Shown here piece by piece: positions 1 to 64,000 of a stretch of 64,000 bases of DNA. A model generated the notes under the pieces. That model saw nothing but the letters and a program-made list of their open reading frames with translations. It had not been told where the DNA came from and ran no database searches. A program made the translations under genes and the position numbers. Within the stretch, counting starts at the first letter, position 1; the number at the start of each line of letters is the position of its first letter. The stretch is from Desulfovibrionales bacterium. GTDB lineage: Bacteria; Desulfobacterota; QYQD01. The stretch covers positions 364,001-428,000 of the forward strand of contig JAQURM010000001.1 in the NCBI GenBank assembly GCA_028715605.1, given 5' to 3'.

Positions 1-1402
1 TTATATCCGGATGAACGGAGATAGTGACACCCGGGGCTATTACATCGGCAGATTCTCTTTCAATCTTTCTGAATATCTCATAACAGATAGTTCGTCTTGA
101 TTTTAGGAATCCCTCGCCGTCACAGTAGAAGCAAGGTTCGCAAAGAAGCCGTCCCAGACTTTCCCGTGTCCTTTTGCGGGTCATTTCAATCAATCCTAAC
201 TCGGACATTTTCAATATAGTGGTCTTGCTTTTGTCTTTGCGGAGGGCTTCACGCAGGGCATTAAAGACCTCTTCACGATGCTTTTCCCTTTTCATATCAA
301 TAAAATCGATGATGATTAAGCCTCCTATATTACGCAGTCGCAGCTGATAGGCAACCTCTTTTACTGCCTCCAGATTGGTTTTGAGGATGGTTTCTTCCAG
401 GTTTCTTTTTCCCACAAAACGTCCGGTGTTAATGTCGATAGCCGTCAGGGCCTCCGTCATTTCGATTACTATATAACCGCCGGATTTCAGCCAGACCTTT
501 TTTTCCAGTGCCCGGGCCATTTCTACTTCAATACCATAGGCATCGAAGATGGGCGTGATGTTTGTATAAAGCTCTATAGAGGGTTTCAGATGGGAAGCGA
601 ATGTTTCCATGAAAGTAAGCACTCTCTGGTGCTCTTCCGGTGAATCAATAATCAAGCGATCTACTTCCTTTGCGAAGAGATCACGTGCGGCCCTCAGCGT
701 AATATCCAGATCTTCGTATATGAGCGAGGGAACCGGTGCGGAAGCGGTCTTTTTCTGAAGATTACCCCACATTCTAATTAGAAAATCCATCTCGACCTGC
801 AGTTTGGCGACATCCACACCCTCGCTGGCTGTTCGGGCTATAAAACCGACGCCGGCCGGATTAACGGCCTCAATGATGTCTTTGAGGCGTTTTCGCTCCT
901 CCTCGTCTTCGATACGACGGGATACGCCGACATGCTCGGTCATGGGCATGAGCACTAAATTACGGCCGGCCAGGGTAACATAGGAAGTCAGCCGGGCCCC
1001 CTTGGTCCCTAAAGGCTCTTTGGATGCCTGGACTATTATATCTTGACCTTCGTGTAAAAGGTCTTCGATGTTCAACGAGGCCGGCGGGTGATATTCTGTA
1101 TCTTTTTCCGGCAATTCTCCCGCTGTCTCACTCTCTGTATCTCGAGAAAGCATCATCATCTCATACTCGGTTACTTGATTATAGATATCAGCTGCATGGA
1201 TAAAGGCTGTCCGCTCCAGCCCTATATCCACAAAGGCAGCCTGCATCCCCGGCAAGACCCGGGTAACCCGGCCTTTATATATGTTACCGATAATACTTTT
1301 TTCCAGGCTGCGTTCCACATAGAACTCGACAACTAGGCCGCCTTCCAACAGGGCAACGCGGGTCTCATAAGGTGAGGCATTTATAATGAGTTCTGCAGGC
1401 AT
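1..1402 (-). CDS. rng: Ribonuclease G/E (partial, C-terminus beyond window)
   Basis: Endoribonuclease of the RNase E/G family, which processes rRNA and decays mRNA in the cytoplasm. It reads from ATG at 1402 (N-terminus MPAELIINAS) with no stop down to base 2, so 467 codons are present and only the end is missing. Visible are an S1-type RNA-binding segment (GLERTAFIH), the catalytic aspartate motifs AIDINTGRF and DFIDMKREKHREE, and a cysteine segment CEPCFYCDGEG at the place of the zinc-link of the family. The start overlaps the end of the upstream radical SAM gene by 22 bases, so translation is probably coupled. This ORF is absent from simple start-to-stop scans because it is open at the window edge. 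RNase E cannot be excluded, but the short N-terminus without a long tail upstream fits Rng. Confidence 0.93.
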   Translation of the reverse strand, partial: MPAELIINASPYETRVALLEGGLVVEFYVERSLEKSIIGNIYKGRVTRVLPGMQAAFVDIGLERTAFIHAADIYNQVTEYEMMMLSRDTESETAGELPEKDTEYHPPASLNIEDLLHEGQDIIVQASKEPLGTKGARLTSYVTLAGRNLVLMPMTEHVGVSRRIEDEEERKRLKDIIEAVNPAGVGFIARTASEGVDVAKLQVEMDFLIRMWGNLQKKTASAPVPSLIYEDLDITLRAARDLFAKEVDRLIIDSPEEHQRVLTFMETFASHLKPSIELYTNITPIFDAYGIEVEMARALEKKVWLKSGGYIVIEMTEALTAIDINTGRFVGKRNLEETILKTNLEAVKEVAYQLRLRNIGGLIIIDFIDMKREKHREEVFNALREALRKDKSKTTILKMSELGLIEMTRKRTRESLGRLLCEPCFYCDGEGFLKSRRTICYEIFRKIERESADVIAPGVTISVHPDI

Positions 1403-3897
1403 AAAGAATTTCCTTCCGCTACGGGATTATCCGGCAATTTCAGTATATGAAGATTCTTTAGTTCTTCTTCGGAAAGATTGAAGATAGACCCCACTATTTC
1501 TGCCGGCTTAGCCCCGAATTTTTGATGGGTCGCCAGGGATAGGGCGATAGTCCGGGCATCGATATACTGCAGGGTCTTCACCAGCGGTTTTATATCCACC
1601 CGCCGTCTGCTATCCTTTCTTTTCTGTTCTATCGGGAAGCTTTCCGCTGAGAGGAAGCGCTGTATCGGACCGGTCGTAAAAACGGCATTATCTGACCGTA
1701 TCCGGTAATAGCTTGTTTCGGCAGTGGCAATTGTAAGCGCTTTTCCCGCGCCGTAGATAATAAGACCCTCCGGCATCTCTTTTTGCAGACGGGAAGCCAG
1801 ATCATCCGGTCTAATCGGTCCCCCCGTCGTTACGTCTGCGTATTCAGCCACACTCTCCGTCCCAACCGGCAGGGCAGAGCTAAAAGACATCTTCGGCATA
1901 GGATGAAATCCCTTAGAATGGGCCAGATTAATGCCGGCCCTCTTCAGCGCCCGGCTGAAAATGCGCGTTATTTCCAGATGGCTAAGGAACCGCGCCTGTT
2001 CCAGTTTGCCGTAGTAAATCCTTATGCGCGTTGTCTCTGTGGATTCCAGGCGTTTTGACGGGGTGAAACTATCCTGAAACGGCTCTGCAAGCCGGAGAAC
2101 TCTCCCTTTCCCGTCGCAGACTCCGCAAAGGACGCACCCATCCTTCCGGCAATCCGCTGTTGTTTCACCATGGACAGCCTTCTCTTTTTCTTTTATCAGG
2201 AATTCCTTATCTACGAGAGAGTCTATATGTTCCCAGGGCAATATTTCGTTAGTGTCCCGTTTTCTTATATAAGATTCCAGTTCCAGGCCGGTTTCGGCTA
2301 CGGCCTGTTGCCAGAGAGAAAACCGGAATTGATCTCCCCAGCCATCGAGCCGGCAACCAAGCCGGTATGCGCGTTCTATAAGGGCTGCCAACCAGCGGTC
2401 ACCCCTGGAGAAGACGCCCTCCAGCAAACCTTGCCGCGGGTCATGCCATTTGACCTGAATCCTCCGGTTTTGCAGGGCGTTTTTGATATAATCCAGCCGC
2501 TGCCAGCTCTCTTCGATACTTATCTGCGGCTCCCATTGGAACGGGGTATGTGCCTTGGGGACAAAGGTAGAGATGCCCACGTTGACCTGGCAGCGCCTGC
2601 CGGTATGGCGACCGCAGGCCAACACCCGTTTGGCTAGGTCAGCTATGCCATCCAGGTCTTCATAAGTCTCGGTTGGTAGCCCGATCATGAAATAGAGTTT
2701 CAAAAGGTTCCACCCGGCCTCAAACGCCTCCTTAGCCGTGGCCAGAAGGTCTTCTTCCGAGATATCCTTATTAATGACGGCCCTAAGCCTAGCGGTGCCG
2801 GACTCCGGGGCAAGTGTAAAGCCTGTTTTACGAACCCGCTTTATCTCGGCCATGATCTCAGGGGTCAGGGTTCCCACGCGCAGGGAGGGAAGAGATATAG
2901 CCACCTGTTCACTGGAATAGCGATTCATAAGGGCCTTTATAAGCGCCTCTAGATTTACATAATCTCCCGTGCTGAGCGAGAGAAGGGAAAGCTCCTCATG
3001 GCCGGTGGCAGCCAGGGTCTCTTCGGCGATCCGGAGAATAGTCTTAGGATGCCTTTCGCGGACAGGGCGGTAGGTAATGCCCGCCTGGCAGAAACGGCAG
3101 CCGCGCGCACAGCCGCGTGATATCTCCAGGCTGATACGGTCATGGACCGGTTTTGTATGCGGGATCACGGGTCTCACAGGATACCGGGCCTGGTCGAGAT
3201 CGCTCACTATCCGGCGTGACACTTTTGCACAGCCCGCCCTGAGTGATTCGATAGCACAGATATTTCCTTCCGGGCCATAGGACATCTTGAAATAAGACGG
3301 TATATAGACGCCTTCAATCCGGGCCAATAATTCTAAAAGCTTATCTTTGCCATCTGCGCCTTCTTTCCAGCGGGAATAGGCATCGGCTATTTCAATTACG
3401 GCCTCCTCACCATCACCGATCAGGATGGCATCAAAGAAATCGGCCACCGGTTCTGGATTTACCGCGCATGACCCGCCAGCGATGACCAGTGGATAATTTT
3501 CATCTCTTTCCCGGGCATAGAAGGGGATGCCGGCTGTGTCTAATACGGTAAGCACATTCGTATAACAAAGCTCATAGGGCAGCGTGAACCCTAAGATGTC
3601 GAATTCCCGGAGCGGCCTTTGTGATTCAAGAGAAAGTAACGGATAATCCTCGCGGCGGAGCAATTCCTCCAGATCAAGGTCCGGGGCAAAGGCCCGTTCG
3701 GCCAGGAAGTCCGCATGGTTGTTTACGATGTGATAAAGGATGGATAATCCCAGGTGGGACATGCCTATTTCATACAGATCCGGAAAGATAAGGGCCAGGC
3801 GCACCTTGGCCTTCTGCCAGTCTTTGCGGACGGCATTTATCTCAGTGCCCAGGTAACGGCCGGGTTTTCTCACCTGTGTCAGGAAGGGGTAGGACAA
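1381..3897 (-). CDS. B12-binding radical SAM protein fused to DUF2344 domain
   Basis: 838 residues. The first ~200 residues look like a cobalamin-binding-type fold (EIGMSHLGLSILYHI), followed by a radical SAM core with the [4Fe-4S] motif CARGCRFCQAG near residue 262, a cysteine cluster CRKDGCVLCGVC near 585, and from about residue 610 a DUF2344 domain (ARFLSHLEITRIFSRAL, HPMPKMSFSSALPVG). This matches the TIGR03960/TIGR03936 fusion found next to rng in many bacteria; its substrate is not established, and a role in RNA or ribosome modification is only a guess from the neighbour. The start is TTG at 3897, with AGGA about 8 bases upstream; no ATG gives a better N-terminus. The gene overlaps rng by 22 bases, forming a two-gene operon. 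Confidence 0.9.
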   Translation of the reverse strand: MSYPFLTQVRKPGRYLGTEINAVRKDWQKAKVRLALIFPDLYEIGMSHLGLSILYHIVNNHADFLAERAFAPDLDLEELLRREDYPLLSLESQRPLREFDILGFTLPYELCYTNVLTVLDTAGIPFYARERDENYPLVIAGGSCAVNPEPVADFFDAILIGDGEEAVIEIADAYSRWKEGADGKDKLLELLARIEGVYIPSYFKMSYGPEGNICAIESLRAGCAKVSRRIVSDLDQARYPVRPVIPHTKPVHDRISLEISRGCARGCRFCQAGITYRPVRERHPKTILRIAEETLAATGHEELSLLSLSTGDYVNLEALIKALMNRYSSEQVAISLPSLRVGTLTPEIMAEIKRVRKTGFTLAPESGTARLRAVINKDISEEDLLATAKEAFEAGWNLLKLYFMIGLPTETYEDLDGIADLAKRVLACGRHTGRRCQVNVGISTFVPKAHTPFQWEPQISIEESWQRLDYIKNALQNRRIQVKWHDPRQGLLEGVFSRGDRWLAALIERAYRLGCRLDGWGDQFRFSLWQQAVAETGLELESYIRKRDTNEILPWEHIDSLVDKEFLIKEKEKAVHGETTADCRKDGCVLCGVCDGKGRVLRLAEPFQDSFTPSKRLESTETTRIRIYYGKLEQARFLSHLEITRIFSRALKRAGINLAHSKGFHPMPKMSFSSALPVGTESVAEYADVTTGGPIRPDDLASRLQKEMPEGLIIYGAGKALTIATAETSYYRIRSDNAVFTTGPIQRFLSAESFPIEQKRKDSRRRVDIKPLVKTLQYIDARTIALSLATHQKFGAKPAEIVGSIFNLSEEELKNLHILKLPDNPVAEGNSLCLQNSL

Positions 3898-4228
3898 ATC
3901 GTGATTCCTTTTTAATAGCTATCAGCCAGCAGCTTAAGGCTGATAACTGATAGCATATATTAAATTTTTTATTTAGCTCTGCGTCTGCGGTGAACGTTGT
4001 GATAAGGTATCAGAAAACGGCCATCTTAGCAACAAAATGCGCTGAGGGTTGGTGGTGGGGTTAAGGGAGATTTGAAAGAACCGGAGGGAACGCTTGAATA
4101 GACGTAGGGTGGGCTTGCCCACCATCTTTGGCGGCGTAGCGTAGTTGTGGTGGGCAAAGCCCACCCTACTTTGTGCTTCAATAGTTCTCCTTTTCAGAGC
4201 TGAAAGCTGATAGCTGACCGCTGATTGC
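3898..4228. repeat. Repeat-filled gap with palindromic repeat copy 1
   Basis: This 331-base gap between two minus-strand genes holds no gene. Bases 3918-3957 and 4198-4228 are AGCTGATAGCTGA-type motifs, and 4101-4169 is a copy of the 70-bp palindrome whose arms are GTAGGGTGGGC and GCCCACCCTAC. The two arms can pair, with a GC-rich middle part (GGCGGCGTAGCG) in the loop. An overlapping 93-codon reading frame at 3973-4254 is made of this repeat and is not believed to be a gene. Confidence 0.85.
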
Positions 4229-5374
4229 TTAGTTTTTTGAGGTATGACAGACATTACAGCCGCTCAGGGCCGTAGAAAGGGTGGTGCTCTTATAGTCCCA
4301 GCGGATCATCTTGTAATTCGGCGATCCATGGGCACGGTGGCAGGAAAGGCATATAACCATGCTTGTGCTGTCAACGGTCGAAGTCGATGTCGATGGCGTG
4401 GATAAAGCTATTGGAGCGGTAGTTGAGTAAGCATTTGTTCCACTGTTATAGCTGGCGTATTCTGAACCGGCATAGCCACCGCTTACCCCACTAAATGCAA
4501 AATCCGTAGGGTGTCTGAACCACGGCGAAGAAGAACCAACCTGTGTGGAACCTCCGAGATTGGCGTGCCCGTGAAAGTTGCCGTGGCAACTGCCGCATAA
4601 GTAACTGATGCCGTCCGTCGTGGTTCCGGGTGTGGCCCCGCCTTTGTATCCATTGTGATGGGTGGAATCGGCCGTCTGTTCCCATTTATAACCAGTAGCA
4701 TTTAACTCTACACCTGTTATGCCCCTTAGAAACCGGTAGCTTTTACCCACAGTTGAAGCATCTATGGTGCTGTCATCGGTATGATGGCCCCCCTTCATAG
4801 CCTCTACGACGGTGGCAGCCGTTGCACCTTGGGTGCGATCGCCATGACAGCCATACACACCGGCGCAGTTAAGTTGGGTGGCCCATGAGGCCGGCCCGGT
4901 TCCGTAGCCACTGGGCGTGCCGGCGCCGGCCGTGAAACCCGGCGGGGCATCCATCGGCGAGCCTTCCTGAGTCTTAATTCCATACACATTGTGACCATAT
5001 TTATCGCCCGTATTCACCAGCCAGTAAAAATTACCACCCGCCAGGGGGGAGGTAGGAGTCGTACTATTTAAGACTATGGGGATATTGCTTGAACCTACGC
5101 TTACAATGGTATTGGCCGTACTGGAAAAATGACAACCAACGCAGTCATAGGACAGCAGACACGGATTGGGTGTGGTATCCCCTGTCAACCCGCCGCTCCC
5201 GGAAGAATATTCCTGGGCCATGGCCGCGCCGCCCTGGCTGTTGTGCATGGTATGACAGTTGTAACAGACGCCGGTGACCTTGGCGTGGGATAAATTTGGG
5301 ATTACTACGATCAATGTCGCAATATATATAATGATTATTCGTAGTATTTTTACATCATGCCGCTTGAGTTCCAT
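4229..5374 (-). CDS. OmcS-like hexaheme extracellular cytochrome c
   Basis: Secreted multiheme cytochrome of 381 residues if started at ATG 5374; a longer TTG start at 5416 exists but puts 14 extra residues before a normal signal peptide (hydrophobic IIIIYIATLIVVIP, cleavage near SHA). Heme motifs in order: CYNCH (followed by TMHNSQGG), CVGCH, an expanded C-x5-CH (CAGVYGCH), CGSCH (GNFHGH), CLSCH (RAHGS), CNVCH near the C-terminus. The order and flanking residues (xCHTMHNSxGG first, CLSCHRAH fifth) match, from memory, the Geobacter nanowire cytochrome OmcS. It would sit outside the cell and carry electrons to external acceptors; polymerisation is inferred. It is last in a probable operon after a heptaheme cytochrome (82-base gap). 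The expanded third motif recurs in the paralogue at 42.8 kb. Confidence 0.85.
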   Translation of the reverse strand: MELKRHDVKILRIIIIYIATLIVVIPNLSHAKVTGVCYNCHTMHNSQGGAAMAQEYSSGSGGLTGDTTPNPCLLSYDCVGCHFSSTANTIVSVGSSNIPIVLNSTTPTSPLAGGNFYWLVNTGDKYGHNVYGIKTQEGSPMDAPPGFTAGAGTPSGYGTGPASWATQLNCAGVYGCHGDRTQGATAATVVEAMKGGHHTDDSTIDASTVGKSYRFLRGITGVELNATGYKWEQTADSTHHNGYKGGATPGTTTDGISYLCGSCHGNFHGHANLGGSTQVGSSSPWFRHPTDFAFSGVSGGYAGSEYASYNSGTNAYSTTAPIALSTPSTSTSTVDSTSMVICLSCHRAHGSPNYKMIRWDYKSTTLSTALSGCNVCHTSKN

Positions 5375-5456
5375 GGAACGGACCGTCTCTTGAATATTTA
5401 TTTTAAAATTTCCCAAACCCTATATATGGCAACAATCTTGCCATGGTATTCCCTCT

Positions 5457-6635
5457 TTAGATAGGTTTGAACCAGCTTGTGTCGTGTTGATGGCACACAT
5501 AGCACGGATTGGAGCCCTTGTGGCCGCTGTCGATGGTATGACAGCGCTGGCAGACCGTGAACCAGCCGGCTCGATCATTCCAGGTATCAAAGGTCACGAC
5601 GCTTGAGCCGTTTATTTCCTTACGGATGAGCATGCGGTTGGGGCTGCCATGGGTCTCGTGGCAATCAGTACAGGAAAGGACATAATTCTTATCTGCCGTG
5701 TAGGGAGCCTTTCTTTTCGTGGCGTCCATACTGGCATCGGCCTGCCCGTGCGGGGATGTAGTCCAGTTCGGACTCCTGATGTACGGCTGTGCACCGACGG
5801 TTGCGAACTGGGATTTCTGCGAGCTTGTCATCTGACCGGTGCTGTAAGAGGCATTGTGGCAGTCCGTACAAAACGTCACATAATCCGGCATATTGGATCC
5901 GTCCAAGGTAGCCGTACCTTCAGGCTCATAGGTCGTTGCGGAACCTGAAGAGTAAGGGGCCTGATAGACGTAGTTGCTCATCCGTTCGTTCGTGGCGGCG
6001 CCGTACACATTCCAGTCACCGTCATGCGTAGTGGGCCGGGAGAGCGGAGACGTGCCTGCGCTCCCCGACGGGTAGCTATGCCTCTGCGCCTTGTGCGGAT
6101 TGTGGCACCCGGAGCACGGATTCACCTTTGCGTTTGTGGCGCCGAATCCCCACTTGCTCTTCAAAAACGTTCTCACTGCCGTCATCTGGTGCGAAGATCC
6201 CGTGGTGGAGCCGCAGTTTGATTGGGGCACGCCGCCTTCTGTGATAAAGCTGAACGCCTGTGCGATGCTGCTTGGACAGATAAGACTGGTGTCCCCTCCG
6301 AATTTGTAACTGAAGGTGTATTGGTTGGGCATGCCTACCTGGCTGGAACTGCCGGCGTGGCAGCTGAGACAGAGCCCGGTATCCTGATCAGTATACAGGG
6401 TGGTGAAGACCAGCCATTTGTCGGGCCCACCCGTGGGGGCCGGTTCCACACCCTCGATACTGGCATGCATCTCGTGGCAGTGGGCGCAGTGCCCCTTGGT
6501 ATAGACGGAGGACGTGCTGCTTCGGTTTACACCATAAGAGGTATTCCCGTGGGCTGAATCAAGATAAGTCCCGGCATATACCGGAGTTGTGGTCAAGAAG
6601 ATACATATTGCAAGTGTGATTAAGGTATCTTTCAT
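5457..6635 (-). CDS. Heptaheme secreted cytochrome c
   Basis: 392 residues with a signal peptide (MKDTLITLAICIFLTTTPVYAG). Seven CxxCH motifs: CAHCH (EMHAS), CLSCH, CSGCH (NPHKAQRHSYP), CTDCH, CTDCH (ETHGSPNRMLIRK), CQRCH, CYVCH. The first and fifth motifs carry the MH and THGSPN followers that also occur in the OmcS-like neighbour, so the two are distant relatives with different heme counts. It probably acts in the periplasm or outside the cell in electron export. It lies between an NHL propeller gene and the OmcS-like gene in one direction. A GCCGATAA sequence (a sigma-28 -10 box) lies on this strand at 6687-6680, 44 bases before the start, but its -35 region is poor. Precise partner unknown. 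Confidence 0.85.
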   Translation of the reverse strand: MKDTLITLAICIFLTTTPVYAGTYLDSAHGNTSYGVNRSSTSSVYTKGHCAHCHEMHASIEGVEPAPTGGPDKWLVFTTLYTDQDTGLCLSCHAGSSSQVGMPNQYTFSYKFGGDTSLICPSSIAQAFSFITEGGVPQSNCGSTTGSSHQMTAVRTFLKSKWGFGATNAKVNPCSGCHNPHKAQRHSYPSGSAGTSPLSRPTTHDGDWNVYGAATNERMSNYVYQAPYSSGSATTYEPEGTATLDGSNMPDYVTFCTDCHNASYSTGQMTSSQKSQFATVGAQPYIRSPNWTTSPHGQADASMDATKRKAPYTADKNYVLSCTDCHETHGSPNRMLIRKEINGSSVVTFDTWNDRAGWFTVCQRCHTIDSGHKGSNPCYVCHQHDTSWFKPI

Positions 6636-6814
6636 CTGATTAGATAGAGCCCCTCAGAGTTTGAACCTTACCATATATTTTATCGGCAGATTGTGCCTAT
6701 AACATTAGTTTTAAAAATGTTTTTCCCAAATCCATTTGAACCGGTCATTGCTTTTTGCCTTGAGCCTTCCGGCTTTCAGCTTTGAGCTTTGAACTATGAG
6801 CTATCACCCATCTC

Positions 6815-8020
6815 TTACTTGCCTGTTTCCCCTTCCGTGCCGGTTTCGATGCGTTCACTCTTTTTAGGCTCTGTCTCGCTTATCGGCACCGGCGGTATGG
6901 ATGTTACGCCCTTACCTTCTACGGCTCCGGCCGGCTCCGGCGCCTTAATCTGTTCTCCGGAAGCCTCTACCCCTTCCGGCCCTACCGGTTCCGCTTCCTC
7001 CGCTGCTTTTTCCGGTAAAACCTGTGCTATAATCTGTAACACCTGCACACGGTTATTAAACAAATCGGCTATAAAAACCCGACCGGTTTCATCCACCGTG
7101 ATGTCCTTGGGATATTGCAGCCATCCCTCTCCCCATCCCAGGCCGCCAAATTCAAATATAAAACCGCCCTTGCGGTCATAAGCCGTCACCACATGGCGCA
7201 TGTAATCGACGATAAAAAAAATCCCGGTCCGTTTGTCCAGCCCGATGCCCTGTGGCCGGCTCATCTTGCCGGTGCTGCCGCCCTTCTGGCCGAATTTAAA
7301 GAGGAAATTACGTTCGGCGTCATAGACATAGACATGGCTGGTCTCTTCACTTAACAGATACAAACGATCGTCCGGGCCGATCAGGACATCATTGACCGCC
7401 ACCCTCTTCCTCTGGCCTTCCCCCTCTTCCTCCTGAAAAAAAGTCCCCTGAAAATTACCGAAACTATCCAGGATGACTACTGCCGGGCTGTAAGTGCCGA
7501 TAACAAATATTTCCCCGCGGCTATTTTCAGCCAGCCGATACGGGATAAATTCTTCCGCCCCTATAAACCCGTTAAAATATATGTCCCGCATCCATTTAAG
7601 ACAAGGGTCAAAGAGCGAGATACGGCCGCGCCGGTTAATTGGCCCCGTCCCCTGCGCTACCCATAGATAGCCGCGGGCGTCTATCATCACCCCCTGCGGG
7701 CTCTCAATGCCATAGTTCTTATCTAATGTAAATAAAGGGAAAAAACCGGCATTGTAGATCAAAATGCGGCCCCGGCCTTCAATAATATAAACCTCGCGCT
7801 TAACAGGGTCCACATAGACATAAGAGGGATAGGAAATAAATTTCCCCTCTTCGTCCTGTGTAATCTGGCCTACATAGACTATCTTGTCCTTTGGAAAAGG
7901 TCCGGCCTGGGCGTAACTAAGAGAGGAAGCAAAATGAGGGATAAAAAAGAGAAAATTTAGACACAAGGACACAAAGACACAAAGAAAAAGATAATTCTCG
8001 CTTTTTTTGGAGGCATTCAT
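6815..8020 (-). CDS. NHL-repeat beta-propeller protein, exported
   Basis: 401 residues. A hydrophobic N-terminus (residues ~10-28, ending near SLSYAQA) should act as a signal peptide. The body contains several NHL blades, e.g. PQGVMIDARGYLWVAQG, RPQGIGLDKRTGIFFIVD and YPKDITVDETGRVFIADL. The last ~55 residues are rich in Pro, Glu and Gly and look disordered. NHL propellers are protein-protein scaffolds; from memory an NHL gene also adjoins omcS in Geobacter, which fits its place upstream of two secreted cytochromes. Odd: residues ~10-22 are translated from a copy of the intergenic TTTGTGTCTTTGTGTCC repeat (7950-7999), so the signal peptide seems repeat-derived. No other start lies after the repeat. 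Confidence 0.82.
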   Translation of the reverse strand: MNASKKSENYLFLCVFVSLCLNFLFFIPHFASSLSYAQAGPFPKDKIVYVGQITQDEEGKFISYPSYVYVDPVKREVYIIEGRGRILIYNAGFFPLFTLDKNYGIESPQGVMIDARGYLWVAQGTGPINRRGRISLFDPCLKWMRDIYFNGFIGAEEFIPYRLAENSRGEIFVIGTYSPAVVILDSFGNFQGTFFQEEEGEGQRKRVAVNDVLIGPDDRLYLLSEETSHVYVYDAERNFLFKFGQKGGSTGKMSRPQGIGLDKRTGIFFIVDYMRHVVTAYDRKGGFIFEFGGLGWGEGWLQYPKDITVDETGRVFIADLFNNRVQVLQIIAQVLPEKAAEEAEPVGPEGVEASGEQIKAPEPAGAVEGKGVTSIPPVPISETEPKKSERIETGTEGETGK

Positions 8021-8047
8021 TCCCTTGTGTCCTGTTCCCCTGTAGCA

Positions 8048-8120
8048 GACGTAGGGTGGGCTTTGCCCACCATCATTGGCGGCGTAGCGTGGGTTTGGTG
8101 GGCGGAGCCCACCCTACGTC
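8048..8120. repeat. Palindromic GTAGGGTGGGC repeat, copy 2
   Basis: Full copy, GACGTAGGGTGGGCTTTGCC at one end and its near reverse complement at the other, filling the 112-base gap between the NHL gene and cstA. On the minus strand it lies downstream of nothing and upstream of the NHL gene, so it could only act on the cstA transcript end. Confidence 0.9.
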
Positions 8121-8132
8121 GCTGAAAGCTTA

Positions 8133-9890
8133 CTAATATTCTTTTTGAGGTACCCTGTCAAGTTTCGTCCGCATAGCCACAAATACCACGCCTATGGCCA
8201 GCGCTATAAGACAAAGATCGGCAAGGGCCAGCACATAGTTTCCCGTGACCAGGTAACCGTCCTTCTTAAGTAAAAGATAAAAAAGCGAAAATATGGTGGT
8301 AATCATCATGAATGAGGCCGGGATCAGGGTGATAAGGCCGATTTTTTTACCCTGGCGCATAAACCAGATACTGACCGCTATAAGCGTCAGCCCGGCCAGG
8401 AGCTGGTTGGCCGTGCCAAAAACCGGCCACAGGATAAAAAACGCCTGTTTATAGGCCAGGGCATACATTATGACCACGGACAGTCCGGCATTAAAGAGAT
8501 ACGACCTTAAAAGCCGGGGGACTCGCTTAAATATAACCCCCCATAACTCCTCGAAAAGATAGCGGTTCAACCGCACCGCCGTGTCCAGGGTAGTGGCCAG
8601 GAATCCCTCTACCAGCAGGATGCCGAAGATAGTCCCCAGATAAACCGGCATGTTTAGAGAACCATGCATGAGCCGGCCGGTGGCCAGGGCAAAGGCCAGC
8701 ACGGGGTTGCTGCGCGCGCCGGGGTCATCCGGGAAGACGATGCGTAAATAATCACTATGGGTCAGGCTGCTGGCTACCACCACCAGGACAATGACCGCCA
8801 GAAGTCCCTCCAGCAGCATAGCGCCATAGCCTATCTTTTTAGCGTCACTCTCAGAGGCGCACTGTTTGGAAGTGGTGCCGCCGCACACCAGGGCATGGAA
8901 CCCGGATATGGCCCCGCAGGCCACGGTGATGAAAAGAACCGGCCACATCAAACCAAGTTTTGCTGCGCCCATTTCCACGTTTATTAACGGCGCACCGACG
9001 GCCAGGCCTGAAAAACCTCCAATGGCGATAGCCACGGTAAGAAGCACAATCCCGGCATAAAGGATGAAAGAGTTAATATAGTCCCGTGGCTGAAGCACGA
9101 CCCAGACCGGGATTCCGGCGGCCAACAGGGCATACAAGGAAAGGATGAGCATCCAGTGGTCAGGCGAAAAGCTCAAGGGATATTTAAGGCCTGCCAGCAC
9201 GGAAAAAAGGCATACGGAAGAGGCCAATACGGCAGCCAGGCCTGTCTTAATCTTCTTCTTATAAAGCAGATACCCGATTGCAGGGGCCATAAAGGTAATA
9301 ACGATAACTGAGGTAGAGGCAATACCCCCGATAGCCCCTTGCACCGTCCCTGTTCCTGCATTCGTCACCGTGCGCAGAATGGTCTGGTCTTTGTCCAACC
9401 CGATAACATCAAGGTCAACCACCGAGGTCAATGCCGTGGCCGTGAGCCTGAGAAAGGCGCCGGTCACCAGGAAGACCATAGTAAGGGTAAAAAGAATAAA
9501 CAGCACAAAACCGGTCTTACCCATGGATATGCGGGCCACTTCCGCCATAGATCGCCCCTTTTCGCGCATACTGACAAAGAGGGCCGTATAATCATGCACG
9601 GCGCCGAAGAAAACTGTACCGGCCACGATCCACACCCAGGCCGGGGCAAAACCATAAACTAAAGCCACCACCGGGCCGATAACAGGGCCGGCCCCGGCTA
9701 TGGAGGCGAAATGATGGGAGAATACAACGGAAGGTTTTGTAGGCACATAGTCTATGCCGTTATAATAAGCAACTGCCGGCGCCTCATTTTCGTCGCTGGC
9801 GCCAAGAATGCGTTCAATGCGTCCGGCATAGAACCTGTAAGCCAGAAAAAATGCGACAAGACTGACTAGAAGATAAAATAAGACGTTCAC
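8133..9890 (-). CDS. cstA: Carbon starvation protein CstA-family transporter
   Basis: 585-residue polytopic inner-membrane protein, shorter than the ~700 residues of E. coli CstA but with its hallmarks: AYRFYAGRIERILG at the start, the conserved FSHHFASIAGAGPVIGP and GAVHDYTALFVSMREKGRS, and the later CGGTTSKQ and TTLDTAVRLNRY segments. More than a dozen hydrophobic segments are apparent. The family takes up peptides or pyruvate during carbon limitation. The start is GTG at 9890, 40 bases from the nearest alternative; the reading frame covers the family N-terminus. It stands alone, between repeats on both sides. Whether it moves pyruvate or peptides cannot be told from sequence. Confidence 0.93.
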   Translation of the reverse strand: MNVLFYLLVSLVAFFLAYRFYAGRIERILGASDENEAPAVAYYNGIDYVPTKPSVVFSHHFASIAGAGPVIGPVVALVYGFAPAWVWIVAGTVFFGAVHDYTALFVSMREKGRSMAEVARISMGKTGFVLFILFTLTMVFLVTGAFLRLTATALTSVVDLDVIGLDKDQTILRTVTNAGTGTVQGAIGGIASTSVIVITFMAPAIGYLLYKKKIKTGLAAVLASSVCLFSVLAGLKYPLSFSPDHWMLILSLYALLAAGIPVWVVLQPRDYINSFILYAGIVLLTVAIAIGGFSGLAVGAPLINVEMGAAKLGLMWPVLFITVACGAISGFHALVCGGTTSKQCASESDAKKIGYGAMLLEGLLAVIVLVVVASSLTHSDYLRIVFPDDPGARSNPVLAFALATGRLMHGSLNMPVYLGTIFGILLVEGFLATTLDTAVRLNRYLFEELWGVIFKRVPRLLRSYLFNAGLSVVIMYALAYKQAFFILWPVFGTANQLLAGLTLIAVSIWFMRQGKKIGLITLIPASFMMITTIFSLFYLLLKKDGYLVTGNYVLALADLCLIALAIGVVFVAMRTKLDRVPQKEY

Positions 9891-10314
9891 CCGTGCCTTG
9901 CCCCCCTTTAAAACAGGTTATCCTGTTTCAAAAATGCGTACAAGATAGCCCTAACTTCCCTTTTTGCCAATATAAAATTGATTTTTTCCTTCCACCGCAG
10001 AGACGCAAAGAACGCAGAGAAAAAATCATATTTTCAGGTTTTTTCTCATTTCAAGACGGTTTTAAAAACCAGCTATGTAGGGTGGGTTCCGCCCACCAGA
10101 ACTACGCTACGCCGCAATAACGGTGGGCAAAGCCCACCCTACGTCTGGAAATCAAGAAATCAGGGATAGAACGTATTTTTTTCATGAGTTCCTGAGTTCC
10201 AAATCTAAGAATCTGTAGCATTTCAGGCTCTTGAAAGCTAGCAGATATTTCAGTCCGCCGGCATCCTTACCGATAATAAACGATATGTATGCCCCAGGAG
10301 TTGGCCACAGGAAC
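9891..10314. repeat. Repeat-filled gap with palindromic repeat copy 3 (inverted)
   Basis: Holds CACCGCAGAGACGCAAAG-type sequence at 9993-10025, a palindrome copy at 10077-10144 in the opposite orientation to most others, and at 10146-10206 the segment that reads TGGAAATCAAGAAATCAGGG...CATGAGTTCCTGAGTTCC. No gene is supported in this stretch. Confidence 0.8.
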
Positions 10315-10761
10315 ATGCTAAGGTTATTGGCACATGTAGGTATAATCCTCCTCCTGGCACTGGCCGGTTTTAATTGCAGCCCTTCAGACGAGAGGGCCAA
10401 TCCCATTGCCGGGCCATCAGCGAAGGCCAATGAAAATAATCCCCCCTTGCCCCCCTTTAGTAAAGGGGGGGATATGTCAAGTCCCCCTTTGGAAAATGGG
10501 GAAAGCCAAAGTCCCCCGTTGGGGAAAGAGGGGGTTCCATCAACTCCCCCTTTGGAAAAGGGGGATACAGGGGGATTTTCAAATGAAATATCCAAACGTG
10601 ACGGAAAACAATCCAAGGCCGACAGCAAACTCCGCATACGTCTGAAGCGCGATGCGAAGGGAAAGTATTCCTGGGAGATAACTGGTGATGATGTAAGGCA
10701 AATAATAGATGTGGACCGGCGATTGAGGAAAAAAATCGGGACCGGCGTGGGTGAGGATTAA
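10315..10761 (+). CDS. Small lipoprotein with in-frame intergenic repeat
   Basis: 148 residues from ATG 10315 (ACAGGA just upstream); an earlier ATG at 10231 would add 28 residues without a clear ribosome site. The N-terminus is a lipoprotein signal with lipobox LALAGFNC. A middle region of about 45 residues is translated from the C/G-rich intergenic repeat (10438-10580), giving proline/glycine/lysine patterns such as NPPLPPFSKGG, SPPLENGE and STPPLEKGD. The C-terminal 50 residues (LRIRLKRDAKGKYSWEITG, VRQIIDVDRRLRKK) are charged and look like normal protein. No family is recognised. The gene may be a real lipoprotein that accepted repeat copies without frameshift, or a decaying one. Neighbours are unrelated. 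Confidence 0.55.
   Translation: MLRLLAHVGIILLLALAGFNCSPSDERANPIAGPSAKANENNPPLPPFSKGGDMSSPPLENGESQSPPLGKEGVPSTPPLEKGDTGGFSNEISKRDGKQSKADSKLRIRLKRDAKGKYSWEITGDDVRQIIDVDRRLRKKIGTGVGED
10438..10580. repeat. C/G-rich repeat array inside the lipoprotein gene
   Basis: Three to four units of the family CCCCCTTT-GGAAAAGGGGG, the same family seen at 10979-11055, 13558-13595, 18129-18207, 23297-23402, 28609-28685, 35253-35299 and 51219-51295. Here it is read in frame as Pro/Gly/Lys-rich sequence. Confidence 0.9.
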
Positions 10762-11154
10762 CCACAGAGCACACAGAGAACACAGAGAAAATAAGGATAT
10801 CAATAAATTAAGAGTTTCTTGCAAAAGCCTCCATTCTGTCATTCCCGCAGCGATTTTGAGCGGTAATCTGGTTCTAACTGCTTTAAAAACCATAGCCCCG
10901 ATAGAGGCATTCGGGGATGACAAGCAGTTTTGCAAGCGCCTCTCTTGTGTCATTTTAGTTGGTTGAGAGAGTATTCTTAAATCCCTCCCAACCTCCCTTT
11001 TCAAAGGGAGGAGAGACACTTCCCCCTTTGGAAAAGGGGGATTGAGGGGGATTTTAGCGTTCAGCCGTCAGCAAAAGATAGGACAAACAACATCTTAAGC
11101 TGATAGCTGACTGCTGAACGCTCCATCCAGAAAACCGGAATTTTCGGATGGAAA
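10762..11154. repeat. Repeat-filled gap
   Basis: Contains a CACAGAGAACACAGAGAA tract (10760-10792), a C/G-rich block (10979-11055) and AGCTGATAGCTGACTGCTGA motifs (11060-11122). No coding signal in between. Confidence 0.75.
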
Positions 11155-11484
11155 CTAACCCCCCTCCTTCTCTAAGAAATGCACCGGGCAGGAAGACCTG
11201 AACTGGCAGTAATCCAGAGGATGGGGACAGGCCGGCGGCTTTGTCTTGATGGGTTCCCGGTATTTCTGACAAAAATATTCGTCATCCTTTGATTCATCCC
11301 AGTCAATGCAGCGGCCCGGGCAGGCAACAATGGCCTCGTTGATCTTGTCTTCCGGATACGTCTCTAAATCCAGTATCTGGGCATACCCGAGATCCTCATC
11401 GACCCTGAAGACCTCCGGACATATCTCCTCACATGCGCCGCAGGCCTTACATTCCTTCGGGTCTATGTAAAGACGTTTCGACAT
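11155..11484 (-). CDS. [4Fe-4S] ferredoxin with Cys-rich C-terminal extension
   Basis: 109 residues from ATG 11484; the ORF extends 10 codons upstream to 11514 but those codons lie in intergenic repeat. The domain matches the single-cluster ferredoxins of sulfate reducers: CKACGACEEICPEVF near the start and the distal ACPGRCIDW. The cluster would be held by the first three spaced cysteines and the distal CP cysteine. Beyond the ferredoxin fold (~residue 65) a tail carries four more cysteines (YFC, ACPHPLDYCQFRSSC), which could bind a second metal site. It is a small soluble electron carrier in the cytoplasm. No operon partner; the flanks are repeats. Confidence 0.88.
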   Translation of the reverse strand: MSKRLYIDPKECKACGACEEICPEVFRVDEDLGYAQILDLETYPEDKINEAIVACPGRCIDWDESKDDEYFCQKYREPIKTKPPACPHPLDYCQFRSSCPVHFLEKEGG

Positions 11485-11501
11485 GGTGGTAACAAAAATT
11501 T

Positions 11502-11694
11502 TACCGCAGAGCATCGTAGATCCGCCGCAGGAGGGCGCGGAGAACGCAGAGAAAAAATAAAAATCTGGAAATCAAAAAATCAGGAATAAAAAACTTCTTC
11601 ATGAGTTCCTGAGTTCCAAATTTTATTCTTCTTTTTGCGTCCTTCGCGCTCTCTGCGGTAAAAATTCCTATTCTGTCTTCTGTCTCCTGTCTTC
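11502..11694. repeat. CACCGCAGAG-type and CATGAGTTCCTGAG-type repeats
   Basis: 11502-11558 reads ACCGCAGAG...GAACGCAGAGAAAAA; 11562-11628 is the TCTGGAAATCAAAAAATCAGGA...GAGTTCC segment; 11628-11663 is the first family again in inverse orientation (GCGTCCTTCGCGCTCTCTGCGG). The same three-part order recurs at 16585-16720 and 31908-32080, so it moves or spreads as one unit. Confidence 0.75.
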
Positions 11695-13167
11695 CTAGAA
11701 GCTCAGCGTCAGGCTGTGGTCGATCTGATAGACGTCATCCGTGTTGTAATTGTTAGCGCTCGTACCCTTGAAGAAGTCGCCCGTCCACAGGTAGCCGAAG
11801 TGCAGCTCATAGGCCAGATTGCTCATGAGCTGGTACTTCAGGCCCAGGTCAAACTCGGTGCCGAACTCATCGTCCTGGTAGAGGCTGCTGTTGACCTTGT
11901 CCGCATAAGCTACGGCCAGGGCGCCGTGTACGGCCAACTGGGGATTGACCTCGTAGTCGGCATAGAGCCAATAGACCTGTGAACCGGTTGCGGTATCGTT
12001 TGCGCCGCCATCAGTTCCCGGGAGGCCAAACTGTTCCCCAGTGGTATTGGAATAACCGGCCTTTCGCGTCGTATCCATGAGCGAAGAATTCAGGATGTTG
12101 CCGTATGGCCCATAGACGATATAGAGCGGCTGGAAGTCCAGGCCGGAGGCCGGACCCACGTCATAGTCGCTGTCACTGTCATTGTCATCGCCGGAGGTGA
12201 AGGCCGTGGCCACACCGACCGTGAGCGCTTCCTTTTTCATGCCGAGGTTGACATAGTAACCCCAGCCGCCCCGGTCGATGTCCTGCGTGGCGCCATAGTA
12301 ATCTGTATAATCGCCGTCATTGAGCATGATCTCGCCTTCGAAGAAATAGGTGTTGGTCGGGTCATTGGCCGTCAGGCCTAAGACGTAGTCATATTGATCG
12401 GCTTTCCAGGTAGTACCGGTAGCAGAGCCGCTCCGGTCACGCACATAGTTGATGCCCGCGCCGATGGAGTAACAAGGCTGGGCATAGCTGAGGACCAGCG
12501 AATAGCGGTCGATGTCCTCATCGGCAGCGTTATTGCCGGAGGTAGCGCTGCTTTCCTGCCGTTTCTCCATGAAGGCGTTCAGGCCGAAGCCGTTCCACAG
12601 CGGCGAGGTATATTCGACGCGGTCCAGGCACATCTCGGTGTTGGCCCAGCCCGTAAAGTAGATGTAGTTACCGGCCATGCGGCCCACCATAAGGGTTCCC
12701 TTAGGTGTGGCCCATTCGATGTAAGCGGCATCCCAACTGATGTTGGTGGCGTCGGCGCCAAAGGGGTCCACTCCCACCTGTCCGGCACAGGAGCAGGCGC
12801 CGCTGGTCTTGTCACTTCCCCACATCTGGTTGTTAAAGACGCCGATGGCGGCATGGAGTTTCAGGTTGTCGGTTATCGTGAATACCGGCTCCAGACACAG
12901 GAAATGATCCCACCAGGCCTCCGGGCTGCCGTATGTGCCGGGAAAATCGCCTGGATCAGTGTAATCAGCATCCGCCGGCGAAGAATTATCAACAGCGGCT
13001 GGTACGGATGACCCATCCCACGGCGTAACCATACCCTGATTAGCATTGCTCTGATAGAACCCCCGCACCTGGTAGTAACCGCTGATGCTTACCTCCACGG
13101 CCATAGCCGGCAGCGCCATAACGGCCACGAACAGGGCAGCAGCTATAATTATTAGACCTTTCTTCAT
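11695..13167 (-). CDS. Outer-membrane porin (paralogue A)
   Basis: 490 residues from ATG 13167, which follows a strong ribosome site AGGAGAAGGGAAAG; an ORF start at 13215 lies within repeat and is rejected. Signal peptide MKKGLIIIAAALFVAVM, cleavage at AMA. The mature part is rich in aromatic and small residues in alternating strands (GYYQVRGFYQS, AYIEWATPKGTLMVGRMAG, YELHFGYLWTGDFFKG) and ends IDHSLTLSF, with the C-terminal Phe needed for BAM-mediated insertion. It is probably a 16-stranded general or anion porin. It is paralogous to the next gene over most of its length; the loops differ most. No terminator is seen directly after it. Confidence 0.85.
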   Translation of the reverse strand: MKKGLIIIAAALFVAVMALPAMAVEVSISGYYQVRGFYQSNANQGMVTPWDGSSVPAAVDNSSPADADYTDPGDFPGTYGSPEAWWDHFLCLEPVFTITDNLKLHAAIGVFNNQMWGSDKTSGACSCAGQVGVDPFGADATNISWDAAYIEWATPKGTLMVGRMAGNYIYFTGWANTEMCLDRVEYTSPLWNGFGLNAFMEKRQESSATSGNNAADEDIDRYSLVLSYAQPCYSIGAGINYVRDRSGSATGTTWKADQYDYVLGLTANDPTNTYFFEGEIMLNDGDYTDYYGATQDIDRGGWGYYVNLGMKKEALTVGVATAFTSGDDNDSDSDYDVGPASGLDFQPLYIVYGPYGNILNSSLMDTTRKAGYSNTTGEQFGLPGTDGGANDTATGSQVYWLYADYEVNPQLAVHGALAVAYADKVNSSLYQDDEFGTEFDLGLKYQLMSNLAYELHFGYLWTGDFFKGTSANNYNTDDVYQIDHSLTLSF

Positions 13168-13761
13168 ATCTTTCCCTTCTCCTTTATCCGTTTGTTTTTT
13201 TGCCACAGAGTACACAGAGAACGCAGAGAAAAAATAATTTTTTAAAAATTTCCCTGTGGCTCTGTACTTTGCTTCTGACTTCTGTATTCTGTCTTCTGAC
13301 TACTGTATTCTTAACCCCCACCTCCTTTCCTGTGCCCGCCTCTTATCACAAAACAAATGCGGATGACAACAGAAATGTGTCATTCTGTTGTGTTACTTTT
13401 CGGCACCTGCGGTTCTAGGGTTAAGCTGTAAAGGACTTGCTATATCTTTTATCCGTCATTCCGTGCTTGACCCCGTATCAAGCAGCCGTAGGGTGGGCAT
13501 GGCCCACCATCATTGGCGGCGCAGCGTGGTTTCGGTGGGCGGAGCCCACCCTACTTTCAAATCCCCCTTCGCCCCCCTTTACTAAAGGGGGGATAATAAG
13601 AGGCACGCCTTTGCGGTGAATAAGCGGTGAACAAAAAAACCGGCCCTGGAGTTAATCCAGGGCCGGTTTTTTATTTACTAACCAGGCCAGATGCCCGGCC
13701 TGCAAAATGTCAGTCAGTCAATCTTTTCTTTTACTTCTTACTCCTGTTTTCTGTCTTCTTC
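13168..13761. repeat. Gap with repeats and palindromic repeat copy 4
   Basis: Separates the two porins. It contains CACAGAGTACACAGAG sequence (13202-13240), a weak sigma-28-like site on the minus strand (GCCGAAAA at 13404-13397), palindrome copy at 13488-13553, a C/G block (13558-13595) and the terminator listed separately. Confidence 0.8.
13634..13674 (-). terminator. Intrinsic terminator of porin B
   Basis: Perfect 11-bp GC-rich stem (CCGGCCCTGGA / TCCAGGGCCGG), 5-base loop, A-tract on one side and T-tract on the other, so it can work in both directions. It lies 90 bases after the stop of the minus-strand porin at 13762 and should end that transcript. Confidence 0.93.
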
Positions 13762-15105
13762 CTAGAAGCTCAGTGTCAGGCTGTGGTCGATCTGATAGAC
13801 GTCATCAGTCCTGACCGTAGCCGAACCGACCTTAAAGAAGTCGCCGGTCCACAGGTAGCCCACGTGCAGCTCATAGGCCAGGTTGCTCATGAGCTGGTAC
13901 TTCAGACCCAGGTCCAACTCCTTGCCGAATTCATCATCGACGCCGGCAGTGGTCTTGTCCGCATAAGCCACACCCAGAGCGCCGTGCACGGCCAACTCCG
14001 GGTTGACCACATAGTCGCCGGAGATCAGATAGACCTGAGCGCCGGTATTTTGTACGCCAGCATCAAGCGCCGTCATAGCGGTACCGTAGCTGCCGGTCTG
14101 GCTGGTCAGGATATTGCTGTACGGACCGGTCGCGATGTAGAGCGGCATGAAATCCAGGCCGAAGGGCGTGCCCCGCTCGTCGTCAGTAGTAGCAGCGCTG
14201 TTATCATCGCCCGAGCAGAAGGCCGTGGCTAATGCAACTGTGAGCGGGCCTTTCCTCATGCCGGCCGCGGCATAGTAGCCCAGACCATCGTAGTCATAAT
14301 CCGTGCCGCTATCGGAATCATATTCACCGGCCCGGTACTGGAGTTCGCCCTCGAAGAAGTAGGTGTTCGTGGGGTCGTTCAACTTCAGACAGAAATTGTG
14401 GTTGATCTTGTCAATCCTTGCAGTAGCGTCAGATTGCCGGTCACGGTACCAGTCCGGGGCATAGCCGACGTACAGGCCGGGGCAGGCATACTGCAGGATG
14501 GCGAAATAACGGTCATGATCCTTATCCGCTTCATTCGTGGTAACACTGCCTTCTACCCGTTTCTCATGGCCGAGGACCATGTTGAAGCCGCTATAATTCG
14601 GTGACACATAGACGATGCGGTCGGCATCCAGCTCGGTGTTCCCGAAGGGCAGGAAGAATGTGTAGTTACCGGCCATGCGACCGACCTTCAATGTACCCTT
14701 GGGGGTGGCCCACTCGATGTAGGCACGGTTGAAGATGAGGTTGTCCGCGGCAGTATTAAAAGTCGACGGAGTAAGATCGTTGTCTGCCACAGCGCCGGAA
14801 GTATTGGTGCTTCCCCACATCTGGTTGTTGAACATGGAGACGCGGGTCACCAGCTTCAGGTTGTCGGCCACCTTAAAGACCGGGTTCAACTGAAGCATGT
14901 GGTCCCACCAAGCCTCCGGGTCGTCAGCCTGACCAGTATACTCAGCGCCTGCATCCCAGGGAGTAACAGCGCCACTGTCAGCATTGCTCTGATAGAAGCC
15001 GCGCACCCGGTAGTAACCGCTGATGCTCATATCCACGGCCATAGCCGGGAGCACCATAGCGGCCACAAACAAGGCAGCAGCTATAATAATTAGACCTTTC
15101 TTCAT
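13762..15105 (-). CDS. Outer-membrane porin (paralogue B)
   Basis: 447 residues from ATG 15105, preceded by AGGAGAAAGGAAAG; the 19-codon extension up to 15162 is read from repeat. The signal peptide is almost the same as in paralogue A (MKKGLIIIAAALFVAAM). Shared blocks include AYIEWATPKGTLKVGRMAGN, GLKYQLMSNLAYELH and the terminal IDHSLTLSF. It differs from A in having shorter extracellular loops and in lacking the Cys pair SGACSCAG seen there. The two arose by tandem duplication; separate terminator and gap suggest separate transcripts. Substrate not predictable. Confidence 0.85.
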   Translation of the reverse strand: MKKGLIIIAAALFVAAMVLPAMAVDMSISGYYRVRGFYQSNADSGAVTPWDAGAEYTGQADDPEAWWDHMLQLNPVFKVADNLKLVTRVSMFNNQMWGSTNTSGAVADNDLTPSTFNTAADNLIFNRAYIEWATPKGTLKVGRMAGNYTFFLPFGNTELDADRIVYVSPNYSGFNMVLGHEKRVEGSVTTNEADKDHDRYFAILQYACPGLYVGYAPDWYRDRQSDATARIDKINHNFCLKLNDPTNTYFFEGELQYRAGEYDSDSGTDYDYDGLGYYAAAGMRKGPLTVALATAFCSGDDNSAATTDDERGTPFGLDFMPLYIATGPYSNILTSQTGSYGTAMTALDAGVQNTGAQVYLISGDYVVNPELAVHGALGVAYADKTTAGVDDEFGKELDLGLKYQLMSNLAYELHVGYLWTGDFFKVGSATVRTDDVYQIDHSLTLSF

Positions 15106-15749
15106 ATCTTTCCTTTCTCCTTTATCCGTTTTTTGTTCACCGCAAAGACGCAAAGAGCGCAAAAAAATAATTTTAAAAATATTTTCCTCCGTGTCTCCGT
15201 GTCGTTGTGGCGAAAGGTTTCTTTTTTGATTTTACTTCTGACTTCTGTCTTCTGACTTCTGTCTTCTGATTATTGACTGACTAACACAGGCCGGGCGTCT
15301 CGCCCGATTAGTTTTGGTGGGCAAAGCCCACCCTACTGAATTCTGACTTCTGTCTCCTGACTACTGACTAACCTTCACCTCCTTTCATTTAGTCATTGGT
15401 CACTTGTCACTGGTCAATAGAAAGATATTAAAAACCAATGACTAGTGACCATTGACCATAACTAAGCAATGCTCATGCCATATCAGCGTATAGCGTATAG
15501 CGGGTAGCGAACACTGTGAAATTATTCATATTTTTGAGCTTTCAGCTTTCAGCTTTGAGCTTTCAGCTTCCCATCCCCTGTGGCTTAAAGGACACAATAC
15601 AATCACCAAACCGCCACATGGCTTGTCTCACGCAAAGGCGCAAAGAACGCAAAGAGAGCCTCATTTTTGGTATCAGACGTAGGGTGGGCTGAGCCCACCA
15701 TCATCGGCGGCGTAGCGTAGTTTTGGTGGGCTTTGCCCACCCTACGTAG
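15106..15749. repeat. Long repeat-only gap with palindromic copies 5 (partial) and 6
   Basis: CACCGCAAAGACGCAAAG (15137-15170), its inverse (15185-15215), half palindrome (15308-15335), GTCATTGGTCACTTGTCAC motif pair (15392-15468), AGCTTTCAGCTTTGAGC (15537-15572), another CGCAAAGGCGCAAAG (15627-15655) and full palindrome copy 6 (15676-15747), which reaches to within 3 bases of the hepT stop. No gene seen. Confidence 0.85.
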
Positions 15750-16151
15750 CTAAATGCCTTTGGAAATCTCCTCTATAAATGCAGAAAGGTCCTTAATGGC
15801 GGTGGGGATGCTTTTATAGAGGGTGTTGTAGTCGATCTCTTCATATTCGTGGGCCAGAATATTTCTGAGCCCAGCCCCCAAGGCGAGGCCTTTGCTCAAC
15901 TTTTCACTGATTATCCCGATTTCTCCGGCCCTTAGAAAGGCCGTTCGGTATGATACAGGGGCCGGTTCCCCTCTGATGGAAAGCAGATAGAATATGATAT
16001 CACTGGCCGTCATTATCAGCAGCTCAAGTATGCGTTCGATTTCGTAATGCCTGTCCATAAAGGTCTCAAAAGTCACGTCCTTATAAGGCAGCAGGTCATC
16101 TAAGTATTGCGACATTGAGGCCAGCTTTTTACTCAAGACTTCGGGCGACAT
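15750..16151 (-). CDS. hepT: HepT-like RNase toxin (DUF86)
   Basis: 133 residues, all-helical HEPN-family toxin. The catalytic RX4HXY motif is present as RNILAHEY near residue 95. In the studied HepT/MntA systems the toxin cleaves RNA with the Arg and His, and the tyrosine of this motif is the site where the antitoxin attaches AMP to silence it. All three residues are kept, so the toxin is probably active. It starts 23 bases inside the upstream mntA gene, so the two are translated together with antitoxin first. Flanked by repeat DNA, as expected of a mobile defence or maintenance pair. Confidence 0.9.
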   Translation of the reverse strand: MSPEVLSKKLASMSQYLDDLLPYKDVTFETFMDRHYEIERILELLIMTASDIIFYLLSIRGEPAPVSYRTAFLRAGEIGIISEKLSKGLALGAGLRNILAHEYEEIDYNTLYKSIPTAIKDLSAFIEEISKGI

Positions 16152-16542
16152 CCTTGACCTTTCTTATAAATCTTTTCACGTATTCACGCCGATATTTTCG
16201 AAACCTTTCGGTATCCAGATACATTTTCCAGGCCCTAAGCTTCTCCTTTTCAAAGAGGCCGGCGGCGTCTTCATACAGGCATCGGCCTTCCGTAAAAATC
16301 CCCCGGAGGAGCACAGGATCTGTATCCGGCGTAAGGATCACTAGGTCTATATCGTCGCTATTCAATAGTTCTCCAAGCTTGTATATAAGGCCGAGCTTAT
16401 CAACCGCCTGTTCCCGGCAGGGCTTAATGGCCAGATCAAAATCGCTGCCGGGATGCGGCCGCGTTTTAGCCCGTGATCCGAAAAGGATCAGAAGTTCAAT
16501 ATGATTTGCCTTGCATATTTCTTCTACTCTATTTTTATCCAT
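16129..16542 (-). CDS. mntA: MntA-like nucleotidyltransferase antitoxin
   Basis: 137 residues. Minimal nucleotidyltransferase with the motif GSRAKTRPHPGSDFDLAI (family pattern GSxAxG then SDxDL) and a later DDIDLVIL aspartate. By comparison with known pairs it transfers AMP from ATP to the tyrosine of HepT and neutralises it. The C-terminal helix-rich tail (~residues 95-137) is basic. It overlaps hepT by 23 bases. The start ATG at 16542 has no strong ribosome site. Confidence 0.9.
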   Translation of the reverse strand: MDKNRVEEICKANHIELLILFGSRAKTRPHPGSDFDLAIKPCREQAVDKLGLIYKLGELLNSDDIDLVILTPDTDPVLLRGIFTEGRCLYEDAAGLFEKEKLRAWKMYLDTERFRKYRREYVKRFIRKVKDVARSLE

Positions 16543-16915
16543 AGTATGGCATGATAGGGGAAAGGGAGAAAATTGTCAATGTTTCACCGCAGAGCACGCA
16601 GGGAACGCAGAGAAAAAATAGAAATCTGGGAATCAAAAAATCAGGAATAAAAGTTTTTTCATGAGTTCTTGAGTTCCAAATTTTATTCTTTTTTGCGTTC
16701 TTTGCGCCTTGGCGGTGAAAGGGGTTCTGGCGTGAATCTTTTCACGATTATTTTTTTGTTTAAGATTTTTTTATTTTCCCCCGATACAAGTAAACACAGC
16801 ACTATTAGCAGGCGTAGGGTGGGCTTTGCCCACCATCATTGGCGGCACAGGGCGGTTTCGGTGGGCAAAGCCCACCCTACATGGCTAAAAACTAAAAACA
16901 GGGAGGTTTACAGGC
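16543..16915. repeat. Repeat-filled gap with palindromic repeat copy 7
   Basis: Contains the same CACCGCAGAG / TCTGGGAATCAAAAAATCAGG / GAGTTCCAAATTTT / GCGTTCTTTGCGCC order as at 11.5 kb (16585-16720) and palindrome copy 16811-16880 just before the ribosome site AGGGAGG of the next gene. Confidence 0.8.
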
Positions 16916-18100
16916 ATGAAGAAAAGTATCAGGAGGTTTTGGGGGTACAAATTCTGGTTTGTAGCGGCCGTGTTAGCCGGTATAGCTTTCGTCATACCGG
17001 CGGCCTGGGCCGAGGATGGGGTGACAGACAGCGAGGTGGTCATTGGACAGTGTGCGGCCCTGGAAGGCCCGGCAGCCGGGCTGGGGACGGGCATGAACGT
17101 GGGTATGAAGGCTTGTCTGGATGAGGTCAATGCCAAAGGCGGCATCAATGGACGCAAGATAAAGTTTATAGCCGGCAACGACGGTTATGAACCGGACAAG
17201 ACCGTGGACTGCACCCTTAACATGATCGAAAACGAAAAGGTCTTTGCCCTGGCCGGCTATGTGGGGACGCCGACCGGCAAGGCCGCCCTGCCTATCGTAC
17301 AGGAGATGAAGGTCCCCCTGGTGGGACTCTTTACCGGGGCCGGACTACTCCGGAACCCGGTCTCGCGGTATATCATTAATATCCGGGCCTCTTATGACGA
17401 TGAGACCGAGGCCCTGGTGGAGAGGATAACCAGCGACCTGGGAATAAAGGACATAGCGGTATTTTACCAGGATGACGCCTTCGGGCTGGCCGGTCTGAGC
17501 GGGACGGAAAAGGCCCTTAAAAAACGCGGGTTGAAATTGGCTGGTACGGGGACTTTTGCCCGCAATACCGAAGCGGTCAAGGGAGGCCTGGCCGCCGTAA
17601 TGGCGGCAAAGCCGGGGGCGGTGGTTATGGTCGGCCCCTATAAACCGATCGCAGCCTTTGTGAAAGAGGCCAAGGCCGCCGGGTTTAATCCGGTTCTGGC
17701 TACCATTTCGTTTGTCGGCACCGAGAATCTGATAAAGGAGTCAGGCGATGCGGCCAATGGGATCATTATCTCCCAGGTAGTCCCTTCACCGGATGACACC
17801 TCTATACCCGTAGTCCGGGATTTCCAGGCAGCGCTTAAAAAGTCCTTCCCCAATGAGGCGCCCTCCTATGTCAGATTAGAAGGGTATGTAACCGCCCGGG
17901 TGCTTACTACAGCTTTAGAAAAGGCCGGCGCGGCCCTTACCCGGGAAGGATTGATCGACACTATTGAGTCTATGTCCAATACGGACATCGGCGGTATGAG
18001 TGTATCTTTCAGCAAGGATAACCATCAGGGATTAAACAAGGTCTATATGACCCAGGTGGGTGGTGGAAAGGCCAAGCCGGTGGCCAAGGTGTCTAAATAG
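16916..18100 (+). CDS. Periplasmic binding protein, branched-chain amino acid (LivK) type
   Basis: 394 residues with signal peptide (basic MKKSIRRFW, hydrophobic FVAAVLAGIAFVIPAA, cleavage after AWA). The two-lobed type I periplasmic binding fold is shown by VVIGQCAALEGPAAGLG, ACLDEVNAKGGINGRKI and the lobe 2 segment PSYVRLEGYVTARVL. Family members bind amino acids, amides or aromatic acids. No ABC permease or ATPase gene is nearby; instead a chemoreceptor gene follows and a second binding protein after that, so it may feed ligand information to the receptor rather than a transporter. AGGGAGG lies 10 bases before the ATG. Confidence 0.85.
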   Translation: MKKSIRRFWGYKFWFVAAVLAGIAFVIPAAWAEDGVTDSEVVIGQCAALEGPAAGLGTGMNVGMKACLDEVNAKGGINGRKIKFIAGNDGYEPDKTVDCTLNMIENEKVFALAGYVGTPTGKAALPIVQEMKVPLVGLFTGAGLLRNPVSRYIINIRASYDDETEALVERITSDLGIKDIAVFYQDDAFGLAGLSGTEKALKKRGLKLAGTGTFARNTEAVKGGLAAVMAAKPGAVVMVGPYKPIAAFVKEAKAAGFNPVLATISFVGTENLIKESGDAANGIIISQVVPSPDDTSIPVVRDFQAALKKSFPNEAPSYVRLEGYVTARVLTTALEKAGAALTREGLIDTIESMSNTDIGGMSVSFSKDNHQGLNKVYMTQVGGGKAKPVAKVSK

Positions 18101-18215
18101 TCAATAGTCATTGGTCACTGGTCATTCATAAAATCTCCCCTGACCCTTCTTTTACAAAGAGGGGGATAAAGTAACCCCCTTTGGAAAAGGGGGGCTGGGG
18201 GGATTTTATGAACAA
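18101..18215. repeat. Repeat block upstream of the DUF559 gene
   Basis: GTCATTGGTCACTGGTCA (18101-18127) followed by a C/G-rich block (18129-18207). The inserted gene's start codon lies 9 bases after the block. Confidence 0.8.
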
Positions 18216-18566
18216 ATGCTTCCTTATGATAAACAGCTAAAGCCGTTATCCCAACAGCTGAGGAAACATATGACGGCTGCGAAAAATCTGCTTTGGTCGA
18301 AACTGAGACGGAAGCAGTTGAAAGGGTATCAATTTTATCGGCAAAAGACTATCGGAAAGTACATTGTCGATTTTTACTGTCCCAAGGCACATCTGGTGAT
18401 AGAGCTTGATGGCAGTCAACATTATTCTGAAATCGGAAAAGAAAAAGACAGCATACGAGATGATGTTCTCACAAAGATGGGGATTAAGGTTCTCAGATTT
18501 TCAGATAGGGAGATATTTAAAAACATCGATGGCCTTATGGAAGAAATTTGGAGTCATTTATTATGA
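18216..18566 (+). CDS. DUF559 endonuclease-like protein
   Basis: 116 residues. Matches the DUF559 family (PD-(D/E)xK fold related to Vsr-type nucleases): KLRRKQLKGYQFYRQKTIGKY, then IVDFYCPKAHLVIELDGSQH with the likely catalytic D and E/D, and VLRFSDREIFKNID. Such proteins are widespread and of unproven function. The gene is enclosed by different repeats on both sides (C/G block before; GTCATTGGTCATT...GACCAGTGACCAATGACC after, 18569-18616) and breaks the space between a binding-protein gene and a chemoreceptor gene, which suggests it was inserted as a unit. No strong ribosome site; ATG at 18216 is preceded by TTTATGAACAA. Confidence 0.85.
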   Translation: MLPYDKQLKPLSQQLRKHMTAAKNLLWSKLRRKQLKGYQFYRQKTIGKYIVDFYCPKAHLVIELDGSQHYSEIGKEKDSIRDDVLTKMGIKVLRFSDREIFKNIDGLMEEIWSHLL

Positions 18567-18635
18567 CCTAGTCATTGGTCATTAATTCCATTGACCAGTG
18601 ACCAATGACCGGTGACTCTCTTATAGGAGACAAAA
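18567..18635. repeat. GTCATTGGTCA / TGACCAATGAC repeat downstream of DUF559 gene
   Basis: Inverted pair of the same motif as at 18101, 15392 and 28015. It ends a few bases before the ribosome site TAGGAGA of the MCP gene. Confidence 0.75.
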
Positions 18636-21032
18636 ATGACCATTAAAAGAAAGCTTTTCCTCTTGGTAGCCCTGCTCCTCGTGGCCGTGGCCGGGGTGGG
18701 TACGGTGGGCTTTTTTGCCGTGCGCATGGTAAGCGGCAAAATCTACTATCTGACCCGGGAGTCGTCACCCCTCCAGGTAAAGATGGTCAATCTCCAGCAG
18801 GGGTTTGAAAAGGTGGCGGCCAACTTTACGCAGATGGCCCTGACTACTTCAGCAGCGGAACTTGCCGCGATTCGTAAGGATACGGATAAGGCATTATCCC
18901 AGGTCAATGCCACAGTTCAAGGTCTGACCAAATTAAAGGCGGGTATCGATGAGAAGGTGGTCGAGGACATAGAAAAAGCCTATAAACAATTGACTATTAT
19001 GGGCGAAGAAAGGCTGCAATGTATGAATAAGGTGGCCGCGGCCAATGAGCAGCTCCGGTCGGGCATTGCCGGGGTGGTCGGGGAGGTCGGAAGGCTCGAT
19101 GCCGCCATGCAAAGAATGCAAAAGGATAGTTATGCCTCGGTTGAAAAATCCAAAGAGGCGAGCCTGAAGGCCAATACCCTCATTAAGCGAATGCTGGTAA
19201 TTCAAGAAAGGTTAAGCAGCGTCAAGACATTGATTATGCAGGTAGATATGATATTCAATCGCTTCAAGCTGAACCCGCTTAAAGATAAGATGCGGGCTGA
19301 GGTGGATAGGATGCGGGCTGAGGCAGACGGCATGGAAATGGCCATTGGAAAGGGTGGATTGGCCGGTCAGATAAAGGAATTCGTTGAGGAAATAGAAAAG
19401 GGATTTTCAGGGGATGCCGGACTCCTCGCCACCCGAGCCAGCATAATCGCTGATCCAACGTCTGATGCGCTCAGCCAGGCGTATGAGAAAAAAAGCGGAG
19501 AGATGACAAAGAAAATTGAGGGGCTCGGCAACAAACTTGCCGGCGAAATAGATAAATTAGATCTGGTTGTTCCCCAGGAAAACCAGAAGATGGGCAACTC
19601 CATTCGTCTGGTTACCTCGGTAGGGCAGATATCAGGTGCCAGCGCAAATATAGCCATTCTGGCCCGAACCATAGAAAGTACCTCCAAACAGATTATGCTG
19701 GCCGGTTCTGCTGACGAGGCAGGCAATCTGAGGACCAGGCTGGAGGGACAGTTTGCGGCAGTGGCGAGAGAGCTGGGCGGTATTAGAAACGGCCTTGGTT
19801 CCATAAGGGCCGGGGCTCAGGCGGCAACGGTAAAGAATGTTGAATCGGCTTTTGCCGGCATGCGGGGGTTATTGTTGAGCAAAGACGGCATCCTGGATCA
19901 GATCTTAAAGAATCTGGCCACCCAGGCCCGTTCTGCCCAGATATTCAGCGAAGCGAAAAAGTTGATTGAAAGGATTGGCCAGGCCAGCGCCGAGAAGACG
20001 CGCTCGGCTGAAGCCGGCCAGGAGAAGGCGGTGGAGGCCGTGGAAAAGGTGGCAGCCATGACCACTACGGCCTTGGCCATTGCCGGTATCATCTCCATAG
20101 CTTTTGGCATTATTGTGGGCGGCTGGATCAGCCGGTCCATTAATACCTATTTAGAAAGGGTTATTTCCGGATTGAACGATTCTTCGGGACAGGTTTCCTC
20201 TGCCGCCGGAGAGGTCTCCGGGGCCTCGCAACAACTGGCCGAAGGGGCCTCGGAACAGGCCGCAGCCCTGGAACAGACCTCGGCCTCTCTCGAAGAGATA
20301 ACGAGCATGACCAAGCAAAATGCGGACAATGCCCAACAGGCCAACATGCTCATGGAAGAGTCAAAGCAGGTCGTAGAAAAGGCCAATAGTTCCATGTCCC
20401 AGATGAGTACTTCTATGCACAACATTTCTGCTGCAGGTGAGGAAATCGGTAAAATTATCAAGACCATCGATGGCATCGCTTTTCAGACCAACCTCCTGGC
20501 GCTCAATGCCGCAGTCGAGGCGGCGCGGGCCGGCGAGGCCGGTATGGGATTTGCCGTAGTGGCGGAGGAGGTAAGGAATCTGGCTAAGCGGGCGGCCGAA
20601 GCGGCAAAGAATACCAGCAACCTGATTGAAGATGTGATTCAAAAGATAGCAGAGGGTTCCGGCCTGGTCAGCGGTACGGAAGCTGACTTCCGGGAAGTGG
20701 CTGCCAGCGCCAAAAAGGTCGCTAATCTGGTGGCAGAGATAGCGGCCGCCTCCCGCGAGCAAAGCCAGGGAATGGACCAGATAAGCAATGCCTTGGGTCA
20801 AATGGACCAGGTAGTGCAAAAGAATGCGGCCAATGCCGAGGAGACCGCTTCTGCCTCCGAAGAATTGAACGCCCAGGCCCATACCCTGCAAGATTATGTA
20901 GATCAACTGTCCGAATTGGTTGGTGGAAAGAATATAAAGAGCATGGAGGGGGGCGAAGAGCCGGACGATTCTCCCAGGGCATCATTTGTTAATAAATTGC
21001 CCGGCATACGCAAGCTGAATTCCGGCGCATGA
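18636..21032 (+). CDS. Methyl-accepting chemotaxis protein with long periplasmic helical domain
   Basis: 798 residues. TM1 at residues ~7-28 ([20 protein letters not shown]), a ~440-residue periplasmic domain predicted mostly helical without recognisable Cache or PAS signature, TM2 near 471-497 ([20 protein letters not shown]). The cytoplasmic part runs straight from TM2 into the methylation/signalling helices; no standard HAMP is visible. The hairpin tip has the CheA/CheW-binding sequence [20 protein letters not shown]. No C-terminal NWETF-type pentapeptide. It lies between two periplasmic binding protein genes with no permeases, so ligand-loaded binding proteins may be its input. No CxxCH motif here, unlike the receptor at 61.4 kb. 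Confidence 0.93.
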
Positions 21033-21055
21033 TTGTTTAATCTCATTCGGGTCTA

Positions 21056-21134
21056 ATTCCCCGCAGCTTGCTGCGATAGAAATGTTAAACCCTTAGATAG
21101 ATACCCCGCTGCTTGCGGCGGGGAGCTTCATTAA
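21056..21134. repeat. CCCCGC-TTGC-GCGGGG hairpin repeats
   Basis: Two hairpins, ATTCCCCGCAGCTTGCTGCG and ACCCCGCTGCTTGCGGCGGGG followed by AGCTTCATT. A related hairpin ending GCGGGGAGCTTCAA occurs at 58195-58235. No T-tract follows, so termination is uncertain. Confidence 0.7.
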
Positions 21135-21155
21135 AATGAGACTAAGGAGGAAGTA

Positions 21156-22460
21156 ATGTTTAAAGGAATTTTTAAACGATTAGGCCGGGTTCTGATGATC
21201 TCCTCGATCACCGGGCTGTTTCTGGCCAACACCCTGTCTGTTTCCCTGGCCGGGGCCGATGCGGTGAAGATTGGTTTGAACTATCCTGTAAGCGGGCCGT
21301 ATGCGATTGAGGGTCTGGATCAGTTACGTGCCGCGGAACTCGCTGCGGAGGAGATTAATGCAGCCGGGGGCATCCTGGGAAAGCAGATAGAGCTTATAAA
21401 ACGCGACTCCATGTCAAAATCGGATATCACCACCAAAAACGTTACCGAGTTGATCGACCAAGAAGGCGTGAAGATGGTATTCGGTGGGTCTTCAAGCGCT
21501 GTAGCCATAGCCGCGGCCAAGGTCTGCCAGGAAAAAGGCATCCCATTCTTCGGGACCCTCACCTATTCCAATGAGACTACGTGCGAAGAAGGGCATCGCC
21601 ATACCTTCCGCGAGTGCTACGACGCGTGGATGGGGGCCAAGGCCATATCCAAATACTTAAAGGAAAATTTTGCGGGAAAGAAATATTTTTACATTACCGC
21701 TGATTACACCTGGGGTTGGACTACTGAGGCCTCTGTGAGAAAACTCAGCGGCACCGAGGATACATCGGTGCACAAAGGGGTGAAGATCCCGTTTCCAGGG
21801 GCCACACTGGAGCATTTTACCAAGGCCCTCAACATCGCCCGGATGATAAAGCCCGATGTCCTGGTATTGGTCCTTTTTGGCCGGGACATGTCCTCAGCCA
21901 TCCAGATTGCGACAACCATGGGACTGAAAAAGGATTGCCAGATAGTAGTCCCGAATCTCACCCTGGGCATGGCCGAGGCCGGCGGTCCCAAGGTCATGGA
22001 GGGCGTGATTGGATCTGTTCCCTGGACCTGGAAGATTCCATACAAGCACAATTACCAAAGGGGAAAAGAGTTTGTAGAGAAGTTTGCCGCTAAATACGGC
22101 CGTTATCCCAGCACTTCGGGCGCTTCGGCCTATACAATTCTATACGAATACAAGGGAGCTGCGGAGAGGGCCAAGGGCTTTGATTCACCCGGGGTGATCA
22201 AGGCGATCGAGGGTCACGAGTACACGCTATTGAAGGATAAGCAGATATGGCGCGACTTTGATCACCAGTCCGTGCAAACGGTCTATGCCGTCAGGTGCAA
22301 CCCGGAAGCGGTGGTGGTCGCGGACAAGTACAAATTGGATTATTTTGAGATACTGAGCAGTCTGCCGGGTGAAGAGGCGGCGCGCACCCGCGAGGACTGG
22401 AACGCAGCGCGGCAAGCCGCAGGCAAACCAACCAGTTTGGAGCGCTTGCCGGGAGAATAG
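21156..22460 (+). CDS. Periplasmic binding protein, urea/amide or branched-chain amino acid type
   Basis: 434 residues with signal peptide (LMISSITGLFLANTLSVSLAGA). Type I binding fold: VKIGLNYPVSGPYAIEGLDQ, AAEEINAAGGILGKQIELI, GGSSSAVAIAAAKVCQEKGIP and YFYITADYTWGWTTE. Closest in pattern to the amide/urea-binding branch of the LivK family (the DYxWG segment), though the ligand cannot be fixed. Only moderately similar to the protein at 16.9 kb, so not a recent duplicate. TAAGGAGGAAG just before the ATG. It is the last gene of the binding protein-MCP-binding protein row. Confidence 0.85.
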   Translation: MFKGIFKRLGRVLMISSITGLFLANTLSVSLAGADAVKIGLNYPVSGPYAIEGLDQLRAAELAAEEINAAGGILGKQIELIKRDSMSKSDITTKNVTELIDQEGVKMVFGGSSSAVAIAAAKVCQEKGIPFFGTLTYSNETTCEEGHRHTFRECYDAWMGAKAISKYLKENFAGKKYFYITADYTWGWTTEASVRKLSGTEDTSVHKGVKIPFPGATLEHFTKALNIARMIKPDVLVLVLFGRDMSSAIQIATTMGLKKDCQIVVPNLTLGMAEAGGPKVMEGVIGSVPWTWKIPYKHNYQRGKEFVEKFAAKYGRYPSTSGASAYTILYEYKGAAERAKGFDSPGVIKAIEGHEYTLLKDKQIWRDFDHQSVQTVYAVRCNPEAVVVADKYKLDYFEILSSLPGEEAARTREDWNAARQAAGKPTSLERLPGE

Positions 22461-22489
22461 ACCATTAAGAAATTTCGTCCCAACCGAGT

Positions 22490-22527
22490 GTCGGGTAGCC
22501 AGCGCTTAGCCGGTCTGGCTACCCGAC
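22490..22527. repeat. 12-bp inverted repeat between convergent genes
   Basis: GTCGGGTAGCCA and TGGCTACCCGAC, 14 bases apart, downstream of the binding-protein gene and of marC. It is not followed by a T-run in either direction. One arm-like GGCTACCCGACAC also occurs at 44032-44044. Confidence 0.75.
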
Positions 22528-22566
22528 AACCATTCATACATAGACTTTCTCACGTAGGCAACTATT

Positions 22567-23211
22567 TCAGGAAAACAGGCGCGGGAACATACCCCGAATC
22601 CCGCTGACTACTATCTCTACGGCAATGACGGCCAGGATAAGTCCCATGACCCGGGTCAGGATATTTACCCCGGACCTGCCCAGCACCCGCGCCATGGAAA
22701 CCGACCGGGAAAAGATAACATAAGATATAAGACTGGTCAGCAGACTGGATAGTATTATAAGAAGCTTGGGCGTCCAGCCTTCGTGCTCGCTGCCGAGCAC
22801 AATAACCGTAGTGATGGCCCCGGGGCCGCTCAGCATGGGGATGGCCAGAGGGACGACCGCGATATCTTCCTTTTCCACGCCTTCTTCCTCCTCTTCCGGG
22901 CTGATGCGGATGCGGGCGGGTTTGACCTGGAGCATCTGAATTGCCACCATAAAGAGGATGATGCCGCCGGCTATGCGGAAGGCCGGAACGGTTACGCCGA
23001 AAAAACGGAGGATATGGTGCCCCCCGAAGGTAAAGGCAGCCAGGACAACGAAACAGGTCGCGCAGGCCTTAAAGGCCGTAGCCCGGCGTTTTTCCGGGGG
23101 ATCTCCCTCCGTCATGGTAATGAAGATAGATATGTTGGCCAGGGGATTAACGATGACAAAGATGGAGACGAAGCTGGCTATAAAGAATTTGGCAAGGGCA
23201 GAGATGTCCAT
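22567..23211 (-). CDS. MarC-family inner-membrane protein
   Basis: 214 residues, six hydrophobic segments. Signature VNPLANISIF near the N-terminus and PLAIPMLSGPGAITTVIVL in the middle identify MarC/UPF0056. Between TM3 and TM4 is an acidic loop (SPEEEEEGVEKED). Function of the family is unknown; the old link to multiple antibiotic resistance was not confirmed. It is transcribed alone, convergent with the preceding gene. Confidence 0.9.
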   Translation of the reverse strand: MDISALAKFFIASFVSIFVIVNPLANISIFITMTEGDPPEKRRATAFKACATCFVVLAAFTFGGHHILRFFGVTVPAFRIAGGIILFMVAIQMLQVKPARIRISPEEEEEGVEKEDIAVVPLAIPMLSGPGAITTVIVLGSEHEGWTPKLLIILSSLLTSLISYVIFSRSVSMARVLGRSGVNILTRVMGLILAVIAVEIVVSGIRGMFPRLFS

Positions 23212-23604
23212 TTGTTGTATGATAGCCTTATTTCTTTAAAATCTCAAATCTGAAATTTCAAATCTCGTAACATCTGTCCAAAATAAGATTTTTAAAATCT
23301 CCCCTGACCCTTCTTTTCCAAAGAGGGGGATGTAAATGCCCCCTTTTTCAAAGGGGGAGGTGTTTCGCCTCCCTTTGGAAAAGGGGGGTCGGGAGGGATT
23401 TAAGAATACCTTTTCAAACAGATAACCTGTTACGAAATCTCAAAATACGGAGCGACATCTTCCGGTAAGACCATTAAAACGAAAGTGAATAGCGCTTCAT
23501 TTTATCCTTGACAAAGATACCGCCTAACTATTATGATTGTCCTTCAATTGTTGTCTTTTCGAAGACGTAAAAAATAAACTAAATAATATGGAGGACAGAA
23601 GAAG
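23212..23604. repeat. Gap with C/G repeat and promoter for ppaC
   Basis: A C/G-rich repeat block fills 23297-23402, containing three units (AAGAGGGGGATG, TTCAAAGGGGGAGG, GGAAAAGGGGGG). After it lies the promoter listed next and ribosome site GGAGG at 23591. Confidence 0.8.
23508..23537 (+). promoter_or_regulatory. Sigma-70-type promoter of ppaC
   Basis: TTGACA at 23508-23513 and TATGAT at 23532-23537, 18 bases apart, with the gene start 67 bases further on. Confidence 0.75.
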
Positions 23605-24501
23605 ATGGCAGATGTATACGTAATAGGTCATAAGAGTCCGGATACGGATACGGTATGTTCGGCAATCGCTTACGCCAAGATAAAGGGCTATACCCCGGCC
23701 ACCCTGGGGCCGATCAACGAGGAGACCGCATTTGTGCTCAAGACGTTCGGTGTGCCTGTGCCGGGGGAACTGGGCAGCGCCGAGGGCAAGAAGCTTGTGT
23801 TGGTGGACCATAACGAGGCCAGCCAGTCTCCGGATGACGTCGCTAAAGCGGAAATCATTGAGATTATCGATCATCACAAAATGAATTTTTCCAATCCCAA
23901 CCCTATTGCCATCCTGGTAGAGCCGGTAGGCAGCACGGCCACCATTCTGGCCAAGAAATACAAGGATGTTGTGGCCAAGGATAAGGCTTTGGCCGGTATC
24001 CTGCTGGGTGCGCTCCTTTCCGATACCGTAGTCTTTAAGTCGCCCACTACCACCCAGGAAGACAAGGACGTGGCTGCCGTACTGGCCAAGATAGCCGGTA
24101 TCGACGACATGACGAAGTTTGGCATTGATGTAAAGAAGGCCAAGGCCAATATAGCGGATAAGTCGATTAAAGACGTTATCTTTGCCGACTATAAGAATTT
24201 TGATTTTGCCGGTAAAAAAGTCGGCATCGGCCAGACCGAGGTCGTGGATCTGACCGATGTTTACAACCGCGCCTCCGAGGTCACGAAATTCCTGAACGAT
24301 CTGAAGGCCAAAGAGGGCTATGAGATGGTCATCTTTGTCGCCACGGATATCATAAAGGAAGGCTCCGAGCTGTATTTTGCAGGCGATAAGGCCAAGATTG
24401 AAAAGGCCTTTAATACTAAGGTAGAGGGCGCTTCAGTATATATCCCCGGCCTTATGTCCCGTAAGAAACAGGTCGTGCCGGTAGTAGAAAAGGTATTCTA
24501 A
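23605..24501 (+). CDS. ppaC: Manganese-dependent (family II) inorganic pyrophosphatase
   Basis: 298 residues, usual length for the family (~309). Hydrolyses pyrophosphate to phosphate in the cytoplasm, pulling biosynthetic reactions forward. DHH-family features: GHKSPDTDTVCSAIAYA at the N-terminus, VDHNEASQS, IDHHKM and the C-terminal SRKKQVVP that binds phosphate. Metal ligands His9, Asp13, Asp15, the DHH motif and a later Asp are present. No CBS insert, so not the regulated form. GGAGG lies 9 bases before ATG and a terminator follows 20 bases after stop, so it is a single-gene transcript. Confidence 0.96.
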   Translation: MADVYVIGHKSPDTDTVCSAIAYAKIKGYTPATLGPINEETAFVLKTFGVPVPGELGSAEGKKLVLVDHNEASQSPDDVAKAEIIEIIDHHKMNFSNPNPIAILVEPVGSTATILAKKYKDVVAKDKALAGILLGALLSDTVVFKSPTTTQEDKDVAAVLAKIAGIDDMTKFGIDVKKAKANIADKSIKDVIFADYKNFDFAGKKVGIGQTEVVDLTDVYNRASEVTKFLNDLKAKEGYEMVIFVATDIIKEGSELYFAGDKAKIEKAFNTKVEGASVYIPGLMSRKKQVVPVVEKVF

Positions 24502-24522
24502 ATCGGCGTCGGAAGTTATTGG

Positions 24523-24562
24523 GTAAAGGGATGCCCTTTCCGGGGCATCCCTTTACTTATTT
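24523..24562 (+). terminator. Intrinsic terminator of ppaC
   Basis: 14-bp stem GTAAAGGGATGCCC / GGGCATCCCTTTAC with 6-base loop and the tail TTATTTTTAT. Confidence 0.93.
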
Positions 24563-24572
24563 TTATGGTCGC

Positions 24573-24643
24573 AGACGTAGGGTGGGCTTTGCCCACCATC
24601 ATTGGCGACGCCGCGTGGTTTCGGTGGGCGGAGCCCACCCTAC
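24573..24643. repeat. Palindromic GTAGGGTGGGC repeat, copy 8
   Basis: Directly follows the ppaC terminator. The central part here reads GGCGACGCCGCGTGG, a small variation on the usual GGCGGCGTAGCG. Confidence 0.9.
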
Positions 24644-24677
24644 ATGACTACTCGCTATGCGCTAAACGCTAATAATT

Positions 24678-24857
24678 ATGGATGCATCTAAGTTAAGGAT
24701 ACTTCTCATGCGATTGATACTGTCCGGTATCTTCGCCATCGTCTTTTCACGCCTTTTTTCCTTCCTGCGAAAAGGCCCCTGGGCTGTAGTGGGGATGACC
24801 GCAGCCCTGCTGGGTCTTGTCTACCTGCTTGACTATGCCCGCAAAAAAGACAAGTAA
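24678..24857 (+). CDS. Small two-helix membrane protein
   Basis: 59 residues, too short for the usual ORF cut-off. MDASKLRILLMRLILSG then a hydrophobic segment (LILSGIFAIVFSRLF), a Lys/Pro turn (LRKGPWAVVGM) and a second hydrophobic segment (TAALLGLVYLLDY) ending in ARKKDK. The N-in/C-in orientation is likely from the basic ends. No family is recognised. It lies between repeats at both sides and before the tetrapyrrole cluster, with no good ribosome site seen, so whether it is expressed is uncertain. Confidence 0.45.
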   Translation: MDASKLRILLMRLILSGIFAIVFSRLFSFLRKGPWAVVGMTAALLGLVYLLDYARKKDK

Positions 24858-25125
24858 GTCAGATTCACCGCAAAGGCGCAAAGCTATAAATCCGAAATCC
24901 TAATATCGAAATCCGAAACAAATCCGAAATCAAAATGCTCAAATGACCGAAACATAATTGTTTAGAATTTTGGATTTTGGTCATTTGGTATTGTTTAGGA
25001 TTTCGTGCTTCGAGTTTCGAATTTTCCTCTCTTGTGTCCTCTGCCTCTTTGCGGTGAGGGAAAAATCTTGCCTAAGCTTCCGATTATTGTTACATTACTA
25101 GCTTAAGTCAGACTTTGACTAAGAA
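24858..25125. repeat. Repeat-filled gap before the tetrapyrrole cluster
   Basis: CACCGCAAAGGCGCAAAG at 24864-24890 and TCTTGTGTCCTCTGCCTCTTTGCG in inverse orientation near 25029-25058, separated by short AAATCCGAAATC tandem words. Confidence 0.7.
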
Positions 25126-25815
25126 ATGGGCGGTGAACATTTGCGGTATTATCCCATAAACCTGGATATTAAGGATAAACAATGCCTGGTAATCGGCGGC
25201 GGTAAGGTTGCGGAAAGGAAGGTCGAGACCCTGCTCTCATGCGGCGCCATGGTCAGGGTCATAAGTCCGGAACTTACTCCTTATCTCCAGGGATTGGCCG
25301 GAGAAAAGAGAATAACACATACGGCACGGGGCTATCAGACTGGAGACTTGAACGGGGTGTTTTTAGTGGTGGCCTGCACAGACGACCCGGTCATTAATAC
25401 AGCAGTCAGCAGCGCGGCACAGGAGAAAAATATCCTCTGTAATATTGTGGACAAGCCGAACCTGTGTAATTTCATAGTTCCTTCTATGGTGGCAAGAGGC
25501 GATCTCTTGATTGCCATCTCCACCGCGGGCAAAAGCCCGGCCCTGGCGAAAAAACTGCGCCGGGAGCTGGAAGATGCCTATGGCCGGGAATATGCCGATT
25601 TTCTCAGGCTTATGGGGGCCATCAGGCCCAGGGTGCTGGCTATGGGCCGGCCGCAGTCTGAAAACGAGGCCATTTTCAACCGGATGGTCTATTCAGAGAT
25701 CCTGGACTGGATTCGGGACGGTGACCTGGTACGCATTGACCGCTTTTTGCAAGAAGTCCTGGGGCCGGAATTCGAACTGGCAAACCTTAAGGTAGAGCTA
25801 AAAGCTAAAAGCTAA
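25126..25815 (+). CDS. Precorrin-2 dehydrogenase / sirohydrochlorin ferrochelatase-type protein
   Basis: 229 residues with the NAD-binding GGGKVAERKVETLL, the SPELTPYLQ and VVACTDDPVIN segments, CNIVDKPNLCNFIVPS and the AISTAGKSPALAKKLRREL helix of the Met8/CysG-N family. It oxidises precorrin-2 to sirohydrochlorin and may insert iron, giving siroheme or the alternative heme pathway of sulfate reducers. The domain is alone, without the CysG methyltransferase. The last six residues (ELKAKS) come from AGCTAAAAGCTAAAAGC repeat. The next gene starts 6 bases later, so the three genes here form one operon. Confidence 0.9.
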   Translation: MGGEHLRYYPINLDIKDKQCLVIGGGKVAERKVETLLSCGAMVRVISPELTPYLQGLAGEKRITHTARGYQTGDLNGVFLVVACTDDPVINTAVSSAAQEKNILCNIVDKPNLCNFIVPSMVARGDLLIAISTAGKSPALAKKLRRELEDAYGREYADFLRLMGAIRPRVLAMGRPQSENEAIFNRMVYSEILDWIRDGDLVRIDRFLQEVLGPEFELANLKVELKAKS

Positions 25816-25820
25816 GAAAA

Positions 25821-26648
25821 ATGAACGTCATCCTTTTTAAACTGACCTTATTGTTATACCTGGCGGCTACGGCAGGTTACCTGGTCTATATAATCTCTCA
25901 ACAAAGGCCGGCCGCCCGGGTAGCCATGGGCGTGGCCATCGCCGGCTTCTTTCTCCATACCGCCACCATCGTAGTCCGCTATTATGAAGCGGGTTACGCC
26001 CCGGTAACGAACCTGCACGAGTCTCTCTCGTTTTTTGCCTGGGCGCTGGTAGGCAGTTACCTCTACATTCACCAGCGGTACAAGGTGAAGAATCTGGGCG
26101 CCTTTGCTGCGCCGATAGCCGCTCTTTCCATGATCGCCTCTTCCACCCTTCCCAAGAAAATAATAGCCTTACCCCCGGTGCTCAAAAGTTATTGGCTGCC
26201 TGTTCATGCTACGGTTTATTTTTTTGCCTACGGAATTCTGGCCGTGGCTGCCTGTGCCGGTATCATGTATTTGATTCAGGAACGCCAGATCAAGAAAAAG
26301 AAGCTCGGGGCCTTTTATCAGCGCCTACCCTCTTTGGAGGTTCTGGATGCCATAAATTACCGCTGCCTGACCATCGGGTTTCCGCTTCTGACCGTGGGCA
26401 TACTAACCGGCTCGCTCTGGGCCGAGCAGGCCTGGGGTGCGCATTGGCAGTGGGATCCCAAGGAAACATGGTCTCTCGTCACCTGGCTTTTTTATGCGGC
26501 CCTTCTTCATGAACGCCTGACCGTAGGCTGGCGGGGGAGACGGGCGGCCATCATGGCCATCATCGGCCTGGGGGCATTGCTTTTTACATTCCTCGGGGTT
26601 TCGCTGCTGCTCAAAGGATTACATACTTATGCCGGATGGGGCGTTTAA
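25821..26648 (+). CDS. ccsA: CcsA/HemX-type cytochrome c biogenesis protein
   Basis: 275-residue inner-membrane protein with eight likely helices. The heme-handling WWD signature is complete: WGAHWQWDPKETWSLVTW. Conserved histidines sit near residues 34, 63 and 128 as in CcsA heme-export proteins. It belongs to system II cytochrome maturation (or the HemX branch that controls glutamyl-tRNA reductase), and its location before hemA fits either. Overlaps hemA by 20 bases. A second CcsA is at 48.2 kb, next to ResB. Confidence 0.9.
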   Translation: MNVILFKLTLLLYLAATAGYLVYIISQQRPAARVAMGVAIAGFFLHTATIVVRYYEAGYAPVTNLHESLSFFAWALVGSYLYIHQRYKVKNLGAFAAPIAALSMIASSTLPKKIIALPPVLKSYWLPVHATVYFFAYGILAVAACAGIMYLIQERQIKKKKLGAFYQRLPSLEVLDAINYRCLTIGFPLLTVGILTGSLWAEQAWGAHWQWDPKETWSLVTWLFYAALLHERLTVGWRGRRAAIMAIIGLGALLFTFLGVSLLLKGLHTYAGWGV

Positions 26649-27939
26649 TCTGAGTATAGTTCTGATCGGTCTCAATCATGAGACAGCGCCGGTTGAGATC
26701 AGGGAACGCCTGACTTTCGGCGGCGACCGGGAACTGCCTTTTACCCTGATACGCAGGATGCCATTCATCAGGGAATTCATATTTCTTTCCACATGCAACC
26801 GTGTAGAAGTCCTGATAACCACCCCTGATCCGGCGAATGCGGAAATGGAGATAAAAAAGGTCTTTACCGAGTCAAACGGCATCTCCCTCGGCGACTTCGA
26901 ACGCTGCCTGTACATTTATCATGAAGAAGAGGCCGCCAAGCATTTGTTCCGGGTAGCGGCCAGCCTGGATTCCATGGTTTTAGGCGAACCACAGATACTT
27001 GGCCAGATCAAAGACGCCTACCGCCAGGCCACAGACCAGAAGACCTCCGGCGTCATACTCAACCGCCTCCTGCACAAGACCTTTTCTGTGGCTAAGCGTG
27101 TGCGCACCGAGACCGGCATTTGCAGCCATGCCGTTTCGATAAGCTTTGCGGCGGTCGAACTGGCCCGGAAGATATTTGCGGATTTGAAAGGGAAACGGGC
27201 CATGTTGATCGGAGCCGGCGAGATGGCCGAACTGGCCTCTGAGCACCTTATTTCCAATGGCGTGGCAGAGATCGTGGTGGCCAACCGGACCCTGGAGCGG
27301 GCTATAGAGCTGGCGCAAAAGTTTAAGGGCCGGGCCATTTCCCTGGATGAGGTATATGACCAACTGTCAAATGTGGACATCATAATAAGCTCCACCGGCG
27401 CGCCGGGGCTGGTAATTAATTATGATAATGTAAAGAGCGTCATGCGGGCCCGTAAGAACCGGCCGTTGTTCCTTATTGATATTGCCGTTCCCAGGGATAT
27501 TGACCCGCGCACCAATGAGATAGATAATGTTTATCTCTATGATATAGACGACTTGAAGGGAATCATAGAGCTGAATAAGGCCGAAAGGCAAAAGGAAGCC
27601 CTGCGGGCTGAAAGGATTGTCGAAGAAGAGGTCATTAAATTTAGGCATTGGCTCCAGACGCTGGATATTACACCCATAATAGTATCCTTACGTGAAAAGG
27701 CAGAGCAGATCAGGCTCAAAGAGTGCCGGAAGACCCTCTCCAATATGGGTCCCCTGACCCCGGAACAGGAACAGGCTGTTCATGTCCTGACCGCTTCTAT
27801 CATCAACAAAATGCTCCACGATCCTATCACCTATCTCAAAGGGAAAAGCGGCCGCGAGCATAAGGATATCTATCTTGATTTTGCCCGCCGGATATTTAAC
27901 CTTAATGGTGAACCGACAGATATAGAGGAGGAGCAATGA
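26629..27939 (+). CDS. hemA: Glutamyl-tRNA reductase
   Basis: 436 residues. First enzyme of C5 tetrapyrrole synthesis: NADPH-dependent reduction of Glu-tRNA to glutamate-1-semialdehyde. FLSTCNRVEVL holds the catalytic Cys; LFRVAASLDSMVLGEPQI is the Glu-tRNA site; RAMLIGAGEMAELASEHL is the NADPH fold; C-terminal dimerisation helices follow. The start overlaps ccsA, so translation is coupled. With seven multiheme cytochrome genes in this window, heme supply must be high, and this operon (siroheme synthase part, CcsA, HemA) is well placed for it. HemL and HemB are not here. Confidence 0.97.
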   Translation: MPDGAFNLSIVLIGLNHETAPVEIRERLTFGGDRELPFTLIRRMPFIREFIFLSTCNRVEVLITTPDPANAEMEIKKVFTESNGISLGDFERCLYIYHEEEAAKHLFRVAASLDSMVLGEPQILGQIKDAYRQATDQKTSGVILNRLLHKTFSVAKRVRTETGICSHAVSISFAAVELARKIFADLKGKRAMLIGAGEMAELASEHLISNGVAEIVVANRTLERAIELAQKFKGRAISLDEVYDQLSNVDIIISSTGAPGLVINYDNVKSVMRARKNRPLFLIDIAVPRDIDPRTNEIDNVYLYDIDDLKGIIELNKAERQKEALRAERIVEEEVIKFRHWLQTLDITPIIVSLREKAEQIRLKECRKTLSNMGPLTPEQEQAVHVLTASIINKMLHDPITYLKGKSGREHKDIYLDFARRIFNLNGEPTDIEEEQ

Positions 27940-28149
27940 GTTGCGAGTTGCGGGTTACGAGTTTTTTTAACCCGAAACCCGTTCGGCTAATTAATGAGTG
28001 ATGGGTTGGAGTGAATGTCATTAGTCATTAGTCATTGGTTAAGCGGGGAGATCGTCCCTTTTACCAGTGACAAGTGACTATTGACCAATGACTTCTTCCT
28101 GTGACCAGTGACGTCGCCTGTAGATATGGCAGGGAGGGAGATTAATAAC
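27940..28149. repeat. Gap of GTCATTGGTCA-type repeats
   Basis: GAGTTGCGAGTTGCGGGTTACGAG tandem words (cut at 27940-27965) and GTCATTAGTCATTGGTTAAG...AGTGACAAGTGACTATTGACC (28015-28110), then the GGGAGGGAG ribosome site at 28132-28140. Confidence 0.7.
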
Positions 28150-28542
28150 ATGGCGGACATAATCGATATAGAGGAAAGATTAAAACATGAGAAGAAGAAA
28201 AAGGATGAGATAGAGAGGATAAAAAAGGTCTCTTTGCTCAAAAAGTTCATCGAATGTACCCAATGCATGCTTAAGTGCGCCAAATGTGGTGTACAAATGG
28301 ATCTGCCGGAAGCGGTGAATCGGGATATCAGTATCCCCTTCCGCTTCTGCTCGAATTGCCAGGAAGAATATGAGGAATATATAAAACGCCAGCTCGGGCA
28401 GGGAACTCCTTCTTATTACTGGTACAATGAAAAATGGATGGATATCTGGCGGCACTGGATAGAGTATCAAAATGCCGTATTAGGCTACAAAGAAACCGAA
28501 GAGTTCAAACGACTCCTCAGAGAACTGCAGGTCGATAAGTAG
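28150..28542 (+). CDS. Zinc-ribbon-like conserved hypothetical protein
   Basis: 130 residues from ATG 28150, which follows AGGGAGGGAG; 14 codons further upstream belong to repeat. N-terminal third is a charged coiled coil (ERLKHEKKKKDEIERIKK). Six cysteines come as CTQC, CAKC and CSNC, a probable zinc ribbon. The last 50 residues are aromatic (YYWYNEKWMDIWRHW). No known family recognised; similar small proteins follow hemA in some Desulfobacterota by my recollection. Cytoplasmic, no signal. Confidence 0.7.
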   Translation: MADIIDIEERLKHEKKKKDEIERIKKVSLLKKFIECTQCMLKCAKCGVQMDLPEAVNRDISIPFRFCSNCQEEYEEYIKRQLGQGTPSYYWYNEKWMDIWRHWIEYQNAVLGYKETEEFKRLLRELQVDK

Positions 28543-28770
28543 CCCTTATCACCTAAAACTTCAAATTTGAGATTTGGTACCAGCTTAGCTGTTTGAAAAA
28601 GTATTTTAAAATCCCTCCCAACCTCCCTTTTCCAAAGGGAGGGGGAACACTTCCCCCTTTGAAAAAGGGGGATTAAGGGGGATTTTTGAAGCGCTATTTT
28701 CTGGACGACTAGCTCTTTTCAAACAGCTAAGGTGTTACAAACTTTTAACTTTTGCAACTTTTGTAACTTC
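28543..28770. repeat. Gap with C/G repeat block
   Basis: 28609-28685 is a C/G-rich repeat (CCTCCCTTTTCCAAAGGGAGG then CCCCCTTTGAAAAAGGGGG). Bases 28580-28608 and 28708-28760 share GTTTGAAAAAG / AAACAGCTAAGGTGTTAC words that also flank the block at 51.2 kb, so the repeat is a larger unit here. Confidence 0.7.
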
Positions 28771-29211
28771 TTAAAATGGTATATCGTCATCCGGCCCCGG
28801 GCCGAGTTCAGGTCCAGTATCTGTCGTTAAATCCGCCGAGGGCGTGGCCGTCGTTCCCTCACCTGATCCGGGCTGACGTCCGGCCGGGCCGAGCATCTGC
28901 ATATTGCCGGCTATAATCTCAGTAGCCCATCTCTTGTTGCCGTCTTTATCATCCCAGGAACGTGTCTGCAGGCGGCCTTCGATATAGACCTGTTTCCCTT
29001 TAGCCAGGTATTCCCCACATATCTCCGCCAGCCTCCCATAAGCTACAATTCTGTGCCACTCAGTGCGTTGTTCCCGCTGTCCTTCCTTATTGGTGCGATT
29101 TTCTGTGGTGGCCAGGCGGAAGTTAGTCACTGCCAAACCCCCCGGCGTATAACGCACCTCGGGATCGGCCCCAAGATTACCTACCAGGATAACTTTGTTG
29201 ATACCTGCCAT
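28771..29211 (-). CDS. ssb: Single-stranded DNA-binding protein
   Basis: 146 residues. OB fold ([48 protein letters not shown]) followed by a disordered Gly/Pro/Thr linker and the partner-binding acidic tip DDDIPF. Binds single-stranded DNA and recruits replication and repair proteins. AAAGGAGGACAAA stands before the ATG. First in line after lepB on this strand; the 95-base gap has AGCATTCAGCT repeats. Confidence 0.97.
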
Positions 29212-29306
29212 TTTGTCCTCCTTTTATGGCTATCAGCATTCAGCTAAAAATAGAAAGATTTCTCATCCCGCTGACTGCTGACGGCTAATCGTTGATTGCT
29301 AATAAC

Positions 29307-29945
29307 TTAGTGTATGGTTTTTCCAAAGCGCTTCCAGCGGACACCGAAGTTTTCACTATCCCACGACCAGTAAACGATAAATGCCTTTCCCTTGACATCC
29401 TTCAGGTTAACAGGCCCCCAAAACCTGCTGTCATAGCTCTGATCCCGATTATCTCCCATAACGAAGATAGAATTGGAAGGGACGATATAAGGGCCAAAGT
29501 TATCGCGTGGTCCGCCTATGGCGGAGGACAGCACGTCGCCGTCGGTGTGCATGGTATAGTTATCCGGCATGGGCTGTCCATTTATATGAACCTTTTTGTT
29601 TATAATCTGGACGCAATCGCCCTCCGTCCCAACGACCCGCTTTATAAAGTCCTTGTCGCGATCAACCGGGTAGATAAAAACCACCACATCGCCTCGCTCC
29701 GGCTTCTCCAGCGGGATAAGAGTGCTTCCGGTGAACGGGTTCTTTATCCCATAGATAAACTTGTTCACCAATATATGGTCTCCTATGAGGAGATTGGGTT
29801 TCATGGAGCCGGAAGGTATCTTGAATGCCTGTACTACAAACGTCCGGATTAACATGGCCAGGACAAAGGCAATAACAATAGCCTCAACGTATTCCCTGGT
29901 CATGGCCTTCCAATCTTTTTTAGTGTCGTTTTTTACCTTCTGCAA
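29307..29945 (-). CDS. lepB: Signal peptidase I
   Basis: 212 residues. One N-terminal membrane anchor (VEAIVIAFVLAMLIRTFV), catalytic Ser in PSGSMKPNL and Lys in RGDVVVFIYP..DFIKRVVG, and the GDNRDQSYDSRFWG box. It cleaves Sec and Tat signal peptides on the periplasmic face, so it matters for the many exported cytochromes here. Downstream of lepA in the common lepA-lepB order; 140-base gap with palindrome copy 9 lies between. Confidence 0.96.
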   Translation of the reverse strand: MQKVKNDTKKDWKAMTREYVEAIVIAFVLAMLIRTFVVQAFKIPSGSMKPNLLIGDHILVNKFIYGIKNPFTGSTLIPLEKPERGDVVVFIYPVDRDKDFIKRVVGTEGDCVQIINKKVHINGQPMPDNYTMHTDGDVLSSAIGGPRDNFGPYIVPSNSIFVMGDNRDQSYDSRFWGPVNLKDVKGKAFIVYWSWDSENFGVRWKRFGKTIH

Positions 29946-29994
29946 ACGAATCCTCCTTGTAAATTAGCCGTCAGCACTCAGCAATCAGCTTTCA

Positions 29995-30064
29995 GACGTA
30001 GGGTGGGCTTTGCCCACCATCATTGGCGGCGTAGCGTAGTTTTGGTGGGCGGAGCCCACCCTAC
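29995..30064. repeat. Palindromic GTAGGGTGGGC repeat, copy 9
   Basis: Sits between lepA and lepB, inside what is normally one operon. Preceded by AGCAATCAGCTTTCAG (29975-29994). Confidence 0.9.
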
Positions 30065-30085
30065 ATAGCTGAAAGCTTCTCTATT

Positions 30086-31885
30086 TTACACCTTCAACAC
30101 AGACAGAAACGCCTCCTGCGGAATTTCCACCTGGCCGACCTGTTTCATCCTCTTTTTACCTTCTTTTTGTTTTTCGAGCAACTTTCTCTTTCGGGTTATG
30201 TCGCCGCCATAGCACTTGGCCGTAACATTTTTGCGCAGAGGCACGACGCGTTCGCGGGCAATGACTTGGCTGCCTATAGCGGCCTGGATGATGACCTCAA
30301 ACATCTGGCGCGGAATAACCTCTTTCAGCTTCTCGGCTAACTGCCTGCCACGGTGGTAGGCCCGGTCCTTGTGGGCAATGGTAGAAAGGGCATCCACCGG
30401 GAGCTTATTAATAAGGATATCCAGCTTGACCAGCGGTGACGGCCTGAAATCCAGAAATGTGTAATCGAGAGAGGCATAGCCGCTGGTTACGGACTTCAGC
30501 CGGTCGTAAAAGTCAAGCACCATCTCGCTAAAGGGGATTTCATAAGAAAGCAGCACCCGGGCTTCAGTGATAAACTTGAGATCCTTTTGAATCCCTCTTT
30601 TGCCTTCACAAAGCGTGATCACCCCTCCTACGTATTCAGCCGGGGTATAGATATCCGCCCGTATAAAAGGCTCCTCAATGATCTCGATATCCTGTGCCGG
30701 CGGTAACTTGCTGGGATTGTCCACCATCTTTACCTGCCCCTTTTTGTCTGTGACGCGATAAACCACGGAAGGGGCGGTGCTGATTAGAGAAAGGCCGTAT
30801 TCGCGTTCCAGCCTTTCCTGTACAATCTCCATATGTAAAAGTCCGAGGAATCCGCATCGAAAACCGAATCCCAGCGCCAATGAGGTCTCCGGCTCGTAAT
30901 TGAAAGAGGAGTCGTTTAACCAAAGCCTTTCCATGGCTTCCCGGAGCGTGTCATATTGGCCGGGATCTGTTGGAAAGAGCCCGCAAAAGACCATGGGCTT
31001 GACTACTTTGAATCCCGGCAGGGCGCTGGATGTCGGCCGCTGGGCCCCGGTGATAGTATCACCGATCTTGGTATCACGCACCCCCTTGATGCCGGCCATG
31101 ATGAACCCTACTTCGCCGGCCTTGAGCTCCGAAACCTCTCCGGCGAAAGGCATAAAATTACCGACCTTGGCCACCTCATAGACCTTTTCCGTGGCCATGA
31201 TCTTTATCATATCACCTTTTTTAACTGTACCCTCGTACACCCGGACGAGAACGACTGCGCCTTGGTAGGAATCAAACCAGGAATCAAAGATGAGGGCCTT
31301 AAGAGGGGCCGCGGGATCGCCCTCAGGCGGCGGGACGCGTTTTACAATGGCCTCCAGTATCTCGACGGTGCCTATGCCCTCTTTGGCGCTGGCCATGATG
31401 GCATCCTGACAGTCGAGGCCGATTATATTTTCTATTTCCCGTTTAACCCTTTCCGGCTCGGCGCTGGGCAGGTCAATCTTATTTAAGACCGGGATAATTT
31501 CCAGATTATTATCCAGCGCCAGATAAACATTGGCCAGGGTCTGGGCCTCCACTCCCTGACTGGCATCCACGACCAATAAGGCCCCCTCACAGGCTGAGAG
31601 GCTACGGGATACTTCATAAGTAAAATCCACGTGGCCCGGTGTATCTATCAGGTTCAGCATGTAGGTTTTCCCGTCTTTGGCCTGATAATTCAGACGCACT
31701 GTCTGGGCCTTGATGGTTATGCCCCTTTCCCTTTCCAGATCCATCTTGTCCAGGAACTGAGAAACCATTTCCCGGGCGGAGACTGCGCCCGTATATTCCA
31801 GCAGCCTGTCCGCCAGGGTGGATTTGCCATGGTCGATGTGGGCGATAATGCAGAAGTTGCGTATGTTATCTATAGTGAATGTCAT
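30086..31885 (-). CDS. lepA: Elongation factor 4 (LepA)
   Basis: 599 residues, the normal length. GTPase that back-translocates stalled ribosomes. AHIDHGKST (P-loop), DTPGHVDF (G3) and [10 protein letters not shown] (G4) are intact; the C-terminal LepA-specific region shows [17 protein letters not shown] and [21 protein letters not shown]. Start ATG at 31885. A 211-base repeat gap separates it from glk upstream. Confidence 0.98.
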
Positions 31886-32096
31886 TAGTCACTGGTAAAA
31901 GTCGATTTCTCACGCAAAGGCGCAAAGACCGCGAAGTAAAAATGAAAATCTGGAAATCAAGTCGTGCCTGAGGTCGTGCCAGAGGCAGATCCGCTGGGGC
32001 GAAAAATCAGGAATAAAAGATTTTTTCATGAGTTCATGAGTTCCAAATTTTATTCTTTTTGCGTCCTTGGCGGCTTTGCATGATATGTTGAACCTT
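31886..32096. repeat. Repeat-filled gap
   Basis: CGCAAAGGCGCAAAGACCG (31908-31935), TCTGGAAATCAAG broken by a 40-base insert at 31965-32005, GAGTTCATGAGTTCC (32028-32045) and GCGTCCTTGGCGGCTTTGC (32060-32078). It is the third copy of the three-part unit described at 11502. Confidence 0.7.
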
Positions 32097-33062
32097 TTAC
32101 GAGTTCATCAATTTTGACTCTTTATTAAAAACAGTGGCGGCCGCACCGATAATCCCGGCTGCGTCCTTCAATGCCCAAGGGAAAACAGGCGCCTCCGGCC
32201 TTGTCCCAGGCATAACCCGCCGGGCATACTCCGTGCGCAAAGGCCCTATAAAAAGATCCCAGGCATCGGAAACGCCTCCGCCAATAATGATGGCCTCGAG
32301 GCAGAGTAGATTCATTACGCCGGCTATGGCCACACCCAGGGCCTTACCCAACTCGGCAAAAAGCTCTAAGGCCCACGGGTCTCCCTGCCCGGCCAGATCT
32401 GCGATGAGACGGGCGGAAAGCGCGCCCGGATCAGAAGCGATCCTTTGCGCTAATAACCCCTTTTCCCCTTCTTCAAGACCCTCGCGTGCCATGCGGATGA
32501 GGCCGGTGGCCGAGGCCACGGTCTCCAGGCAGCCATAATTACCACAGTTGCACCGAGATCCATGTCGATCGATGGTCAGATGCCCTATCTCGCCGGCCGT
32601 GCCACACCCGTGCCATATCTCATTGCGGAGTATTAATCCTCCTCCTACGCCGGTGCCCAGTGTTATACACAAAAAATTTTCGTATCCACGGCCGGCGCCC
32701 CGCCACTTTTCCCCAAAAGCGATAAGATCGGCATCGTTATCTACCAGAACAGGCCGCCCAAGCCGCGTTTGCATTATCTCACCCAGCGGGATGTAGTCCC
32801 AACCCGGCAAATTAGGTGAGAAGCGGACGATACCTTTTATATGATCTACGGCGCCGGCTATACCTACTCCGATACCAGCAACCGTCCCCGGCGCCTCCTC
32901 GATTACCCCGGAGACGGTTGATACTACCCGGTCAATAAGTTTATGCGGCCCCAGGTGACTTTCAGACGCAAATTTTTTAATAATACCATATTGTCCGGTT
33001 TCATCAACTACAGCCAGACGAAAATGGGTCCCGCCAATATCCACGCCTACGGCATAGGGCAT
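32097..33062 (-). CDS. glk: ROK-family glucokinase
   Basis: 321 residues. VGVDIGGTHFRLAVVD at the start is the ATP-phosphate motif; LGTGVGGGLIL and the zinc-binding CNCGNYGCLE are the ROK signature; GIGVAGA precedes. Phosphorylates glucose or a related hexose with ATP. No sugar transporter or regulator is adjacent. N-acetyl-sugar kinases of the ROK family are the main alternative. Confidence 0.88.
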   Translation of the reverse strand: MPYAVGVDIGGTHFRLAVVDETGQYGIIKKFASESHLGPHKLIDRVVSTVSGVIEEAPGTVAGIGVGIAGAVDHIKGIVRFSPNLPGWDYIPLGEIMQTRLGRPVLVDNDADLIAFGEKWRGAGRGYENFLCITLGTGVGGGLILRNEIWHGCGTAGEIGHLTIDRHGSRCNCGNYGCLETVASATGLIRMAREGLEEGEKGLLAQRIASDPGALSARLIADLAGQGDPWALELFAELGKALGVAIAGVMNLLCLEAIIIGGGVSDAWDLFIGPLRTEYARRVMPGTRPEAPVFPWALKDAAGIIGAAATVFNKESKLMNS

Positions 33063-33384
33063 AATTATATCTCCTGATCCGAATAATCCGTTTTGTCAAA
33101 AAATTAACCACAGATCCCCCAGGCCCGGGGTTAAGCATATCAGCCTGAAATTTCAGGGAAAATAGCACGAAGCCCCCAAAACGGTCAAGGGGATTTACTT
33201 ATGGAGTTTCCTGATTTTTAGGGAACCCCTATGTTTCTGAGCGAAACTTGCTGGAGCAGTCCGCCTTAGGCGAATCGAGGGCGAGCAGGAAGGGGAAAAC
33301 CAGCCCCTTAGTGGCTGGAAGGGGCAAGTATTCCCCGCCTGCGAGTGCCGAAAGGGTCGCTGCGCAAGCCGTGAAGCGAAGAGA
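33063..33384. repeat. Gap with a ~150-bp interspersed repeat
   Basis: 33235-33384 matches, in reverse complement and with small differences, 46478-46640. Shared words are CTTGCTGGAGCAGT, GGGCGAGCAGGAAGGGGAAA, GGCTGGAAGGGGCAA and TGCGCAAGCCGTGAAGCGAAG. The repeat ends exactly at the stop of the histidine-kinase gene. No gene is seen. Confidence 0.8.
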
Positions 33385-35130
33385 CTAGAGGGGGTCACCC
33401 GCCGTCTTCTTTTTGGGCAAGTCAAAATAGAAAGAGGCCCCCTTGCCTTTTTCAGACTCCACCCATACCCTTCCACCGTGGGCACGCACAATCCTGTCAA
33501 CGATAGCCAGTCCCAACCCGGTTCCGTCCTCGGCCTTTGTCTCTTTTAACCGGTAGAACATCTCGAATATCTTCCGGTGATATTGCGGATCAATCCCGCT
33601 GCCGTTATCCTTTACGCAAAACCGATGAAAGTCACCTCTGTCTTCGTATCCGATGTCGATCCTGGGGCTTTTTGTATTACCCATGTACTTAACAGCATTA
33701 ACCAGCAGGTTTTCAAAGACCTGATAGAGCCTGGCCTGATCAGCCTTGATAACTGGAAGGCCGGGAGGGACCACGACTTCTATCCCCTTTTCCCTCATTC
33801 TGTATTGAAGGTTTGAGATAACCTCTGTTGCAATATCCAGGGCGGAGACATTCTCAAAGGTAGAGGCCACCCGGCCAATTTTTGACAAGGCCAGGAGATC
33901 GGAGATCAACATCTCCATCCGGCAGGCGCTGGACTTGATCCGCTCAAGATAATTCCGGCCCTTGTCCCCTAATTTTTCCTGATAGTTCTTGAGCAGCCGG
34001 GCGGAAAATCCCTGAATGGAGATTATGGGGGTTTTCAGGTCATGGGAGACCATATGGATAAAGTTCTTAAGCTCTTCGTTTATCTTGCGGAGTTGTTCTT
34101 CTGCTCGCTTTTGTTCGGTGACATCCACAACGTTACCCAATATAGCCGGTCTTCCCTTATAGTTTATGCAGGTGTTTCTCCGGTTGATCCAAATGGTCTT
34201 CCCATCCTTGGTAAGGCCCCTGGCCTCATATTCCGGGGGCGCTTCTTCTCCCGCCAGCCTCTTTAGTCTTATTTGATTGATCAAGGGCCTGTCCTCAGGA
34301 TGGACCAGCCTCCAGCTCTCTATTTCCAGCAGCTCCTCTCTCGGATAACGATATATCTCGCCAAACCTCTGGTTGGCAAATACAATCTTTCCGTCCTGAT
34401 CGATATATATGCCCGTTAGAGAATTTTCGACCAGCGAACCATATTTTTCTTCGCTCTCCCGCAGCTCATCCTCGGCGCGCCGGCGCTCGGTAATGTCTTC
34501 AAGAACCCGCAGGAATACCTTCTTATTTTTCTGCATCATCCCGGTATAGGTTATCAGAAAGGTCCTTCCACCCAGTATCCCTTCGACTTCAACCGAGCGG
34601 GTTTCTCCTGCGTGAATACCCTGTTTCACCGGACAATCCTTACACGTGTCCCTGCCCTCCCTATAGACAGCAGCGCATGTCTTGCCAATCGCATCCTTAC
34701 CCAGAACTGCCTCCAGTTTCTCACTTAGGTAAACTATGCGACCCTCTTCGTCCACGACATCCATTCCAAAAGGGATGGTCTTGATAATGGTCTCGCTAAA
34801 TTCATGGGCCTTGCGGAATCGCTCCTCGGCCTGCTGTGTCTCCGTGATTTGGCGGACGAGCGGCCGGAACAGGGCCAGGTAAAGCACCGGAAAGGTCACA
34901 ATGGCCAGCAAAACGGCATCCAGAAAAGCAACCAGATTCGGGGATAAAGGCGGCAGGAGGGCGAGAAAAAACATTACCAATGTCTCGGATACGAGTATGG
35001 AGCCGATTACAATAATCAAAAAGCGAACGGCGGTGGCAGGGCTTTTCATCGCCTCCCGGGCTGGTTGTTGCAGACGAGGCGCGGAATTTTGCGCATCTGA
35101 GCTTGTCTTGATGCTATCCATCTCTTTCAT
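33385..35130 (-). CDS. PAS-domain sensor histidine kinase (orphan)
   Basis: 581 residues. Two N-terminal membrane helices (~35-60 and ~66-90), then PAS domain 1 (~110-220) with a cysteine group TCAAVYREGRDTCKDCPVKQ, PAS domain 2 (~225-345; SLTGIYIDQDGKIVFANQRF), HisKA with SHDLKTPIIS (phospho-His), and HATPase (NLLVNAVKYMG, DNGSGIDP, DGTGLGLAIVDR). No response regulator is next to it. The Cys-group PAS is shared with the heme-MCP at 61.4 kb. Its input could be redox or a metal cluster; this is inference. Confidence 0.9.
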   Translation of the reverse strand: MKEMDSIKTSSDAQNSAPRLQQPAREAMKSPATAVRFLIIVIGSILVSETLVMFFLALLPPLSPNLVAFLDAVLLAIVTFPVLYLALFRPLVRQITETQQAEERFRKAHEFSETIIKTIPFGMDVVDEEGRIVYLSEKLEAVLGKDAIGKTCAAVYREGRDTCKDCPVKQGIHAGETRSVEVEGILGGRTFLITYTGMMQKNKKVFLRVLEDITERRRAEDELRESEEKYGSLVENSLTGIYIDQDGKIVFANQRFGEIYRYPREELLEIESWRLVHPEDRPLINQIRLKRLAGEEAPPEYEARGLTKDGKTIWINRRNTCINYKGRPAILGNVVDVTEQKRAEEQLRKINEELKNFIHMVSHDLKTPIISIQGFSARLLKNYQEKLGDKGRNYLERIKSSACRMEMLISDLLALSKIGRVASTFENVSALDIATEVISNLQYRMREKGIEVVVPPGLPVIKADQARLYQVFENLLVNAVKYMGNTKSPRIDIGYEDRGDFHRFCVKDNGSGIDPQYHRKIFEMFYRLKETKAEDGTGLGLAIVDRIVRAHGGRVWVESEKGKGASFYFDLPKKKTAGDPL

Positions 35131-35212
35131 TCTTTCGCCACAAGCAAATCATAACTTGGTCTCCGCCCTGGTTAAGACTATTATAACATTAAATAGATAC
35201 AAGTTTCTAACC

Positions 35213-35330
35213 TTTCTACTATTACTCCGGCAATTAAATATATAAACTCGCCAAATCCCCCCTCACCCCCCTTTACCAAAGGGGGGTGAGGGGGGATTTA
35301 AGTTTTTAATTGCCGGAGTAATAGTAGAAA
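35213..35330. repeat. Composite inverted repeat (26-bp perfect outer arms)
   Basis: Outer arms 35213-35238 and 35305-35330 are perfect reverse complements (arm begins TTTCTACTATTACTCCGGC). Inside is a C/G palindrome of the interspersed family (CCCCCTCACCCCCC / GGGGGGTGAGGGGGG, 35253-35299). The whole can fold into one long hairpin between two divergent genes. Confidence 0.9.
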
Positions 35331-35409
35331 AACCGACAAAATTAACACCAATTGACCGCCTGTCTGTGATTATGGTACAAGAGACAAAACCAAGGGTGAG
35401 GAATGCGGA

Positions 35410-36804
35410 GTGGGAATCGAAAATTTCTGTAATGATGAACATAATGCCACAAATAAGGGCTGTGTCCTACTTGTAGCCACCTTGGCGTCGTTTCTTACCC
35501 CTTTTATAGGCTCTTCGGTCAATATCGCCCTTCCCTCCATCGGCAGAGAATTTCACATGGATGCCGTCCTGTTGAGTTGGATTTCCACCTCTTTTCTCCT
35601 GTCTGCCGCAATGTTTCTGGTCCCTTTTGGAAGAGTGGCCGACATCTACGGGAGAAAAAGGGTCTTTTTGTCCGGCATCTCGATCTATACCCTTTCCTGT
35701 CTTTTCTCCGCACTTTCGCCTTCTGCCGGGGTACTCATTGCCTCCCGGGTCATGCAAGGGATCGGGAGTTCCATGATATTCGGCACGGGAGTGGCCATAC
35801 TTACCTCGGTGTTTCCGGCGGGGGAAAGGGGAAGGGCGCTGGGCATAAACGTTGCTGCTGTTTATTTAGGCCTCTCTCTCGGGCCTTTTATTGGCGGGGC
35901 CATAACCGAGCACTTTGGCTGGAGGGCCATCTTTCTGGCTAATATACCCCTGGGCCTGCTTGTAATTCTTTTTGTTATCGGGAAAATAAAGGGAGAATGG
36001 GCCGAGGCCAGAGGAGAAAAGTTAGATATTATAGGCTCTATAATCTATGGTCTTTCACTTATGGCCGTAATGTATGGGTTTTCCCAGTCTTCCGCCTCCG
36101 GTGTGGCGCTTATCGGGATGGGTCTCTTTGGGGCCATTACATTTCTTAAGTGGGAGACGAAGGCAGGGAGTCCTCTTCTTGAGATAAATCTTTTCCGGGC
36201 TAACCGGGTCTTCACCTTATCTAACCTGGCAGCCCTCATTAACTATAGCGCAACCTTTGGTGTAGCCTTCCTTTTGAGCCTTTACCTCCAGTATATCAAG
36301 GGGCTGAGTCCGCAAAATGCCGGGCTTATTATGGTAGCCCAGCCCATTGTGATGACTGTTTTTTCACCGGTTGCCGGCCGCCTTTCCGACCGCATGGAGC
36401 CGCGCGTGGTGGCCTCAACAGGAATGGCGTTGATCGCCATCGGGCTTTCCTTTTTCATTTTTTTAAACGAAAAAACGGCCCTGTCATTAATTGTAGCCGA
36501 TTTGGCCCTCCTGGGCCTGGGTTTTGCCCTCTTCTCATCTCCCAACACCAATGCCATCATGAGTTCCGTTTCAAGGAGGTTTTACGGGGTGGCCTCAGGG
36601 ATTGTCGCCACCATGCGCATGACCGGACAGATGCTCAGTATGGGTGTCGTCATGCTGCTTTTCGCCGCCCACATCGGAAGGGTACCGATTACACCTCCGT
36701 GCTATCCGCTTTTTCTGAAAAGTGTGAAGGCCGCCTTTATCATCTTTTCCGCCCTCTGCTTCGCCGGTATATTTGCCTCCATGGCCAGAGGTAAGCTGCG
36801 CTGA
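35410..36804 (+). CDS. MFS transporter, DHA2 (14-helix) drug:proton antiporter type
   Basis: 464 residues. FLTPFIGSSVNIALPSIG (motif with ALP in TM1), GRVADIYGRKRVF (loop 2-3), GIGSSMIFGTGVAILT, LGLSLGPFIGGAITEHFGWRAIF (motif C) place it in the EmrB/QacA group. It exports lipophilic compounds with proton uptake. Start is GTG at 35410; a ribosome site is not clear, and the gene begins downstream of the inverted repeat at 35.2 kb. No regulator gene adjoins. Confidence 0.9.
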   Translation: MGIENFCNDEHNATNKGCVLLVATLASFLTPFIGSSVNIALPSIGREFHMDAVLLSWISTSFLLSAAMFLVPFGRVADIYGRKRVFLSGISIYTLSCLFSALSPSAGVLIASRVMQGIGSSMIFGTGVAILTSVFPAGERGRALGINVAAVYLGLSLGPFIGGAITEHFGWRAIFLANIPLGLLVILFVIGKIKGEWAEARGEKLDIIGSIIYGLSLMAVMYGFSQSSASGVALIGMGLFGAITFLKWETKAGSPLLEINLFRANRVFTLSNLAALINYSATFGVAFLLSLYLQYIKGLSPQNAGLIMVAQPIVMTVFSPVAGRLSDRMEPRVVASTGMALIAIGLSFFIFLNEKTALSLIVADLALLGLGFALFSSPNTNAIMSSVSRRFYGVASGIVATMRMTGQMLSMGVVMLLFAAHIGRVPITPPCYPLFLKSVKAAFIIFSALCFAGIFASMARGKLR

Positions 36805-36834
36805 ATCCTTTATAGAGCGTCTTACGCTACGGCC

Positions 36835-37890
36835 CTATTTCCCACTTTTTTGAGGTTTTTCCAGCCGTATTAATTGCTCTTCGGTTAAGGGAGAACCGAA
36901 CCCAACATACTGCACCACCGGGGTGGCCGGATTGGAGATCGGCGTCCATTTTCCATCTCCATAATTTTGATACACGCACCTGTATCGGACTCCATTAACG
37001 ACAGGGATAACTCCTTTCAGGTTCCGGTCCTTTCCTCCCTCAAGCCAGGAAAGGTCAATACCCTTCTTTTGGATTTGTTTGACCGTTTCTGTAGCGTGGC
37101 ATTCTTCACATTTGGTCCCGTCTTTCTTCACAGAGTGACTGAACTGAGGGGCAAAAAGAAGGAATGTCTTATTTCCCGCTGCCACGAACGATTGCATGTT
37201 GGCTGAGGTCACTTTCCCCCTATAGTTCATCAGAAATATCCAGCCGGAGACAGGGCGAGCTACCCGCTTCTTTTCTTTTAGCATGGTCTCGAAATGGCAG
37301 TTATTGCAGCTCACGACATGTCGCACATGGCAGGCCTTACAGTCCAATTTATCCCCGTGGACTGTGTGGGATGCGCTTTTGGACAAGGATTCATGGCACT
37401 GCTCACATGTCACATCCATTGCGCCGTTCTCTTTCATAGATTTGTATTCATTGCCATCGCCGTGAATCTCGCGCGCACTGTGACAGTCCATGCAACCCAT
37501 CCCCTTTGCAAAATGGACATCGGGCGTATCTGATTCCTTATCGATCTTCATAATAAATGCCTCGCGGGCGTGACATCCCAGACACTTCACCTGGCTTTTG
37601 GCCGTCTCCGCAGAATACCCCGGCCTCCCATTAAGGTCTGTTTTATGGCAGGCATCGCAGGAAGAGACGTGGCATTTATTACATCCGGCTTCTGCGTATG
37701 GGACCCCGGTGATCGTTTCGAGGCCTCCCTGTGCTTTGTCGTACCAGTAAGCCATTCCTCTTGCCGTAGCATGGAGGCTTGAAAGGTAAAGGCATTCTTC
37801 TTTCTTAATCTCCTGGGCAAATGCCGCGCTCGTCGTTATCAAGGCGAAAACGATCCCGAAAAACAGGCGGATAACCGGTCGTATTTTCAT
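36835..37890 (-). CDS. Octaheme periplasmic cytochrome c
   Basis: 351 residues with signal peptide (LFFGIVFALITTSAAFA). Eight CxxCH: CNKCH, CDACH, CLGCH, CMDCH, CEQCH, CKACH, CNNCH, CEECH. The first four lie within ~90 residues, then pairs continue; the last 70 residues (DLSWLEGGKDRN, YRCVYQNYGDGKW, YVGFGSPLTEEQLI) have no heme and form a distinct conserved end. Not of the OmcS type. It could be the periplasmic relay or a reductase subunit. Transcribed alone and convergent with the MFS gene, 30 bases apart. Confidence 0.88.
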   Translation of the reverse strand: MKIRPVIRLFFGIVFALITTSAAFAQEIKKEECLYLSSLHATARGMAYWYDKAQGGLETITGVPYAEAGCNKCHVSSCDACHKTDLNGRPGYSAETAKSQVKCLGCHAREAFIMKIDKESDTPDVHFAKGMGCMDCHSAREIHGDGNEYKSMKENGAMDVTCEQCHESLSKSASHTVHGDKLDCKACHVRHVVSCNNCHFETMLKEKKRVARPVSGWIFLMNYRGKVTSANMQSFVAAGNKTFLLFAPQFSHSVKKDGTKCEECHATETVKQIQKKGIDLSWLEGGKDRNLKGVIPVVNGVRYRCVYQNYGDGKWTPISNPATPVVQYVGFGSPLTEEQLIRLEKPQKSGK

Positions 37891-38149
37891 CTTCTCTTTC
37901 TCCTTTCATCTCTCAGGGTTGATGATCCTGTGAAAAATCCTTCCTTGACTTTACAGACCTACCTCACGTAACACCATACGGCGCGGGGAAAAGCCCTCTG
38001 CCGGAGGCGGACAACGCAGCAAATGGACTTCTTACATAATCATCAAATAATAAATTACATCCGGTACGAGACGGAAATCAAGATAAATCCCCATGGAATG
38101 TTCTATCAAGGGCGGGGCTTTTGTAGGTACGGAGAGTTCAGGCAGAAAC
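37891..38149. other. Gap without recognisable feature
   Basis: Between the cytochrome start and the tRNA terminator. No coding frame, repeat family member or clear promoter was seen. Confidence 0.6.
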
Positions 38150-38188
38150 GACAAGACCCCGGAGGGGTTCATCCCACGGGGTCTCGTC
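38150..38188 (-). terminator. Possible terminator after tRNA-Asn
   Basis: On the minus strand GACGAGACCCCG ... CGGGGTCTTGTC forms a 12-bp stem with one G-T wobble, followed by GTTTCTG. It lies 35 bases downstream of the tRNA. The T-tract is weak. Confidence 0.55.
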
Positions 38189-38222
38189 TTAAGCAGGAAC
38201 CGCCTGTCGGCGTATGGAATTC

Positions 38223-38298
38223 TGGCTCCCCGGGCCGGGCTCGAACCAGCGACATGGTGGTTAACAGCCACCCGCTCTACCTGCTGAGCTACCGGGGA
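38223..38298 (-). tRNA. tRNA-Asn (anticodon GTT)
   Basis: 76 bases with encoded CCA. Acceptor stem TCCCCGG/CCGGGGA, D-loop GTAGCTCAGCAGG, anticodon stem GGTGG with loop CTGTTAA and CCACC, T-loop GGTTCGAGCC. The loop anticodon GTT reads AAC and AAT. It lies 39 bases after the stop of the M16 peptidase gene. Confidence 0.97.
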
Positions 38299-38336
38299 AT
38301 AGATAAAAATATCTATAACAAAGTTAGGCCGCTCCG

Positions 38337-41018
38337 TCAATGCCTTTGTTCGGCGCTATTCGGGCCCACTACGACAATCACGTATTTTCCGGGTTGAATG
38401 TATGTTCTGGCCACTCTCAACACGTTGTCAACGGTAACTTTTTCTATTTGATCCAGATAGGTTTTTGTAAAATCAAAACCGAGTCGGTAGCGTTCGTTTA
38501 GGGACATGTCCATGGCCTGGGCGGCGTTGGTCTGGAGGCCGATCTCCGTACTCCCGATTATATACCGCTTGGCCCGGTCCAGTTCCGCCGGGTCGATTAT
38601 CTCATCCCGCACCCGGTTCAGCTCCCGCCACATACTGCTAACAGCCGCATCTTTCTTTTCCGGGCTTGTCGCTATATATACACCGAAGGCGCCCGTTTCT
38701 ATCCCTTCCGTAGAAAAGGCCGAGAGGCTATACGCCAAGCTTTCCTTATCCCGAAGCCTGGCAAAGAGACGCCCGCCCTGCCCGGAAAGGACGTTATTCA
38801 AGACATCCAGGGCGGCCCTATCCGGATGAGAAAGGGTAACGCCCCGAAAGCCGATGGCGATATGCACCTGCTGTTTGGACTTTAAAATGGAGGCAGTTTT
38901 GGGACTCGCGACAGGCATGGGAAGCGCAATACTGACATCCCTGAAGCCCGGGTTCTTCCAACGGGAAAGCAGCCTTTCTACCTCTGCCTTTACACTGGAT
39001 GCCTCTACGTCACCCACTATCGCCAGGACAAGATTACCGGGGATGACATAGCGCTGGTAGCCCTCTTTAATTTTTTTCGTTGAGAGCTTCTTAATAGTCT
39101 CCGGGCTTCCGAGGGGATTCATACTGTACGGATAACCGGTAAAAAGCAGCTTGTTGAAGTTGAGAAAGGTAATAGCCGGGAGACTGTCTTCCTGCTGTTT
39201 TAGTTGCGCCAGCAACACCGGACGCACTTTTTCCAGCTCCTTCGGGCTAAAGTCCGGTTCAAGCATGACCTCGGTCAGGATATCAAGCCCACGGGAAAAG
39301 AAACGGGATAGAAAGGTAGCGTTCAGTCCGAAGGTATTCTTACCCGAGAAGCCATTGATGCTACCGGCCATGCCTTCGATCTCAACGGCTATCTCCTGGG
39401 CGCCTCTTCGTTTCGTTCCTTTTGTCCATAACTGAGCCAGGGCATTAAACAGGCCATTATCGGCCGCAGTTTCGCACCGCAGTCCGCCCAGGAAAACGGC
39501 GTGCATGGAGACCGTAGGCACGTTTCGCTCTCCCTTCACTAAGAGGGTGATGCCGTTTGAAAGGATGAATTTCTGTGCCCCGGACATCTCCACCTTACGG
39601 CTGGCATATAATTTTCTCGCCTCTTCATCTGCCGCACGGGATAGGTTCGCCCAGGCGAATTCCATAGAAAAAGGCAGACTCGCCCCCTTCGGAACCAGGA
39701 GTCCTAAGGTAAGGCCTTCCGGACGGAGATATTTCTCTGCTACCCGCCGTATATCTTCAGGTGTGACGGCTGCCACCTTCTTTAGATAATTCGCCTGTTC
39801 ACGATAGTCACCGGCCATGGCCTCAAAATACCCGAGTTTGCGGGCCTGCCCCTGGACCCTTTCCTGGGCATAAATAAAACCTGACTCTATATTCAGCTTG
39901 GCCTTATTGAGTTCGTCCTCTGTAACGTGGTCATACCGAAGGCGATAAATTTCACGTAATGCGGCTTCGGCTGCCTGCTTACTCTTTTTCGCATCCAGAC
40001 TACAGGCGACTTCGAACAGGCCGGGACCCATGGGCGTAAAGGCGTAGGCGCCTATGTCGTGTACTAGTGTCTTTTGGTCTCTCAGCTCCCGGTAGAGCCG
40101 GGAACTTTCACCCTCTCCGAGGATGCTCGCCAGCACATCCAGGGCCACACTATCCGGGTCATTAAAACCGGGTATAGGGAAACACATATTAAGGTGCGAC
40201 TCGTTGATCTCATCCTCAAGCAAGACCGTGCGCGCTTCATTCTGCGGCGGTTCCTCAAGGGAAACGGATTCAGGGGCTGCGCCTTTCATTCCGGAAAATG
40301 CCCGTTTAATCCGTGAGATACAATCAGCGGTCTCTAGGTCCCCCACCACGACTACCGTGAGGTTAGAAGGCGTGTAGCGCTTTTTCATATAGGCCAGAAT
40401 AGAGTCTCTTGTGAGGGGCTGGACGGTTTTGGGAAAACCGATTACCGGCCTCCGGTATGGAGAAACCGTGTACGCCTTTGCCATAACCGCTTCAAAGAGT
40501 TTGACGGAAGGCTGATCTTGACGCATGCGGATCTCTTCCAAGACTACCATTTTTTCCCGCTCGATCTCTACAGGGTCAAATGACGAGTGAAGTACGGCGT
40601 CAGAAAGTATGTCCAATCCTACATCGAAAAATTTACTGCCTATAGCTACATGATAGACGGTGTAATCCAGAGAGGTGTAGGCATTTATATCCCCGCCCAC
40701 CGCCTCAATCGCCCTGGCTATCTCTCCGGGCCCGCGCTTGGCCGTTCCTTTAAAGATCATGTGCTCTATGAAGTGGGTAATGCCGGCCTCGTTATCCGTC
40801 TCGTAAACACTTCCGGCCTTCACCCAGACCTGAATGGCCGCGACCGGGGCAGCATGGTCTTCTTTGATGATTACTGTAAGGCCGTTATCAAGCTGGAAGC
40901 GATAAGGGTTGGGGAAGGCCTCTTCAGCCTGGCTGACCGGGATGGTTATAAAAATAAAGGACAGCAGGATTAAAGACAATAATAATGATGTGATAATGCG
41001 TTTGTGATAAGGTTTCAT
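38337..41018 (-). CDS. M16-family zinc metallopeptidase (two-domain, exported)
   Basis: 893 residues from ATG 41018, which has AAGGGA upstream; an ATG at 41057 lacks a ribosome site. Signal peptide (ITSLLLSLILLSFIFITIPV, ending SQA). The active M16 half has the inverted zinc motif HFIEH near residue 82 and the downstream EEIRM glutamate; the second M16 half lacks HxxEH, as in pitrilysin-like proteins. It probably degrades peptides in the periplasm. Upstream of it the strand has repeat, and tRNA-Asn follows. Confidence 0.93.
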   Translation of the reverse strand: MKPYHKRIITSLLLSLILLSFIFITIPVSQAEEAFPNPYRFQLDNGLTVIIKEDHAAPVAAIQVWVKAGSVYETDNEAGITHFIEHMIFKGTAKRGPGEIARAIEAVGGDINAYTSLDYTVYHVAIGSKFFDVGLDILSDAVLHSSFDPVEIEREKMVVLEEIRMRQDQPSVKLFEAVMAKAYTVSPYRRPVIGFPKTVQPLTRDSILAYMKKRYTPSNLTVVVVGDLETADCISRIKRAFSGMKGAAPESVSLEEPPQNEARTVLLEDEINESHLNMCFPIPGFNDPDSVALDVLASILGEGESSRLYRELRDQKTLVHDIGAYAFTPMGPGLFEVACSLDAKKSKQAAEAALREIYRLRYDHVTEDELNKAKLNIESGFIYAQERVQGQARKLGYFEAMAGDYREQANYLKKVAAVTPEDIRRVAEKYLRPEGLTLGLLVPKGASLPFSMEFAWANLSRAADEEARKLYASRKVEMSGAQKFILSNGITLLVKGERNVPTVSMHAVFLGGLRCETAADNGLFNALAQLWTKGTKRRGAQEIAVEIEGMAGSINGFSGKNTFGLNATFLSRFFSRGLDILTEVMLEPDFSPKELEKVRPVLLAQLKQQEDSLPAITFLNFNKLLFTGYPYSMNPLGSPETIKKLSTKKIKEGYQRYVIPGNLVLAIVGDVEASSVKAEVERLLSRWKNPGFRDVSIALPMPVASPKTASILKSKQQVHIAIGFRGVTLSHPDRAALDVLNNVLSGQGGRLFARLRDKESLAYSLSAFSTEGIETGAFGVYIATSPEKKDAAVSSMWRELNRVRDEIIDPAELDRAKRYIIGSTEIGLQTNAAQAMDMSLNERYRLGFDFTKTYLDQIEKVTVDNVLRVARTYIQPGKYVIVVVGPNSAEQRH

Positions 41019-41229
41019 ACGGAAAATCCCTTTTATAATCTTATAGTTAGTGTTCATCCGGAAACTACCGTTCCCGGCCTACGGTCGGCCCAAGGCCGGA
41101 TTCACGTTTTCAGCCATCAGCCGTCAGCTCTCAGCAAAAAATCAAGGCAAACAACGCATTAAGCTGAATGCTGATAGCTGATTGCCCCCATTTTATTAGT
41201 GACAAATGACCATTGACAAGTGACATTCA

Positions 41230-42279
41230 CTATCGTTTAAAATATTCCTTAATGGCTGCTTCGTTAAATTCGTTCTTTGTTATACCGTAGCGTTCTTTAG
41301 CATCCATCACACGCCGTAAGGACTCTTCGAGGCGCATCCGCCCCTCTTTGTCCTTCTCTACAAATGTCCTTACCGCTTCAACTGCCCGTACAATCTTTTC
41401 TTTTTCATGACAGATAAGAATTATATCCACTCCAGCCATAAAGGACAGCACTGTCGACTCTTCCAGGCTGAAATGCCGTTCGATAGCGCCCATCTCCAGA
41501 TCATCGCTAATAACCAAGCCGTCAAACCCCATCTTATGACGTAGGATGTCCGCAAGGAAGTTTCGAGACAGGGTCGCCGGCAGATCGGGATCGACATCCG
41601 GATAAATCACATGGGCCGTCATAATAGCCGCTACCCGGGCGGCGACGGCTTTTTGGAAAGGTACAAGTTCTCTTTTATCCAGTTCGGATAAAGGCGTATC
41701 CATAACCGGCAGGTCCTGGTGCGGGTCCAGTTTCACCCCGCCTATGCCCGGAAAGTGCTTGGCTGTGGCCAAGATGCCTTCTTTTTGCAGGCCTTCAATT
41801 ATAATGCCGCCCAGGTGCCCCACTAACTCCGGGTCACTTCCGAATACCCGCCCCTCCATAACGCGGTCAGTACCCGGCACGTCGAGGTCCATGACCGGGG
41901 CAAAATTCATGTTACAGCCGATGAGATTCAACTCTCTGGCTGTTATGTCGGCAAACCGGCGGGCCTCTGCGGCTGGATCGGCTGCCCTGGCGATGCCTGC
42001 CGCCCCGGGAAACTGGGTAAAAGGCGGCTTTAGCCTGGCCACCGGCCCGCCTTCCTGGTCGATGGAAATGAGGGGTAGGGGTAGCCCTCTATCCCGACAG
42101 GCCTTTTTCAGGTTTTGACAGAGCCTGGCCACTTGCAGCGGATCAGCCACATTTCGCCTGAAGAGGATAAAATTGCCAATACCGTATCTATAGATTAGCT
42201 CCTGCGTCTCCACGTCCAGGTCGGCTCCCGGAAAGCCAACCATAAAAAGCTGTCCTAATTCCTTAACCAGATCATTCAT
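41230..42279 (-). CDS. nagZ: Beta-N-acetylhexosaminidase (GH3)
   Basis: 349 residues. GH3 core with LISIDQEGGPVARL, KHFPGIGGVKLDPHQDLP (general acid-base loop) and nucleophile Asp in VISDDLEMGAI. NagZ removes GlcNAc from anhydro-muropeptides in peptidoglycan recycling. A signal peptide is missing, consistent with cytoplasmic action. It stands alone; glk or murein genes are not adjacent. Alternative: an unspecific GH3 beta-glucosidase, less likely at this length. Confidence 0.92.
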   Translation of the reverse strand: MNDLVKELGQLFMVGFPGADLDVETQELIYRYGIGNFILFRRNVADPLQVARLCQNLKKACRDRGLPLPLISIDQEGGPVARLKPPFTQFPGAAGIARAADPAAEARRFADITARELNLIGCNMNFAPVMDLDVPGTDRVMEGRVFGSDPELVGHLGGIIIEGLQKEGILATAKHFPGIGGVKLDPHQDLPVMDTPLSELDKRELVPFQKAVAARVAAIMTAHVIYPDVDPDLPATLSRNFLADILRHKMGFDGLVISDDLEMGAIERHFSLEESTVLSFMAGVDIILICHEKEKIVRAVEAVRTFVEKDKEGRMRLEESLRRVMDAKERYGITKNEFNEAAIKEYFKR

Positions 42280-42457
42280 TACTTTATCCGCACCACCTAA
42301 TTAGTTTCCATCCGGAACCCCAGGGATCCCGGATGAGCAATCAGCTATCAGCGTTCAGCTTAATGCGTCGTTTGTCTTAGATTTTTGCCGGCAGATGAAA
42401 ACTGACGGCTATAACCATACATAAAAGAGTCTCATTCTGTCAATTAATCAAAAATAT

Positions 42458-42484
42458 TAAAGTCTTTTGATATCTTGCCGATAA
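42458..42484 (+). promoter_or_regulatory. Sigma-28 (FliA) promoter 1
   Basis: TAAAGTCT at 42458-42465, 11-base spacer, GCCGATAA at 42477-42484. Fits the consensus TAAAGTTT-N11-GCCGATAA at 15 of 16 positions. Confidence 0.85.
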
Positions 42485-42524
42485 ACATAACAAGTGAAAA
42501 AGTGTCCGGAAAAGAATAAAAAAT

Positions 42525-42551
42525 TAAAGTTTTCTCCATAGTTGCCGATAA
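42525..42551 (+). promoter_or_regulatory. Sigma-28 (FliA) promoter 2
   Basis: TAAAGTTT at 42525-42532, 11-base spacer, GCCGATAA at 42544-42551; all 16 consensus positions match. Same spacing as promoter 1, 67 bases downstream of it. Confidence 0.9.
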
Positions 42552-42836
42552 ATGAATTAAAGGTGAGAACTATCCCCTTTGGCCTCGAATTCACAAGGAC
42601 GTGGGGGGCAATAAGGCAGGTGAGACTGAAGAGACAAGGGAAAGTTCCTAAAATTAAAAAATTCCTTGGATTTTAAGAAAGGGAGGGCAGTGACCCACCG
42701 GTGCCCAAGTTGGACGCCATGGTGCCGGAGGCGAGCCCAGTGGCGTAACCGGCCCTTCTCTTTATGGCCAAAAATTAGAAAGGAGGGGATGACGTTGGGT
42801 ACAAATATGAAAAATGTGGAGAAAGGGGTGATAATC

Positions 42837-43934
42837 ATGAGAATGGCAGGTATGTTAAAAACCGGCTGTTTGGCGGTTCTATTGAGCGCATTCCTGGCCT
42901 TGATACCGGTCGGGTATGCCCTGGCAACCGTCACAGGTGCCTGCGTAAACTGCCATACCATGCACAACAGCCAGGGTGGTACGGAAATGCAGTTAAAGGC
43001 TGGAGAGACAGACCCACAGGGAAACCTGGTGCGCGGGACCTGTATCGGTTGTCACGGGAGCGAACCAGCAGGGGCAAACAACATCGTTACCAACATCCCT
43101 CAGGTGTGGCACTCTGCAGCTACTGACCTGGGCGGCGGTAATTTCAAGTACGTCGTAGATAGTGGCGATGCCTACGGACACAACGTCGAGGGCATCACGA
43201 CTGCAGACGCCACATTAGCGAACACCCCCCCAGGCTATGCAGCAGCTATGGATCCTGCAAGCACGGATTACGCTACCGGCAGCCGGCTGACCTGTGGCGG
43301 GCAAAATGGTTGCCATGGCAACCGGGATAATTCCGGCAATTATGCCGGTGTAAGTGGAGCCCACCATGCCAGTGACGCCGTCCTCAAGTTTGGCGGTATC
43401 GTCGAAGGTTCTCAAGGGGCTTCTGTAGCCACCAGTTACCGTTTCCTCTACAAAGTAAAGGGTGGAGAGGACACCGATTGGCAGAACACGGTTGGTGCCG
43501 CTGACCACAATGAGTATAAAGGTGCAATCTATGCCGCCAGAACCACCATGGCCTGGGCGGATGTCAATACCATAAGCGAGCTCTGTGCCGAGTGCCATGG
43601 TAGTTTCCATATGTCAGGCGCTACCGGTATTGGTACAGCCAGCCCCTGGATAAGACATCCAACTGATGTGCTCATACCCAATAGCGGTGAATATGCAAGC
43701 ATCTCGACTACTTATAATCCTACGGTTCCCGTGGCCAGGGCTACGATCCCCAATGCGGCGAGCGGTACGGTAGCTGCCGGTACTGATGTCGTCATGTGCC
43801 TCTCCTGTCACCGGGCCCATGCCAGCGGCTATGCGGATATTCTGAGATGGGACTACAGTGGTATGATAGCGAACGGAGGCGCTAATACCACCGGATGCTT
43901 TGTCTGCCATACCACCAAGGATAACGGTAGTTAA
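42837..43934 (+). CDS. OmcS-like hexaheme extracellular cytochrome c (sigma-28 driven)
   Basis: 365 residues from ATG 42837; in-frame ATG at 42807 and TTG at 42795 (6 bases after AGGAGGGG) are alternatives that only lengthen the signal-peptide n-region. Hydrophobic core LKTGCLAVLLSAFLALIP, cleavage near ALA. Heme motifs: CVNCH (TMHNSQGG), CIGCH, expanded C-x5-CH (CGGQNGCHGN), CAECH (GSFH, SPWIRHP), CLSCH (RAHASGY), CFVCH (TTK). Spacer residues between motifs resemble the 4.2-kb and 56.1-kb paralogues (GDAYGHNVEGI, NEYKGAIYA). Expected to be secreted and to act in extracellular electron transfer, probably as a filament subunit. A strong terminator follows the stop, so it is transcribed alone. 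Confidence 0.88.
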   Translation: MRMAGMLKTGCLAVLLSAFLALIPVGYALATVTGACVNCHTMHNSQGGTEMQLKAGETDPQGNLVRGTCIGCHGSEPAGANNIVTNIPQVWHSAATDLGGGNFKYVVDSGDAYGHNVEGITTADATLANTPPGYAAAMDPASTDYATGSRLTCGGQNGCHGNRDNSGNYAGVSGAHHASDAVLKFGGIVEGSQGASVATSYRFLYKVKGGEDTDWQNTVGAADHNEYKGAIYAARTTMAWADVNTISELCAECHGSFHMSGATGIGTASPWIRHPTDVLIPNSGEYASISTTYNPTVPVARATIPNAASGTVAAGTDVVMCLSCHRAHASGYADILRWDYSGMIANGGANTTGCFVCHTTKDNGS

Positions 43935-43960
43935 TATTGGTTGTAAAGAATTAATCCGGG

Positions 43961-43996
43961 CGGGATGGGTATAGATACCCATCCCGTCTTGTTTTT
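43961..43996 (+). terminator. Intrinsic terminator of OmcS-like gene
   Basis: CGGGATGGGT / ACCCATCCCG stem, 6-base loop, tail TCTTGTTTTT. Confidence 0.93.
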
Positions 43997-44291
43997 GCCC
44001 CTTATCTCCTTTAAATTTTACCGTTGAACCGGCTACCCGACACAATCCTTATCCTCCCTTGATTTCCCTGGAAGAACGCTATGGGCCACTTTCGGGCGCT
44101 GGCAACACACACCCTTCCCTCGGAATTTTCTCTCGGGCCTCATGCCTTAGAAAGGCACGTTATCCGGTCACCGTGAGCGAAGCCTGTTACAGGATTGTCC
44201 CTAAAAAACATCTGATACGTCAGCTCATCAGGCCCCAAATATCTGTGTATATCGGCTACCACTATTACTATAACATCCAGCCGTCCGACTG

Positions 44292-44450
44292 GCTGAAGCG
44301 ATTAAGGCTATTGATCCGAAAATCGTTACGATCCTTGGTGGGACACATTTAACCGCAGTCCTTGAAGAAACAATGAACCTCTCCTCTTGTTTGGATATCA
44401 GAGTTATGGGGAAAGAGACGAAACTGTAGTCGAAGCAATTAGTTAGTAAG
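44292..44450 (+). pseudogene. Remnant of a B12-binding radical SAM protein
   Basis: The frame reads AEAIKAIDPKIVTILGGTHL TAV then EETMNLSSCLDI and RVMGKE. This is the GGxH-containing B12-binding domain pattern (AIKxIxPxIxxxLGGxHxTxxPEE). A stop occurs at 44427; a one-base shift just before it restores ETVVEAI, the next element of the domain (GEGE-ETVVEAI). There is no start, radical SAM core or later part. It is therefore a frameshifted fragment. Confidence 0.7.
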
Positions 44451-44514
44451 GTTCAAGCGGTGAGGTGCCAATAATCAACAGGGCCCTAATTTATCAAAAA
44501 AACCCATTAAATGC

Positions 44515-44543
44515 TTGACATAGGTTAGTTGTAATGCTAACAT
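44515..44543 (+). promoter_or_regulatory. Sigma-70-type promoter of 12-heme gene
   Basis: TTGACA at 44515-44520, 17-base spacer, TAACAT at 44538-44543, 46 bases before the ATG. Confidence 0.75.
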
Positions 44544-44588
44544 CGCTTGCGTTGAATCACTATTCATCCCTTGTGGAGGAAGCGCTAT

Positions 44589-45392
44589 ATGTTTTATAAA
44601 AAAGGACTAGTTGTTGTATTTGCGGTTCTGGCTATAGGCCTTATGGCAGCGGTTTTGTATTATAACGGTCCTGTTGGTAATGCCATTGCTGCAGAGGCGG
44701 CCCTGTCCAACAGCGATTGTGTGAAGTGCCACCCGCAACAGCCGGAGACTATTGCCTCTAAAGGGGCCAAACACAAGACGGCTATTGGATGTTTGGATTG
44801 CCATACCGAACATCCACCCCAGGGCACGCAGGCTATCCCAAAATGTGCTATGTGCCATGCCGGTAAGCCTCACTATGAATTGCCCGAATGCGCTTCCTGC
44901 CATGCGGATACCCATGCCCCGTTAGATATCAAGATGGGCGAGAAGACCACGCCGGTATGTCTTACCTGCCATCCACAGCAGGGAAATGAGATGGCGGTTT
45001 CTCCAAGCAAACATGCCCAGTTGGATTGCTCAAAGTGTCACCCGGCGCACAGACAGTACCTCGATTGTCTAAAGTGTCACGATCCGCATACCCAAGGCAT
45101 GACCTTTGAGACCTGCAAGGCCTGTCATCCACCGCATAAGCCCCTGGATATCAAATATGGCATGGATACACCCTCAGAGACCTGTGCGGCGTGCCACTAT
45201 GATGCCTATGACAACTTGAAGGCCAACACTACGAAACATCATGATCTATCTTGTGCCTATTGCCATCGCGATAAACACAAGGTGGTTCCGCCCTGCGAGG
45301 CATGTCATGGGAAACCGCACGCATCCGGTATCCATGCGAAATATACGGAATGCGGCAAGTGTCATGGCGCTGCGCATACCCTGATGAAATAG
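44589..45392 (+). CDS. Dodecaheme (12 CxxCH) cytochrome c, membrane-anchored or secreted
   Basis: 267 residues from ATG 44589 (GGAGG 10 bases before); a TTG at 44571 is a frame extension. N-terminal hydrophobic segment (GLVVVFAVLAIGLMAAVLY), either a signal peptide or an anchor. Twelve CxxCH: CVKCH, CLDCH, CAMCH, CASCH, CLTCH, CSKCH, CLKCH, CKACH, CAACH, CAYCH, CEACH, CGKCH. One heme per ~21 residues, each motif mostly followed within a few residues by a His that can be a distal ligand (CHxxH, CHPPH). Family: c7/c3-like wires. Probably shuttles electrons across the periplasm. Close relative of the next gene. Confidence 0.9.
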   Translation: MFYKKGLVVVFAVLAIGLMAAVLYYNGPVGNAIAAEAALSNSDCVKCHPQQPETIASKGAKHKTAIGCLDCHTEHPPQGTQAIPKCAMCHAGKPHYELPECASCHADTHAPLDIKMGEKTTPVCLTCHPQQGNEMAVSPSKHAQLDCSKCHPAHRQYLDCLKCHDPHTQGMTFETCKACHPPHKPLDIKYGMDTPSETCAACHYDAYDNLKANTTKHHDLSCAYCHRDKHKVVPPCEACHGKPHASGIHAKYTECGKCHGAAHTLMK

Positions 45393-45469
45393 GCCGGTTG
45401 GCCTGATACGTAAGCGATAAGGGGCGCCCCAAAGGCGCCTCTCCAAGGTTTAGTTATGAGAGGTGGACA

Positions 45470-46393
45470 ATGAAAAGATTGCTGGTAGCCTTTGGGGGGT
45501 TAGTATTACTGCTTATCGCAGTTATTTGGGGTTGCGCGGAGCAGCGTGTAGTTACGGTGCCGGCCCCGGGTACTGTTGTAGAAGAAGGGGGCATGGCTAT
45601 TATGCCGGCCCCGGCGGAAACGCCAGCGGTAGTGGCAACGCCGGCTAAGGCCAAGGCCAAAATAGTGCCGCTGTATGAGAAGGAGATATCGCCTCTAAAG
45701 ACAGAGCAGTGCGGTCAGTGCCATTTGTATTATTACAATACCATCCGCAATGAAGGCGGCAAGCACCAGATCGATTGCACCAAGTGTCATGAAAAATACC
45801 ACGTGTACCGTCCGGACAAGGTCAAATACGAAGACATTATGCCTAAATGCAACACCTGTCACGGACTGGCTCACGGTGATAAACTGGCTAACTGCGTTGC
45901 TTGCCACGCCAACCCACATGCGCCGACGGGCAAGATGGCCGGTCCGGACATGGATGCCGGATGTTCCACCTGTCACGGCAAGGTAGCCGACGAGCTTAAG
46001 ACCCATAAGAGTAAACATACAGACGTGGCGTGTTCCGACTGCCATACCGTGCACCGTCATATTCCGGTTTGTGCCGATTGTCATACACCGCATACACCGA
46101 CCCAGACCAATGCCGAGTGTTTAAGCTGCCACCCGGTGCACAGGCCACTGGTGATCACGTATCCGCTCGAAACACCACGCGACACCTGTGGGGCATGCCA
46201 TCCCAAGGCCCTGCAGGAACTCCAGAAGAGCCAGACCAAGCACGATCAACTAAGTTGTGCCAAATGCCATCCCAAACATCGGGATATTATCCAGTGCGAG
46301 GCCTGCCATGGCCAGCCGCATAGCCCGACTATGCTTAAGGGCTTCAAAAAATGCGGTGACTGCCATAATACTGCCCACGCTATGCCCAGGTAA
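45470..46393 (+). CDS. Dodecaheme lipoprotein cytochrome c
   Basis: 307 residues. Signal peptide with lipobox AVIWGC, so the mature protein is lipid-anchored at Cys22. A 50-residue Pro/Ala linker (TVPAPGTVVEEGG, PAPAETPAVVATPAKAKAK) precedes twelve CxxCH: CGQCH, CTKCH, CNTCH, CVACH, CSTCH, CSDCH, CADCH, CLSCH, CGACH, CAKCH, CEACH, CGDCH. Heme spacing follows the preceding gene from motif to motif (ETPRDTCGACH vs TPSETCAACH; CEACHGQPH vs CEACHGKPH), so the two are tandem duplicates with different anchoring. It may sit on the outer membrane periplasmic face. 77-base gap to gene 1; terminator after stop. Confidence 0.92.
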   Translation: MKRLLVAFGGLVLLLIAVIWGCAEQRVVTVPAPGTVVEEGGMAIMPAPAETPAVVATPAKAKAKIVPLYEKEISPLKTEQCGQCHLYYYNTIRNEGGKHQIDCTKCHEKYHVYRPDKVKYEDIMPKCNTCHGLAHGDKLANCVACHANPHAPTGKMAGPDMDAGCSTCHGKVADELKTHKSKHTDVACSDCHTVHRHIPVCADCHTPHTPTQTNAECLSCHPVHRPLVITYPLETPRDTCGACHPKALQELQKSQTKHDQLSCAKCHPKHRDIIQCEACHGQPHSPTMLKGFKKCGDCHNTAHAMPR

Positions 46394-46418
46394 GGATAAT
46401 ATCAGGAGATAACACTGG

Positions 46419-46451
46419 AAAGGCGATCATCTATGATCGCCTTTCTTTTTT
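46419..46451 (+). terminator. Intrinsic terminator after dodecaheme pair
   Basis: AAAGGCGATC / GATCGCCTTT stem, 6-base loop, then CTTTTTT. Confidence 0.95.
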
Positions 46452-46783
46452 GCATTCTAGGGATGGAAAATGTCATCCCTTCGCTTCACGGCTTGCGCAG
46501 TGATCCGCCTCCGGCGGGACTCGCAGGTGGGGAAGGGTTGCCCCTTCCAGCCTCTAAAGGGCTGGCTTTCCCCTTCCTGCTCGCCCTCGAAGGGTTCCCC
46601 ACTGCTCCAAGCAAGTTTCGCGAAGGAACAACGGCTTCCATAAAAATGTGGGGAAAGTCCTAAGGCTATAAAATCCTTGACAAGCGGGGGACAGGGATGT
46701 TAATGAATGGACTGCTTTTTAGGTAGTCTTCACAAGATTTCCGTGACTTATGACACCTTAACAACCCTTTGAGATACAATGAC
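46452..46783. repeat. Gap with second copy of the ~150-bp interspersed repeat
   Basis: 46478-46640 is the partner of 33235-33384 in opposite orientation, with a few small indels (e.g. GGCGGGACTCGCAGG vs GGCACTCGCAGGC). The rest (46641-46783) shows no gene. Confidence 0.8.
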
Positions 46784-48154
46784 ATGAAACCGGAAAACAG
46801 CCCGTCAGTACCACCTGAAAAAAAACAACCTGTCTGGAAATCTCTCGCCTCGGTTAACCTCACCATATTTCTACTTATATTTCTCGCGGTAAGCTCTATT
46901 GTCGGGACTCTTATCCCTCAAAATGAGCCTCCCGCTATGTATGTTCAGCGGTATGGGTATGGCACTTACCAGCTTTTGGATTCGTTATCTCTTCTGGACC
47001 TCTATCACTCGGGTTGGTTTAGACTCCTTCTCCTTCTCCTGGCGCTGAACCTTATCGTCTGTACTACGGACAGGCTCCGGCATGTCTGGGATATTGTTTT
47101 CCCAAAAGAAAAGAGGCTTAACGAAAACGCTGTCCTGACCAAGCCAGGGACGAGGGCCTTAAAATATAAAGCGAACCCTTCCGTGGTTAAGGCCGCACTC
47201 TTGCCCATTCTTTCAGGTAATCTGGGCGACCTGAACGAGACTACCACCGGCTCAACAACAATTCTCTGGCGAGAAAAGGGAAGGTTATCCCGTCTCGGCG
47301 TCTATGTTGTGCATCTTAGTGTCGTTATTTTCTATATTGCCGGGATAGCGAGCTCTCTGGGTGGGTTCATGACCAGCATTAATCTGCCGGAAGGGGCGGC
47401 GGTGGAACAGGTGCCCCTGCCTAATACTAACGTAGGCTATAACCTGGGCTTTGCCCTCCGCGTTGACAAGTTTGAGGCCCAGTTTTATCCCACCGGCGAA
47501 CCAAGGGATTACCGCAGCGACATAACCATTATCGAAAACGGGAAGCCGGTTTTGAACGGCAACATCCGGGTCAACCAGCCTCTTACGTACAGAGGTATCA
47601 CTTTTTATCAGGCCTCTTACGGCCGCTTCCCAAAGACGATTGAACTTAATCTGGTTGATAAAACCAGCGGGAAAATCATTCCGCTTTCTGTTCCATTCGG
47701 CCAGGAGGCCATTTTGCCTGATGGGCTGGGCACCCTCCGTTCATTACGGGTTGAACCGAATGTGATGGATATGGGCCCCGCGGTTCAGATGCTGCTGACC
47801 AGCCCTGAGGGAGGACAAACCGACCTTTGGATATTCAAAAACAACCCGGACTTTGGACGGGTCAAGAAATTACCGTACCGGTTTCTTGTAACTGAGGTAA
47901 GGGAAGGTTTCTACACCGGCCTCCAGGTAGCCAAGGAACCGGGCATCCTCTTTGTCTGGGCCGGCAGTATATTAATGGTATTGGGAATTGCCGTGACCTT
48001 TTTCATGTCACACCGTAAGATATGGGCTGTGCTGGAGAAAAAAGGCGAGGGGACAACGGTTACCATCGGCGGCCAGACAAATAAAAACAAACTGGGGTTG
48101 GAAGAAAGGCTTGATAATCTCTACCTGCAACTCCAGAAAGCCGATATAAAATAA
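46784..48154 (+). CDS. resB: ResB/Ccs1-type cytochrome c biogenesis protein
   Basis: 456 residues from ATG 46784 (TTG at 46769 is only an extension). Three N-terminal helices around VNLTIFLLIFLAVSSIVGTLIPQ, SGWFRLLLLLLALNLIV and RLGVYVVHLSVVIFYIAGI, then a ~230-residue periplasmic domain (FALRVDKFEAQFYPTGEPRD, NGNIRVNQPLTYRGITFYQ), then a last helix (GILFVWAGSILMVLGI). With CcsA it forms the system II synthase that attaches heme to CxxCH apocytochromes. HxS/LTYRG motifs are typical of ResB. Next gene ccsA starts 18 bases later; one operon. No clear ribosome site before the ATG. Confidence 0.95.
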   Translation: MKPENSPSVPPEKKQPVWKSLASVNLTIFLLIFLAVSSIVGTLIPQNEPPAMYVQRYGYGTYQLLDSLSLLDLYHSGWFRLLLLLLALNLIVCTTDRLRHVWDIVFPKEKRLNENAVLTKPGTRALKYKANPSVVKAALLPILSGNLGDLNETTTGSTTILWREKGRLSRLGVYVVHLSVVIFYIAGIASSLGGFMTSINLPEGAAVEQVPLPNTNVGYNLGFALRVDKFEAQFYPTGEPRDYRSDITIIENGKPVLNGNIRVNQPLTYRGITFYQASYGRFPKTIELNLVDKTSGKIIPLSVPFGQEAILPDGLGTLRSLRVEPNVMDMGPAVQMLLTSPEGGQTDLWIFKNNPDFGRVKKLPYRFLVTEVREGFYTGLQVAKEPGILFVWAGSILMVLGIAVTFFMSHRKIWAVLEKKGEGTTVTIGGQTNKNKLGLEERLDNLYLQLQKADIK

Positions 48155-48172
48155 AAGGGGAAACGGACCGCC

Positions 48173-48973
48173 ATGCTGAGTTCGAAGATTCTCGCTGTCG
48201 TAACGTTCAGCTATCTTGCGGCAGTGATATTTTATCTGAGCGCCCTGATCTTTAAGACAAAAATCGGCCAGCGGATCGCTTCGGTTGTCACTATAGGCAC
48301 CTTTGTTGCACATACCGCTGCCATTATTTTACGCTGGGTTGAATCCCACAACCTCGGGATCGGCCATGCCCCATTTGCCAATTTTTATGAGTCCCTGGTC
48401 TTCTTTGCCTGGGCAATAATTTTGATCCATTTTATTGCTGAATATAAATATAAACTCGCCCACGCAGGCGTGTTCACGGTACCTTTTGCCTTCCTCGGTC
48501 TGGCCTACGCCTCGTTTTCACCGACTATTTCAAGCCGCATTGAACCGCTTGTCCCGGCCTTGCAGAGCAACTGGCTCATTGCCCATGTCATCACCTGCTT
48601 TATCGGTTATGGCGCATTCGCTGTTTCCTGTGGCCTGAGTATCGCGTACCTGTTTAAAAGATCCGATGACAAAAAAGACCTGGATACCCTTAACTATCGG
48701 GTGATTGTCTTTGGTTTTCTGTTTCTTACCGCCGGCATCGCAACCGGTTCCATCTGGGCACACTCGGCCTGGGGGGCCTACTGGCAATGGGACCCTAAAG
48801 AAACCTGGTCTCTGATTACGTGGTTTGTCTATGCGATCATCCTTCATGTCCGTCTGCGCGGCTGGCATGGCAAAAAGATCGCCCTGCTCTCCATTGGCGG
48901 CTTTCTGTCGGTGCTCTTTACTTATTTTGGCGTCAATTTCCTCCTCTCCGGCCTGCACAGCTATATAAATTAA
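48173..48973 (+). CDS. ccsA: CcsA-type cytochrome c biogenesis protein
   Basis: 266-residue membrane protein, eight likely helices, with the complete WWD motif WGAYWQWDPKETWSLITW and His residues in WVESHNLGIGHAP and FVAHTAA. Partner of the upstream ResB. Distinct from the CcsA at 25.8 kb in the hemA operon, so the two copies probably serve different maturation or HemX-like roles. Translation start 18 bases from the resB stop. Confidence 0.95.
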   Translation: MLSSKILAVVTFSYLAAVIFYLSALIFKTKIGQRIASVVTIGTFVAHTAAIILRWVESHNLGIGHAPFANFYESLVFFAWAIILIHFIAEYKYKLAHAGVFTVPFAFLGLAYASFSPTISSRIEPLVPALQSNWLIAHVITCFIGYGAFAVSCGLSIAYLFKRSDDKKDLDTLNYRVIVFGFLFLTAGIATGSIWAHSAWGAYWQWDPKETWSLITWFVYAIILHVRLRGWHGKKIALLSIGGFLSVLFTYFGVNFLLSGLHSYIN

Positions 48974-49178
48974 ATAGATCTAGTGGAGTAAGTCATTCCA
49001 TCCTATCGCTCCCGCTCCGGGGGCAGACGCCGCCAGGTCGGCCGAGGGCGGAGGACGCCACCTTCCCTTTGAGCCAAAGGCCGATGGGCGAAAATGGCGA
49101 GACAAAAGGTCCTTTATCTGCTACGATAAACAATCATGGAATCCCTCTGGTGTGTGAGCGTTAAGGAGGCACTTGCCC
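48974..49178. other. Gap without gene
   Basis: A few GC-rich words (CGCTCCCGCTCCGGGGGCAG, CGCCAGGTCGGCC) but no repeat family and no promoter recognised; ends in the AAGGAGG ribosome site (49163-49169). Confidence 0.6.
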
Positions 49179-49952
49179 ATGCTTGAGCGACTTGAGATCG
49201 CCAAGTGCTGGCTCCCCCGTTATACCGGAATGCCCATCGATCTTTTCGGCGACTATATTCTTCTGACCAACTTCCGGTACTACCTCACGAACTTTGCCGA
49301 AAAGTTTAAATGCGATATATACGGGGACAACAAGCCGATGCAGGCCGCGACCAACAACAGCGGTCTGACCATAGTCCACTTCGGCATCGGAACGGCCAAC
49401 GTTGCGACCATAACGGATTTGCTCAGCGCCCGCCACCCCAAGGGAGCACTGTTTCTCGGCAAATGCGGAGGGTTGAAGAGATCGACCGAGATTGGCAACT
49501 TCATCCTCCCAATCGCAGCCATAAGGGGCGAAGGCACCAGCAACGACTATTTCCCGCCTGAAGTGCCTGCGCTTCCGTCCTTCAAGCTGCATAAGTTCGT
49601 CTCTGAAAAAATTATGGAGCACGGGCATGAATACCGGACCGGGGTAGTTTACACGACAAATCGTCGCCTGTGGGAACACGACCAGCGTTTCCAAAATCGG
49701 CTTAAGCAAATGACCTGTATAGCCATTGATATGGAGACAGCGACGTTCTTCATCGTGGGCCACTACAACGAGATATCCCGGGGGGCGCTCCTGCTGGTAT
49801 CCGACCTTCCGCTTACACCTGAAGGGGTCAAGACAGAAGAATTGGACGAACGCGTGACCGCGCAATGGTCTGAAATACACCTTCAGATTGGTATTGAGGC
49901 GATGACGGAGATTGGAGAAAAGGGTGAGCAGATCAAACACTTCAGATACTGA
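49179..49952 (+). CDS. AMP nucleosidase-like phosphorylase-fold enzyme
   Basis: 257 residues from ATG 49179 (9 bases after AAGGAGG; a TTG 6 bases earlier is the ORF limit). Short COG0775-type AMP nucleosidase without the regulatory N-terminal domain of E. coli Amn. Core motifs: IVHFGIGTANVATITDLL, FLGKCGGLKRSTEIGNFIL, AIDMETATFFIVGHYN (Glu-x-E region that binds ribose) and LLVSDLPLTPEG. Splits AMP to adenine and ribose-5-phosphate, or a related nucleoside. No neighbour explains its role. Confidence 0.85.
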   Translation: MLERLEIAKCWLPRYTGMPIDLFGDYILLTNFRYYLTNFAEKFKCDIYGDNKPMQAATNNSGLTIVHFGIGTANVATITDLLSARHPKGALFLGKCGGLKRSTEIGNFILPIAAIRGEGTSNDYFPPEVPALPSFKLHKFVSEKIMEHGHEYRTGVVYTTNRRLWEHDQRFQNRLKQMTCIAIDMETATFFIVGHYNEISRGALLLVSDLPLTPEGVKTEELDERVTAQWSEIHLQIGIEAMTEIGEKGEQIKHFRY

Positions 49953-50245
49953 CGTCTCCAGGCAGACGCCTTCTCCACGCCTTGCCTTCAAATAGTTGCC
50001 GCAGCAAATCTCCTTGACCATTCCCTTAATTTTGTGATATTTTTCTTGAAATTTCATAATGATACGTTTCTTAACCCTAGCAGAGGGGCGATGGATAATT
50101 GTCCCATAACCCTCTTATTGTAGATTAGAATGCTGGTTGAACAACTATGCGAACTTCTCCAAGAGGAATCCATGACGCTAGGCGCAAAAGTTACATTTAA
50201 TTTGACATATGCAATAAGGTGGTGGAGGTTAGTGTTTAAGGCATC
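49953..50245. other. Gap without recognisable feature
   Basis: No supported gene, repeat copy, tRNA or promoter. A minus-strand frame (49161-50057) crossing this and the AMP nucleosidase gene is a shadow frame. Confidence 0.6.
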
Positions 50246-50512
50246 ATGACGACGGTGGAAGAATTTGATAGGTGGCTGAGACAGCCTGAAGACAGAGACA
50301 TTGAATTCAAGAAAGCAGAGTATACCTTCAGTAAGGATAAGGGCCTGCCCGACTACTGCGCCGCAATGGCCAATGAAGGAGGCGGGAGGCTGATTCTCGG
50401 TGTAAACAATAACAGGCAGGTTGTCGGCACAAGGGCGTTTGAAGGGACTGGGGTGTACTGTCCACTATTGACAGTACACCCCAAGAATATGCTAGAATCT
50501 GCCCAGATTTAG
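50246..50512 (+). pseudogene. Truncated AlbA_2 (Schlafen-AAA) domain protein
   Basis: The first ~68 residues match the AlbA_2 ATP-binding/regulator N-terminus: TTVEEFDRWLRQPEDRDIEFK, LPDYCAAMANEGGGRLILGV, VVGTRAFEGT. A full protein continues for 300+ residues. Here the match stops at 50448, where a perfect 14-bp inverted repeat begins, and the remaining 20 codons (VYCPLLTVHPKNM...) are read from the inserted element. The gene is therefore broken by insertion and not functional, although a short peptide could still be made. Confidence 0.8.
50449..50483. repeat. 14-bp perfect inverted repeat (REP-like palindrome)
   Basis: TGGGGTGTACTGTC / GACAGTACACCCCA with a 7-base loop. It marks the point where the AlbA_2 gene breaks and is 86 bases before a RAYT-like start, as REP palindromes usually flank RAYT genes. 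Confidence 0.85.
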
Positions 50513-50568
50513 GGCTTAAAACCACCATTTGTGGCTCAAAATGAGGCACCTAAGAAAAGGGAGCTGAG

Positions 50569-50721
50569 ATGCCGAGGGCAAACCGGCACTATGTACGGGA
50601 CGTGCATAGCAAGTGGTCGGTTGCCAAGAAGAAGGAGCGGATGCGCTTCGACAGACTGAGAGTGCTTAGAGTACCGGTTGCGCCCCCGGAACGGCTGCTG
50701 AATGACAGACGGCCAAATTAA
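50569..50721 (+). pseudogene. Decayed REP-associated tyrosine transposase (RAYT) start
   Basis: The 50-codon frame starts MPRANRHYV, the usual RAYT beginning, then loses the family sequence by frameshift: the +1 frame reads a GRA* start of the expected PGxxWHITHRCHxKEF, and the original frame again gives KKKERMRFDR like the KEFLLRF segment. The HUH catalytic part and tyrosine are absent. The upstream bases (GCTAGAATCTGCCC, GGGCTTAAAACC) are typical RAYT leaders by my recollection. Confidence 0.65.
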
Positions 50722-50828
50722 CTGGATTTTCGGCGGAAATTCTGGTAAGAGGTAACCTCCGTCTCCGGGCACGATGATGAGGAAACGGTGAAGATACCCG
50801 ACACGGAAAAACCAAAAAGGAGAAATCA

Positions 50829-51176
50829 ATGGCATCCGAACGCAGGGAAACGCGGCTGAAACAGAAGGCCGAATGGGAAGTGAAGTTGCAGAAGCGTCTG
50901 GCGCTTCTTGCGGAGAAGGGGGCGGACAAGAAAAAGATCGCGCGCGATGCGCTCGTCAAGGGATTGAAGGCAAAGATTAGGGAATCGCAGATTCGTCTGC
51001 GGGCGATCGACGCCACGGAGAAGCGAACGGCGGAGTTGGCCACGATCAAGGCGGAACGTCTGGCAAGGCCCAAGGAAGAGACCCCCAAGGCAAAAAAAGT
51101 CGCCGCGCCGCCCTCCGAAGCCAAGCCCAAGAAGAAAAAGAAGAAGGAAGAGGGCGCAGCGCCTCAGCAGAGTTAG
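50829..51176 (+). CDS. Lysine/alanine-rich coiled-coil small protein
   Basis: 115 residues, no known family. AAAGGAGAAATCA just before the ATG gives a good ribosome site. Residues 1-75 are a heptad-patterned helix (RRETRLKQKAEWEVKLQKRL, KAKIRESQIRLRAIDATEK); the tail 80-115 is Lys/Pro-rich (KPKKKKKKEEGAAP). Strongly basic, so it may bind nucleic acid or ribosomes. It lies 450 bases ahead of the ABC-F gene; codon use is GC-rich as in the following genes. Function unknown. Confidence 0.7.
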   Translation: MASERRETRLKQKAEWEVKLQKRLALLAEKGADKKKIARDALVKGLKAKIRESQIRLRAIDATEKRTAELATIKAERLARPKEETPKAKKVAAPPSEAKPKKKKKKEEGAAPQQS

Positions 51177-51511
51177 CCCGTTGAAAACTATCCGAAACCC
51201 TTGCAGGATTGAAGCCAAAATCCCTCCCAACCTCCCTTTTCCAAAGGGAGGAATTAAGTTCCCCCTTTCGCAAGGGGGGATAAAGGGGGATTTTTAAGCG
51301 CAGCCTGTTGGATAGTTTGTTTTTTCCCAAACAGCTAAAGCGTTACAAAGAGGCAATCGCGAGAACCGGAAGTCTGATTCAAAACTTTCTTACATGGAAA
51401 GCACGTTCGGAACGACCCTTATGTTGCACGGATGGAGAAAGATTATGAAGAGGGTTGCACCGGGGAGGCATGCGGGAAAGGTCCCGGACATGAGCAATCC
51501 ACAATCCGCCG
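51177..51511. repeat. Gap with C/G repeat block
   Basis: 51219-51295 is a C/G-rich repeat (CCTCCCTTTTCCAAAGGGAGG and CCCCCTTTCGCAAGGGGGG). Flanking words TTTAAGCGCAGCCTG and AAACAGCTAAAGCGTTACAA resemble 28690-28735. No gene supported. Confidence 0.8.
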
Positions 51512-51540
51512 TTGACTGAACGCTGTTTTTTGTGTACAAT
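51512..51540 (+). promoter_or_regulatory. Sigma-70 promoter of the ABC-F leader
   Basis: TTGACT (51512-51517), 17-base spacer, TACAAT (51535-51540). Almost the same sequence precedes prfC (54327-54355). Confidence 0.88.
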
Positions 51541-51553
51541 ACGAAACACCAAA

Positions 51554-51578
51554 CGGGCCTGACGGCCCGATTTTTTTT
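51554..51578 (+). terminator. Leader terminator before ABC-F gene
   Basis: CGGGCC / GGCCCG 6-bp GC stem, TGAC loop, A then T8. It lies only ~7-35 bases after the expected transcription start and 49 bases before the coding region, so it acts in the leader and would stop most transcripts unless overcome. Confidence 0.85.
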
Positions 51579-51626
51579 GTTTTACAACCATTTTTTGGGG
51601 AATTCATCAGTTTTAGGAAGGCAAGA

Positions 51627-53255
51627 ATGATCAACGCATCGAATGTCGCCCTCGCCTACGGCAAGAGGGTTATTTTTAAGGACGTCAATATCAAATTTGC
51701 CCCCGGCAACTGTTACGGACTGATCGGCGCCAACGGCGCCGGCAAATCCACTTTTCTCCAGATTCTCGCCGGCGAAATAGAACCGGACAAGGGAGAAATC
51801 ACAGTCGGGGCCGGCGAGCGGATTGCGGTGCTGCGGCAGGACCATTTCGCCTTTGACGAGGAAACGGTCTTCCATACCGTCATCATGGGGCACCGAAGGC
51901 TTTACCAACTGATGGCCGAGCGGGAGGCGCTCTACGCCAAGACCGAACTCTCGGAAGCGGACGGCCTCCGCTGCGGGGAGATCGAGGTCGAATTTGCCGA
52001 GATGAACGGCTATGACATTGAATCCGAGGTGGCGGTGCTGCTCAACGGGCTCGGCATTCATGAGGACCTGCGCCAGAAGAAGATGAAGGAGCTCGATGGC
52101 GGAGACAAAGTGCGAGTGCTGCTCGCGCAGGCCCTGTTCGGGAACCCGGACATCCTTCTGCTTGACGAGCCGACAAACAATCTGGACCAGCAATCCATCA
52201 TCTGGCTGGAGAATTTCCTTTTCCGATTTCAGAACACGACCATTATCGTTTCCCATGACCGCCATTTTCTGAATCAGGTCTGCACCCACATGGCGGATAT
52301 CGACTTCGGCCGCATCCAGGTGTATGTTGGGAACTACGACTTCTGGTACGAGGCCAGCCAGTTGATTCTCAAGCAGAGGCAGAATGAGAACAAAAAGGCT
52401 ACTGCCCGGGCCGACGAGCTCAAGGCGTTCATCCAGCGTTTCAGCTCCAACGCCTCCAAGGCCAAGCAGGCCACCTCGCGGAAAAAACTGCTGGAAAAGC
52501 TCACCATCGAGGACATGCCGGTCTCGTCGCGGAAATACCCCTATGTGGTGTTCAAGCCCGGGCGGCCCTGCGGCGACATCATCCTCGAGATCAAGGACCT
52601 CTGCAAGGAGGTGGACGGGGTCACGGCCTTGCATAATTTAACCCTCACCGTCAACAAGGGGGACAAAATCGCCTTTGTCGGCGACAGCACCTTGGCCAGG
52701 ACGACCCTTTTCCAGATACTGACCGGGGAGATGGCGCCGGACAGCGGCAGCTTCCGCTGGGGCCAGACCATCTCCACCGCCTATTTTCCTAAGGAGAACA
52801 GCGACTACTTCGCCCATGACCTGAACCTGATCGAATGGCTCCGCCAGTTTGCGCCCATCACCGAGGGCGAGAACTTTGTCCGCGGGTTTCTCGGCCGGAT
52901 GCTCTTCTCCGGCGAAGAGGCGCTCAAGCAGGTCGGCGTCCTTTCCGGCGGCGAGCGGGTCCGCTGTATGCTGGCGCGGATGATGCTGGCCGACGCCAAC
53001 ACTCTCATCTTCGATGAGCCGACCAATCACCTGGACCTTGAATCGATCACCGCCCTCAACAACGGCCTCATAGCCTTCCCTGAGGTGGTGCTTTTCGCTT
53101 CCCATGATCACCAGTCCGTCGCCACAGTGGCGAACCGGATCATCGAGATTACCCCGACCGGGATCATCGATCGGATGACAAATTATGACGATTATCTGGA
53201 AGACGCGGAGGTGACGAGGCTCAGAGGTGATCTCTGCCAGGCAATGGCGAGCTGA
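51627..53255 (+). CDS. ABC-F family translation factor (YbiT-like ATPase)
   Basis: 542 residues, two ABC domains. Domain 1: Walker A IGANGAGKST (res ~33-42), degenerate signature ELDGGDKVRV, Walker B ILLLDEPTNN. Domain 2 (from ~310): P-loop reads VGDSTLARTT instead of GxxGxGKT (res ~350-360), so the lysine is replaced by Arg; signature LSGGERVRCM and Walker B LIFDEPTNHLDL are kept. ABC-F proteins act on ribosomes; one functional site may be enough. Linker region has the P-site-tRNA-interaction helices (ENKKATARADELKAF). Promoter-terminator leader precedes it. High GC compared with flanks. Confidence 0.9.
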   Translation: MINASNVALAYGKRVIFKDVNIKFAPGNCYGLIGANGAGKSTFLQILAGEIEPDKGEITVGAGERIAVLRQDHFAFDEETVFHTVIMGHRRLYQLMAEREALYAKTELSEADGLRCGEIEVEFAEMNGYDIESEVAVLLNGLGIHEDLRQKKMKELDGGDKVRVLLAQALFGNPDILLLDEPTNNLDQQSIIWLENFLFRFQNTTIIVSHDRHFLNQVCTHMADIDFGRIQVYVGNYDFWYEASQLILKQRQNENKKATARADELKAFIQRFSSNASKAKQATSRKKLLEKLTIEDMPVSSRKYPYVVFKPGRPCGDIILEIKDLCKEVDGVTALHNLTLTVNKGDKIAFVGDSTLARTTLFQILTGEMAPDSGSFRWGQTISTAYFPKENSDYFAHDLNLIEWLRQFAPITEGENFVRGFLGRMLFSGEEALKQVGVLSGGERVRCMLARMMLADANTLIFDEPTNHLDLESITALNNGLIAFPEVVLFASHDHQSVATVANRIIEITPTGIIDRMTNYDDYLEDAEVTRLRGDLCQAMAS

Positions 53256-53295
53256 AGCCCCTACAGAAATATCCAATCACCCGGGAGAATAAGCA

Positions 53296-53925
53296 ATGTC
53301 CGGAAAAGAGGCCGGCGACGGCCGGGGAGTTGCCCGGCGGCTTAACAAAAAGGAAATCAACGCCTGCCCTATGACCAAATGGCGGGGACCGGTTCACGTC
53401 ATCCGCACTGCCGGGGAGCTGGCCGACGCGGTCCGGCATTTGGCAAAGGAGACCCTGCTAGGGTTGGACACGGAAACCAGGCCTGCCTTTAAAAAGGGAG
53501 AGAGTTACCCGCCATCACTGCTACAGCTCGCAGGCGAACAGGAGGTTTTCATTTTCCAGTTGCAGTACCTCGGCCTGCCCAAACCGCTCCGCCGCCTCTT
53601 GGCGCAGCCCGAGATCACCAAGGCCGGCGTCGCCCTGACGTATGATATCAGGGAATTGCAGAAACTGGCCCCCTTCCAGTCGGCACGGTGCGTGGACCTC
53701 GACAGGATGGCCAGAGAAGCGGGCCTTCTAAATCAAGGCTTGCGGGGACTTGCCGCCGTTCTGCTGGGGCTACGCATCTCCAAGGCAGCCCAGACTTCCA
53801 ATTGGGCACGGAGCACACTAACCCCGCTGCAAATTCGATACGCGGCCACCGATGCCTGGCTGGGCCGGATACTCTTTCAAAAACTCCTGCAGATCAAAGA
53901 TTCAGGAGATTCGGCAGGCTCCTAG
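53296..53925 (+). CDS. RNase D-like 3'-5' exonuclease (DEDDy)
   Basis: 209 residues. DEDD motifs: LGLDTETRPAF (Asp, Glu), LTYDIREL (Asp), YAATDAW (Tyr and Asp). Length fits a stand-alone exonuclease domain without HRDC. Probably trims tRNA or small RNA 3' ends. GGGAGAATAAGCA before the ATG supports the start; MTKWRGPVHVIR 25 codons later is an alternative. It is 41 bases from the ABC-F stop, so co-transcribed. Confidence 0.9.
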   Translation: MSGKEAGDGRGVARRLNKKEINACPMTKWRGPVHVIRTAGELADAVRHLAKETLLGLDTETRPAFKKGESYPPSLLQLAGEQEVFIFQLQYLGLPKPLRRLLAQPEITKAGVALTYDIRELQKLAPFQSARCVDLDRMAREAGLLNQGLRGLAAVLLGLRISKAAQTSNWARSTLTPLQIRYAATDAWLGRILFQKLLQIKDSGDSAGS

Positions 53926-54029
53926 CGTTTTTTCTCATCCTTTTTGGCTCTTTTCGCGGCCTTTTTTTCCTTCAGGGTCTTGGCCGGTTCCTTCTTGGTT
54001 GTCTTTTTGCTGTCCATGCCTTTGCTCAT
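53922..54029 (-). CDS. 35-residue lysine-rich small protein
   Basis: Too short for the usual ORF cut-off. MSKGMDSKKTTKKEPAKTLK then EKKAAKRAKKDEKKR. A strong ribosome site GGGAGGTGA lies 7 bases before the ATG. More than 40% Lys and nearly no hydrophobic residue. Such small basic proteins of about this sequence recur in bacteria and are thought to be nucleic-acid or ribosome associated; I cannot name the family. It runs opposite to the exonuclease gene and its stop overlaps that stop by 3 bases. Confidence 0.75.
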   Translation of the reverse strand: MSKGMDSKKTTKKEPAKTLKEKKAAKRAKKDEKKR

Positions 54030-54326
54030 GCTTTTTCACCTCCCAGGATCGGCAATAGTAACAGGGGGCTAAAGACGGCCGGTAATGCTGTGGATGGGCG
54101 CATGTTGTACCTGCCGGTTCAGCTCTCAAATATCTTATTCTTGCGCGACCTTAGCTAGAAGCTGGTTTCTTGTCAACAGAAAACAGTCTAAAGGCCGGCT
54201 TTTTACCGCTTAAGGGTTCAATCCTTTTTGTCACCCCGATGTTGAGATGAGATGTAAGGCGGAGACCGGTGCGCATCATCACCTACCGGGTCGAGCTTTG
54301 TCTGCGCTATGCGGCCCAATCCGGCG
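54030..54326. other. Gap before the prfC leader
   Basis: Promoter and leader of prfC lie at its end. The centre (54060-54320) has no repeat family member and no convincing gene. Confidence 0.55.
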
Positions 54327-54355
54327 TTGACTGAATGTTGATTTTTGTGTATATT
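54327..54355 (+). promoter_or_regulatory. Sigma-70 promoter of the prfC leader
   Basis: TTGACT (54327-54332), 17-base spacer, TATATT (54350-54355). Spacer differs from the ABC-F promoter in only a few bases. Confidence 0.88.
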
Positions 54356-54368
54356 ACGAAATATCAAA

Positions 54369-54393
54369 CGGGCCTGACGGCCCGATTTTTTTT
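54369..54393 (+). terminator. Leader terminator before prfC
   Basis: Same stem, loop and T8 tail as at 51554-51578. Following TGTTTTACAACCAT is also shared. Confidence 0.85.
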
Positions 54394-54425
54394 GTTTTAC
54401 AACCATCTTTTTCGGGGTTTATAGC

Positions 54426-56012
54426 GTGAACAAGGAACATCAGAGAGAAGTTGACCGACGGCGCACTTTCGGCATCATCAGTCATCCTGACGCCGGGAAA
54501 ACCACCCTTACGGAAAAACTCCTCCTCTTCGGTGGGGCCATTCAACTGGCCGGGGCCGTGAAGGCCCGAAAGGCTGCCCGCCATGCTACCAGCGACTGGA
54601 TGTCCATCGAGAGGGAGCGAGGCATATCAGTTACCACTTCGGTGATGAAATTCAACTACCGTGATTTCGAGATAAACCTGCTTGACACCCCCGGGCACCA
54701 GGATTTTTCTGAAGACACGTACAGAGTCCTCACGGCGGTGGATAGCGCCCTCATGGTGATAGACAGCGCAAAGGGCGTGGAACCGCAGACGGAAAGACTG
54801 ATGGAGGTCTGCCGACTGCGTAATACCCCGATCATAACCTTCATCAACAAGCTGGACCGGGACGGGATGTCCCCCCTGGATGTGCTTGCGGACATCGAAG
54901 ACAAGCTCCAGATCGAGTGTACGCCGCTCTCCTGGCCGATCGGAAGGGGCAAGAGTTTCAAAGGAGTGTATGACTTCTACCGTAAGAAACTGCGTCTTTT
55001 TACTCCGGGGCAAGAGACCCGGATTCAGGACGGGGTAACGGTCACCGACCTGGCCGATAGTCTGCTCGATGAAATCCTCGGCACCCAGGCTGATGAGCTG
55101 CGCCGAGACGTGGAGTTGATCGAGGGCGCGGCAAACCCCTTTGAACACGAGCACTATCTGAAAGGGAGCCAGACCCCGGTGTTTTTTGGAAGCGCTATCA
55201 ATAATTTTGGCGTCAAAGAGCTGCTTGACGCCTTCGTAGAGATGGCTCCCGCCCCCGGGCCGAGGGCCGCCGTCTCGCGTGAAGTCCACCCCTACGAAGA
55301 ACCATTTTCGGGGTTCGTTTTCAAGATACAGGCGAACATGGACCCGGCGCATCGAGACCGCATTGCCTTTCTCCGCATAACTTCAGGCAAATTCACGCGC
55401 GGGATGAAAGTCCGCCACAACCGGACCGGTAGAGAGGTAGCCCTGGCCAATGCCACTATTTTTATGGCCCAGGACCGCATGAATGTGGAAGAGGCTTACC
55501 CCGGAGACATCATCGGTATCCACAATCATGGAACCATCAAGATCGGGGATACCTTCAGCGAGAAGGAACCCCTCAAGTTCACTGGCATTCCAAATTTCGC
55601 CCCGGAACACTTCCGGCGGGTACGCCTGAAGAACCCCATCAAGGCCAAACAACTGCAAAAAGGCCTGACGCAGTTGGCGGAAGAGGGGGCGGTTCAGGTC
55701 TTTCGGCCGGTTCAGGGAAACGACTACATCCTGGGAGCAGTGGGGATTCTACAATTCGACGTAACCGTCACACGCCTTAAAGGCGAATACGGTGTGGATG
55801 CGGTCTATGAGCCGGTAGAATACACGGCGGCGCGATGGGTCAGCTGCCGGGACAAGAAAATAATGGAAGGGTTTCAAAGGAAATACCTGCTCAACATGGC
55901 GCATGATGCAGAAGGACACCTAGCCTACCTGGCGCCCAGCGAGTGGCGACTTGGTTTCGTGATGGAAGACTGGCCTGATATTGTCTTCCTCAAGACCCGC
56001 GAACACAACTGA
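54426..56012 (+). CDS. prfC: Peptide chain release factor 3
   Basis: 528 residues, normal length. GTPase that removes RF1/RF2 from terminated ribosomes. [12 protein letters not shown] (P-loop), ISVTTSVM (switch I), [14 protein letters not shown] (G3), [10 protein letters not shown] (G4). GTG start at 54426; an ATG would lose the N-terminal [16 protein letters not shown]. Its leader carries the promoter and terminator shared with the ABC-F gene, so the two translation factors are likely to be controlled alike. Confidence 0.97.
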
Positions 56013-56088
56013 TATTGCAGTTATTCAATGTAGTCGATAAGCCCCCATGGTGTTCCCCTGGATTTTGTTAACGCCTCCCGTAGAGATT

Positions 56089-57258
56089 CTAATTCTTGCT
56101 TGTGTGACACTGGAAGCAGCCGCCGGTTCCTCCACCGCTGGCCTGGATAGTCGCATAGTCCCATCGAAGCATGTCAGGATAGGGGCTGGCGTGGGCCTTA
56201 TGGCAGGAGAGACACATAACCATGTCCGTACCGATGGTTACCGTGTCACTGACCGCGACGAGTGCGGGGCGGGCTACGGGGACGATGGGGTCATACGTCG
56301 CGGTGCCGCCACCGGCACCGAAAGCGTCGGCGTATTCACCGGACGCCGGTATCCTGCGATCTACGGGGTGTCGTATCCAGGCCCCTCCCTGTCTCTTGAT
56401 GTGGAAATTTCCGTGACAACCGCAGCAGAAGGCTGTGGCCGTGTTGGCCTGTATGGAGACAAACCCGCCAGTCCCGCTGGCGACCTGCTTACCGAGGTAC
56501 TCATTATGGTCATTGGCACTGCTGGTGTATTGCCAGTCGCCGTCCTCTATGCCTGCAACTCCGTACTGGTAACCGCTGAAATGGCCCGACAGAAAGCGGT
56601 ACCATCCCTCTGCAGCGCTATCCGCCACCCCATCCGTAACACTGGTATGATGCCAACTCTTGATTTGACTGAACTTGTTGAAGCCTGATACCATATGACA
56701 GCCGGTGCAGCCGGATCGCCCGTTCAGGTAGCCATGAATGGGCTCGAATTCGGAAGAAGCCTGAAAAGGAAGATGGAGATTGCTATGGCAAACGTTTGTG
56801 CCACAGCCGCCGCCTACGTACGCTTCCCCGGGGGCGCTCATCAGGACGTCATCGGGATTGGTTGAGAATATGTTATGCCCGTTTGCGTCATTTACCGTTA
56901 CCCAATAAAAATTCCCGCCGGCGAGGCCTTGACTGCCGTAGGAGGGCTGGCCGGTATTATTGACAATAGGAGCGCCGGTTACCGGATCTTTCCAGGTCGC
57001 GCCGTCGGTGGCTGAATGGCAGCCCACACAGTCGCCTACCAGGAGTTGACCGTAGGGGCCTCCGGGTTCTACCGGAAGCCCCCCCTGACTGTTGTGCATG
57101 GTGTGGCAGTTGGCACATGGTCCTGTTACTCTGGCGGAAGCGGCGGGTGGGAGCGATAGGATCAGGACAAGGGAAAAGATTAAAGTCGCCGCGAATGTGA
57201 GTGCCTTTTGCCGGGGTATCTTGATGACCGATTTCGTCCGGTCCTTGGGCATGACCAT
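56089..57258 (-). CDS. OmcS-like heptaheme extracellular cytochrome c
   Basis: 389 residues. Signal peptide (ALTFAATLIFSLVLILSLPP, ending ASA). Heme motifs: CANCH (TMHNSQGG), CVGCH, expanded C-x4-CH (CGTNVCH), an additional CTGCH (MVSGFNKF), CCGCH (GNFHIKRQGGAWIRHP), CLSCH (KAHASPYPDMLRW), CFQCH (TSKN). The added CTGCH makes seven motifs against six in the two paralogues, and the third motif has one residue less than the C-x5-CH there. AGGAG lies 11 bases before ATG 57258. It is convergent with prfC and starts a separate transcript. Confidence 0.88.
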   Translation of the reverse strand: MVMPKDRTKSVIKIPRQKALTFAATLIFSLVLILSLPPAASARVTGPCANCHTMHNSQGGLPVEPGGPYGQLLVGDCVGCHSATDGATWKDPVTGAPIVNNTGQPSYGSQGLAGGNFYWVTVNDANGHNIFSTNPDDVLMSAPGEAYVGGGCGTNVCHSNLHLPFQASSEFEPIHGYLNGRSGCTGCHMVSGFNKFSQIKSWHHTSVTDGVADSAAEGWYRFLSGHFSGYQYGVAGIEDGDWQYTSSANDHNEYLGKQVASGTGGFVSIQANTATAFCCGCHGNFHIKRQGGAWIRHPVDRRIPASGEYADAFGAGGGTATYDPIVPVARPALVAVSDTVTIGTDMVMCLSCHKAHASPYPDMLRWDYATIQASGGGTGGCFQCHTSKN

Positions 57259-57669
57259 AATGCTACTCCTGAGGCGGCCTGCGGATGCTGCTTTACACGG
57301 TAAAGCTGACGACGTCGATGATCGTAGCTAATGCAAATGGAGTGCCAATGGCATGGACATCACTGAAAGACGCTAACATGTTGTTATTACGTTGTCAATA
57401 AAGATGATGGCTAAGACGATTACCGCGACAGAGGGAGAAAGGGATTGGACCAGTGGAAAAACAATTCCACTAAAAGAGAACAATTGTTCCCATGCCACAC
57501 CCCCTTATGATGCTACCTGTTTGGATTCAGACACCTTTGTCAGATTGTCCGCGGGCCTTTTCTCCGGCGCCACCCCAAAGCGGAACCTGAGCTGACGCTG
57601 CACCCGGACCATAGTGCTAAGAACAGCCGGTGCATTGCTTTTTTGTTTGGTTACTCTTCAGACGAAGTC
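57259..57669. other. Gap with possible promoter for the cytochrome
   Basis: On the minus strand TTGACA (57398-57393) stands 17 bases before TAGCGT with a TG extension (TGTTAGCGT, 57378-57370), a weak promoter 110 bases from the cytochrome start. AGAACAATTGTTC (57478-57490) is a 12-bp palindrome that could be an operator. No gene is seen. Confidence 0.5.
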
Positions 57670-58089
57670 TTACGAGAACATTTTTTTTACCCAGCTTCCT
57701 TCAACTTTTGTCTCAGGTCCCTGGCTTGCCATCACTTTTTCAACCTTGTCGACCAAACGGGTGAGTTGCTCGTCCTTGACGACGTATTCTTTTGCGCCCA
57801 GAGAAAAACCCCGTTCTATGTCGGCAATCTTGTCCGCAGTCGTAGCCATAATGACGGGTATCTTGCGCAATTCAGGATGAATCTTTAAAGAGCGAAGGAC
57901 CTGCCAACCGTCCATCCCCGGCATATTCACATCCAGGATAATGAGGTCCGGCTTTTTTCCCCTGGCGATACTCAGCCCTTCTTTGCCGTCGAGGGCACTG
58001 ATAACTTGAAACCCTGCATTCTCCAATGCCAACCTGAACTTGGCTTGAACCAACTTTGAATCATCGACCAACAAGATCGTTATGTCCAT
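57670..58089 (-). CDS. CheY-like single-domain response regulator
   Basis: 139 residues. Receiver fold: LLVDDSKLVQAKFRL (acid pocket), phospho-Asp in LIILDVNMPGMDGWQVL, Thr in VIMATTADKI and Lys in AKEYVVKDE. No output domain. The last 20 residues (ASQGPETKVEGSWVKKMFS) are an extra tail. It lies opposite to the chemotaxis operon and separate from it by 450 bases. Possible partner for the orphan kinase at 33.4 kb or for CheA. Confidence 0.9.
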   Translation of the reverse strand: MDITILLVDDSKLVQAKFRLALENAGFQVISALDGKEGLSIARGKKPDLIILDVNMPGMDGWQVLRSLKIHPELRKIPVIMATTADKIADIERGFSLGAKEYVVKDEQLTRLVDKVEKVMASQGPETKVEGSWVKKMFS

Positions 58090-58539
58090 TTTTCCTCTTT
58101 TCCTCCTTTTCCGTCAGGGGCGTACGTTTGTGTAAGGCGTTCATAGTGCCCCCCCACTCTTCTGTGTTTTTTTTGAACATGCATAGCGAACGCATTCCCC
58201 GTCCGTCCAGGCGGACTGCGGGGAGCTTCAATATTGGATAACTACCCCTGTAATATTCCTGCAGGCAAGTTTCTGATCCGGGTATCTCCTTCGAAGACCT
58301 TATACCTGACTAAGTGGGGGCGCTCATTAGTTTAACAGATCGGCACGTATGGCTAATAACAAAAGGGCCTGAAATAAATACGGACTCTGAATATGGATGA
58401 CCGAGAATACAGCTTTTCTTTTACCCCACGTCCGTCCCCGTAAGCTGAGATAGAAAAAAATTCTTTTCGTTTAAGTAAGTCTTCCTGTTAGCCGAAAAGC
58501 CATAATGAACCATTAGAAATGTAAGACTGCGAGAATTCA
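58090..58539. other. Divergent intergenic region with hairpin and sigma-28-like site
   Basis: A hairpin ATTCCCCGTCCGTCC / GGCGGACTGCGGGGAG near 58192-58222, related to the one at 21.1 kb. Then, before the STAS gene, TAAGTAAG (58472-58479), 11 bases, GCCGAAAA (58491-58498), a sigma-28-like promoter with a good -10 but weaker -35, 42 bases before the gene. Confidence 0.6.
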
Positions 58540-58842
58540 ATGGCTGATGCGTATTCTCCGTGTCAGGAACAGGCAGAAGGCATTATTAAGTTGCGTGGCG
58601 AGATAGGCGTCCACCATCTTGACGACTTATATGAGTGCCTGAAGGATCGGTTTGTGCTGGAGCAGGATCTGACTATAGACTGTCAGGAAGTTGTACAGAT
58701 GGATACAGCGGCTATACAGATACTGATAGCCTTCAAAAAATCTCTTACCGAAGGTCACAGGCTGACCATTAAAAATATACCGCCCGACTTGGAAAAGGTT
58801 TGGGAAATAATCGGGGTCAAACAGATGCTCCTGAAAGAATAG
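58540..58842 (+). CDS. STAS-domain protein (anti-anti-sigma type)
   Basis: 100 residues. STAS fold with IIKLRGEIGVHHLDDLYECL, LTIDCQEVVQMDTAAIQILI and LTIKNIPPDLEKVWEIIG. The site usually phosphorylated (DS/DT) is MDTAA here, so control by phosphorylation is possible. It opens the chemotaxis operon. In Geobacter-type clusters such proteins adjoin CheA/CheX genes. Precise role unknown. Confidence 0.85.
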   Translation: MADAYSPCQEQAEGIIKLRGEIGVHHLDDLYECLKDRFVLEQDLTIDCQEVVQMDTAAIQILIAFKKSLTEGHRLTIKNIPPDLEKVWEIIGVKQMLLKE

Positions 58843-58855
58843 GCGGGGACGCTAT

Positions 58856-59233
58856 ATGGAAAAACATGTCCTGGTAGTTGATGATTCACCCACTCTGCGC
58901 GCCAGCATCTCTTTTTGCCTGACCAACGCCGGTTACAGGGTATCTGAGGCTGTGAACGGTCAGGACGGGCTCGTCAGGCTGCAAGAGATGGAGTCCCAAA
59001 AGAAGCCGCCGGCCTTGATTATCTCAGACGTAAACATGCCCGAAATGGACGGCATAACCTTTATAAAAGAAGTCAAAAAAACAAACTGGAAGTTTATCCC
59101 GATCCTTGTTCTGACCACCGAATCACAAGAAGCGCAGAAATTGAGAGGAAAGTCTGCCGGAGCCGCGGGCTGGCTCTTGAAACCTTTCCGGCCGGAACAA
59201 CTTCTCTGGGTCGTAAGAAAATTTGTCCGTTGA
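58856..59233 (+). CDS. cheY: CheY-type response regulator
   Basis: 125 residues. VLVVDDSPTLRASISF, phospho-Asp in LIISDVNMPEMDGITF, Thr in VLTTESQEAQK, Lys in AAGWLLKPFRPEQL. Second in the operon, 13 bases after STAS and 9 bases before cheA. It is likely to be phosphorylated by the following CheA and act on flagella or another output. Confidence 0.95.
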   Translation: MEKHVLVVDDSPTLRASISFCLTNAGYRVSEAVNGQDGLVRLQEMESQKKPPALIISDVNMPEMDGITFIKEVKKTNWKFIPILVLTTESQEAQKLRGKSAGAAGWLLKPFRPEQLLWVVRKFVR

Positions 59234-59242
59234 GAATAGACT

Positions 59243-61384
59243 ATGGAACAGGACGAGCTGTTACAGATATATTTTTCAGAAGCTGACGAATTGTTGCAAA
59301 CCATGGAACATAGTCTGATGACCCTGGAATCCGATCCGCAAAATCAGTCCGTTATTAACGAGGTCTTCCGGGCGATGCACACAATGAAGAGCAGCTCGGC
59401 TATGGTCGGCTTTACCCAGCTCTCTGAACATGCCCATCTCCTGGAAAACCTCATGGAAAGGATACGCAGCAAACAACTGCCTATAACCCAAAACCTGGTT
59501 TCCTTTCTCCTGGAAAACCATGATGTTATAAAATCGGCAGTGGAAAATGCGGCCCAGGGAAAGCCGGACGTGGGGCTGGATGCCTTTCCGGCCATGGCCG
59601 AAAAAGTAAAACGGTTCCTGGGCCTCGCCGCAGGACAAGAAGAAGACCGGGTAACTGCGCCGATAACTACCGGCATGTCCGGCGGCCAGAAGGAATCCTC
59701 CGGGGGATCTTATTATGAGATTGATATGCGCTTTCGCAAGGACATCTTCCAGACCGGACAGGATCCGCTGATGCTGCTGTATGAACTGGGAGATTTGGCT
59801 GAGATAATATCAGTAGAGACAGACCTGTCTTCTCTGCCGCCATTTCTGGAAATGGACCCCTTCCAGCTTTACCTTGCCTGGCGGCTCCTGATCAAAACCG
59901 ACCGACCCCTGCCCACCATAGAAAAGGTATTCGTCTTTGTTCAGGAAGATGAATTAAACCAGGTTTCCATAAGAGACGTATCATCACATTTTCGGGAAGG
60001 GGTGGACACCAGAATGGCTGACAAGCCGCTGGGAGAGATATTAATTGATCAAAAACTGGTCAGCGAGCAGGAAATACAAGAAGTCCTCACCCAGCAGAAA
60101 AAGGTGGGAGAGGCTTTATTAGAAAAGGGCAAAATCTCCCCGGATGAACTAAATAAGATCGTTGACCTCCAGGAAAAAAGCCGGACGGTCCTTCGTAAGT
60201 CCACGGTACGCGTAGATACAGATAAGCTCGACCAGCTCGCAAACATGGTGGAGGAAATGACCATACAACTGGCGCGAATCTCCGCCATCCTGGGGGATTT
60301 GCCACCGGACGTCACCAGAAAATTGGGCAGTGAGCCGGATATCCTGAACAGGATTGGCCGGGAGGTGCAGGAACAGGTTATGCGTCTCCGCATGTTTCCT
60401 ATCGAAGGCACATTTCAAAGGTTTCAAAGAATGGCCCGGGACCTGGCCCGGGAGCAACATAAGCAGATTAAGATTATTCTGGGCGGGGGAGAGACAGAAC
60501 TGGACAAGGATGTTATCGAACACATAAACGATCCCTTAACGCACATAATACGCAATTGTATCGGCCACGGGATCGAAGATCCTGACGAAAGAAAGCAGTC
60601 GGGCAAAACCCCGGAGGGGATCATCAACCTTAATGCTTACCAACAGGAAGGCAAGATATACATTGAAATTAAGGATGATGGCCGCGGTATCGACGCCGAA
60701 GCAGTGCGGCGAAAGGCTATAGAACGGGGCCTGATCAAAGAAAACGACCAGCCCTCGCCTGAAGAGATTTACAAGTTTCTATTTATTCCTGGATTTTCCA
60801 CCGCTAAAGAGGTCAGTTCTATATCCGGCCGCGGGGTAGGGATGGACGTAGTACAGAATAACATTCAGCAATTGGGAGGGACGATCGATATCTTTTCCGA
60901 AAAGGGCAAAGGAGCTACCTTCGTCATAAAGCTTCCTTTAACCCTGGCGGTTATTGATGGTATGTATGTTGGCGTGGGGGCCGATATTTTTGTCATACCC
61001 TTGCTAACCGTTCTAAGCACAGCCGTGCTTAAAAAAGGCAACTTAAAGACCATAGAAGGCAAGGGTGAGGTGGTACGTTTGGGGGATTCATACGTGCCGC
61101 TCATCCACCTGGATAGAATCCTGGGTATAGAACGCCGGCAAACAGATACAGAACCATTGGTCGTCTTTGTAAGCAGTGAAAAAAGGATCCTGGGCCTAGG
61201 CGTGGACGAAATACTCGATCATCAGCAGGTCGTAATTAAAAACCTGGAGAAAAATTTCTGTAGAATTTCCGGGATTGCCGGAGGCGCTATTATGCCTGAT
61301 GGCAGCGTAGCTCTCGTCCTGGACGTGTATGGTCTGGATCATCTATTCTTTGGTCGAAATCGGGTCCATGAGCTAGTCCATTGA
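59243..61384 (+). CDS. cheA: Chemotaxis histidine kinase CheA
   Basis: 713 residues. Hpt domain with phospho-His46 in FRAMHTMKSSSAMVG. A middle section with a motif like the GSPII_E_N/MshEN type (PLGEILIDQKLVSEQEIQEV, ~res 260-305). Dimerisation helices, then HATPase: N-box IIRNCIGHGIEDPDER (usual DHGIE reads GHGIE), DDGRGID, FSTAKEVSSISGRGVGMDVV. CheW-like domain from ~560 (TLAVIDGMYVGVGADIFVIP). The Asp-to-Gly in the N-box is unusual. Operon with cheY and MCP; 20-base gap to the MCP. Confidence 0.95.
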   Translation: MEQDELLQIYFSEADELLQTMEHSLMTLESDPQNQSVINEVFRAMHTMKSSSAMVGFTQLSEHAHLLENLMERIRSKQLPITQNLVSFLLENHDVIKSAVENAAQGKPDVGLDAFPAMAEKVKRFLGLAAGQEEDRVTAPITTGMSGGQKESSGGSYYEIDMRFRKDIFQTGQDPLMLLYELGDLAEIISVETDLSSLPPFLEMDPFQLYLAWRLLIKTDRPLPTIEKVFVFVQEDELNQVSIRDVSSHFREGVDTRMADKPLGEILIDQKLVSEQEIQEVLTQQKKVGEALLEKGKISPDELNKIVDLQEKSRTVLRKSTVRVDTDKLDQLANMVEEMTIQLARISAILGDLPPDVTRKLGSEPDILNRIGREVQEQVMRLRMFPIEGTFQRFQRMARDLAREQHKQIKIILGGGETELDKDVIEHINDPLTHIIRNCIGHGIEDPDERKQSGKTPEGIINLNAYQQEGKIYIEIKDDGRGIDAEAVRRKAIERGLIKENDQPSPEEIYKFLFIPGFSTAKEVSSISGRGVGMDVVQNNIQQLGGTIDIFSEKGKGATFVIKLPLTLAVIDGMYVGVGADIFVIPLLTVLSTAVLKKGNLKTIEGKGEVVRLGDSYVPLIHLDRILGIERRQTDTEPLVVFVSSEKRILGLGVDEILDHQQVVIKNLEKNFCRISGIAGGAIMPDGSVALVLDVYGLDHLFFGRNRVHELVH

Positions 61385-61403
61385 ATCAAAAAGGGGGTTT
61401 CCC

Positions 61404-63713
61404 ATGCTTAAATTACTTAAGGCCTACATCAACAAGAAATTGCGCTTCAAGATTCTGATTGCACTAATATTGACCTCGGCGCTTTTTGTGGGGGTCCTTA
61501 TATACCTCGGCGTTAATGGTTACAGAGAAGACGTCCTGAATAAAGTGACGCGGTTTGAGCTGGAACTGGCGAACATGACACACGCGGGAATAAAACACCC
61601 CATGGCTATCGGCAATATGGATGCAGTCAAGGAACAACTAAAAGACATCAAAACGGCTATGAAGGGGATAGAGGTTTACATAACGGATGCCGACCAGACT
61701 GTATTCTATGCCAGTCATGAAGAAACAGTCGGAACTAATCTCGGAAACCTGTTAGCGGATCCTGAACTCACAAAAACCCTGAGCAACATACTTTCTACCG
61801 GCGCTGATCCCAGACGACCATTCCTGCAGACTATAAATGGCGAACCATATAACCTTATCTTTCATCCCATTCTTAATGAACCGGCTTGTTACAACTGCCA
61901 TGCCCCGGCCAAAAGGGTGCTGGGCTCTCTGGTGGTGCGTCAATCCGTAGCCGCTGATTATGCTTCTATTGCCTCTCTTAGAAACCGGTATATCATGGCC
62001 GGAGCGCTGGGAGTCATATCTTTGGTTGTAATCCTTAACTATCTGATAACCCGCCTCATCACGCGTCGCATCCGTTACCTATCCGATAAGGTAACCCAGG
62101 TAGCCGAAGGAGACGTAGATGTAAATATCGAGGTGAGGGGCGAAGACTCCATAGGAAGGTTGAATAAAAACTTCAATATCATGCTGCTACACCTGCGTGA
62201 CAGGATAGAATATGCGAACAGTCTGAAGCGCGGGATCAGCGATCCATTCTTCGTTGTCGATCCAGATCTAACCATAACCTATATGAACGATGCCGCTGCG
62301 GCCATAACCGGATACCAGAAAGAGGAAGTAGTAGGCAAGATGAAGTGTTGGGACGTTTTCAAAAGCAATCTCTGCACCGACTGTAGCTTAAAAAAGTGTA
62401 TGGCCACCGGCCAGGCTGCGGAAGCGGAAAGGGTGCGGTGCGAAATAACCAACCGCCATGGAAAGATAGTTCCCATAGAGGCCAGCGTTGCCGCCCTTAA
62501 AGACGCTGGCGGCAAGATACTGGGGGGCTTCAAGATCTTTCATGATATCACCGCCAGGGTCGAAGCAGAAAAGATTCTCAAAGAAACAGCCGCTAAGGAA
62601 GAGGAGCAAAGGCGATATCTGGAAGGACGGGTGGACAATCTGCTCAATGTCCTGGACAAGGCCGCCGGGGGAGATCTCACGGCCAGAGTAGAGTCCATAG
62701 GTAAAAAAGACCTCATGGACAGGCTGGCAGACAAGGTCAACGAGATGTTCGAGAAGATTGGCTCGCTCATAAAGCAGACAAAAAGGACTGCGAACATTGT
62801 GGCTCAGGGGACAAATCAGATCTCCGCGGGTAATCAGGACCTGTCGCAGCGGACTCAGGAGCAGGCGGCCACTATAGAAGAAGCCGGCGCCACCCTCGAA
62901 CAAATGACCGCCAATGTCAGCCAGAACGCTGCCAATACCATGAAGGTCAACCAGTTGGCCCAGGAATCCGTGACCCTGGCGCAGGAAGGAACATCAGTAG
63001 TGAAAGAGACGGTCCATGCCATGACTGAGGTGTGGACCGCCAGCAAAAAAATTGTAGAAATTATGGACCTGGTTAACGAGATCACCTTTCAGACCAATCT
63101 CCTGGCCCTTAATGCCGCGGTGGAGGCCGCCCGGGCCGGTGAACACGGCCGCGGTTTTGCGGTGGTAGCCACGGAAATACGCAATCTTTCCAAGAGAAGC
63201 GGGGAGGCAGCTAAAGATATACAGAATCTCATCCATGACAGTATGGCTAAGATTGAAGAAAGCCATAAGTTAGTCGGTCAAACCGGCAGCAGTCTGGAAA
63301 AGATAACCGGATGCATTACTGCCGTGTCCGAGGCCGTTTCTGAGGTCTCGGCGGCTACTCAGGAACAATCACGCAGTATTGAGCAAGTGAATCAGGCTGT
63401 TACCGATATGGGGGATGTTGTACAGCAAAATGCCGCTCTGGTTGAACAATTAGCAGGCGCTAGTCAAACGCTGGCGGCTAAGGCCGCACTCCTGAAAAAG
63501 TTAACTAAGGAATTTTCTGTGGCCGGGGCAGATGAAGATTCCATAGAGGAAGAGCCGTTGACTCCGGCAACTCTCACCGGGAGAGAAAAAAGGGGGACTA
63601 TGCCCCCGGTAAAAAGGCCTTTACGTCAAGATATGTTGCAAAAGGCCGTGCTTAAGGAGATATCCCCGGAAGAAGCAGATCTCAACATGGAGGAAGGTTT
63701 TGAAGAATTCTAA
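61404..63713 (+). CDS. Heme-binding methyl-accepting chemotaxis protein with PAS
   Basis: 769 residues. TM1 (~17-37), periplasmic sensor (~38-200) with a c-type heme motif CYNCH at residues 162-166, TM2 (~198-215), HAMP (~218-270), cytoplasmic PAS (~275-390) with a cysteine group KMKCWDVFKSNLCTDCSLKK, further linker with HAMP-like part, then the signalling hairpin ([21 protein letters not shown]). A covalent heme in a chemoreceptor sensor resembles, from memory, Geobacter GSU0582/GSU0935 and Desulfovibrio DcrA, which sense redox state or small gases. Cytochrome maturation by the ResB/CcsA pair of this window would be needed. In one operon with CheA and CheW. Confidence 0.93.
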   Translation: MLKLLKAYINKKLRFKILIALILTSALFVGVLIYLGVNGYREDVLNKVTRFELELANMTHAGIKHPMAIGNMDAVKEQLKDIKTAMKGIEVYITDADQTVFYASHEETVGTNLGNLLADPELTKTLSNILSTGADPRRPFLQTINGEPYNLIFHPILNEPACYNCHAPAKRVLGSLVVRQSVAADYASIASLRNRYIMAGALGVISLVVILNYLITRLITRRIRYLSDKVTQVAEGDVDVNIEVRGEDSIGRLNKNFNIMLLHLRDRIEYANSLKRGISDPFFVVDPDLTITYMNDAAAAITGYQKEEVVGKMKCWDVFKSNLCTDCSLKKCMATGQAAEAERVRCEITNRHGKIVPIEASVAALKDAGGKILGGFKIFHDITARVEAEKILKETAAKEEEQRRYLEGRVDNLLNVLDKAAGGDLTARVESIGKKDLMDRLADKVNEMFEKIGSLIKQTKRTANIVAQGTNQISAGNQDLSQRTQEQAATIEEAGATLEQMTANVSQNAANTMKVNQLAQESVTLAQEGTSVVKETVHAMTEVWTASKKIVEIMDLVNEITFQTNLLALNAAVEAARAGEHGRGFAVVATEIRNLSKRSGEAAKDIQNLIHDSMAKIEESHKLVGQTGSSLEKITGCITAVSEAVSEVSAATQEQSRSIEQVNQAVTDMGDVVQQNAALVEQLAGASQTLAAKAALLKKLTKEFSVAGADEDSIEEEPLTPATLTGREKRGTMPPVKRPLRQDMLQKAVLKEISPEEADLNMEEGFEEF

Positions 63714-63728
63714 GGAGCCAAAGTCCAC

Positions 63729-64000
63729 ATGGAAGAACAGTATATAACCTTTTATCTTGATGACGAAGAATACGGGATAGAAATTAATAAGATAAGAGAA
63801 ATCATCGGCTATCGCCGTTTTACCCGGGTACCCGGGGTTAAAGATATTGTAAAGGGGATGGTTAACTTGCGCGGTGTTATATTTCCCATCTTTGACCTGA
63901 GGCTCAAGTTTAATCTGCCACCAAAGGAATACAACAAATTTTCCGTTATATTTGTCCTGGAAATCGCGGGGCGTGTCATGGGCATTATCGTAGATACTAC
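63729..64000 (+). CDS. cheW: CheW-type adaptor (partial, runs off window end)
   Basis: The first 90 residues of a CheW: EEQYITFYLDDEEYGIEINK, GYRRFTRVPGVKDIVKGMVN, LRGVIFPIFDLRLKF, VIFVLEIAGRVMGIIVDT. It couples the receptor above to CheA. ATG 15 bases after the MCP stop; AAGGAGCCAAAG provides a ribosome site. The C-terminal part and any later chemotaxis genes lie outside. Confidence 0.95.
   Translation, partial: MEEQYITFYLDDEEYGIEINKIREIIGYRRFTRVPGVKDIVKGMVNLRGVIFPIFDLRLKFNLPPKEYNKFSVIFVLEIAGRVMGIIVDT

Follow-up and report, generated by a model that had tools for sequence, protein, structure and literature searches.

Heme is normally anchored to c-type cytochromes by a short CxxCH motif. 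The window analyzed here, by which we mean the whole stretch of 64,000 nucleotides, encodes three relatives of the nanowire cytochrome OmcS in which one motif is stretched, and this raises the question of whether the stretched site still holds a heme. A sequence-only reading had framed the problem as a choice: either the maturation machinery must accept the motif or the heme chain has a gap. These alternatives proved apt, and the comparative evidence presented below favors, by inference, a bound heme. We assign a probability of roughly 0.78 to the reading that the expanded motif holds heme 3, with an unbroken heme chain and attachment by the general System II machinery.

Three OmcS-related cytochromes and their third motif

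The features of the three genes are as follows.

4229..5416, minus strand: P0002, OmcS-related cytochrome with five CxxCH motifs and one Cx5CH (alternative ATG start at 5374)
5243..5266, minus strand: first motif of P0002, CYNCHTMH, whose last His is the counterpart of what we take to be the between-subunit ligand of OmcS
4844..4867, minus strand: stretched third motif of P0002, CAGVYGCH (Cx5CH)
4781..4786, minus strand: HH pair of P0002, proposed stand-in for the DPH distal ligand of OmcS
42837..43934, plus strand: P0001, OmcS-related cytochrome with five CxxCH motifs and one Cx5CH
43293..43316, plus strand: stretched third motif of P0001, CGGQNGCH (Cx5CH)
56089..57258, minus strand: P0004, a relative with six CxxCH motifs and one Cx4CH, seven in all
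56785..56805, minus strand: stretched motif of P0004, CGTNVCH (Cx4CH)
56695..56709, minus strand: extra CTGCH motif of P0004, downstream of the x4 motif

The positions of the three cytochromes and the wording of their stretched motifs given in the sequence-only reading were confirmed, and translation supplied the strands, which it had not given. The motif is stretched in all three, as that reading stated, but the proteins do not represent one common state. The six-motif order proposed for all three applies to P0002 and P0001 (five CxxCH plus Cx5CH); P0004 has seven motifs, the CTGCH having been omitted. None of the three fits the six-CxxCH pattern of OmcS-type nanowire cytochromes, and Pfam returned nothing beyond general cytochrome models. 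The His of CHTMH is present in P0002, P0001 and P0004. All three appear to be secreted, judging by eye from their N-termini.

Among solved structures, OmcS was the only convincing sequence match of P0002 (E 6.5e-12) and P0001 (E 2.4e-5). P0004 had no OmcS match in the same search and was assigned to the family by profile. Compared with OmcS (PDB 6ef8/6nef), the order of motifs is the same and the His residues of CHTMH, GHN, HP and RAH are conserved, whereas motif 3 is Cx5CH rather than CxxCH and an HH pair is found in place of DPH. Further differences are the larger number of conserved distal-type His residues in proteins with the x5 motif and the seventh motif of P0004. The statement that OmcS itself has a plain CxxCH at this place was correct: the motif is CSSCH in OmcS and CxxCH in 39/39 proteins of the OmcS clade.

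An AF2 model of P0002 built from 86 rows (pLDDT 90.6, pTM 0.89) has the full-length OmcS fold. Alignment to 6ef8_A with VIA-align gave Z 17.1 over 265 aligned residues at 31% identity, spanning 1-350 of the model and 3-407 of the chain, and OmcS was the sole match returned by Foldseek. OmcE (PDB 7tfs), which unlike P0002, P0001 and P0004 has four hemes, matched the P0002 model weakly, with Z 4.3 over 134 residues, a level that alone is no proof of kinship. The P0004 model, built from 20 rows, had a pLDDT of 44.1 and was too poor for fold comparison.

Conservation and spacing across the family

A search of the own genome with P0002 gave 14 matches, consisting of nine distinct members, a second copy of one of them, gene pieces and two weak hits. 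Five of the nine members carry x5 at site 3. The other four have an additional CxxCH, three of them together with x4 and one with x2. Genome-wide, seven places match the DNA pattern for CxGxxGCH; six of these are the x5 genes, while the seventh lies outside any cytochrome frame. Chance origin of the motif was considered and ruled out, given the confinement of the DNA pattern to the OmcS-related family in this genome and the invariance of the motif in relatives. Two copies of one x5 paralog lie 13.8 kb apart on contig C12 of G000, at 5473 and 19301 (L007 and L008); their predicted proteins are identical, their DNA stretches not wholly so.

Relatives were gathered by scanning contigs with patterns for the regions of the first and fifth motifs, motif 3 being left out of the search. 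The best 80 of 507 loci were taken, and these come from Nitrospirota, Desulfobacterota, Thermodesulfobacteria, Deferribacteres and others. Further members were taken from whole genomes, where matches occurred in 35 of 198 in the own phylum and 48 of 394 in the phylum of G202 (many genomes being common to both) and, with OmcS as query, in 52 of 277 in the class of G199; a subset of these matches was used. Reduction at 80% shared 5-mers left 256 unique members: 141 full-length x5 proteins, 46 seven-motif proteins, 39 of the OmcS clade, 10 others and 20 fragments. The fragments were put aside; eight still show x5 and 12 only x2.

In the x5 class, the two Cys and the adjacent His of motif 3 are kept in 141/141 full-length proteins, which is the conservation expected of a c-type heme site. 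The wording CxGxxGCHG is found in 140/141 and Cx5CHG in 141/141, and no decayed x5 site was seen among the 256 unique members. The corresponding motif of the seven-motif class varies in spacing (x2 in 17, x3 in 10, x4 in 13 and x6 in 1 of 41), with at least eight spacing changes on the tree, and both Cys and the His were retained each time. Additionally, 21/141 x5 proteins carry an extra motif in a conserved context before heme 4, and this second site is also variable: x2 in 12, x3 in two, x4 in four, x5 in one and x6 in two, with seven spacing changes among the 20 on the tree. That the Cys, Cys and His survive every spacing change is not easily explained by a disulfide or by a lost site.

Trees were built without the site columns. 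In a mixture-model tree of 199 rows, the OmcS clade occupies one side of a branch (support 98) and the seven-motif class one side of another (97), while x5 and seven-motif proteins together stand against the rest with support 92. Thus both classes fall outside the OmcS clade. P0002 and P0001 belong to the class with fixed x5, separate from the OmcS clade, and P0004 belongs to the seven-motif class, with spacings from x2 to x6. A first tree (LG+G4, 200 rows) nested the seven-motif class inside x5, with supports of 95, 94, 96 and 93 on some branches and 29-84 on others; in that tree L043, one of the 10 other members, grouped with the seven-motif class, and its frame at 622-1485 was excluded from later trees for its long branch. 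A mixture-model tree of 83 of the 200 rows placed x5 on one side of a branch (62/73). An origin of the seven-motif class within x5 is therefore not upheld, as the first tree speaks for it, the 83-row tree otherwise, and the 199-row tree decides neither way.

Taken together, we consider it likely that these proteins form a large OmcS-like sister class, found in Desulfobacterota, Nitrospirota and further groups, Desulfofervidaceae among them. Heme 3 would be held there by an invariant C-x5-C-H, heme-motif spacing would vary between x2 and x6 at two sites, and one general System II synthase would mature all of these proteins.

Ligand assignment and competing readings of motif 3

In the favored reading, C-x-G-x-x-G-C-H (x4 in P0004) takes the place of CxxCH as the holder of heme 3. 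The two motif Cys would bind the vinyls of one heme and the motif His would be its proximal ligand, while the distal role of the OmcS DPH would be taken over by the conserved HH some 10-25 residues further on. The chain would then be continuous, with six hemes in P0002 and P0001 and seven in P0004.

The distribution of His residues outside the motifs bears on this proposal. In the OmcS clade (n=39) they are TMH in 36, RH in 34, and GHN, DPH, HP and RAH in 39 each; in the x5 class (n=141) they are TMH in 132, GHN in 140, both His of HH in 141, HN in 135, FH in 140, HP in 141 and RAH in 141. The CHTMH His is found in 46/46 seven-motif proteins. HH occurs in 141/141 x5 and 46/46 seven-motif proteins and in 0/39 of the OmcS clade, so that, on the alignments, DPH is exchanged for HH in both classes. 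The distal ligand of heme 3 is probably RAH. Most likely, to judge from these sequence comparisons, the OmcS-related class with the expanded motif is heme-binding.

A competing explanation is that heme 3 has been lost in x5 proteins. The two Cys would form a disulfide over a hairpin, the His would be the old DPH ligand of a neighboring heme, and the chain would be gapped or rerouted. This reading follows from the multiple alignment, in which CSSCHDPHG of OmcS and CAGVYGCHG of P0002 are of equal length and align without a gap, so that the x5 His falls on that of DPH. The P0002 model is also compatible with it: motif 3 forms a beta hairpin (strands 138-141 and 145-148, pLDDT 92-95), the other five motifs being helical, and its two Cys face each other across the strands in an arrangement that would also suit a disulfide. 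We weigh the hairpin as a mild counterpoint, because AF2 models without heme and has, to our knowledge, little precedent for such motif spacing.

Profile alignments, however, open a gap between the Cys: hhalign places three added residues there, so that the Cys, Cys and His of x5 fall on CSSCH of OmcS. The position that best discriminates between the two readings, as far as sequence can tell, is +3 after the motif His. The OmcS clade has CHxxH at motif 3 in 39/39, and the x5 proteins (n=141) have His at +3 in 23 and Arg in 92, compared with His counts of 0, 0, 1, 1, 0, 0 and 1 at +1, +2, +4, +5, +6, +7 and +8. This enrichment matches the CHxxH spacing of OmcS, and the x5 motif His is accordingly expected to be proximal. 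Twenty of the 23 carriers are on the tree: two belong to the x5 group that branches first, and 18 to a later group. Furthermore, HH already substitutes for DPH in both classes, RAH stays in 141/141, and the corresponding site of the seven-motif class is canonical x2 in 17/41, all of which speak against a loss of heme 3. We therefore regard loss of heme 3 as unlikely.

A heme held by a single thioether, through the Cys beside the His, leaving the first Cys unbound or in another role, would fit the loose spacing among relatives, and single-Cys c-type hemes are known elsewhere. Yet the first Cys of the x5 motif is as invariant as the second (141/141), which makes this reading very improbable.

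The case of P0004 is less clear. The expectation that the stretched motifs align with heme 3 of OmcS was borne out for all three proteins by hhalign profile-profile comparison, but multiple alignments put the CTGCH of P0004 there instead, and the disagreement makes its heme-3 correspondence ambiguous. In P0004 the x4 motif may thus belong to a heme inserted between hemes 2 and 3, with CTGCH as the true heme 3 and the stretched heme 3 confined to P0002 and P0001. Consistent with this, multiple alignments group CTGCH with the CH of x5 and a common HH, and the CxSCHxPxHH of x2 members resembles CxSCHDPHG of OmcS. In contrast, hhalign (OmcS against seven-motif and seven-motif against x5) pairs x4 with OmcS heme 3 and with x5, leaving CTGCH as the insertion; in pairings with the outgroup the site is not seen. 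We rate an inserted x4 heme at somewhat under even odds; it is compatible with a heme-bearing stretched motif in P0002 and P0001.

The x5 class offers eight candidate distal ligands, compared with the six that six hemes require, leaving two surplus His. The surplus (among model positions H167, H168 and H210) could possibly mark a metal or extra cofactor site.

In OmcS the CHTMH His is presumably a ligand to heme 5 of the neighboring subunit. One x5 paralog of the own genome (L004, 1492-2508) has CHASYKA in place of CHTMHNS, and so lacks the supposed subunit-bridging His; it may be unable to polymerize.

Heme attachment, gene neighborhood and implications

The genes for heme attachment lie within the window.

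46769..48154, plus strand: ResB of System II cytochrome c synthesis (PF05140, 4.5e-94), the single such gene in the genome
48173..48973, plus strand: CcsA, partner of ResB (PF01578, 1.6e-52)

Two genes with PF01578 are present in the genome; CcsA is one, and the second has siroheme and HemA genes as neighbors. CcmE was found 0 times in the own genome, which is 97.5% complete, while a control search was positive in 5/14; System II is thus present and the System I marker absent. With one ResB gene and no CcmE, the general System II enzyme would have to attach any heme at the stretched site, and ResB-CcsA would need to accept spacings from x2 to x6 in this OmcS-related family. No dedicated second synthase was found in the own genome, although at 97.5% completeness one could have been missed. 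Similarly, 13 of 15 x5-bearing genomes have a single ResB gene, with more than one in G129 and G194. In four of five genomes of the genus (own, G017, G055 and G120), the distance between x5 genes and ResB is about 2-3 kb.

According to PMC10663686, CXXCH is the motif accepted by canonical CcsBA, and dedicated machines serve CXXCK and CX15CH; PMC7096707 calls the system flexible towards longer spacing. The motifs served by NrfI and CcsA1, as treated in the two papers, resemble ours in departing from CxxCH and differ in having dedicated synthases, where the own genome has one ResB gene only. CX3CH and CX4CH appear in published surveys. No instance of CX5CH, CXXXXXCH, CX6CH or similar spellings was found in the openly available literature covered, and a CcsBA paper checked for spacing variants described none.

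A heme at this site would mean that the spacing rule for finding and counting c-type hemes is too narrow for this nanowire-related family. Counting only CxxCH or Cx2-4CH motifs would then mistake x5 proteins for pentaheme ones. A 2026 mBio survey (PMC12977616) gathered hexaheme OmcS relatives similar in length; x5 proteins would score five if its heme counts rested on CxxCH. Additionally, the view in PMC10663686 that rare departures from CxxCH have dedicated synthases would not cover modest stretching. Desulfofervidaceae are discussed as methane-oxidation partners (HotSeep-1) in PMC10553843, and Desulfofervidaceae loci (L033, L038 and L055) carry x5, so the heme content of these proteins bears on electron-transfer models there. 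The x5 motif is also present at loci L062 and L072 of Thermodesulfobacterium hydrogeniphilum. Should the site hold no heme, a wire-like protein whose chain is interrupted at heme 3 would be equally worth knowing.

The neighborhoods of P0002 and P0001 include further cytochromes.

5457..6635, minus strand: seven-CxxCH cytochrome adjoining P0002
6815..8020, minus strand: NHL-repeat protein, upstream in the P0002 cluster (PF01436, 1.2e-7)
44571..46393, plus strand: tandem pair of cytochromes, each with 12 CxxCH, lying between P0001 and ResB

In other phyla, x5 genes lie downstream of genes for a PPIase, 26-motif and 16-motif cytochromes and an NHL protein. This association of x5 genes with 26-motif, 16-motif, NHL and 7-8-motif genes resembles the oet clusters (OmcS-like/OmcX/Apc2a) in PMC10553843; cytochromes are identified there by the word CxxCH, and the likeness is at the level of the cluster, not of a named gene. 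A gene block is tied to OmcS maturation and secretion in PMC12977616. The resemblance to oet speaks for a function in extracellular electron transfer, and these OmcS-like proteins would presumably form filaments.

At seven loci (L013, L014, L018, L031, L039, L059 and L068), x5 genes recur with 26-motif and 16-motif cytochromes, and those of them that were scanned encode PPIase, NHL or fn3 proteins. Finally, a single frame of 728 residues (L034, 3261-5444) fuses relatives of P0002, with x5, and of its seven-CxxCH neighbor, at 42% and 43% identity, which hints that the x5 protein and the seven-CxxCH cytochrome work together.

Follow-up and report, generated by a model that had tools for sequence, protein, structure and literature searches.

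FliA (sigma-28) class 3 promoters, found on genes for flagellin, FlgM and chemoreceptors, have the bipartite consensus TAAAGTTT-N11-GCCGATAA, and in E. coli many FliA-bound sites are intragenic. A tandem pair of sites sharing this consensus was identified in a 64-kb stretch of the genome of an uncultured Desulfovibrionales bacterium (the window), in front of a gene that differs from the class 3 genes in that its product is an OmcS-like multiheme cytochrome and no motility protein. In Desulfovibrio ferrophilus, a sulfate-reducer, FliA promoters were predicted by motif on flagellar and chemotaxis genes, motility was abolished by fliA deletion and Fe(III) oxide reduction by the fliA mutant was as in the wild type; the FliA-dependent genes described there are flagellar and chemotaxis genes, whereas the window gene encodes a cytochrome (PMC9769857). 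The timing control of conductive cytochrome filaments is poorly understood; in Geobacter, cyclic-dinucleotide riboswitches are among the known regulators, as in the Geobacter sulfurreducens omcS-omcT operon with its GEMM-I riboswitch sensing cGAMP and c-di-GMP (PMC6456294). Levels of c-di-GMP alter Geobacter cytochrome expression (PMC12285248), and RpoN is predicted to stand above fliA in G. sulfurreducens (PMC2725144). Like G. sulfurreducens omcST, the window locus combines an OmcS-like multiheme cytochrome with a cyclic-dinucleotide riboswitch, here a candidate; unlike omcST, it has an aptamer candidate of the class-II-GAG type together with a sigma-28-type promoter. No FliA control of omcS was found reported for Geobacter. 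A first, sequence-only reading of the window knew of no such promoter pair on a nanowire cytochrome, and our literature search, with most subscription journals outside its coverage, likewise found no sigma-28 promoter on an OmcS-like gene.

The window sites were scored against a FliA consensus with -35 TAAAGTTT, -10 GCCGATAA and an 11-bp spacer, giving 16 scored positions. Promoter 1 (42458..42484, + strand), TAAAGTCT-N11-GCCGATAA with the full site TAAAGTCTTTTGATATCTTGCCGATAA, matches at 15/16, and promoter 2 (42525..42551, + strand), TAAAGTTT-N11-GCCGATAA with the full site TAAAGTTTTCTCCATAGTTGCCGATAA, at 16/16; transcription from promoter 2 would start near 42558. The distance between their starts is 67 bp. 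The sequence-only reading had described two near-perfect sigma-28 sites at this distance and judged a chance pair very unlikely, and both statements held. Matches to TAAAGTNT-N11-GCCGATAA in the whole genome (2,555,435 bases) were confined to the window pair, with 0 matches for its reversed control, and none of 20000 first-order Markov sequences (510 nt, built from the leader) had a site at 15/16, the expectation for exact sites being far below one. The search of the genome for further sites, proposed in the same reading, gave 69 matches to the looser TAAAGNNT-N11-GCCGATAA at up to two mismatches against 42 for the reversed control; at up to one mismatch there were 15 sites in the window genome, and 13 against 3 control matches in the sister genome G001. 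Within the window, only three sites reached at least 14/16 (both strands, spacer 11-12), namely the promoter pair and a site at 6707-6680 on the - strand.

The genome encodes one clear FliA (250 bits against a cutoff of 189.6), a gene on whose presence the sequence-only reading had made its proposal depend, located directly after flhF/flhG-like genes named by reading their translations. Five more sigma-like proteins matched the FliA model under its cutoff. Also encoded are FlgM (E 7e-21), two flagellin-type proteins and ten chemoreceptor-domain matches. The flgM operon is preceded by the sigma-28 motif TAAAGTTATTAAAGGAACTGCCGATAA (14/16), identical in G001, and one chemoreceptor (MCP) gene, L183, by TAATGTTTTTTTAAGTATGCCGATAA (15/16, spacer 10), with weaker sites (13/16) upstream of the chemoreceptor genes L180 and L184. 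The site upstream of the flagellin gene is weak (12/16, spacer 12) and several genome matches fall within genes, so that a motif match alone is no proof of a promoter. Tandem pairs of this pattern were found in 3 of 395 genomes of the phylum, and in a distant genome of the same phylum (G252) a related tandem pair stands before flagellin. Because fliA is present, flgM and chemoreceptor genes carry the motif, the sites are conserved across the genus and the G252 pair precedes flagellin, a resemblance of the window sites to real sigma-28 promoters is supported.

The gene behind the pair (42837..43934, + strand; alternative in-frame starts at 42789, 42795 and 42807) encodes a 365-aa OmcS-like c-type cytochrome with a signal peptide, probably hexaheme. 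Its earlier description as OmcS-like was borne out by comparison with solved structures: OmcS (6ef8/6nef) was the top PDB match with the single sequence (E 2.4e-5) and, as the closest solved structure, was matched by profile across nearly the whole length (E 2.5e-21). Five CXXCH motifs occur in the family, together with one conserved C-x5-CH motif (C153/C159-H160; window 43293-43316), consistent with six haems. The third haem site, of unusual haem-attachment spacing, is C-x5-CH in 14/15 family members (alignment A2) and CVGCH in the homologue L045. An AlphaFold model of the family alignment (pLDDT 34) was discarded, as were the labels DmsE, NrfH and MtrC for the cytochromes, whose scores were under cutoffs. 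An intrinsic terminator-like hairpin (43958..43989, + strand) lies 3' of the gene, and the transcription unit is probably monocistronic. No good + strand sigma-70 site was found in the leader, the lone candidate (42807-42835) scoring 9/12, which is chance level.

A DNA search with the leader showed it to be present in G001, G002 and G003, and thus with the window genome (G000) in four of the five genomes of the genus, and absent from the fifth, G004. In the four-genome alignment, identity 5' of site 1 is about 30% and conservation begins at the promoter block. Site 1 is TAAAGTTT-N11-GCCGATAC and site 2 TAAAGTTT-N11-ACCGATAA in G001-G003, both 15/16. The untranslated leader from promoter 2 to the aptamer candidate (42552..42673, + strand) is moderately conserved, with no Rfam match, and positions 42709-42789 are identical across the four species but for one base in G003. 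In the G003 locus (L163, G003:C150), aligned to window 42440-43934, the leader is 90% identical and the cytochrome protein 50%, indicating that the gene body diverged or was replaced behind a retained leader. The G002 orthologue (L164:3642-4860) has a frameshift near residue 320 and is either a pseudogene or affected by a sequencing error.

The flanks of promoters 1 and 2 are partly alike beyond the core motifs, so a tandem duplication is possible and the pair perhaps does not represent two independent chance events. We regard it as possible, if on balance doubtful, that the pair is such a duplication with one copy in use and nothing gained beyond dosage, a reading to which the service of paralogues by single sites also lends weight; it concerns the pair only and is compatible with our main explanation. 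Against it, matches of 15-16/16 and the exact 67-bp spacing were kept in four species while spacers and flanks changed, which suggests selection on both promoters.

Between the promoter pair and the cytochrome gene, conservation of the leader is highest over a candidate riboswitch aptamer of the c-di-GMP-II-GAG type (RF03169; 42674..42763, + strand; 38.8 bits, E 1.4e-4). RF03169 was the best-matching Rfam family, the match spanning the full model (1-86), and in a genome-wide search the candidate was its single match (39.4 bits, E 3.6e-6); the score nevertheless falls about one bit short of the gathering score of 40, and the aptamer is therefore treated as a strong candidate, one that may act in the manner of this family, and not filed as an RF03169 member. 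Three GGDEF genes are present in the genome. A Shine-Dalgarno-like sequence, AAGGAGGGG (42780..42788, + strand), is invariant in the four species. In the predicted ligand-free fold of the G000 leader, the 3' strand of aptamer stem P1, CCCUUCUCUUU, pairs with this sequence, whose predicted accessibility is 0.04 in the free RNA against 0.80 with the aptamer forced; c-di-GMP would accordingly be an ON signal in G000, the modelled effect being small in G001-G003. Sequestration of the Shine-Dalgarno-like sequence was rejected as a conserved on-switch, being clear in G000 only and weak or absent in G001-G003, and a pairing of the start-codon region with the aptamer loop in G000 was weakened by a mismatch in G001-G003. 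The whole leader folds no better than shuffled sequences (z -0.9 and 0.08), and Rfam matches to mir-4484, MIR815, YrlA and similar families, far under gathering, were attributed to chance.

The genome contains ten OmcS-like genes, of which six have a sigma-28-like site before the gene or operon. The gene at C8:112825 has an upstream site of 15/16, and two identical copies on C12 have sites of 14/16 (spacer 12), a type retained in G001 (two copies) and G003; the gene at C1:325358 has a 13/16 site, and this type is present in all five species. The remaining site in the window, TAATGTTATAGGCACAATCTGCCGATAA (6680..6707, - strand; 14/16, spacer 12; identical in G001), stands 45 bp before a two-gene operon on the same strand for a multiheme cytochrome (5457..6635) and a second OmcS-like cytochrome (4229..5416). 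The third OmcS-like gene of the window (C1:420092; 56092..57177, - strand) has no sigma-28-like site and provides an internal control, and none was found for C4:160654 or the pair C1:283097/284238. A further 15/16 site precedes an OmcS-like gene in G003 (C246). Since 13/16 is also scored by about 1.5% of the 510-nt Markov leaders, lone sites of this score are weak evidence, supported here by conservation. Judged from these motifs, the apparent sigma-28 link is one that extends beyond the window gene to further OmcS-like genes. The C12 copies (G000:C12:5046-6551 and 18874-20379; L150, L151) are identical over the 1506-nt gene and the promoter and lie 13.8 kb apart, reflecting a recent duplication or an assembly repeat. 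The leader of the C8 gene (L149:3090-3250) contains, after its 15/16 site, a 7-bp closing stem, GUGAUGC/GCAUCAC; it has no Rfam match and could be another structured RNA.

Among the retrieved loci, few of the 101 OmcS-like genes that include an N-terminus have a sigma-28-like site. L046 and L047 were left out of the outgroup count, their contigs matching the genus genomes G004 and G003, respectively. Outside the genus no OmcS-like homologue had a site of at least 14/16 except L021 (Desulfobacterales MAG CR_Bin_073), with TAAAGTTTTCAGGTAAATATTCCGATAA (15/16, spacer 12); L024 (Deltaproteobacteria MAG B60_G16) has TAAAGGCTTCCGTCAAATGTTCCGATAA (13/16). Both sites lie about 5-12 nt before confidently identified c-di-GMP-I riboswitches (58.9 and 68.7 bits), and the order of parts in L021:5484-5611 and L024:7088-7211 is sigma-28-like site, c-di-GMP-I riboswitch, terminator and OmcS-like gene. 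The 5' part of each aptamer is predicted to pair with the 5' arm of the terminator, the duplex (-23.4 and -27.3 kcal/mol) being more stable than the terminator (-15.5 and -16.0 kcal/mol), from which c-di-GMP is predicted to be an OFF signal. In the other scanned loci, which did not include L052 and L081, no c-di-GMP riboswitch scored above gathering. The two outgroup loci thus share part order and gene family with the window but differ from it in their single promoter, GEMM-I aptamer and terminator/antiterminator platform. Since their leaders are alike, they were counted as one origin. That this part order recurs around an aptamer of an unrelated class argues more strongly than any other observation that the promoter and the switch form a unit.

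These loci also bear on the reading that the sigma-28 promoters are functional and that the leader RNA is no c-di-GMP switch, having another conserved role or being a degenerate aptamer. The sub-gathering RF03169 scores (38.8-39.4 bits), the lack of covariation in a near-invariant aptamer and a folding energy no better than that of shuffles would fit such a reading, which we nonetheless consider unlikely given the genome-wide E of 3.6e-6 for a sole match, the very strong conservation exactly over the aptamer and Shine-Dalgarno-like sequence, the c-di-GMP-I riboswitches in the equivalent place in L021 and L024 and the cyclic-dinucleotide riboswitch of G. sulfurreducens omcST (PMC6456294). Gating of the window cytochrome by c-di-GMP is likely on these grounds. 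A reading of the sites as coincidental or neutral matches, or as serving another sigma factor, with the gene driven by an unseen housekeeping or sigma-54 promoter, is very improbable: the flagellin gene's own site is weak, some genome matches are intragenic and five sub-cutoff proteins resemble FliA, but exact sites are expected far less than once, the leader offers no good + strand sigma-70 site (42807-42835 being at chance level), conservation begins at the promoter sites and the motif recurs at paralogues and in other lineages.

The most likely reading of the motifs is a sigma-28 regulon that also takes in OmcS-like cytochromes, with c-di-GMP acting as a gate. The promoter pair would be read by FliA to give one monocistronic mRNA for the OmcS-like cytochrome, the flagellar late regulon being extended genus-wide to several OmcS-like genes. 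Both predicted transcripts would start 5' of the c-di-GMP-II-type aptamer, whose P1 strand could alternatively pair with the Shine-Dalgarno-like sequence. On completion of the hook, FliA would be freed from FlgM and the cytochrome mRNA made, and c-di-GMP would then set the amount of cytochrome translated. Taken as a whole, this explanation seems to us probable; FliA binding, start sites, ligand binding, switch sign, secretion and filament formation are its inferred elements. The sequence-only reading had proposed that an extracellular filament cytochrome is made with the flagellar late genes. Its sigma-28 promoters are supported by our analysis; given the riboswitch candidate in the leader, plain co-expression of the cytochrome with those genes is improbable. 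For the wider proposition, in which OmcS-like cytochromes of the nanowire type make up a separate branch of the sigma-28 flagellar regulon, gated after transcription has begun by two unrelated c-di-GMP riboswitch classes across lineages, we see the chances as even.

With apparent sigma-28 promoters and a predicted c-di-GMP-sensing RNA before the same gene, extracellular electron transfer and swimming appear to be firmly wired to one another. Direct transcription from a sigma-28 promoter would couple filament production to the moment when the flagellar hook is complete; if true, this is a simple way for a motile cell seeking a mineral or a partner to have its electron conduit made beforehand, and nanowire expression is predicted to be set jointly by c-di-GMP and FlgM. 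Under the wider proposition with riboswitch gating, the electron-transfer filament would be deployed only during a defined phase of the passage from swimming to attachment.

Two further arrangements of sigma-28-like sites were observed. At L046, L047 and L200 of the genus, a site of the 15/16 type lies near a tandem OmcS-like pair and is directed away from it, with no clear gene behind. A conserved site, TAAAATCTTAGCCCAGGATGCCGATAA, stands 54 bp upstream of an adenylate/guanylate cyclase gene in two species (L005:1501-1582 and L204).

Follow-up and report, generated by a model that had tools for sequence, protein, structure and literature searches.

The receptor gene and its surroundings

The window, a stretch of 64,000 nucleotides from a Desulfovibrionales bacterium, contained near its end a gene encoding a chemoreceptor (MCP) with the domain order TM, periplasmic domain, TM, HAMP, PAS and MCP signaling domain (Table 1). 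The HAMP, PAS and MCPsignal matches were all above the Pfam cut-offs. F-x-x-F tails resembling the C-terminal GFEEF of this receptor were present on other MCPs of the same genome. The cytoplasmic PAS domain contained a cysteine cluster, Cys315-x8-Cys324-x2-Cys327-x4-Cys332, of which Cys315, Cys324 and Cys327 were retained in most homologs; other MCPs encoded in the genome have tandem PAS domains in which the same cysteines were kept.

The gene order of the operon was STAS-CheY-CheA-MCP-CheW-CheR-CheD-CheB-RR/GGDEF, the last four of these genes lying beyond the window. CheA, CheW, CheY, CheR and CheB were thus all encoded with the MCP, which agrees with the placement of the receptor inside a chemotaxis operon by the first-pass annotation. 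The same gene order around a relative of the receptor recurred elsewhere in the genus and in genomes from four further families of the phylum (G041, G350, G008 and G050), with the G008 contig ending early and no CheB detected in G041. The final protein, a response regulator (RR)-GGDEF protein, contained the sequence GGEEF with an RxxD inhibitory site five residues before it, and is therefore likely to be a diguanylate cyclase that is active and subject to feedback inhibition. There were two other CheA genes in the genome, one of them in a complete che cluster that also encodes CheY, CheR, CheD and CheB, and flagellin-family genes were also present. A gene for a single-domain response regulator lay between the operon and an OmcS-like cytochrome gene, divergent from the operon.

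Table 1. Positions of features in the window, with the evidence for each assignment
Feature	Position	Strand	Evidence or remark
CcsA-like gene (second)	25821-26648		
Tandem sigma-28-like sites (starts 42458 and 42525)	42458-42551	+	TAAAGTYT-N11-GCCGATAA
OmcS-like multiheme cytochrome	42837-43931	+	joint profile of both cytochromes
Two adjacent multiheme proteins	44571-46393	+	many CxxCH
ResB-like gene	46769-48154	+	sequence and position, no family search
CcsA, system II cytochrome c maturation	48173-48973	+	PF01578, E 7.4e-53
OmcS-like multiheme cytochrome	56089-57258	-	joint profile of both cytochromes
Single-domain response regulator	57670-58089	-	
STAS-domain protein, first operon gene	58540-58842	+	PF13466, E 1.8e-11
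CheY-like response regulator	58856-59233	+	PF00072, E 2.5e-25
CheA	59243-61384	+	Hpt, H-kinase_dim, HATPase_c and CheW domains
Chemoreceptor (MCP) gene	61404-63713	+	open ORF, 769 aa
TM1, residues ~12-40	61437-61523	+	hydropathy
Periplasmic Cache/PAS-like sensor domain, residues ~41-194	61524-61985	+	homology to 3B42/3B47; AlphaFold model
Met67, predicted distal heme ligand	61602-61604	+	conservation; alignment to 3B42
CYNCH c-heme attachment motif, residues 162-166 (His166 predicted proximal ligand)	61887-61901	+	
TM2, residues ~195-220	61986-62063	+	hydropathy
HAMP domain, residues 214-266	62043-62201	+	PF00672, E 1.9e-15
Cytoplasmic PAS domain, residues 278-384	62235-62555	+	PF13426, E 2.6e-18
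Cysteine cluster of the PAS domain	62346-62399	+	
MCP signaling domain (MCPsignal), residues 517-672	62952-63419	+	PF00015, E 1.8e-48
C-terminal GFEEF, possible CheR/CheB/CheD docking tail	63696-63710	+	sequence; function inferred
CheW, runs beyond the window end	63729-64000	+	
CheR, CheD, CheB, RR-GGDEF	outside window, after CheW (L072 14141-17660)		

Two multiheme cytochromes encoded in the window were paralogs with 46% identity. The one nearer to the receptor had no match in the PDB when searched alone, and a profile of both matched only OmcS (E 1.7e-9), so the gene 4 kb from the receptor that had been called a filament cytochrome gene does encode a relative of OmcS. At the place named for sigma-28 promoters (42.5 kb) there were two such sites in tandem, sigma-28-like in sequence, at 42.46 and 42.53 kb. 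They were the only exact matches to the tested sigma-28 pattern in the genome and lay approximately 290 to 380 bp before the other OmcS-like paralog, with its start taken at 42837. A search for a sigma-28-like site upstream of the che operon found none, and the earlier suggestion of one program of motility and electron export is thus unsupported at the operon; a shared program is an unproven proposal that rests on proximity. An RNA controlling the cytochromes was also considered and was rejected, as no GEMM or other c-di-GMP riboswitch in the window was over threshold and a tRNA was the sole RNA match.

The CxxCH motif and the homology of the sensor domain

The CYNCH motif was located exactly at the residues and bases first reported for it, and the two hydrophobic segments that flank it place it in the periplasmic part of the MCP, also as proposed. 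Given the composition of this protein, approximately 0.001 CxxCH motifs would be expected by chance, and when eight MCP ORFs of the genome were examined, this receptor alone contained one. Alignment of 48 homologous sensors showed that CxxCH was invariant (48 of 48), with Cys162, Cys165, His166, Asn158 and Gly174 the invariant positions. Because a query that holds the motif might favor sequences bearing it, the search was repeated with sensor residues up to 156 only, and CxxCH was found just downstream in all 30 loci examined, which speaks against the cysteine-lacking homologs that had been named as evidence to the contrary.

A scan for contigs of close relatives returned only two, both from MAGs of the same genus, so a sample of the phylum was used to find relatives of the sensor, and these were present at E ≤ 1e-8 in 43 of the 395 sampled genomes. 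Within the genus, orthologs whose sensors were 92-94% identical were found in three of four further genomes. Other relatives of the sensor were in some cases part of histidine kinases, or of MCPs encoded apart from che clusters of this kind. In the genome of the receptor itself, two histidine kinases had related periplasmic sensors with CxxCH (L012, G000:C4:86139-86558; L013, G000:C1:475122-475532).

Comparison with solved structures pointed to two chemoreceptor sensors of Geobacter sulfurreducens. A single-sequence search of the PDB gave 3B42 (GSU0935) at E 0.067, too weak to establish the match, and a profile of 28 relatives, with no row seeded by PF21563, gave 3B42 at E 2.7e-12 and 3B47 (GSU0582) at E 2.3e-8 as the sole strong matches. 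Each of these two domains has one covalent heme c (PMC8396549, PMC3460858). In the profile alignment the CxxCH of the receptor was in register with that of 3B42, in which the motif histidine, His144, is chain residue 110; by the same offset, Met67 was aligned with chain residue 26, which is Met60, the distal heme ligand of GSU0935 (PMC8396549). This alignment predicts heme ligation by His166 and Met67. Met67 was found in 43 of the 48 aligned sensors, and since four homologs had leucine at this position and retained CxxCH, the methionine is not obligatory.

The sensor scored below the curated 27-bit cut-off of PF21563 (Mcp40H-20_sensor), with 19.8 bits for the whole protein and 23.2 bits (E 8.9e-5) for the domain alone. 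All 35 homologs compared with this family matched it at E ≤ 0.01, and one that was 40% identical to this sensor (G162) was above the cut-off, so the domain is here considered a relative of PF21563 and is not called a member. Similarity to PF11845 (Tll0287-like, sCache_heme) was lower, at 10.4 bits (E 0.87) with a curated cut-off of 24.1, and 14 of the 35 homologs matched it at E ≤ 0.01. An AlphaFold model of the sensor as a monomer had a pLDDT of 92, and its first-ranked Foldseek match was 3B42_B (E 6.7e-7). The TM-scores of the model to 3B42 were low (0.38 and 0.52) and the rmsd large, which fits the helix-swapped crystal dimer of 3B42 and does not in itself prove that the fold is the same in detail.

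The cell is very probably able to make heme c, because the window contained a ResB-like gene, a CcsA gene and a second CcsA-like gene. Directly 5' of the ResB/CcsA genes, two adjacent multiheme proteins were encoded. Taken at the level of sequence, the receptor very probably carries a covalent heme outside the inner membrane, and the first-pass proposal of a heme sensor can be kept as far as a covalent c-heme sensor in a chemoreceptor is concerned, by way of homology to GSU0935 and GSU0582.

Proposed signal and output of the receptor

The explanation considered probable as a whole is that this is a c-heme receptor of the GSU0935 type, in which a redox- or NO-dependent ligation switch acts on a dedicated CheA array with c-di-GMP as a likely output. 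On the periplasmic side, system II maturation would link one heme to Cys162 and Cys165; His166 would be the proximal axial ligand and Met67, in the first helix, the distal one. Oxidation, or NO displacing Met67, would change the ligation of the iron, and this would shift the long helices and TM2 and, via HAMP, alter CheA in the receptor's own chemosensory array. CheA would then phosphorylate the CheY and the response regulator-diguanylate cyclase of the operon, and c-di-GMP, acting on attachment or motility, would be set according to periplasmic redox state. Redox-linked release of the methionine has been measured in GSU0582 and GSU0935 (PMC8396549); for the receptor described here, we infer heme loading and a ligand switch, as well as what it senses and what it controls.

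The alternatives to this explanation overlap with it and with each other, and the likelihoods assigned to them are not meant to add up to one. If the sensor were a cofactor-free Cache domain, it would bind a small ligand or a protein, and CxxCH would be vestigial or metal-binding. Many Cache and PDC domains without a cofactor did rank high in VIA-align, where cofactor-free Cache domains aligned as well or better, but CxxCH was the most conserved feature of the domain (48 of 48 and 30 of 30) and the solved domains nearest in sequence carry heme c, which makes this reading very improbable. It is also possible, but rather unlikely, that NO and not redox potential is the main signal, binding the ferrous heme, displacing an axial ligand and triggering the array. 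A HAMP-linked sCache_heme protein binds NO tightly and forms no stable complex with O2 (PMC12889525), and GSU0582 has high affinity for NO in its oxidized form (PMC8396549). However, the former example has no distal axial ligand from the protein (PMC12889525), whereas Met67 is largely conserved here, and the measured relatives with methionine ligation have been proposed to be triggered by redox (PMC8396549). The conservation of Met67 favors a redox switch like that of GSU0935, where the methionine leaves on oxidation (PMC8396549).

The proposal of the first-pass annotation that the cell steers by redox potential corresponds to classical redox taxis, in which the receptor would act through CheY on the flagellar motor so that cells swim along redox gradients. 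The CheY gene in the operon and the flagellin-family genes are consistent with this, as is DcrA of Desulfovibrio, proposed as an oxygen or redox sensor in work cited in PMC8396549. This is a serious possibility that nevertheless falls somewhat short of being probable, as it must be set against the two other CheA genes, one of them in a full che cluster, the diguanylate cyclase at the end of the heme-receptor operon in several families, and the lack of a sigma-28-like site before the operon. Since a response regulator-diguanylate cyclase gene closes the operon and other CheA genes are available, the array of the GSU0935-type receptor may control c-di-GMP besides, or in place of, swimming; with a separate CheY and flagellin genes present, the output may also be ordinary chemotaxis. 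A broader suggestion, which is tentative, is that a conserved type of chemosensory cluster of the Desulfobacterota joins a c-heme receptor, as its dedicated input, to a diguanylate cyclase as one output, so that periplasmic redox state (or NO) sets c-di-GMP, with the conserved cysteine cluster of the cytoplasmic PAS domain as a second redox input to this receptor.

Comparison with known systems

Like GSU0935 and GSU0582, the receptor has the arrangement TM-sensor-TM-HAMP-MCP, a CxxCH toward the sensor's C-terminal end with N-E before the motif and G after it, and, by alignment only, a distal methionine in helix 1. In contrast to these proteins, its sensor is longer (~150 residues) and only ~20% identical, it has an additional cytoplasmic PAS domain with a cysteine cluster, and its gene belongs to a che operon that also includes STAS and RR-GGDEF genes. 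The MCP genes of Geobacter are mostly dispersed (PMC2577667).

The receptor shares with the sCache_heme or Tll0287-like domains (DUF3365, PF11845) an extracytoplasmic fold of the Cache type that has an inserted CxxCH; GSU0935 and GSU0582 have been counted among these domains (PMC12889525). Tll0287 has Cys/His ligation, whereas Met/His ligation is predicted for the receptor. DcrA of Desulfovibrio vulgaris, as far as it is described in PMC8396549, is likewise an MCP with a c-heme periplasmic domain and a cytoplasmic PAS domain. Characterized sensors of c-heme chemoreceptors are mainly the two Geobacter domains and DcrA. In several families, the genes for a dedicated CheA, a CheY and a diguanylate cyclase accompany that of the present receptor, and this provides a defined circuit in which signal and output of such receptors could be tested. 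By their proximity only, the nearby OmcS-like genes raise the question of whether redox sensing, attachment and electron export are linked.

Chemosensory systems of the Wsp type have c-di-GMP as output, and their MCP array is encoded alongside a response regulator-diguanylate cyclase. The operon described here shares this pairing of genes but differs in having CheY, STAS and CheD as separate genes and in lacking a CheA-REC fusion. By profile homology, the receptor joins the GSU0935-type c-heme chemoreceptors, a kind already known from Geobacter, and the added interest is its setting, inside a recurring che operon that ends in a diguanylate cyclase gene.
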